From a virus: 23,604 nucleotides of DNA. The stretch covers positions 1 to 23,604 of IMG/VR virus record IMGVR_UViG_3300032093_000850; one strand, written 5' to 3'. The notes under the pieces were generated by a model. The model made no database searches and had not been told where the DNA came from. It worked only from the letters and a program-made list of their open reading frames with translations. A program made the position numbers and the translations under genes. Numbering within the stretch: position 1 is the stretch's first letter; the number at the start of each line of letters is the position of its first letter. Shown piece by piece: positions 1-23,604 of this stretch.

Positions 1-307
1 GCGTGTCACCCGTGGGTGACATAGTAGTCACCCCTGACACTCCCGGCTCAAGCACCACTTCGTACAGCGTGGTGCGTCCGGGGCGCTCGGTGCGCCTGAG
101 ATACCCAGCCGCAACTAGCGCCGGGATCGCGCGCTGAATCGTGCGGTCTGACAGATGGCACGCTTTTGCCAAGGTTGTCACGCTGGCCCATACGTTGCCA
201 CCGAGCCGGTTGGTGAATGTCCCAATCGCGCACAAGACGCGTAAGTGCGTGTCAGAGATGGCCGCATCTGCGACAGCACTTGCTGGGATAATGGAAAGGG
301 CTGGCAT
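1..307 (-). CDS. Replication-initiator-like winged-helix protein, 3' end missing
   Basis: The gene begins with ATG at 307 and runs off the left edge, leaving 102 visible residues without a stop. Residues 20-85 read like a winged-helix domain of the HTH_36 or replication-protein-O type: a first helix (THLRVLCAIGTF), then WASVTTLAKACHLSDRTIQRAIPALVAAGYL split over residues 40-70, and a basic wing (RRTERPGRTTLYEV, 71-84). This pattern is typical of phage and plasmid initiators and also of some regulators. After residue 90 comes a linker (GVTTMSPTGDT) of the kind that, from memory, is often repeated in phage initiator proteins. Its DNA carries repeats that may be an origin. A GAGGAG sequence lies about 12 bases before the ATG, which is rather far. 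It follows the HTH gene by 30 bases. Role in initiating replication is inferred; a transcription regulator is the alternative. Confidence 0.72.
   Translation of the reverse strand, partial: MPALSIIPASAVADAAISDTHLRVLCAIGTFTNRLGGNVWASVTTLAKACHLSDRTIQRAIPALVAAGYLRRTERPGRTTLYEVVLEPGVSGVTTMSPTGDT
3..38. repeat. Iteron-like GTCACCC repeats, possible replication origin
   Basis: The heptamer GTCACCC occurs at 5-11, as its reverse complement GGGTGAC at 14-20, and again as GTCACCC at 27-33. The first two copies form a near-perfect palindrome with a 2-base centre. All three lie inside the initiator-like gene, just after its DNA-binding domain. The layout recalls the iterons inside the lambda O gene. 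The array is cut by the window edge, so its full extent is unknown. The repeats could also be a by-product of a repetitive GVT/GDT linker in the protein. Confidence 0.5.
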
Positions 308-337
308 CGATTGAATGGACTCCTCTGATAGTACGAC

Positions 338-571
338 TCATCGACGGTGACGGCTGTGTCCACCCATGTTCCCCCCACGGGTCCGTCGTGGCTCCCCCAC
401 GCGCTCAAGCAGTGAATGCACGGCTTGAAACGTCGTCCCGACTTGTGCTGCCACCGCACGAATCGACAACCCGCTGCGATACAGCGCAATCACTCGCGCG
501 CGCCGAATCTCGTTGGGTTGGTTCCCGGTGTGGTGGTTCTGGGTGGCAGAAGGCTTACGCTTCCTCGGCAT
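338..571 (-). CDS. Small helix-turn-helix DNA-binding protein
   Basis: A 77-residue basic protein. The N-terminus is lysine/arginine-rich (MPRKRKPS). Residues 21-58 form a resolvase- or Psq-type helix-turn-helix: EIRRARVIALYRSG, then LSIRAVAAQVG, then TTFQAVHSLLERVG, followed by an Arg/Gly tail (EPRRTRGGN). The reading frame is open further upstream, but I chose the ATG at 571 because GGAGGAG and GAGG sequences lie 3-10 bases before it. The start overlaps the end of the nuclease gene by 17 bases, so the two are probably translationally coupled. It has no catalytic resolvase domain and is too small to be a recombinase. A regulator or accessory DNA-binding protein of the early module is likely; its target cannot be read. 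Confidence 0.75.
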   Translation of the reverse strand: MPRKRKPSATQNHHTGNQPNEIRRARVIALYRSGLSIRAVAAQVGTTFQAVHSLLERVGEPRRTRGGNMGGHSRHRR

Positions 572-1400
572 GATCCTCGCTCCTCCACTGTTCGCAGAAT
601 GGGGAGACATCGCAGTAATGCTTGCATCGCTTGTACTCGCCAACTCGACGCTGCACGATGTATCCGTCAGGCACATCCTCTGGGTTTGGCGGCGAGGAAA
701 GCACCTTCAACGCACGCTTCCCGTCCTGCTTGATGATCGCATACGAGTCCCCGCTATACCAACGCTCTTCGTCTGTGCAGTCGATCTCGACGCCTTCTGA
801 CGCCTCCTGATGCAGGATCACCCGCTCCCGGATATACTCCTCCGCTTCCTCCAGCGACCACACCGGGATGGAGATCACCTTGATCGCGGCCTGTGGGTAA
901 TCCGGGTTCCGCTGTGCCTCCGTTTTGCGCCAGTCTCGGAAGATGGCGATCACCTCCAGATGCTCCACGGGATTGCCGTTCTGGTGCGCCAGCCACCGCA
1001 AGATGTTCAACTGTCGCGTCCAGCTATCAGACCCGTGCTGCTTGTAGACGGTGGTGACCTTGTAGTCGCTGATCTTCCCCGACTCCAAATCCATCACATC
1101 GAACTGCCCGGATACCTGCCATCCGTTCACCTCAGCGTAGAGACGCTGCTCTACGATCATGCCCTCTTCCCTCAGGCCAGCACGCTCCAAGATCGTGTGT
1201 ACTGCTTGCCCAAGTAGGGACCACACCCGCTCCGACACATCCACCGAGAGCTTGTCTCGGTGGATGGCCGACAGCACGCGCACGCGCGGAGAGTCGATCA
1301 GCTTAGTGGCGCTAATGTCGCCGCCGCCTGTGTATGGGTCGTTTGTGACAGCTGCCACGATACTCTGTGGCAAGCCGTGCATGTTGGTGATGGTGGTCAT
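555..1400 (-). CDS. PD-(D/E)XK nuclease, RecB/Cas4-like, with C-terminal cysteine cluster
   Basis: A 281-residue protein with the ordered motifs of the RecB/Cas4/AddB nuclease family: GQAVHTILE with His69, VEQRL with Glu84, GQFDVMD with Asp101, ISDYKVT with Asp112 and Lys114, and RQLNI with Gln130 as the QxxxY-type motif. Near the C-terminus C-x3-C-x5-C (Cys259, Cys263, Cys269) resembles the cysteines that bind a 4Fe-4S cluster in Cas4 and AddB; Cys208 could be the fourth ligand, although in the classic enzymes that one lies near the N-terminus. The family cuts DNA, often as an exonuclease. A role in phage recombination, replication or host DNA breakdown is inferred. The ATG at 1400 overlaps the previous stop (ATGA). 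The frame is open far upstream, but that extension overlaps two neighbouring genes and looks like shadow translation. Confidence 0.88.
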   Translation of the reverse strand: MTTITNMHGLPQSIVAAVTNDPYTGGGDISATKLIDSPRVRVLSAIHRDKLSVDVSERVWSLLGQAVHTILERAGLREEGMIVEQRLYAEVNGWQVSGQFDVMDLESGKISDYKVTTVYKQHGSDSWTRQLNILRWLAHQNGNPVEHLEVIAIFRDWRKTEAQRNPDYPQAAIKVISIPVWSLEEAEEYIRERVILHQEASEGVEIDCTDEERWYSGDSYAIIKQDGKRALKVLSSPPNPEDVPDGYIVQRRVGEYKRCKHYCDVSPFCEQWRSEDHAEEA

Positions 1401-1645
1401 GTCGCCAAATCCGCAGCCATCGCAGCCGTCAGATTCGCCGCCGCGTGCAGCTTGTCCATAGCCGACTTTGCCATAGAAGAAGCGTTCTCGGTTTCCATCA
1501 AAAACCCACGAATCTTCTTTGCCGCTTCTACGTCGCCAGCCATAACACACTCTCCGAGTGTTGCCAGCACAAGGACGACCATCATCTCTTCGGGCAAGAG
1601 ATCGACCTGCATCTCTGTGGCTTTTGTCGGGTTCTCCTGCTCCAT
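1397..1645 (-). CDS. Small helical protein of unknown function
   Basis: An 82-residue protein that I do not recognise. It is acidic at the start, then strongly helical and rich in Met and Ala (LPEEMMVVLVLATLGECV, later KLHAAANLTAAMAADLA). There is no signal peptide or clear membrane segment, although residues 20-34 are fairly hydrophobic. The start codon shares a base with the preceding stop (TAATG), and its own stop overlaps the nuclease start (ATGA). It is therefore coupled between the OB-fold-like protein and the nuclease and is likely real. An accessory role in the same DNA-metabolism module is the simplest guess, from position only. Confidence 0.7.
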   Translation of the reverse strand: MEQENPTKATEMQVDLLPEEMMVVLVLATLGECVMAGDVEAAKKIRGFLMETENASSMAKSAMDKLHAAANLTAAMAADLAT

Positions 1646-2112
1646 TATCGTGTCGCCTTGATGAACATCGTCGCAGCTGCCGCCTGAATCGACGCCGCGT
1701 CCGGGGTGATCCCAGCCTCTTCGATACGCGCCCCAAAGTGCACGATTGCCGCGTTGACGCAGTTGGCGTAGAGCGCCACGATCTCATCAAACGACAGCGT
1801 GGACGGCGCAGTCGCTCTGGCCGGTGCCGCACTTGCTGCTGGCGCAAGCGGAGCGCCACCCGTCACGCGATTGATGTTCGTGAACGTCTTCCCGTCCTTC
1901 TTGACCTGCTCAAAATGCAGCCGCTGTCCCACCGCCGTCTCAAACGTGAGCTTGGCGCGATCCAGCTGCGAGGTCGCGCTCGACAGCGAGACGTACACCA
2001 TCGTGCCATCATCGCCAGTGAATAGCACCTGAGGGCCGAACTGCCCTTCGGTCTGCTCTACCCCAACCACCGTGATCGTCAGCGGGCCGTTTGCAAGCTT
2101 ATGAATCGCCAT
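1645..2112 (-). CDS. OB-fold-like protein, putative single-stranded DNA-binding protein
   Basis: A 155-residue protein. Residues 8-86 alternate in short beta strands (GPLTITVVGVEQ, PQVLFTGDDGTMVYVSL, RLHFEQVKKDGKTFTNINRV), with aromatic and basic residues placed as in OB folds of phage single-strand binding proteins. An Ala/Pro linker follows (88-103), then a helical domain (106-155). Unlike bacterial SSB it lacks an acidic C-terminal tip; it ends MFIKATR. The start at 2112 is preceded by GGAGG at a short spacing, which favours it over an upstream ATG 17 codons earlier. It sits two genes before a PD-(D/E)XK nuclease, a pairing common in phage recombination and replication modules. DNA binding is inferred from fold pattern and context. 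Confidence 0.65.
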   Translation of the reverse strand: MAIHKLANGPLTITVVGVEQTEGQFGPQVLFTGDDGTMVYVSLSSATSQLDRAKLTFETAVGQRLHFEQVKKDGKTFTNINRVTGGAPLAPAASAAPARATAPSTLSFDEIVALYANCVNAAIVHFGARIEEAGITPDAASIQAAAATMFIKATR

Positions 2113-2133
2113 ACATCCTCCGTACCGGGAAAG

Positions 2134-2162
2134 AGTGGGTGGCAACCGTATGCTGCCACCCA
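2134..2162 (-). promoter_or_regulatory. RNA hairpin upstream of the OB-fold-like gene
   Basis: Positions 2136-2144 and 2154-2162 pair perfectly (9 bp, TGGGTGGCA/TGCCACCCA) with a 9-base loop. On the transcript the stem is followed by CUCUUUCCC, too weak for a confident terminator. It lies between the stop at 2173 and the ribosome binding site before 2112. It may act as an attenuator, a leader or an RNA processing site. The arm sequence recurs in the hairpin behind the capsid gene. Confidence 0.45.
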
Positions 2163-2172
2163 TACTGCATCA

Positions 2173-2364
2173 TCAGGAAAACTGCACGAACTGGGCAATA
2201 CGCTCAGTCTTTCCAAGCCACGGCATGACCCACGCAACGGCCTCGTCATGCGTTAGGCCGGGAGGGATCGCGAGGGTCCGCGTCATGCCGCGCTCGCTTA
2301 CCAATTCCGCCGCCATGTTTGCAGTGCTGCGCGGAGCCAATTCGTTTGTGACTGCCTCTGCCAT
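2173..2364 (-). CDS. Small hypothetical protein, first gene after the late terminator
   Basis: A 63-residue protein of unknown function. I chose the ATG at 2364, giving MAEAVTNELAPRS at the start, because AGGGGG lies about 5 bases upstream. A start 30 codons earlier would run into the candidate promoter and the terminator. The C-terminal half (GLTHDEAVAWVMPWLGKTERIAQFVQF) looks like a small folded helical unit. It has no recognisable motif or membrane segment. As the first gene downstream of the putative early promoter it may be regulatory, but this is position only. Confidence 0.62.
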   Translation of the reverse strand: MAEAVTNELAPRSTANMAAELVSERGMTRTLAIPPGLTHDEAVAWVMPWLGKTERIAQFVQFS

Positions 2365-2396
2365 ACGACCCCCTGTACAATCGTGCGCGCCAGCGT

Positions 2397-2446
2397 TGTT
2401 GTTGACGCGTGAAGTCAAGTGTACGTGTTGTTGACGAATTACGCAA
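2397..2446 (-). promoter_or_regulatory. Candidate early promoter with repeated operator-like element
   Basis: On the minus strand TTGCGT (2446-2441) and TACACT (2423-2418) are 17 bases apart, a weak sigma-70-like match. The 11-base element CGTCAACAACA occurs twice on this strand (2436-2426 and 2407-2397), 29 bases apart. One copy lies in the spacer and one just after the expected start point. TTGAC/GTCAA inverted repeats are also present. The site lies between the late terminator and the first leftward gene, where a promoter is expected. The match is weak and unproven. Confidence 0.35.
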
Positions 2447-2452
2447 GGGGGC

Positions 2453-2486
2453 AAAAAACCCCGGCACGCGTTGCTGCGTGCCGGGG
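2453..2486 (-). terminator. Rho-independent terminator of the late operon
   Basis: An 11-bp perfect GC-rich stem (CCCCGGCACGC at 2459-2469 with GCGTGCCGGGG at 2476-2486) and a 6-base loop are followed, in minus-strand direction, by six T residues (2458-2453). It lies 16 bases after the endolysin stop. The opposite strand has no T-run, so the terminator works in one direction. Confidence 0.9.
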
Positions 2487-2502
2487 TATGTGATGCGACA
2501 GT

Positions 2503-3012
2503 CTACCTTCGTCCGTTAAGCAGTGCGCGGACTGTCGCGCGGAACGCCTCAAGGTCTAACCCAAGAGGGTCGGTCTTTCTTCCGGGAGGGAGTGCTACCT
2601 CCGCGTGAGTGACGATCCGCTCCAGAGGGATACCGTAGTGATTCACCAGCTGGACGCACACCATTGCGGCCTCAAACAGCTGCGCCTTGGGGTACGTCTC
2701 GCCGTCGTTCCTGTTTGAGAGGCAGACCCCAATGGCAAAGTCGTTGACATCGGACACCCCGTCGAGTGCAGACACCCCACAGTGCCATGCTCGCTGCTCG
2801 GGATGCACCAAAAGAAAGACATTCCCGGTGCGCCCTAGCAGGAAGTGATAGCTGACCTTGCTTTCTGGACGGCGACACCAGTCGAGGGACGTATCCACCC
2901 GATCTGACGCATCCGCGTGCAACACGATGGCGGTGATTCGCACCCCCTCCGGGCGCTTATTGCGATTCGGAGAGGGGCGGGACTGCCACTTGGGGGGCAA
3001 CACCAACTGCAT
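2503..3012 (-). CDS. Endolysin: N-acetylmuramoyl-L-alanine amidase (Amidase_2)
   Basis: A 169-residue single-domain enzyme of the T7 lysozyme/PGRP fold that cuts the bond between muramic acid and L-alanine in peptidoglycan. Zinc ligands are likely His32 (AIVLHAD), His136 (IVTHAEV) and Asp148 (RKTDP). Tyr55 in SYHFLLG and Lys146, two residues before the last ligand, match the catalytic Tyr and Lys of T7 lysozyme, where the third ligand is Cys instead of Asp. AWHCG at 76-79 is also typical. There is no signal peptide and no separate cell-wall-binding domain, so release would depend on a holin. It follows the holin-like gene by 3 bases and is the last gene before the terminator. Function call is strong. 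Confidence 0.93.
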   Translation of the reverse strand: MQLVLPPKWQSRPSPNRNKRPEGVRITAIVLHADASDRVDTSLDWCRRPESKVSYHFLLGRTGNVFLLVHPEQRAWHCGVSALDGVSDVNDFAIGVCLSNRNDGETYPKAQLFEAAMVCVQLVNHYGIPLERIVTHAEVALPPGRKTDPLGLDLEAFRATVRALLNGRR

Positions 3013-3015
3013 GAG

Positions 3016-3324
3016 CTACTCCGTGGGCTTCTTGGCGTTCTTCAGGAAGTGCAGCCCATACGCGAGGAGCGCACCCACCGCCGCCTTCACCGCATCCTGA
3101 TCCAGCACGGCGAGGCAGTTCACCTCTGGCTCACACGGGATCGTCACGCCCGTCAGCTTGGCGAGGAACGTCAGCGCAAACGCGATGAGCGCCACCGCGA
3201 TGCGCTTGATAAGCGGGGACTGCATATCCACCCACGCACTCACCTTCTTGAGCGACTGCATGACGAGGAACGTGACCGGCCCGACAAGAGTCGGGAGGAG
3301 CAGGGAGAGCGCAAACATCTTCAT
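3016..3324 (-). CDS. Putative holin
   Basis: A 102-residue protein with three likely membrane helices at about residues 4-24, 40-60 and 77-94. A short basic and amphipathic stretch (SLKKVSAWVDMQSPLIKR) separates the first two, and a charged tail ends it (KNAKKPTE). The pattern resembles small phage holins, which form pores that let the endolysin reach the wall. AGGAGG lies 8 bases before the ATG at 3324. It sits between another small membrane protein and the amidase, the usual lysis-cassette arrangement. Holin identity is inferred from topology and position because holins have little sequence conservation. Confidence 0.75.
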   Translation of the reverse strand: MKMFALSLLLPTLVGPVTFLVMQSLKKVSAWVDMQSPLIKRIAVALIAFALTFLAKLTGVTIPCEPEVNCLAVLDQDAVKAAVGALLAYGLHFLKNAKKPTE

Positions 3325-3351
3325 GGGGAGTGCCTCCTGTGTGTAAACGTG

Positions 3352-3645
3352 TTATGAACGATGATCCAGCCGACCTTCCATGTGCGCGATCTTGGTCAGG
3401 GCTTCGCGCAGGAGCGTGTACATCTCGCCCATGTCGCTCCGCATATCACGCACATCCCGCTCCATCTTCTGCACCGTGGCTTTCAGCATGGCATACGACA
3501 TCACTCCACCAACCAATGCCGAAATAATCGGTACGATCAACGCGTTGATCGATGCGGGGCTTGACGGAACTCCAGCGTTTTGCAGCACGATGCTCCCCGA
3601 GGCAACAAGCGCACTGATTTTAAGCGAAACAGACTCTACCGTCAT
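3352..3645 (-). CDS. Membrane-anchored coiled-coil protein of the lysis cassette
   Basis: A 97-residue protein with one clear membrane helix at about residues 33-54 (INALIVPIISALVGGVMSYAML) followed by a charged heptad-type coiled coil (56-93: VQKMERDVRDMRSDMGEMY and on). This layout is seen in XhlA-type lysis accessory proteins, in i-spanins and in some second holins. No o-spanin or lipobox gene is visible nearby. The ATG overlaps the stop of the 1106-residue gene (ATGA), with GGAGG 10 bases before it. A lysis role is inferred from the neighbouring holin-like and amidase genes; a structural membrane protein is possible. Confidence 0.65.
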   Translation of the reverse strand: MTVESVSLKISALVASGSIVLQNAGVPSSPASINALIVPIISALVGGVMSYAMLKATVQKMERDVRDMRSDMGEMYTLLREALTKIAHMEGRLDHRS

Positions 3646-6600
3646 CGAGTAATGGCCTCCATCGCAGAGCGAATGTTGGTCGGGATGCGAGCCTGTCCCT
3701 TGGATTGAGCGCGAGAAATGACGTTTTTTACCTGATCCGCCTTCTTCTCAAGATAATACCCCTGTAGTCTCGCGCGAATTCTCTCGTCGTTGATGCGGGA
3801 CAAGTCTACCTGTTCTTCAGCGGGGCGCTGGCTGTTTTCATAGGCAAGCAAACGACGCGCCATCGTCGGGTCGATTTGCCCGTATGTCTGATAGATCGGG
3901 TCCGTCGCGATCACCGACGCCAGCGCGTTGCGGATCGCGGTGCCGATCTGTTGTTCACGCACGGCATATTCGTCACCCGTCTCGGCCTTGGTCCGCTTCA
4001 CGCGGCCCACGACCGCGCCCGTCCGCTCCAACTCCTTCCGCACAAAATCTTCCTGCGTCAGGTCGGCGCGGACCTGAGACGGGATGAACATAGAACCGGC
4101 CAGTCCAAACGGGCGCTGCGTGACCTTGCCGAGCGGATCGACCTTCACCGGCAGGGTTTGCGACAAGCCGGGGATACCAGCCAGCACTTGGTTCTTGATG
4201 CCCTCGGCAACCGTCGTCCCGCGCGTCTCGCGTGCGATTGGGTCAACGCCACTGGCAATCGAGCGTAGCATCCCGGAGCCGGGGACCATTGCGCCAATGG
4301 TACGCCCAGCCAGCCCAATCGCTGCGTCTGCGGCGTCTGGGGTGCCCGCCTTCTGGGCGACCTCAAACGCATCGCTCAGGCTGGCGACCATCGGCAACTC
4401 GGACACGGCGCGGACGGGAGCCGTGAGCGCGCCGAACGCGTATTCTCCCGGAGAGACGTTCACATCCTGATCCATGTTGTACATGGCCGCGCCAATCTGG
4501 AGCAGGTTCCCAAACGGGGAATACTTGGCAATCTGAATCCACGGCGACTTCTCGGTGAGCTTGATTGCGCCTTCCAGCTTGCCCTGCTCCTCCCACGCAT
4601 CACGCTCGCGCTGATTCGACGGGAAGAACCCCGTCATTTTACCATCTTTGGCGAGGTGGTATCCCAGCGTCAGGCCAAGCGTCGATCCGGTCGTGATGCG
4701 GCCAAGAGCGTTCGCCAGTTCCCGCTGCTCGGCAGACTTTCCGCGATAGACGACATCGACCAGCCGACGCCCCTGCGAGAGAATCCCGAGCGGCGTGTAT
4801 TCGTAAATGCGCTTGGCGATGTTGGCCGGGGTTCTGCGGAAGAGGAAGAGCAAGTCGCCCGCCCCCGGCACGATGTTCATCACATCTTTGATCTTTTCTG
4901 CCGCGCTGGCGAGCTTGCTGTTCTCTTGGAACGTGGCGATCTCCGCATCGCCCATCGCGCGCATCGACATTTCATCGGTCGGCTTTGCGATCAACTGCTG
5001 TACGCGGTCTGCAAACGCTTGGCCCGTCTTGCCTTCAGCCTGCGCCAACACGCGCGCCTGCTCGTCGAGCGACCGAGAGATTGCGATGTTTTTGAACAGC
5101 TCGTCAGTCGCGCCCATCGTGCGACGGACTGCACCGACGTACCAGTTCAGCGCCTTGTTGTCGAACTTGACCTCGCGCATGTTGTCGAGAACGGCGGCGT
5201 TCATGGGGCGTTCCCCGCGCATCACCCGCATAAACTCCTTTGCCCCATTTTCTGCGCCACGCAAACTGGCGTCGGCAACGGCCTTTGGGTTCAGTGCCGA
5301 TGCCGACTTGGAACTAACGCCAGTGAATGGCATGAGCAGCCGGTCAAAGACAAAGGCCGGGTATTCCTTCCCCTGCTCAAGCCCAGCCGACACGAGGTTG
5401 CCGCCAAAGTTACTCAACTGCGACTTGAACGAAGTCAAGACGTTTGTCTTGATTAGCGTTAAAAACTTCTCGCGCATCGAGAACTTCGTCAGGTCGTTGG
5501 CGAGTTTGTTCAACTCGCCAAAGTCCTTCATGTCCGCCGCCTTGATGATGGCGGCACGCTCTTCTTCCGTCAGCGGACGCTGGGCCAACCGCTGGGCGCG
5601 CGCCATCCACGTAATGGGATCAGCCGTGCGGAGCGCCGTCGCTCGCAACGCTGACAGGTTGCGGCCCGTTTCTGTGCGCTGTGTGGTGAACGTGCCAAAC
5701 AGCGCGTTGCGCTCCTTGTTCAACTCGGCAAGGCGCAGTTGAGCTTTGGCGATTTCGTCAGGAGAGGCTGTAGCCGAGTTGAGAATCTTGAAGTACGCCT
5801 CTTCCTCGGCCAGCACATCGTTGATCGCCGTCCGCACGTGCAAGAGGTCATAGCGACCCAGCGTCTCGCCGTTCTTGGCGCGTGTCACCAGTTCTGACGG
5901 ATCAACCCCCAACTCCGACGCCACCTTCTTCTGCACATCCCTGAGCGACTCCGACTCAATCAGATCGCCCACCTTCTTGCCGGGGTACAGCCCCGATTGC
6001 TTGTGCTCCACCGTCACACGTAGTGGCGTCTCAAACTCCGACACGAACTGACTGGCTGTGCGCTTGAGGCGCTCTTGCACCAGTGGATCGTCGCTGAACT
6101 TCTCCCAGTTTGCGTAGCCGGTGATCTCCTGCGGCTGCATCAACGGCTGCTCGCGGCGTGCGGCGGGCGGCATGGTGGACCCAGTTCGCGCGGTCGTCTG
6201 CGTTGCGTCGTCCAGCCCCAGCGTCAGCTGATCGGCCTCGCTCACCGGGGCGACACTGCGCGGCACTGTAGACTCAGCAACGTCAGTGGCAACGCCGGAA
6301 GCCGGTGGTGTGGTTGGAGCCGGGACCGCCTCCGTTCGACGCAGTGCCCCGAGCGCCTTTGATCCACCAGAGAGTAGCGCCTCCGTGCCCTTCGCAAGGC
6401 CGACAGAGGTCAAGGCGCGTCCAATCGGAGACGTTGATGCCGCCTCAAGCGTCCGCTGCACCGTTGGGAATCCGGCCTTCCCGGCCAGCTTGCCAACCAT
6501 CGCCGCTTCGGATTCTTCGGGGCGTGCGCCAACCGCTTCCGCCGTGCCGAGCAGTATGGGAGCCAGCGCCCCGCCGGAATAGCCCGCCGCTGCATATTTC

Positions 6601-6962
6601 CCCAGCGTGGCGGGGATCATTCCCACCGATTCGCTGAGTTCATACGTCGGGACAAGGCGCGCGTCTTTAGGGCGCGTCAAGGCTTTGCCGGTCTGCTCAA
6701 TGTCGCGGAACATGCGCGACACGGGATTCTCTTCCCCGAGCGTCGGAACACGGCTCAAAGAGCCAAGTGTCGAAGACACCGCCGTATTGACCGCTGAGAG
6801 CGCACCTAGCGCCGACGCGCCAATGCCCTCCGCAATGCCAACTGATGACGGAGACGCTACCCGCAAGTCGTCAAAAACGCCCGACGACTTGCGAGAGCGC
6901 AAGTCGTCAAAAACGCCAGAGGATCGGCGTGGCTTGAGGTCGTCAAAAATCCCAGATGCCAC
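3642..6962 (-). CDS. Large internal virion / DNA-ejection protein candidate (1106 aa)
   Basis: The largest gene in the window. It starts with GTG at 6962; GGGAGG four bases upstream supports this. Residues 3-38 hold three 12-residue repeats of SG(I/V)FDDL(K/R). Residues 40-205 are Ala/Gly-rich and partly hydrophobic, and 210-280 form a Pro/Thr-rich linker. Residues 280-500 are helical and charged. Residues 500-830 contain segments such as TSFKSQLSNFGGNLVSAGLE and GDLLFLFRRTPANIAKRIYEYTPLG, weakly like large polyvalent-protein-associated domains (LPD38-like). A basic C-terminus ends in EAITR. I see no transglycosylase or protease motif. Its position after three other low-complexity virion proteins and before lysis genes fits the gp15/gp16-like ejection proteins of podoviruses. 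Function is inferred from size, order and composition. Confidence 0.75.
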   Translation of the reverse strand: MASGIFDDLKPRRSSGVFDDLRSRKSSGVFDDLRVASPSSVGIAEGIGASALGALSAVNTAVSSTLGSLSRVPTLGEENPVSRMFRDIEQTGKALTRPKDARLVPTYELSESVGMIPATLGKYAAAGYSGGALAPILLGTAEAVGARPEESEAAMVGKLAGKAGFPTVQRTLEAASTSPIGRALTSVGLAKGTEALLSGGSKALGALRRTEAVPAPTTPPASGVATDVAESTVPRSVAPVSEADQLTLGLDDATQTTARTGSTMPPAARREQPLMQPQEITGYANWEKFSDDPLVQERLKRTASQFVSEFETPLRVTVEHKQSGLYPGKKVGDLIESESLRDVQKKVASELGVDPSELVTRAKNGETLGRYDLLHVRTAINDVLAEEEAYFKILNSATASPDEIAKAQLRLAELNKERNALFGTFTTQRTETGRNLSALRATALRTADPITWMARAQRLAQRPLTEEERAAIIKAADMKDFGELNKLANDLTKFSMREKFLTLIKTNVLTSFKSQLSNFGGNLVSAGLEQGKEYPAFVFDRLLMPFTGVSSKSASALNPKAVADASLRGAENGAKEFMRVMRGERPMNAAVLDNMREVKFDNKALNWYVGAVRRTMGATDELFKNIAISRSLDEQARVLAQAEGKTGQAFADRVQQLIAKPTDEMSMRAMGDAEIATFQENSKLASAAEKIKDVMNIVPGAGDLLFLFRRTPANIAKRIYEYTPLGILSQGRRLVDVVYRGKSAEQRELANALGRITTGSTLGLTLGYHLAKDGKMTGFFPSNQRERDAWEEQGKLEGAIKLTEKSPWIQIAKYSPFGNLLQIGAAMYNMDQDVNVSPGEYAFGALTAPVRAVSELPMVASLSDAFEVAQKAGTPDAADAAIGLAGRTIGAMVPGSGMLRSIASGVDPIARETRGTTVAEGIKNQVLAGIPGLSQTLPVKVDPLGKVTQRPFGLAGSMFIPSQVRADLTQEDFVRKELERTGAVVGRVKRTKAETGDEYAVREQQIGTAIRNALASVIATDPIYQTYGQIDPTMARRLLAYENSQRPAEEQVDLSRINDERIRARLQGYYLEKKADQVKNVISRAQSKGQARIPTNIRSAMEAITR
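6849..6956 (-). repeat. Triplicated 12-residue FDDL repeat at the N-terminus of the 1106-aa protein
   Basis: Three in-frame 36-base units encode SGIFDDLKPRRS, SGVFDDLRSRKS and SGVFDDLRVASP. At DNA level AAGTCGTCAAAAACGCC recurs. Because DDLR and RKSS are encoded by complementary triplets, positions 6883-6893 and 6898-6908 form an 11-bp perfect stem with a 4-base loop, which would fold in the mRNA about 55 bases after the start codon. Confidence 0.85.
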
Positions 6963-8090
6963 TTAGCCTCCCGGCCACTTGGTCTTGGTGACGTTCTCGT
7001 ACCGCTGGATGACCGCCTCGCGAGGCGCAGTCCCTTCCTTAATGAGGTCCAGCGCCTCTTGATACAATGCCTGAGCTGATGTGGGTGCCGTTGCCGCATT
7101 TCCGGGGATCGCAGCGCCCAAGCCAATCTGCCGCAGCAACTCGTCAGATGACGATGTCTTCGGCGCGGTCTTTGCCGTCTCCTGCGACTTGCGGTACATC
7201 CCCAGCATGATCTCCTGCGGCGGCTTATTGGCGTTAGCCTTTGAGCCTCGCAGTCGCATAAACTCTGCAGACTTCTCGGCGCGCTCCTTGGGATCAGACA
7301 TGCTTTCGTTCCACCACGCTTCAGCCTTGTCAAGCTCGCCTTGGTATTCACGATTTGCCTGAGCCACCTGAGCGCGCGATGCAGCGGCTGACGCATACGA
7401 CTGTGCGATTGCCGCCTCAGCCTTACGCTTTTCGATGGGCGACATGGCGTCAATGCCCAACAGGTCTGACGAAATACCAGACAAAAGCTGCTTGGCCTTG
7501 TTGATGTCGTTGCCGACAAACGGGGCCAACTCCTTGGCACGCTGATTCAGCGCCTCGTCTTTCAGACGCTGCTCCAGCTTGAAGGTGCTTTCCTTCTCTT
7601 CCAGTTCAGCCTCTCTGGCCCGCTTTGCCACCACATCTTGCGGCACCAAGCCAAACCGTATCCCGCCTACCGTGACGCCCTTGGCGGGGGGAGTTGCAGG
7701 GCGGGCTGGCGGCTGGGCAGGGGCGGCGTTAAGCGCCGTGCGGATCGGGGTATCCAGCGTTCCCGTGGGACGCTCCGACGCCCCCATGCTTTGCTGCGTG
7801 GCACTAGCCAGCGCCTTCCCCATCACGCTCGGTGAGAGGGAAGACGCCGGGAGCGTCGGCTGTGGCATCGAGAACGTCCCGGCCTGAGCGGGAGCTTCCT
7901 CTTCTGGGAGCACGGAAATCCCGCCACCCGCTGCCCGATACATGTTCAGGGTGTTGATGGCATTCATCTCTTCCTGCTGCGCTTCCCGCTTCAGGCGCTC
8001 TTCGCGGTCGATCATGCCGCGCCCGTAGCTGGCCATGCCAGCGCCAACGCCACCCAAGGCCAACCGCAGTGCGTTCATAAATGGTGCCAT
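6963..8090 (-). CDS. Internal virion protein candidate (375 aa)
   Basis: A 375-residue protein of unknown family. The first 45 residues contain a Gly/Ala-rich helix (NALRLALGGVGAGMASYGRG) followed by a charged helix (DREERLKREAQQEEMNAIN). Residues 60-150 are Pro/Ala/Ser-rich and probably disordered. Residues 155-190 are coiled-coil-like (AKRAREAELEEKESTFKLEQ), and more helices follow to about 290. The C-terminus (ALYQEALDLIKEGTAPREAVIQRYENV) looks like a compact helical hairpin. It lies 9 bases after the 716-residue gene and directly precedes the GTG start of the 1106-residue gene. With these neighbours it is probably part of the set of proteins packed in the head and ejected with DNA. That role is inferred from context. 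Confidence 0.68.
   Translation of the reverse strand: MAPFMNALRLALGGVGAGMASYGRGMIDREERLKREAQQEEMNAINTLNMYRAAGGGISVLPEEEAPAQAGTFSMPQPTLPASSLSPSVMGKALASATQQSMGASERPTGTLDTPIRTALNAAPAQPPARPATPPAKGVTVGGIRFGLVPQDVVAKRAREAELEEKESTFKLEQRLKDEALNQRAKELAPFVGNDINKAKQLLSGISSDLLGIDAMSPIEKRKAEAAIAQSYASAAASRAQVAQANREYQGELDKAEAWWNESMSDPKERAEKSAEFMRLRGSKANANKPPQEIMLGMYRKSQETAKTAPKTSSSDELLRQIGLGAAIPGNAATAPTSAQALYQEALDLIKEGTAPREAVIQRYENVTKTKWPGG
6967..6972 (-). promoter_or_regulatory. Ribosome binding site that decides a GTG start
   Basis: GGGAGG followed by CTAA precedes the GTG at 6962. There is no ATG nearby in this frame, and the TAA of the previous gene is directly adjacent, so the GTG is the best start for the 1106-residue protein. 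Confidence 0.75.
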
Positions 8091-8099
8091 GATCGATCC

Positions 8100-10250
8100 T
8101 CAGAATCCGTCTGATGCACTGGTGGACCCAGTCACCCCGCCGCTTGTGCCAAACAACGCACGGATCTCAGGCGGGAGACTGCGGATAAACGCATCGCGAT
8201 CCTTCTGCTTCATCGGAGCCAGTGTCGCCGCCAGCTGCGTGAGGAACGCATTCCGCGCCTGTTGCTGCGATGCCGTGAACTGCTGTCCCGCAATCGTCCG
8301 CACCGGCTGTCCGCTGGCGTCCAGCACCGGCTTGCCGTCCGCTCCATACAGAATACCCGTCGCTTCCGTCATGCCCAAGCGTTCCCGAAGCGCACGGTCC
8401 AACTGCGCCTGTGCCGACTGCGCCTCGCGATTTAGACGGTTCTGCTCCACGGCGCTCGTTGCCATCGGCTTCCCGTTGGCATCCAGCTTCGGGACCACCT
8501 TCCCCGTCGCGTCCACCGTGTACTGCTGCCCCGTCGTTTCCGACATGGCAATCGCTTCTCGGAGCAGCCGATCCTTGTCGGCAGACGCCTGTGCCCGCTC
8601 AAACTGGGACTGGTTCTGCTCTCGACTCAGACGCGACTGTTCGGCGGCGTTCGTTTCAATCTGGTTGCCATTCCGGTCCAGCTTCGGAACGACCTTCCCT
8701 TCGGCATCCACGACATACTGACGACCCGTCGTCTCCGACAACTGGATCGCTTCGCGAAGCGCCCGCTCCTTTGCGTTCTGTGATGCCTGAAACGCCTGTT
8801 CGCTGGACTGCAGCGCCGTGCGCTGCTCGCGATCCAACCTGCTCTCCCCCGCCTGAAACGTCTGCTGCTGCTGCTGCAGCCGCTCCCGTGCGGCCAACTC
8901 GTTCGCTGCCACCCGCTCCCGGCTGGACATCTCGGCGTACCCCAGCGCCAACTGGCCCGACTGATACTCCTTCGTCGCCATGTCTCGCGCCGACTGCAGA
9001 TCCAACTCGCGTCCCTTGAGACGTTCGTTCTGCGCCAGTTCTGCCGCACGGGCTTCGATGTCGGCTTTCGCCTTGGACGACTCGACGTTCGCCCGGAAGA
9101 CGCCCAGTTCCTGTTCGCCCACCGTGCCCAGCGTCTGGCCCAGCTGCTGCACCAAGAACTGCTGGCGCTGCTGCTCCCGCGCCATCGCCTCCTTGAGCAG
9201 ATCCGCCTCCATCGTGGCCTGTGCGCGAGCGAACTGGCCCGCGATGTCGCCCATGCGCCCTGCTGCGATTGAGGACGCGGCAATGCCACGCCGTGCCATC
9301 TCTTCGTCCAGCGCCATCTGGCTGGCCTGACGCTCGGCTTCCAAGTTCGCCATCGCGGCTTCCCGCTGCGCGGCAAAGGCCGGATCGTCATAGACCGACC
9401 CTTCCTCTTCCATGCCCGTCAGGCGGGACAGGAGACGGCTGGTGAGGGCCTGAGTCGTCGTGCCCTGCTGGAACGCCTGACCCAAGGCAAACGGTGCGGC
9501 AGCAGAGGGTGCGCCGTACCCCATTGCTGGGGCAGCGCCCATCCCGCCCATGCCGCCGTCGCCCATGTCCTCGTAGCCCATGTCGCCAAAGGCCATCCCA
9601 CCTTCGTCCATGCCACCGCCTTCCACGCCCTCGCCCACCCCGGCAAAAGCGCCCTGCATCCCTTCAAAGCCACCCTGTGCGAAGAGGGCTTGCAGGGACG
9701 CCATCATGTCGGGCGAGACTTGCCCGCCAGCGGCAGGGGCGGATGTCGCACCACCCAGCGCCTGAGAAACCTGCGACGGCAGGTTGCCACCGCTCGGCTC
9801 ATACCACGGGTTCTCGACCACCTCATCACGACCAACGCCCCGGATGTACTGGTACTGCTCGACCCCCGCAGGGCGAAGCCATGAGGTGACTTGCTTGTTG
9901 CCTCCATATGTCACCCACGGGGTGGGCGTAGCCCCGGCAGGGACTTCGGGGCGGCTCATGTCAATAAAGTTCTTGCCAGCCTCTAGCTTGACATTGCTAG
10001 GGGCAACCTTTGCCGTCATGAACGCATCGGGCGCAACCTCTCGCGGCGGGGGAGCCGGTCGCGCCTGTCCCTGCTGCTGCATCTGGGCGAACGTCTGCGT
10101 CTGCTGCCCGCCCATCTGGCGAGCCGCAGGACGAGGCTGGGCTGGCCGCTGCCGTGGGGCGGCTCCACCCACCCCGCCGCCCGCGTTCCCCCCGAACAGT
10201 TGCGTCTGGGGGCTAGGGAGAACGCCAAGCGCCGTGTTGTATGTGGCCAT
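8100..10250 (-). CDS. Gln/Ala-rich internal virion protein candidate with coiled coils and repeats (716 aa)
   Basis: A 716-residue protein of unknown family. Residues 20-70 are Gly/Pro/Gln-rich. Residues 84-163 are a more ordered patch with aromatic residues (TPWVTYGGNKQVTSWLRPAG, EQYQYIRG). Residues 193-246 are Gly/Met/Asp-rich low complexity. Residues 285-495 form a long Ala/Gln/Glu helix or coiled coil. Residues 498-660 hold three related units beginning LREAIxxSETTG. The C-terminal part (QQQARNAFLTQLAATLAPMKQKDRDAFIRSLPPEIRALFG, 662-701, is helical). The start codon shares a base with the preceding stop (TAATG). Order and composition resemble podovirus internal core or ejection proteins. 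A tail or tape-like structural role is the alternative. Confidence 0.7.
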   Translation of the reverse strand: MATYNTALGVLPSPQTQLFGGNAGGGVGGAAPRQRPAQPRPAARQMGGQQTQTFAQMQQQGQARPAPPPREVAPDAFMTAKVAPSNVKLEAGKNFIDMSRPEVPAGATPTPWVTYGGNKQVTSWLRPAGVEQYQYIRGVGRDEVVENPWYEPSGGNLPSQVSQALGGATSAPAAGGQVSPDMMASLQALFAQGGFEGMQGAFAGVGEGVEGGGMDEGGMAFGDMGYEDMGDGGMGGMGAAPAMGYGAPSAAAPFALGQAFQQGTTTQALTSRLLSRLTGMEEEGSVYDDPAFAAQREAAMANLEAERQASQMALDEEMARRGIAASSIAAGRMGDIAGQFARAQATMEADLLKEAMAREQQRQQFLVQQLGQTLGTVGEQELGVFRANVESSKAKADIEARAAELAQNERLKGRELDLQSARDMATKEYQSGQLALGYAEMSSRERVAANELAARERLQQQQQTFQAGESRLDREQRTALQSSEQAFQASQNAKERALREAIQLSETTGRQYVVDAEGKVVPKLDRNGNQIETNAAEQSRLSREQNQSQFERAQASADKDRLLREAIAMSETTGQQYTVDATGKVVPKLDANGKPMATSAVEQNRLNREAQSAQAQLDRALRERLGMTEATGILYGADGKPVLDASGQPVRTIAGQQFTASQQQARNAFLTQLAATLAPMKQKDRDAFIRSLPPEIRALFGTSGGVTGSTSASDGF
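8271..8759 (-). repeat. Three imperfect 58-65-residue coding repeats
   Basis: Within the 716-residue protein the units start at residues 498, 563 and 621 with LREAIQLSETTG, LREAIAMSETTG and LRERLGMTEATG. Each continues with a short beta-like hairpin (QYVVDAEGKVVPKLDRNGN in unit one, QYTVDATGKVVPKLDANGK in unit two, a shorter LYGADGKPVLDASGQ in unit three) and then a Gln/Arg-rich helix. The first two units are clearly closer to each other than to the third. Confidence 0.85.
9513..9674 (-). repeat. Gly/Met/Asp-rich low-complexity tract
   Basis: Residues 193-246 of the 716-residue protein are mostly Gly, Met, Asp and Glu, with repeated GGM, GDMG and EDMG words. The DNA shows matching CCCAT/CCATG triplet-type repetition. 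It is probably a flexible linker between the ordered N-terminal patch and the coiled-coil region. Confidence 0.75.
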
Positions 10251-11176
10251 TACCGGCCTCCCAGCCCAGTGTACTGCCCACCATAAGGCGCGTTAAATCC
10301 CGCCAAGATGCTGGGTGCAAACATCGCCATCAGTCGGGCGCGAGCTTCCGCTTCCTGCTGGGCGCGTTCCATCTGCTCCCGCTCCAGCGCCAACTGCCCC
10401 TGACTGCCAGCAAGCCCAGCCGCTGCCTGTGCGCCCTGCCCAATCGCCATCATCCCTTCCTTCGACTTCCACCACGGAGTCGAGGACGGCGGGGCCGCAT
10501 TGGGCGCAGAAGTCGGCGCAGCAAATCGGCCCATCGGCTGATTGGGCTGGTTGGTGATCATCGCGGACGGATCCACGCGAGTCCCGCCATACGTCCCGCT
10601 GCCTACCTGAGACAGCGAGGGCGTCATGTTCGTCATGGTTGGCTGAGGAGGCGCTATGCGGTTAGGAACCGATGCGGCCACCTGTCGTGCTGCCGTGGGG
10701 TTCGCCGTAGACACGCCCCGACCCAAGCGCATGGCCGCAGACGGCCCCTGCGCTGCGCTATCAGCCAGATAACTGGTCGCGTCAAACCCGCCAGTGCCGC
10801 CGGACATTCCATCAAAGACTGAACGCTGCAGGTTGATGTCTGGAATATCCAGCCCAGCAAAGTCGCCACCGCCAACCGCGCTGATCTTGTCGCCCAAGGC
10901 GTTGACCTTCCGGGCGGTGAGGAGGTTCTTGATGCCCCCCTTGAGCGCCTGACCCGTCTGGCCCGCCATGTACCCCGACGCGCCACCCTTGAGGCCCTCG
11001 ACAAGGTCAAAGCCAATCCCAGACTGCCCCGGACGATCCAGCCCGCGCATGGCCGCGCCAACCGCCGCGCCAGCCAACGGACCCCCGATAGCGCCAGCCG
11101 CCATAGGAGCCAGCGCCTGCAGCACACCCTTGTTCCGGTCGTACAGACCCGCCAGCCCACCACGCTTCCGTGCCAT
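10250..11176 (-). CDS. Gly/Ala-rich internal virion protein candidate (308 aa)
   Basis: A 308-residue protein that I do not recognise by family. The N-terminus is basic (MARKRGGLAGLYDRNKG) and leads into a Gly/Ala-rich helical stretch at about residues 19-46 (LQALAPMAAGAIGGPLAG), which could insert in or cross a membrane. Residues 100-250 are low in order and rich in Gly, Ser, Pro and Thr. Residues 255-292 are a Gln/Glu helix (LALEREQMERAQQEAEARAR), and the end is Gly/Tyr-rich. It starts 2 bases after a tiny lysine-rich gene and overlaps the next start by one base. Small Gly/Ala-rich membrane-active proteins in this position are typical of podovirus ejection sets, so that role is inferred. 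Confidence 0.68.
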   Translation of the reverse strand: MARKRGGLAGLYDRNKGVLQALAPMAAGAIGGPLAGAAVGAAMRGLDRPGQSGIGFDLVEGLKGGASGYMAGQTGQALKGGIKNLLTARKVNALGDKISAVGGGDFAGLDIPDINLQRSVFDGMSGGTGGFDATSYLADSAAQGPSAAMRLGRGVSTANPTAARQVAASVPNRIAPPQPTMTNMTPSLSQVGSGTYGGTRVDPSAMITNQPNQPMGRFAAPTSAPNAAPPSSTPWWKSKEGMMAIGQGAQAAAGLAGSQGQLALEREQMERAQQEAEARARLMAMFAPSILAGFNAPYGGQYTGLGGR

Positions 11177-11178
11177 CG

Positions 11179-11361
11179 TTACTTCCTCCCTGTGCGCTTG
11201 AGCGCGACCTTGGGCTTCGCCCGTTCTGGTAGTGCAGTATAGGACTTCTTCGGGGTGGACTCAATGAACTCTTTGGCAACCGCCTTGGAGATCCCCGTCT
11301 TCCCCGTCCCGCCAGCCGCAGCGTACATGGCCCGCTGCTGGGCCTTGCTCTTGATCGGCAT
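11179..11361 (-). CDS. Small basic protein (KSKAQQRAMYAAA type)
   Basis: A 60-residue, strongly basic protein starting MPIKSKAQQRAMYAAAGG, followed by GKTGISKAVAKEFI and a Lys/Arg/Pro-rich tail. Short proteins opening with this K-S-K-A-Q-Q-R pattern are common in phage structural regions and, from memory, resemble families such as DUF3008; none has a known function that I can cite. The ATG at 11361 shares a base with the preceding stop (TGATG). The frame is open upstream, but the extension overlaps the neighbouring genes in another frame. A virion-associated nucleic-acid-binding role is a guess from charge and position. Confidence 0.72.
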   Translation of the reverse strand: MPIKSKAQQRAMYAAAGGTGKTGISKAVAKEFIESTPKKSYTALPERAKPKVALKRTGRK

Positions 11362-11537
11362 CAGTCGTTCCCCTTGGCCTGTCGAGCCACGGCGGCATTG
11401 TCCACCAGATTCGGATACGGTCGTCCCGCCGCCTTGGCCTTGGCCTTCGCTGCCGCCTTCTGCTTGGGCGACAGCGTGGTGGGCTTCGCGTCCTTCGGGG
11501 CGTCCTTGCGCCAAAAGGCGATCTTCTTCTTGGGCAT
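11361..11537 (-). CDS. Small Lys/Ala-rich basic protein
   Basis: A 58-residue protein: a basic start (MPKKKIAFWRKDAPKDAKP), then a Lys/Ala helix (SPKQKAAAKAKAKAAGRPYP), then NLVDNAAVARQAKG. The GRPYPNLVDN segment looks conserved in phage proteins known to me only by pattern. The start at 11537 is chosen because it lies directly after the fibre gene stop (11540) and gives a protein of uniform composition. It is coupled to the next small basic gene by a TGATG junction. The function is unknown; a DNA-condensing or minor virion protein is possible. Confidence 0.72.
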   Translation of the reverse strand: MPKKKIAFWRKDAPKDAKPTTLSPKQKAAAKAKAKAAGRPYPNLVDNAAVARQAKGND

Positions 11538-11539
11538 TG

Positions 11540-12259
11540 TCAGATCCGGTTGATCGTCGCAATCACGGACGGGACACGGGGAACGCTCCCCGCCGCCGGG
11601 ATCGTCTCCAGCGACACCAGCGTACTGGGCGACTGCCAGTACAACTGGACGTAGTCGTTCGCTGCCATCGGGACGAAGATGTTCCACATCGCCAGCATGT
11701 GCCCGTCCCCAGACCCGTGCTTCTTGGGCAGGGTGATCTGCCCTGCACTATCTGGGATGTTCGTCCCGTTCTTCTTCCACCAGAAGTAGATGTTGTGTTC
11801 AGCCGAGTCCGTGTTCTTGACCTGAGCGCTGAACATGATGTTGTAGTCGCCCGCATACGTCACGCGGATTTGCGACCCACTGATCAGTGCGGTGCCACGG
11901 GTCGTCCCGGTGCTGTTCAGCGTCACCAACTGCTGCGTGTTGATCGTCGCGGTGGGCTGGTCCGTCGTGTCGTAGAAGTCTCCGTACCAGTGCGCCCATG
12001 CCGACAACACCCACGACCCGGACACCATGCTGTAGGTGTCCCCGGTGTCCGTGGCGTAGTACGTCGAGCCATCCGCACTGGTGACGGGTCGTGACGCCAA
12101 CGTGCCAGACTGCACATGAACACTCGCATCCGCATCATGCGCGTTAAACTGCTCGCGCAACGTGTTGTCATTGCCGCGCACATCATTCGCGTTCACTGGC
12201 GCAGGGCCGGGGAACGGACTGACGAACGGTCGGACTTGATGCGAAGAGACGGAGGCCAT
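11540..12259 (-). CDS. Tail fibre / receptor-binding protein with jelly-roll-like C-terminus
   Basis: A 239-residue protein. Residues 22-85 match the N-terminal domain of the next upstream fibre protein, with NDNTLR at 30-35, HDADASVHVQS at 41-51 and TDTG at 70-73 in identical positions; this is probably the virion attachment domain. Residues 86-239 alternate in beta strands (DYNIMFSAQVKNTD, HNIYFWWKKNGTNIPDS, NDYVQLYWQSPS, VIATINRI), a pattern like C1q/TNF-type jelly-roll heads on phage fibres. It starts 7 bases after the 332-residue gene. Surface binding to the host is inferred. It could also be a trimeric decoration protein. Confidence 0.75.
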   Translation of the reverse strand: MASVSSHQVRPFVSPFPGPAPVNANDVRGNDNTLREQFNAHDADASVHVQSGTLASRPVTSADGSTYYATDTGDTYSMVSGSWVLSAWAHWYGDFYDTTDQPTATINTQQLVTLNSTGTTRGTALISGSQIRVTYAGDYNIMFSAQVKNTDSAEHNIYFWWKKNGTNIPDSAGQITLPKKHGSGDGHMLAMWNIFVPMAANDYVQLYWQSPSTLVSLETIPAAGSVPRVPSVIATINRI

Positions 12260-12266
12260 GTGCTAG

Positions 12267-13265
12267 TTACGGCACGTAGTTCTGACCAAGCACGGCGATG
12301 TACGGGCCGACAGCGCCAACTCCTCCAATAACAACCTGAAGGATATCCATGCGACCAGCGGTGGTCGTCCATGTTGGAGCCACGCCACCAGCATAGACCG
12401 CATTGGTGATGGTCAGTGTCCTCCCGCCAGTTCCGTCTTGCACGATCTGCAAAATCACAGACCCGACGTTAAGAGAACCAAGCGTCAGCGTTGCGTTCCC
12501 CGTCAGGGTGACTCTGGTGATTGAACTGGTAAGATTGACCGTCTGTGTGCCAGAGGCTGAAACCGCTCCATAGGTTTCAATAATGCGTGTACCAGCACCA
12601 AGCGTAATGCTGGTGTTAAACGTCACGCTATTCGTAAACGTGTACGATGTTCCGCCAAACGTCCCGCCAGCAATGCCTGACGCCGCGATCCCCGTCAGCG
12701 ATGCGCCAGACCCGCTAAACGTGTTCGCCGTGACTGTGCCAGAGGCGGTAATTCCTCCGACATACAAGTCGCGCCAGCGCAGCGAAGTCGTCCCCAGATC
12801 GTTCGTTGCCGTCACGCTGGGCACTACGCTAGTGTTGACGCGCCCCGTCACCGACACGGTGTCCGTTGTCGCATTGCCCAGCGCCACGTTGCCATTGATC
12901 GTCCCGTCGCCCGTGATCGTGGCATTGCCTGTGACCGACGCATTACCGCCCACCGAGAGATCACTTGGGAGGGTGACCGCGCCAGTGGACTGGATATAGG
13001 AGATCTCCTCCCATGTCGAGCCGTTGTCGTACCACAGCTTGACGCTCCCCGTATCCGTCGTCAGCCACTTCCGCCCAGCCGTCCCCGCCGAAGGACGCGC
13101 TGCCAGCGTGGACGACTGCAGATGGATACCCGAGTCGTCGTCGTGCGTGACATACGCATCACGCAGCGTGTTGTCGTTCGCCTTGACCACCGTGGCGTCG
13201 AGCGCATCCCCGTTCGACGGGTTGGTGAATGCCGCGACTCCGTGCTGTCCGACTGTTGTCGCCAT
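12267..13265 (-). CDS. Tail fibre protein with glycine/threonine-rich beta shaft
   Basis: A 332-residue protein. The N-terminal domain (residues 1-90) carries NDNTLR at 30-35, HDDDSGIHLQS at 41-51 and TDTGSVKLWYDNGSTWEEI at 70-88. Residues 95-150 are a regular run of short strands (SVGGNASVTGNATITGDGTI), typical of trimeric beta-helical fibre shafts. The segment NDLGTTSLRWRDLYVGGI (about 163-180) matches the common motif in phage fibres that often comes before a GTVTANTFSG stretch, also present here. The C-terminal third is beta-rich (RTLTITNAVYAGG). No chaperone or SGNH hydrolase domain is seen. The start shares no bases with the preceding TAA but is directly adjacent. Confidence 0.8.
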   Translation of the reverse strand: MATTVGQHGVAAFTNPSNGDALDATVVKANDNTLRDAYVTHDDDSGIHLQSSTLAARPSAGTAGRKWLTTDTGSVKLWYDNGSTWEEISYIQSTGAVTLPSDLSVGGNASVTGNATITGDGTINGNVALGNATTDTVSVTGRVNTSVVPSVTATNDLGTTSLRWRDLYVGGITASGTVTANTFSGSGASLTGIAASGIAGGTFGGTSYTFTNSVTFNTSITLGAGTRIIETYGAVSASGTQTVNLTSSITRVTLTGNATLTLGSLNVGSVILQIVQDGTGGRTLTITNAVYAGGVAPTWTTTAGRMDILQVVIGGVGAVGPYIAVLGQNYVP

Positions 13266-14795
13266 TTAGCGCCTCCCAAGCGCGTAGCTTTCTAGCTGGA
13301 ATCGACTAAAGACCGGCAACGCACTGCCAGAGTCGATGATGGTGATGTCCGTGTAGTATCCCGTCCCGCCCATCTGGACACGGTAGTTTTTGCTGCCGGG
13401 GCCACCCCACACGCCGCTGCCCCATGTGCCAGATCCCCACAATCCGGCAGAAGACGTTGGCAGCGTGTAGTTCCCGGCTGCCATGTCCGTCTTCCATGTG
13501 ACGGAGCAGGAGGACGAACCGTTCAACTGGGCCGTGAGATAGCCATACCGCAGCGACTTAGTTAGCGCATCGTCGCCAGAGTATAGACGGTGCAACTGCG
13601 CCGTCATGCTGTAGACGGTGCCGCCCGTTCCGTTTGCTACCACGTTGTCCAGATACACAGCGGGCGCATCGCAGAGGCTGACGTACCCATCCGCATCACC
13701 ACGCAGCACAACCGGCAAGCCCGACGTATTCAGCGTCTCCCAGAGCGCCGTCGTGGCGGGCGCGAGGTAGCCGGTATCCCACGGGCCAGACCACGACCGC
13801 AGCACCGTGTGGTAGACGTACACGCCATACCCCGGCACACTGATCCACAGTTCTCGCGTAGCGCGATTGAACACGGCGCGGATGGCATCGAACTGCGTCG
13901 AGGTCAGCGCCCGGATCGGAGCGATCAGCGGGTCTGGCTTCTCGACTGTGCCAACCGGCATGACTTCGGCTTCGTTCACCATGTACAGCCCGCGCTCGGA
14001 AATGAAGAAGCCCAGATTCCCGATAGACACGATGCTGTGCTTGGCAATCACCCCAACGTCTGCCGTGACACCCGCTGGCTGCACGGTGATGTCGTCTTGC
14101 CCGTACCCTGTCAGGCGCGAGATACCGCGCCGATGGAAGATCATCAGCGAGGTGTTGATGCTCGCCAGCCCGACTACCGTTTCGTCGCCAAACGTGCGGA
14201 CGACAATCTGCCCGCCACCAGACGCGCCGTTCCCCAGCGTGTCTCCGTTGTTCAGCGAGGAGTAGAAGATGGAATCAGGCGCAGCCGGATCACCGCATCC
14301 CCACAACCGCTGGTTGTGGACCGCAATGCAGGAAGTCGTCGCGGTCGATGCGAGGTTGACGGAGAACGTGGTTCCGTTCCACTTGTTGAGCAGCCCGCCA
14401 TCCGAGATGTACACCACATCGTTCGTGCCATCACGGAACTGGGCGAACACCGGAGAGACGGACGACGATACCGCCCCAGTACGAGCCGTCCACGTAATCG
14501 GGAAGCTGCCGTATGTCGCGGTGTAGAGCTTGGCGTTGGTGATGACCATCAACTCCTGCGTCCCGCCATCCTTGCGCCACGTATAGCCGTTCAGGATGGC
14601 TGCGCTATCTACCGCCCCAGAGACGCGCTGCGTTCCGCCACGCTTGGTGATCGCGCCGTAGTCCGTCAGGCGACAGTTGATGGCTTTCCGTAGCTGGTTT
14701 GGCTGGACGAGGATGTCGTCAGAGACGTTGTTCAGTCCCCCGTCCATAGACGACTGCTGATCGAACAGTCGCGCCCCTCCCGGCTCGCCCGCCAT
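13266..14795 (-). CDS. Beta-propeller-like tail hub / stabilisation protein
   Basis: A 509-residue protein. The opening DGGLNNVSDDILVQPNQLRKAINCRLTDYG (split at residues 18-47) followed by AITKRGGTQRV is the standard start of P22 gp10-like tail accessory proteins and related hub proteins. The body is built from repeated beta-blade segments, such as DVVYISDGGLLNKWNG, NQRLWGCGDPAAPDSIFYSS, LMIFHRRGISRLTGYG and FFISERGLYMVNEA. Near the end are WGSGTWGSGVWGG and a final strand ending YALGRR. P22 gp10 is about 470 residues, close in size. It would join the portal/adaptor ring to fibres or needle. The start overlaps the adaptor stop by one base (TGATG). Confidence 0.82.
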   Translation of the reverse strand: MAGEPGGARLFDQQSSMDGGLNNVSDDILVQPNQLRKAINCRLTDYGAITKRGGTQRVSGAVDSAAILNGYTWRKDGGTQELMVITNAKLYTATYGSFPITWTARTGAVSSSVSPVFAQFRDGTNDVVYISDGGLLNKWNGTTFSVNLASTATTSCIAVHNQRLWGCGDPAAPDSIFYSSLNNGDTLGNGASGGGQIVVRTFGDETVVGLASINTSLMIFHRRGISRLTGYGQDDITVQPAGVTADVGVIAKHSIVSIGNLGFFISERGLYMVNEAEVMPVGTVEKPDPLIAPIRALTSTQFDAIRAVFNRATRELWISVPGYGVYVYHTVLRSWSGPWDTGYLAPATTALWETLNTSGLPVVLRGDADGYVSLCDAPAVYLDNVVANGTGGTVYSMTAQLHRLYSGDDALTKSLRYGYLTAQLNGSSSCSVTWKTDMAAGNYTLPTSSAGLWGSGTWGSGVWGGPGSKNYRVQMGGTGYYTDITIIDSGSALPVFSRFQLESYALGRR

Positions 14796-15481
14796 CAGCC
14801 GCCGCTCCAGTCATACTTCTGGTCCGGGTAGGCCATGCGCGTCGGGTTGATCGTGCGACGGCGCAGATCGTCTAGGAGATCGGCCCGCTCTTCTTCAGAC
14901 AACCGCTTGTAATTCATGGCTGACTGCGTTTCTGCGCCACCCTTCAGCAGCAAGCGATACGCTGCGCCAATCGCCAGCAACGTCTCGCTGTTTGCTGGGA
15001 AGTTGATAACGGACGCATCCGTTGCCAAATCCAGCAGCGCGGTCGGCTTGTAGTTGACGGCGATGTAAACAGGCGTCCCTGTGCCAAGTGGCAGGATCTG
15101 CACGGTCTCCCCGACGTAGTAATACAAGCGGGGATAGGTTGGCAGATAGTTCGCCGTCGTCGCAACCGGGACGTTCTGGAACTCGGTCTGGCTGTACAAC
15201 ACGTTGCCATCCGAGACAGACAAGATCCGGTAGAACTCTTTGCGGTTGTCCCCAGCCCCGGTGTTGAGACTGCTAAACGGGATCTGCCCGTTCGCGTCCG
15301 TTGCCAACTGCAACTGCTGAAACGTGTACTGGGGCGCGGCGTTGAGGATGTTCGACCACTCCTCGTCGTAGACGCCGTTCAGGACGCGCTTGATGATGTC
15401 GTCGCTCCAACGCGACGACCCCACCGCATCCATGTACTCACGGGTCAACTCGACCAGTTGGGCGCGTGTGACAGCGGGCAT
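14795..15481 (-). CDS. Head-tail adaptor (connector) protein
   Basis: A 228-residue protein. The N-terminal helices (VTRAQLVELTREYMDAVG, RWSDDIIKRVLNGVYDEEWSNIL) followed by a beta-rich middle (RKEFYRILSVSDGNVLYSQ, YPRLYYYVGETVQILPLGTG, YIAVNYKPTALLDLATD) and helices near the end (LLAIGAAYRLLLKGG, LSEEERADLLDDLRRR) match the layout of adaptor proteins that bind the portal ring in podoviruses, including P22 gp4-like and T7 gp11-like proteins. It lies directly before the hub gene. The assignment rests on pattern and gene order, so confidence is moderate to good. Confidence 0.75.
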   Translation of the reverse strand: MPAVTRAQLVELTREYMDAVGSSRWSDDIIKRVLNGVYDEEWSNILNAAPQYTFQQLQLATDANGQIPFSSLNTGAGDNRKEFYRILSVSDGNVLYSQTEFQNVPVATTANYLPTYPRLYYYVGETVQILPLGTGTPVYIAVNYKPTALLDLATDASVINFPANSETLLAIGAAYRLLLKGGAETQSAMNYKRLSEEERADLLDDLRRRTINPTRMAYPDQKYDWSGG

Positions 15482-15502
15482 GGGCGACTCTGTGGTAAAA
15501 GA

Positions 15503-15937
15503 CTACGCGACGTAAATACGCTTCTTGGTAGTTCCTGTTGGGTCAGGACTATCCAGCACTTCCCCCAGCGCAGACTCAAATGCCTCACGAACATTGCCCG
15601 TGTTCCAGTTGCTCATCTCGTCGGACATCCGCTGGACATCGTCGCGAGGGAACGTGCGGAACATGCGCTCCAAGTATGACGGCGCTTCGTCGGCGCTACA
15701 CAACATCGGCAAATACCCGATGATGTCGTAGGCTCTGTGCGGGGCAATTTCGCCAGACTGTACGGTTTCCCAGCGACGGTCTTCTGGCTCCCAGTGCATA
15801 CAGACGGCCCAGAACTCGCCTTGGCTGTCCTCGATAAACTTGAGGTGCAGCCCCGCATGAATCGCCTTGAGCCGCCGCGAGACTTCTGGCGACGGCTCAG
15901 GACGACCCAAGTGGTTGAGCAGGACGACCCCGCTCAC
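15503..15937 (-). CDS. Hypothetical head/neck-region protein, GTG start
   Basis: A 144-residue protein that I do not recognise. It is a mixed alpha/beta protein (LHLKFIEDSQGEFWAVCMHW, RAYDIIGYLPMLCSADEAPSYL, DDVQRMSDEMSNWNTGNV) and is acidic near the C-terminus before a basic KKRIYVA end. The start is GTG at 15937, overlapping the previous stop (GTGA). No ATG occurs in this frame for the next 46 codons, and the ordered sequence begins at once, so the GTG is likely correct. No strong ribosome binding site is visible, so it probably depends on coupling. Its position between a head protein and the adaptor suggests an assembly or neck role. Confidence 0.7.
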   Translation of the reverse strand: MSGVVLLNHLGRPEPSPEVSRRLKAIHAGLHLKFIEDSQGEFWAVCMHWEPEDRRWETVQSGEIAPHRAYDIIGYLPMLCSADEAPSYLERMFRTFPRDDVQRMSDEMSNWNTGNVREAFESALGEVLDSPDPTGTTKKRIYVA

Positions 15938-16368
15938 TCAAGCACCAACAGTTCGACGTACACCGCCAGATCGTCGGGCTGAACCGACACCGCACCCGTC
16001 GTCACCAGCGCCACGCGCAGACTGTCGCCGGGGTTGAGCGTCCGCTCGGCATCCGTCGTAGTGGTCAGGAAGCTGAACTGAAGCGGCACGTTCGCCGCTG
16101 CAGCACTAATTGCCAGCCCGCTGGTCAACGCCACCGCCGTCGCACCCGTCATCTTGAACAGAGTCGCGACACAAGACGTAGCAGCGGTCGGGTACACCGC
16201 CGCGCACAGCGAAGCGCGGTTGATGTACGCCTTAGCCGGGGAAGCGCAGACGTTGTGGTTCTCCGTGCCAGCCGCCAGCGTCCCACCAGTCGGGTTCATG
16301 TCGCTGGACACGATGTTCGGATGTGTTCCAAACCGTCCCGGACGCGGGCTAAAATGATTCAACGCCAT
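15934..16368 (-). CDS. Small beta-rich protein behind the capsid gene, possible decoration protein
   Basis: A 144-residue protein with no known family. It has a short polar N-terminus (MALNHFSPRPGRFGTHPN) and a beta-rich Ala/Thr body (CVATLFKMTGATAVALTSG, VPLQFSFLTTTTDAERTLNPGD, LRVALVTTGAVSVQPDDLAV, YVELLVLE), which suggests a beta sandwich. Three cysteines lie at about residues 41, 55 and 66. It is the first gene after the major capsid protein and is separated from it by 65 bases containing a hairpin. GGAG lies 8 bases before the start. A head decoration or stabilising protein is the natural guess, from position and fold class only. Confidence 0.65.
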   Translation of the reverse strand: MALNHFSPRPGRFGTHPNIVSSDMNPTGGTLAAGTENHNVCASPAKAYINRASLCAAVYPTAATSCVATLFKMTGATAVALTSGLAISAAAANVPLQFSFLTTTTDAERTLNPGDSLRVALVTTGAVSVQPDDLAVYVELLVLE

Positions 16369-16392
16369 CTAAGTCTCCGTGGTTATCCCAGC

Positions 16393-16423
16393 AGTGGGTG
16401 GCAGCGGAAGTGCTACCACCCAC
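16393..16423 (-). promoter_or_regulatory. RNA hairpin after the major capsid gene
   Basis: GTGGGTGG (16394-16401) pairs with CCACCCAC (16416-16423), and an inner AGC/GCT adds three pairs after one mismatch; the loop is 6 bases. It lies 10 bases after the capsid stop. No T-run follows on the minus strand, so it is more likely an mRNA-protecting or partial-termination element than a full terminator. It shares 11 bases with the hairpin at 2134-2162. Confidence 0.5.
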
Positions 16424-16433
16424 CGCAGTGACG

Positions 16434-17762
16434 TTAGATGTGGCTGTAGCGGACAGCGTCCGTGTAGCCCGTGATGCTGCCGTGCGCGTTGCGGGCAAGG
16501 CAAGCCAGATTGCCGTACCAGCCGTAGGTCGTCTCGAACGCATCGCGGCCCTGCATCCAGCGCCACGGACCCGCGCCCTCAAACTCCACGAAGCCCCAAT
16601 CCTTGGCATCCACCCACGCAAGCGACGGGAGGTGCAGGAGGTAGATCGTGCCAGCCGGGACGTAGTAGTCCGTCACGCACGGGATACCACACACTTCGAT
16701 GGCCTTGTAACCACCCTTGATCGTGGTCGAGAACTCGCCCGCCGTGAACCGGCGCTGACCGACCATCGACTCCATGAGCTTCTTGGCAATACCCGGAGTC
16801 GTGATCATCAGGAACTCCTTCGGACGGGTCATGGCGTCCTTGCCGCTACGACCCGCAATGCGCTGGATCAGATCCCAAAGATCCGACTCGGTCGGCTGGG
16901 TCGCATCCGGCGTATCCGTGCCCGCCACCATGCGCGTGGCGTCCCAGATATTGTAGGTCGCGTTGCTGATGTTGTGCAGCGAAGCGTACCCGTTGGCGCG
17001 GTTCGTAATGTTGATCAGCCCATTCATGGCGTTGTTAATGGACGAGTCCGTCGTCGTCGCCTTGACCAGCTTGTCGCCACTAACCGTCCCCGCCACAGTC
17101 GTGGACAGCGTCAGCGTCGAATTGTCTCCGCTGGTGCTGATCGCCGTCACCGAAGCCCGACCACGAACAGTCGGAGTCGCTGCGCCAAGCGTGGTGCCGT
17201 CCACGACCGCCACAAAGTCACCAACGGACACCAGCAGGGCACCCTGACCGGCGTTTGCCACGTTGTACGGGTTGTTCACCACAATCGTCGTCGGCGGGCC
17301 AGCCGTGTACGAAGTGATGTTCGCCACGATGCCATCGGGCTTGTTGTGCAGCGCCTGCTGCATGAGCAGGGTGGAGGCGTCCTTGATTTCTTCCATCGTC
17401 TTCGTGGCGATGGTCGTGAAGGCCGCATCCTTGCTCTGCGTTCCGACGAACGCCAGCCCGTCGATCTGTCGCGTGGTGTACGCACGAACGACATTCACGC
17501 GAGCCTGAACTTCCGTCGCCGCCGTGTCGGGCGGGAAGTAGCCAGCGGACGAGAACGTGGCACCAGCGGGACGACCCACCACCACATCAAAGAACACATC
17601 GTTACCACCCCAGCGCATGTTGCGCGGGCCACCCTGCTTGCCCTTCTGTAGCTGGGCCAGAAGCGGGGTCACAAGGTTCTGGACCTTTTCGCGGAACTGG
17701 CCGTACACGTTCTTCAGAAGGCCAGTCAGTTCCGCATCCGTAATAACTGTCGGTGCAGCCAT
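16434..17762 (-). CDS. Major capsid protein
   Basis: A 442-residue protein with the expected size, composition and position, directly after scaffold. The N-terminal helix (ITDAELTGLLKNVYGQFREK) is followed by NMRWGGNDVFFDVVVGRPAG (49-68) and AYTTRQIDGLAFVGTQSKDA (94-113), which resemble the N-arm and E-loop region of HK97-fold capsids. Then comes the long spine-type helix (TTIATKTMEEIKDASTLLMQ, 116-135). Later segments (LWDLIQRIAGRSGKDAMTRP, FLMITTPGIAKKLMESMVGQ, IPCVTDYYVPAGTIYLLHLP) fit the P- and A-domains of capsids. No fused maturation protease is present. Only a weak AGAG ribosome binding sequence is seen before ATG, which is odd for a gene expected to be highly expressed. Confidence 0.88.
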   Translation of the reverse strand: MAAPTVITDAELTGLLKNVYGQFREKVQNLVTPLLAQLQKGKQGGPRNMRWGGNDVFFDVVVGRPAGATFSSAGYFPPDTAATEVQARVNVVRAYTTRQIDGLAFVGTQSKDAAFTTIATKTMEEIKDASTLLMQQALHNKPDGIVANITSYTAGPPTTIVVNNPYNVANAGQGALLVSVGDFVAVVDGTTLGAATPTVRGRASVTAISTSGDNSTLTLSTTVAGTVSGDKLVKATTTDSSINNAMNGLINITNRANGYASLHNISNATYNIWDATRMVAGTDTPDATQPTESDLWDLIQRIAGRSGKDAMTRPKEFLMITTPGIAKKLMESMVGQRRFTAGEFSTTIKGGYKAIEVCGIPCVTDYYVPAGTIYLLHLPSLAWVDAKDWGFVEFEGAGPWRWMQGRDAFETTYGWYGNLACLARNAHGSITGYTDAVRYSHI

Positions 17763-17777
17763 GATACACTCTCTTGA

Positions 17778-18851
17778 TTATCTGATGGATGAAAGCACTG
17801 CGGACAGTGCGCTACTTACCGCATCGTCAACGGTGGACGGTTTGGCACTCGCCTTCGGGCGATCCGGCGTAGCGCCGACTTGCCCAACCGGCTTGAGCTT
17901 CTGACCGACCATACGCTTGGCCTTCTGCGCTTCTACCTGCGCCCGTTCCAGTTCAGCGTTCGCCTTCTGCTTGGCGGCGGTGACTGGCTTGGAACGACGC
18001 GAGTGGGCCGCTTGCGCCCACAAGGCCAAGTCCTCAACGATGTACTGCCGAATGGCTTCGTAGCGTGATGGGGGGACGTAGGGTAGCCCGTTCGGGGCCA
18101 CTTCCACATGCGCTCTCATCGCCATCTCCAACTTGGCTTCCAGTTCCTCAACCGGCACGGTGGGCAGTGCATCCGCAATCAACTGGATGGCTGGACCGAC
18201 TTCCGCTGCGTAGAACTGTTCGCCCGTCTGACTAATACTCTGTAACTCTTGGGACAACCGCAAGTTCGCCATCTGCTGTTCGGCCCGTTCTGCTCGACGC
18301 TCTGGCGAGTTTTCGTTGAGGTACGCCTCGTAGACGGCCTCACGGTACGCCTCGTCGTTCAGCAGTCGCTCCATCTGCTGCTCGCGCTCGACCAGCAACT
18401 GCTCCATCTGCTCGACCTGCTGCTGCGTATCAGCCTTGAGCCGCTGCTCTCGGTCCTGAGAGTAGACGCCCCACTGAGCCAGCTTGACGACTTGATCCAG
18501 CCGGTCCTGTCGAACCTTTCCGTTCGCCTTGTACTCCACGATTAGCGCCGGGACTTCGACTTCCCCATGCTCGTCTCGGAGGACGAAGTCCGTAGCCAGC
18601 CCTTCCGTAACGGACGGGACCGCTACAAACCCTTCCGGCAATTCTACATCACTAGCAGCAACGACCTCATCGCTGTCTTCGCCGGTCGGCTCATCTTGCT
18701 CAGGAGAAACCTCCCCTTCATCCGACGACTCTTCTGCCTCTGGAGAGGCGACTGGAGTGTCTTCGGCGGGGGCCTCTGACTCTGGAACAGGGAGCGCAGC
18801 GCTGACAGCGTCTGACATCGCGTCTCGGATGTCGAATGCGGGTACGGTCAT
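17778..18851 (-). CDS. Scaffolding protein
   Basis: A 357-residue protein. Residues 20-70 are very acidic and disordered (EDTPVASPEAEESSDEGEVS). Residues 85-110 form a short beta-type segment (TDFVLRDEHGEVEVPALIVE). Residues 115-205 are a long Gln/Glu coiled coil (DTQQQVEQMEQLLVEREQQM), and the C-terminus contains a basic helical section (HSRRSKPVTAAKQKANAELE) and a final short helix (DDAVSSALSAVLSSIR). Acidic head, long coiled coil and basic tail are typical of phage scaffolds. It lies between portal and major capsid genes, the standard place. It would guide procapsid assembly and then leave or be degraded. Confidence 0.88.
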   Translation of the reverse strand: MTVPAFDIRDAMSDAVSAALPVPESEAPAEDTPVASPEAEESSDEGEVSPEQDEPTGEDSDEVVAASDVELPEGFVAVPSVTEGLATDFVLRDEHGEVEVPALIVEYKANGKVRQDRLDQVVKLAQWGVYSQDREQRLKADTQQQVEQMEQLLVEREQQMERLLNDEAYREAVYEAYLNENSPERRAERAEQQMANLRLSQELQSISQTGEQFYAAEVGPAIQLIADALPTVPVEELEAKLEMAMRAHVEVAPNGLPYVPPSRYEAIRQYIVEDLALWAQAAHSRRSKPVTAAKQKANAELERAQVEAQKAKRMVGQKLKPVGQVGATPDRPKASAKPSTVDDAVSSALSAVLSSIR

Positions 18852-18860
18852 GACAAACCC

Positions 18861-21113
18861 TTACTGTTGGCGACTCAGTGTATCCGCTTGCTGTGCAGCC
18901 ATCTCCTCGTCCGGGATGCCCGCCAACTGCTGCTGCAGGAGGGGGGCAACGCCAATAGGCGGATTGCTGGCAGCAAGGGGTAGCTGATTCGGTGGAATGG
19001 CCGGGACAGACGCAGCCTCTGGGCCGCGAGCCGGTTGGCCTCCTCCGGGCATTCCCGAAGGACCAGCAGACGGCATCATGCCGCCCTGTTTCTGTGCCGC
19101 CTGATTGGCCAGTGCCACCCAGCGCTGCTGGGCAATGGCAATGATTTCCGGCGACAAATCGTCCTGCAGCAGAATCTCGCGCTCCAGCACATCCTGATGA
19201 ATCGCTTCGTTGTCCTGCCACCGAATCTCTGGCGGCAGCGTGCCCATCCGAATGGCGTCGGCCACCCGCTTGGCGCGGGCCTCTTGGTCCTCATCCGGCG
19301 TGGCAATATCTCGGGCCACCGCAAACATCTGCCGACGCCGGTATTCCTTGAGATCGATCACCCCCGACTGAAGCCAGTTGTCCAAGAGGTACATCCGAAA
19401 CGCCATCGGCATGGGCATCATCGTGGACGGCTCAACCCGGACATCGGACTGTCCGTCAAAATCTGACGCACTCACGGCTCGCGCCAGATCAGGACGCCCC
19501 TTCCCAACTGCCCCCAACGAACGGGGCACATCATAGCCCCACGCCATGCCCGCCAGTGTCACTCTCGACCAGTCCGTAAAGGCATGGGCCAGCGCACTGA
19601 CGACAGGGCTGAACACGCGCTCCAACTGCTCGCGAGTTGCGATAATCGCTCGACCAGATTCGCCCGTGGCCTGACCACGGCTGATCTGATTCCAGCCAGA
19701 CGCATTCTCAAACGCTTGTTTCTCCAGCGCCAACGCTTCCTTGACATCGTTGCCAACAGAGAACCCGCTCACGGGCTGGATCGAGTCCGACATCGGTCCT
19801 GCGCCACGGATTTCGATCATGGAGGTCACACCCCCCATGAACGTCTCGGTCGCAATGGCGTTAGGGCGCGTCAGGAACCGCCCACCCGCGTTGACTCGGA
19901 TGTTCTCGACCCACTTGGACAGCAGCGCATTGACGCGCATTTGATGGTCGATCCACTGCTCCATGATCGGACGCGGATAGTACGACGGATCGCTGCTGCC
20001 ATCCGGCACCCGCACCACGGGGATCACGCCCCAGAGCAGCGGGGAAGGGCCAAACACGACCTCGTTCCCCACCACCACCATCTGCAGCCCTTCCGGCAGG
20101 ACATCTGCATGAGGCGCAAGGTAGATCGTGAACCGTTCGGTTACGTCTTCATCGCGAAGCCGCTGGCCCTCGCCAATCGTGGTCTGCGTCAGCACCCACG
20201 CGCCAATGCCTTCCGATCCGGCATAGGTCGGAGCGTTGCCAGTCGAGAGCGTAGTGTCTGCCGCGTCTACGCCAGACGCGCCGTAGCGATACGCGGCTTC
20301 TTGGCGAGAGATTACCTCGCGTACCACGACCCAATGCGGGTCTTGCGTTGCCGTCGCGTTGGGAGAGACGCGCACCTGTTCCACGCGCAGCGTCTGACAC
20401 CCGATGTCACCGAGTGGCTTGCGCTGCCCCGGTACTTCGCCAAGGCGCTCATCCCACGGACCACGATCCGCGTCCCAGTACAAATGCCAGAACGAGACGC
20501 CATCGGTCTGTGCCCAAAACGCGGCTTCCCGCGCCACCCGCAACATCTTTTGCTGATCCCACTGGTGCTCCAGCGACAAATGCTGCGCCTGCGCCTTGCG
20601 CTTGTCGTCCGGGTCTTGGGTCATCGGGGTGACGCTGAACCCCGGCCTCTGATCCATCATGATCTGGAGGCGCTGATCGAGCGCCTTGTCAATCATGTTG
20701 TAGACCACACGGGCCGCATCACGGGGACGGGACGGCTCACGCCACGGGCCAAGCCCCTGCGCGGAGATCCACTGCTGCCCCGCCCGGAAGAGGCGATTCC
20801 GCTCGACCAAGTGCAGATGCATCTGCACGGCTTCCCGGCGCGAGTCCCACAACGACCGGACCCAACTGGCCCACGCCGCTGCGGTCGGCTCCGTCTCGTC
20901 AGCCAATGGGCAATCGTGCCCATAGAGCGCCCGGATCAGGGCTTGCTGCTGCTCCGTGTACGATCCCTGCGGGTTTTCTGGCGGATTCGGCTCGACTTCG
21001 TCGTTAGGCGCGTTTGGGTCGTTGGAGAACCCCGCCAAGATTCGGGCCATCTCATCGTCTACGACCGCGCCAACAAACGCCGGATCGTCTTCTGCGCCGA
21101 ACGGGATCGTCAT
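18861..21113 (-). CDS. Portal protein (P22-like size class)
   Basis: A 750-residue protein, close to the 725 of P22 portal. After an acidic N-terminal extension (1-55), residues 104-117 (ERNRLFRAGQQWIS) and 136-163 (VVYNMIDKALDQRLQIMMDQ, then RPGFSVTP) show the usual portal wing motif with a conserved RP. Residues 168-212 have the typical long helix and AFWAQTDGVSFWHLYWD. Later come a stem and crown region (WIDHQMRVNALLSKWVENIR), and the last 110 residues are Gln/Pro/Met-rich. It forms the dodecameric DNA entry ring at one capsid vertex and binds terminase and adaptor. The start overlaps the upstream small membrane protein gene by 4 bases (ATGA). Assignment is strong from motif pattern and the portal-scaffold-capsid order. 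Confidence 0.9.
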   Translation of the reverse strand: MTIPFGAEDDPAFVGAVVDDEMARILAGFSNDPNAPNDEVEPNPPENPQGSYTEQQQALIRALYGHDCPLADETEPTAAAWASWVRSLWDSRREAVQMHLHLVERNRLFRAGQQWISAQGLGPWREPSRPRDAARVVYNMIDKALDQRLQIMMDQRPGFSVTPMTQDPDDKRKAQAQHLSLEHQWDQQKMLRVAREAAFWAQTDGVSFWHLYWDADRGPWDERLGEVPGQRKPLGDIGCQTLRVEQVRVSPNATATQDPHWVVVREVISRQEAAYRYGASGVDAADTTLSTGNAPTYAGSEGIGAWVLTQTTIGEGQRLRDEDVTERFTIYLAPHADVLPEGLQMVVVGNEVVFGPSPLLWGVIPVVRVPDGSSDPSYYPRPIMEQWIDHQMRVNALLSKWVENIRVNAGGRFLTRPNAIATETFMGGVTSMIEIRGAGPMSDSIQPVSGFSVGNDVKEALALEKQAFENASGWNQISRGQATGESGRAIIATREQLERVFSPVVSALAHAFTDWSRVTLAGMAWGYDVPRSLGAVGKGRPDLARAVSASDFDGQSDVRVEPSTMMPMPMAFRMYLLDNWLQSGVIDLKEYRRRQMFAVARDIATPDEDQEARAKRVADAIRMGTLPPEIRWQDNEAIHQDVLEREILLQDDLSPEIIAIAQQRWVALANQAAQKQGGMMPSAGPSGMPGGGQPARGPEAASVPAIPPNQLPLAASNPPIGVAPLLQQQLAGIPDEEMAAQQADTLSRQQ

Positions 21114-21409
21114 GCGTCTGCTCGCTGTCCAAGGCCCATCGCACTGCGGACCCGATTCCAGTCACGGTACATCTCGTACCGCTCTCGGATCACGCGCATC
21201 AGTTCTTCCTGCGCCCACATCTCGTTTTCCTGCATCGCCAGCGCCATCAGATCTTCCGGCACCTCCTCGTCCTTCAGCGCCTCCGCGTCTGACTCGGGAG
21301 GGCGACGGGAGAGCGCCACCCGCTCCCACGCACGACTGACACGCGCTACGCTCAAGTACAGCGCGAACGCCCAGATCGCCGCGATACTGACGGCTGCGGC
21401 GGTAGACAT
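21110..21409 (-). CDS. Small membrane-anchored protein coupled to the portal gene
   Basis: A 99-residue protein with an N-terminal membrane helix at about residues 5-22 (AAVSIAAIWAFALYLSVARV) followed by a soluble, highly charged helical domain (SDAEALKDEEVPEDLMALAM, EMWAQEELMRVIRERYEMYR). The family is not recognised. It is translationally coupled on both sides: TGATG with the preceding gene and ATGA with the portal gene. The combination of one membrane anchor and cytoplasmic-type helices is unusual just before the portal. It might guide virion assembly at the membrane, but that is speculation. Confidence 0.7.
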   Translation of the reverse strand: MSTAAAVSIAAIWAFALYLSVARVSRAWERVALSRRPPESDAEALKDEEVPEDLMALAMQENEMWAQEELMRVIRERYEMYRDWNRVRSAMGLGQRADA

Positions 21410-21768
21410 CAGTTCATCAGGTACGTCTTGCCACGAATCGCGACCGTGGCGACCACGCCAGCGCCAGCCGCACCCACCGTCACCGTCGCCGCGTTGCCCG
21501 TCGTGATGGCAATGGGCGGGACGAAGTTCGTAATGATCGGGGCCGTGTTGGCAGCGGGGATCTGATAACGCTCCAGCACCGTCGCGCCGTCGCGCACCTC
21601 GATCACCACGGCAGCAGCCGGGGGACCACTGAAGCTAATCGACACGCCAGTCACGAAATGCTGCCGGTTCGTGGCCCCGGCACGGGTCGCCGTGGCCGTG
21701 GCGTTGGTCTGCGTGTCCACGACACTCCACTGCGTCGGCTCCCACGCCTTCTGTTCGATGCTTGCCAT
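21409..21768 (-). CDS. Small beta-sandwich-like virion protein
   Basis: A 119-residue protein of unknown family. Residues 22-115 alternate in strands: TNATATATRAGATNRQHFVT, then GVSISFSGPP, AAVVIEVRDGATVLERYQIP, NFVPPIAITTGNAATVTVGA and VVATVAIRGKTYLMN. The composition, rich in Ala, Thr, Val and Gly with few charges, is typical of small phage decoration or fibre-knob proteins. It starts one base after the preceding stop. It belongs to a run of five beta-rich genes before the portal gene. A virion surface role is likely but inferred. Confidence 0.7.
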   Translation of the reverse strand: MASIEQKAWEPTQWSVVDTQTNATATATRAGATNRQHFVTGVSISFSGPPAAAVVIEVRDGATVLERYQIPAANTAPIITNFVPPIAITTGNAATVTVGAAGAGVVATVAIRGKTYLMN

Positions 21769-21769
21769 C

Positions 21770-22291
21770 TCAGTCTCCAGACTTTCGTAGGGTCACTGTG
21801 CCACCGCCACCACCGCCACCGCCAGTGACAGACGGAGCAATGGCACCCAACCGCAATGTGGCGGCGGGGACCAGAATAAAGTTCTGCACTTCCGGCGCAA
21901 CCGCAAGCAGCCGTAGCACCACGGGCGTCGGCGTGATCGCCAGCGTCCCCGGTACGACGGTCGGGGCGATCGCGATGTCTCGGACTGCCACCGCCGGAAC
22001 CGCCACCGTCACGGTCGTTGTGGTAACCGGGACGACGGCGTTGAGCGTGAGGCGCGACGAGGGCACGGCCACCTGTGTCGTTGCCGACACAGCGGGCGCG
22101 ACGGCTACCAACTTGAGCGTTGTCGCCGGGACCGTTACCGTGGCTGTGCCAGCACTGACCGTTGGGGCCACCGCCAATATCCTGACCGCCGCCACCGGGA
22201 CGGTGACCACCGTGACGGCGGTAACCGCATACGTGAACCGATGCAGCCCATACGGCCCACGTGCCCGCAGCCACGGCTTACTGCGCGCCAT
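21770..22291 (-). CDS. Protein of six 20-23-residue beta repeats with a Gly8 tract
   Basis: A 173-residue protein of no family I can name. After a basic N-terminus (MARSKPWLRARGPYGLHRF), residues 31-156 form six units with the consensus VPxxxLxLxAxAPxV, followed by a variable GT/T/V stretch. The AxAP (or AxVP) prolines are at 43, 65, 88, 110, 133 and 153. Eight glycines follow (157-164), then TVTLRKSGD. Such short repeats of alternating hydrophobic residues suggest a beta-solenoid or stacked strands. Similar VPA-type repeats are familiar to me from uncultured phage structural proteins without known function. It starts 8 bases after the preceding gene and belongs to the virion-protein run. Confidence 0.7.
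   Translation of the reverse strand: MARSKPWLRARGPYGLHRFTYAVTAVTVVTVPVAAVRILAVAPTVSAGTATVTVPATTLKLVAVAPAVSATTQVAVPSSRLTLNAVVPVTTTTVTVAVPAVAVRDIAIAPTVVPGTLAITPTPVVLRLLAVAPEVQNFILVPAATLRLGAIAPSVTGGGGGGGGTVTLRKSGD
21824..22201 (-). repeat. Six tandem VPxxxLxLxAxAPxV coding repeats
   Basis: Six units of 20-23 residues in the 173-residue protein, each with a VP (TP in unit five) at the start and AP or VP about 11 residues later. The DNA units are diverged, which points to an old duplication kept by selection on the protein fold. Confidence 0.85.
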
Positions 22292-22299
22292 GCGCTAGA

Positions 22300-22542
22300 T
22301 CAGCTCGGCGTTGCCATCTCGACGCTGCCCTGCGGCTGGCCGAGGAAGGTCGCCAGCGTGTTGCACAAGTCGGTGTCGGACCAGTTCGGCGCGTTGAGCG
22401 GCGGCACGGTCTGCGACAGCGCGGCCTGTGCAATGCGCGGGATTGGCTGGTTGGCAACCGTGTCTTGAATCGTGTAGCTGTAGTCCACTTGCACCGTGTT
22501 GGCGACCGGATCGACAACGTAGCGCGTGATGAGGATAGCCAT
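22300..22542 (-). CDS. Small hypothetical protein (80 aa)
   Basis: An 80-residue protein that I do not recognise. The N-terminal half is beta-like (AILITRYVVDPVANTVQVDY, SYTIQDTV), and the second half is polar with Pro and helical elements (SQTVPPLNAPNWSDTDLCNT, LATFLGQPQGSVEM). The frame is open far upstream, but that extension lies on top of the LamG-like gene. The ATG at 22542, 8 bases after that gene's stop, gives a compact protein. No clear ribosome binding site is visible. It belongs to the pre-portal virion gene run; a minor structural protein is possible. Confidence 0.6.
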   Translation of the reverse strand: MAILITRYVVDPVANTVQVDYSYTIQDTVANQPIPRIAQAALSQTVPPLNAPNWSDTDLCNTLATFLGQPQGSVEMATPS

Positions 22543-22550
22543 GAATGTAG

Positions 22551-23225
22551 TCAGGCGAGGGTAGGTTGGATCGGCGGTTCTTCGCCCATCTGCAGGGTGG
22601 TGTTCGATGCGGTGGCGAGGTTGTTGCCACTTCCCGACTCGTCGCGCACCGTGGTGCTCACCGGCACGGTGACGAACTCGCGCCCGAAGAAGCGGCCTTT
22701 GAGGCTCGGGTGCCGGTAGGTCGGGTCCATCAGCAGCGGCACCTCCTGCTGGGGGACAAACGCCCCGAGGATCAGCTGCAGGTCGAAGAGGTTGCCAACG
22801 AACGTGGCGTTGATTGAGGGCACCAGCGTCGTCGTACACGCCGCGTTCGCGGTGGGCACGTTCGGGGCGGATGTGCGGGTCCGCAACGCCCCGTTCACGT
22901 ACCCTGTCACCGTCGAGCCGTCGTACGTGATGGCAATATGTTTCCAAATCTGGTCGAGGTGCTGGCTTCCGGCGACGGCAGAGTACGTGGTTCCCGCACT
23001 GGCCGTGTAGTGGCGCACGTTGATGTCTGCGGCCTGCACGACGATGGCGTACCCGTCGCGCAGGCTGTTTGCCGTGCTTGCTTGCCGGATGATGTCGCCG
23101 CCCGAGTTGCCGCCCAGCCATCGCATCCAGAACGAGAAGGTGTACCCGCCCGCCGCATAATTCAAACCCGTCACGTTCGTCGCCGTGGCGTTGCTGCTGG
23201 CCGCGAAGCGATACACGCTCGGCAT
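22551..23225 (-). CDS. LamG/concanavalin A-like lectin-fold protein
   Basis: A 224-residue protein. Residues 1-150 carry the LamG-type jelly-roll pattern: a strand with aromatic residues (YTFSFWMRWLGG), then DGYAIVVQAADINVRHYTAS, and the hallmark WKHIAITYDGSTVTGYVNGA (about 91-110). Later is LFDLQLILGAF. The C-terminal part (HPSLKGRFFGREFVTVPV, RDESGSGNNLATASN) recalls the D-x-SG-x-GN segment that often ends such domains. These folds bind sugars or act as virion decoration. I chose the ATG at 23225, which shares a base with the preceding stop (TGATG), over an upstream start that would overlap the previous gene. Carbohydrate or cell-surface binding is inferred. Confidence 0.78.
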   Translation of the reverse strand: MPSVYRFAASSNATATNVTGLNYAAGGYTFSFWMRWLGGNSGGDIIRQASTANSLRDGYAIVVQAADINVRHYTASAGTTYSAVAGSQHLDQIWKHIAITYDGSTVTGYVNGALRTRTSAPNVPTANAACTTTLVPSINATFVGNLFDLQLILGAFVPQQEVPLLMDPTYRHPSLKGRFFGREFVTVPVSTTVRDESGSGNNLATASNTTLQMGEEPPIQPTLA

Positions 23226-23604
23226 CACTGCGCTTCCATCACGATGGGCAGCACCTGCAGCGCGAAGTTGCTCGCCGTCGCGTTCAACCCTTGGCCCGTC
23301 GCGTTCCACACCGCGATGTTGTAGTCGGGGGGCAAGTCGTACGCGAGAAACGTCTTCGTGTACGTCGTGTTCGTTGCGGTCGTGACGACAATCGACCCCA
23401 GCACTTCGGCAGACGTTGGCTCCGTGGACAGCGGCGAGGTTGCCGTGGACCCCAGTCCGTTGTCCGACAGGTCGAGGGTGCCGTCGTTGCTATGGCGTAC
23501 CAAATACACGCGCACCGGCGAGTTCGCGGTCGGGGCCGTGCCACCCGTCGTGATTCGCACGAATACCATCGCCATCGGGGCGCGGGTGGTCGTGTTGTCG
23601 ATGA
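23225..23604 (-). CDS. Beta-rich virion protein, 5' end missing
   Basis: The reading frame is open to the right edge. An ATG at 23575 exists, but the nine codons before it (IDNTTTRAP) fit the I/V-DNTT motif that I recall in a common family of phage structural proteins, so the gene most likely starts outside the window. 125 residues are visible. They are beta-rich (AMVFVRITTGGTAPTANSP, VRVYLVRHSNDGTLDLSDNG, TKTFLAYDLPPDYNIAVWNA, LNATASNFALQVLPIVMEAQ). The W-N-x-T-G-x-x-L-N-A-T pattern near the end is also typical of that family, whose function is unknown. A capsid decoration or head fibre role is plausible from context. Confidence 0.68.
   Translation of the reverse strand, partial: IDNTTTRAPMAMVFVRITTGGTAPTANSPVRVYLVRHSNDGTLDLSDNGLGSTATSPLSTEPTSAEVLGSIVVTTATNTTYTKTFLAYDLPPDYNIAVWNATGQGLNATASNFALQVLPIVMEAQ

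Follow-up and report, generated by a model that had tools for sequence, protein, structure and literature searches.

The replication initiator gene of this virus very probably carries an origin of replication within its own coding sequence: an array of GTCACCC repeats that would act as iterons bound by the protein that the gene encodes. The gene lies at the edge of the stretch of DNA analysed, hereafter called the window (23,604 nucleotides, IMG/VR record IMGVR_UViG_3300032093_000850, positions 1 to 23,604). The features concerned are as follows, in window coordinates.

1 to 307, minus strand: replication initiator gene, N-terminal 102 codons, cut by the window edge (HTH_36 and PHROG matches); exactly the same as positions 3001-3307 of contig L002
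98 to 259, minus strand: winged-helix DNA-binding domain (HTH_36 match, residues 17-70), from the Pfam match and the AlphaFold model
107 to 148, minus strand: recognition helix, residues 54-67 around SDRTIQRAI, including T56, Q58 and R59 (AlphaFold helix 54-67)
131 to 133, minus strand: codon of R59, the residue found to covary with the iteron word
1 to 43, minus strand: start of the linker (from about residue 89), doubling as the putative iteron array (sequence and AlphaFold model)
27 to 33, plus strand: half-site GTCACCC, GGGTGAC in the gene sense, coding VT of GVT
14 to 20, minus strand: half-site GTCACCC, coding SP of MSP; with 27-33 it makes a complete dyad, 14-33
5 to 11, plus strand: half-site GTCACCC, GGGTGAC in the gene sense, coding GD of GDT
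1 to 4, no strand: window edge; beyond it, in L002 only, two more half-sites and then an AT-richer stretch with repeats

The initiator gene begins with an ATG at 307 on the minus strand and its frame stays open through the window edge. The full protein, of 240 amino acids, was read from L002, an overlapping contig which carries the whole gene and is identical to the window throughout the 3 kb compared. A reading made earlier from the sequence only had called the product replication-initiator-like with a winged helix, and this was borne out by a match to HTH_36 (PF13730; 1.2e-12, 47.8 bits against a curated cut-off of 25) and by matches to phrog_270 (1.7e-12), phrog_8102 and phrog_391, all annotated as replication initiation. 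Neither Phage_rep_O nor RepA_N was among the Pfam matches to E 0.1, be it for the window part or for the full initiator. The AlphaFold model has a winged helix-turn-helix domain (residues 9-84) and, after a low-confidence stretch (90-120) matching the iteron-coded linker, a C-terminal part made of helices. Compared to the PDB, it gave weak structural matches only, with 5kbj and 4pql, which we take to be of the RepA_N type, at E about 0.1. Some 0.8 kb downstream of the initiator gene, L002 encodes a DnaB-type helicase of the phage's own (DnaB_C, 1.8e-30); no helicase loader was identified. Just upstream of the gene lies a small HTH_58 protein (338-676, minus strand), a possible regulator. The main genes of the window are all on the minus strand, and include an exonuclease (555-1400), an N-acetylmuramoyl-L-alanine amidase (2503-3012), the major head protein (16434-17762) and the portal protein (18861-21113).

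The three GTCACCC copies, at 5-11 and 27-33 in direct and at 14-20 in inverted orientation, and the linker GVTTMSPTGDT that they encode, were exactly where the sequence-only reading had placed them. What it had described as iteron-like repeats is indeed an array, of which it saw only a part and whose unit it took too small: after reading the array in L002, the single heptamer was dropped for a 20-bp dyad, GGGTGAC-N6-GTCACCC, repeated three times with a period of 22 and 23 bp. L002 contains exact half-sites at five gene offsets, 274(-), 287(+), 296(-), 309(+) and 332(+), and the partner half-site at 319(-) is missing there, being present in some relatives. The half-site at window 5-11 is the first half of the second dyad, and its partner sits just beyond window base 1 (L002 offsets 296 and 309); the search for further repeats to the left, which had been named as a check, hence yielded two more half-sites past the edge. 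In the whole window GTCACCC occurs nine times, against 4.5 expected, the six copies outside the array being scattered singles, and none of 2000 first-order Markov sequences as long as the window had three copies within 30 bp. Searching viral contigs with the 102 residues of the initiator gave 22 loci, L002 being identical. The array is in register across homologues (offsets 274, 287, 296, 309, (319) and 332) at about 50-80% protein identity. Many of them have few full exact dyads, single half-sites being better kept, and every clade member examined has an in-gene array with at least two exact half-sites.

The array is constrained as DNA, beyond the protein. In the linkers of 16 non-redundant homologues, 53 exact half-sites were counted, against 6.2 expected after synonymous recoding (2000 runs on the 16 homologues, maximum 13), and outside the linker these genes contain none. 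Loss of the heptamers at synonymous sites, which the sequence-only reading had named as refuting its proposal, is thus not observed. Since three does not divide the period of the array, the word falls into different frames and codes VT, SP, GD or HP. All five usable frame and orientation classes of the half-site occur, and the sole unused class would make a stop codon. Judging from these comparisons, the protein repeat of the linker is a by-product of the DNA repeat, since half-sites are far above the recoded level, fall in several frames and are absent elsewhere in the genes. Several findings support the idea that one stretch of DNA acts both as linker and as binding site: the presence of the word in all usable frames, the low model confidence of linker residues 90-120, and the non-coding copies of the array and the covariation of word and recognition helix reported below.

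The stretch immediately 3′ of the last half-site is richer in AT than the loci, with an AT fraction of about 0.57 against about 0.39. In the homologues this AT-richer stretch contains 30 copies of AACGRT, against 6.2 expected, spaced by 12-13 bp and read in several frames. The adjacent AT-rich stretch that the sequence-only reading had named as a check was found in L002 as an AT-richer one: past the edge, GTCACCC is immediately followed by AAACGAT and then by three AACGAT repeats with a 13-bp period. A [TA]AACGR border follows 16 of 16 in-gene arrays. A wide set of GTCACCC-bearing initiators has a different 12-bp direct repeat, AACC[AG]TCAN, directly 3′ of the last GTCACCC (61 non-redundant genes, 45 nt past the last half-site; examples are L024, L045, L067 and L100), and identity at lag 12 was 0.385 in this set, against 0.281 (s.d. 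0.010) after codon shuffling. This second type of repeat shows AT-rich codon choice in GC-rich genomes, and encodes the recurrent EPSxEPS motif of HTH_36 proteins. We infer that the AT-richer repeat stretch is a melting element. Cumulative GC skew, the third check of the sequence-only reading, was computed for the window and two relatives; it was nearly monotonic, so that a skew minimum marks no origin in this virus group and the skew lends the proposal no support.

One further exact dyad was detected in 4 of 7 longer relatives, in the non-coding DNA that separates terS from terL. Among the 15 relatives or contigs with terL, 8 have a second array of the same word in this gap, the two genes having been named from the conserved ATPase motif and gene order:

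L311, L312, L316-L319, L322 and L324, upstream of terL, non-coding: second array

The copy in L317 is of the GACACCC variant. As in the in-gene array, the [TA]AACGR border comes next, after which several of the second arrays run into tandem repeats rich in AT, GTAAACGAGTGAACGAG and CTAGTAGCTAGTAG being examples. The distance to the in-gene array was 11.9 and 13.1 kb in two contigs with overlapping ends, and 7.4 kb in G006. The window and L002 contigs gave no terL match, and the counts of the second array concern relatives only. Contig ends overlap by about 661 bases for L304/L305 (G002) and about 203 for L306/L307 (G004); both therefore probably represent entire genomes, about 39 kb long, despite being classed as linear. 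In G006 (the L016 contig), terL and the initiator gene are on opposite strands, unlike in G002, G004 and G007, due either to a rearrangement or to an assembly fault.

In relatives gathered by protein instead of by motif, the linkers carry arrays whose words differ; these words were classed by the two letters before CACCC. The word follows the residue placed after the conserved Q of the recognition helix (R59 in the window). With K at this place, 17 of 17 arrays were GACACCC; with R, 36 were GTCACCC and 3 GACACCC (Fisher 1e-11 for K/R against word, leaving out L011, a fourth R row with GACACCC, which is a tie); with T, TTCACCC was found in both cases. A single-query set, whose query's own array is not GTCACCC, gave a table of 17/0 and 2/16 (Fisher 4e-8). 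Six independent K/R switches were counted on a tree built without the residue-after-Q column, and the word switched with the residue in 5 to 6 of them, never against it (sign test, p ~0.03). This column had been spotted by eye before all columns were scanned, and in the scan it came out as the best single predictor of the word; the -3 column (that of T56) was second, then -6 and -7, all on the same helix. The residue after Q is not the whole code, and the code is partial, since 23 of 65 R initiators have fewer than 3 copies of any NNCACCC word; GACACCC was found in four of the 65, one of them the tie. A held-out set of HTH_36 genes from two bacterial orders, a small and heterogeneous sample in which the frame of a number of genes could not be placed, contained several with in-linker repeats of various words. 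Its only entries with a QR helix were two centre genomes and one array-less gene, and with so few of these, and with unplaced frames, it adds little to the K/R test. Taken together, the dyad symmetry and the covariation of helix and word lend indirect support to an initiator dimer binding the iterons.

The arrays are not confined to close relatives. DNA-only scans, of viral contigs for the dyad and of bacterial genomes for the dyad and the half-site, returned 113 loci with at least 3 half-sites in 150 bp; Actinobacteria, Alpha- and Gammaproteobacteria and Dadabacteria are among the groups represented. HTH_36 was present in 65 of the 101 cluster loci that had a covering frame, against 1 of 48 single-dyad controls (Fisher 1e-14), and some bacterial-genome cluster loci without HTH_36 are ordinary genes, hit by chance. 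The linkers of many HTH_36 proteins look repetitive. Other in-linker words were seen in the HTH_36 initiators of L199, L200, L201, L203, L208, L209, L346 and L348, namely CACCCCCG (17-bp period), GGTGCCCA, ACCCCCTG and GGAGGACCGAC, as well as TGCACCC in nine copies and GGGGTTCA in seven. Scanning with the Curtobacterium Root initiator found nothing, and scanning with a Pseudomonas-type protein found few relatives.

Several other explanations of the array were weighed. That a heptamer clustered at the contig edge by chance, in a window where GTCACCC does occur singly at near-chance frequency, is refuted by the simulated sequences, none of which reproduced the cluster, and is opposed by conservation of the array in homologues at about 50-80% protein identity; the probability of this explanation is negligible. 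We also consider it most improbable that the GVT/MSP/GDT linker is kept for the protein, with the DNA repeat as by-product. The repetitive look of the linker in many HTH_36 proteins would agree with such a protein-level repeat, yet one DNA word codes VT, GD, SP and HP in different frames and covaries with the recognition helix, and the proposal is contradicted both by synonymous recoding, which removes the word, and by recurrence of the word in non-coding DNA.

The position of the second array, next to terS and terL, could point to a site for packaging (pac/cos) or recombination, to which a different protein, for example the small terminase, would bind. However, the word covaries with the recognition helix of the initiator itself, and all clade members examined have the in-gene array, against 8 of 15 with terL that have the terS-terL array, which makes this explanation very unlikely. 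Somewhat less improbable, though still unlikely, is that the array binds the initiator mainly for autoregulation or copy control (silencing of its own transcription, handcuffing), the origin being elsewhere, for instance at the terS-terL array. The array does sit inside the initiator gene, and the non-coding array of relatives, with its long AT-rich tandem repeats, looks at least as origin-like. Nevertheless, the in-gene array has an AT-richer stretch of its own with the same AACGRT border, about half of the terL-carrying relatives show the in-gene array only, and such in-gene arrays are origins in lambdoid phages and in pSK41 (PMC7466680, PMC5703833). The candidate phage origin put forward by the sequence-only reading is thus supported by sequence evidence, its activity as an origin being what we infer from it.

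If the array is an origin bound by its own initiator, the winged-helix domain, probably as a dimer, would bind the GGGTGAC-N6-GTCACCC dyads, which are spaced by some two helical turns where the gene codes the presumably disordered linker. Binding to the array would then lead to opening of the adjacent AT-richer stretch with its AACGAT repeats, and the helical C-terminal domain of the initiator would recruit the DnaB-type helicase that the phage itself encodes just downstream.

Comparable arrangements have been described. In lambda (O and ori-lambda) and in lambdoid Stx phages, iterons in the middle of the gene are bound by a dimeric initiator and have an AT-rich tract beside them, and extra iterons lengthen the initiator protein (PMC7466680). 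Here too, as far as sequence goes, repeated sites lie in mid-initiator gene next to an AT-richer stretch. Unlike lambda O, however, the initiator is of the HTH_36 type, without a Phage_rep_O match, and the word is different; unlike in ori-lambda, the AT-richer stretch has a 12-13-bp AACGRT direct repeat, and the downstream helicase is a DnaB-type enzyme of the phage's own, no P-like loader having been identified. In SPP1, oriL lies inside gene 38 and a non-coding oriR about 13 kb away; both are bound by gp38, each combines repeats with an AT-rich stretch, and the helicase, as in our case, is phage-encoded and of the DnaB family (PMC6316719). Relatives with an in-gene and a second non-coding array resemble SPP1 in plan, and differ from it in the site of their second array, which is the terS-terL gap in 8 of the 15 relatives with terL. 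In the pSK41 Rep protein (RepA_N), the N-terminal domain binds four Rep boxes placed centrally in rep, the central part is a dispensable linker, and the C-terminal domain, which interacts with primase, cannot be dispensed with (PMC5703833). The sites described here are likewise within the initiator's own gene, in its linker part, but in a phage, not a plasmid, and in an initiator without a RepA_N match. Rep proteins of Paracoccus plasmids share the HTH_36 domain with the present initiator and, in the part of the source available, have iteron-like repeats in their oriVs, with a partial iteron overlapping the rep start codon in pAES7; in contrast to our case, no in-gene linker arrays are described in that part (PMC3832669). 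RepAM/AICE origins were set aside, as their domain is different. On our best reading, the array would work as in lambda O, SPP1 gp38 and pSK41 Rep; by domain, the initiator is neither Phage_rep_O nor RepA_N.

No published description of these arrays was found in the open-access literature searched, outside which such work could exist, and GTCACCC as a text string led to unrelated papers only. In-gene iteron origins are of a known kind; their breadth here and the apparent recognition code appear to be undescribed. On balance, we favour the broader view that these arrays mark a class of phage and prophage replicons with a very wide distribution, in which the origin inside the initiator gene would consist of an NNCACCC dyad array and a 12-bp direct-repeat melting element. 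A few recognition-helix residues would largely determine the word, origin specificity could therefore be read from the protein, and repetitive linkers across phyla would be by-products of origin DNA.

To our knowledge, the origins of most phages are not known. If the above holds true, those of many phages and prophages with HTH_36 initiators could be located without any data beyond the sequence, for hosts ranging from Actinobacteria to Proteobacteria, and the odd repetitive linkers of HTH_36 proteins would be explained as DNA sites. The match between K or R and the word would moreover offer a direct and cheap test of how initiator and origin co-evolve when the gene of the former contains the latter.
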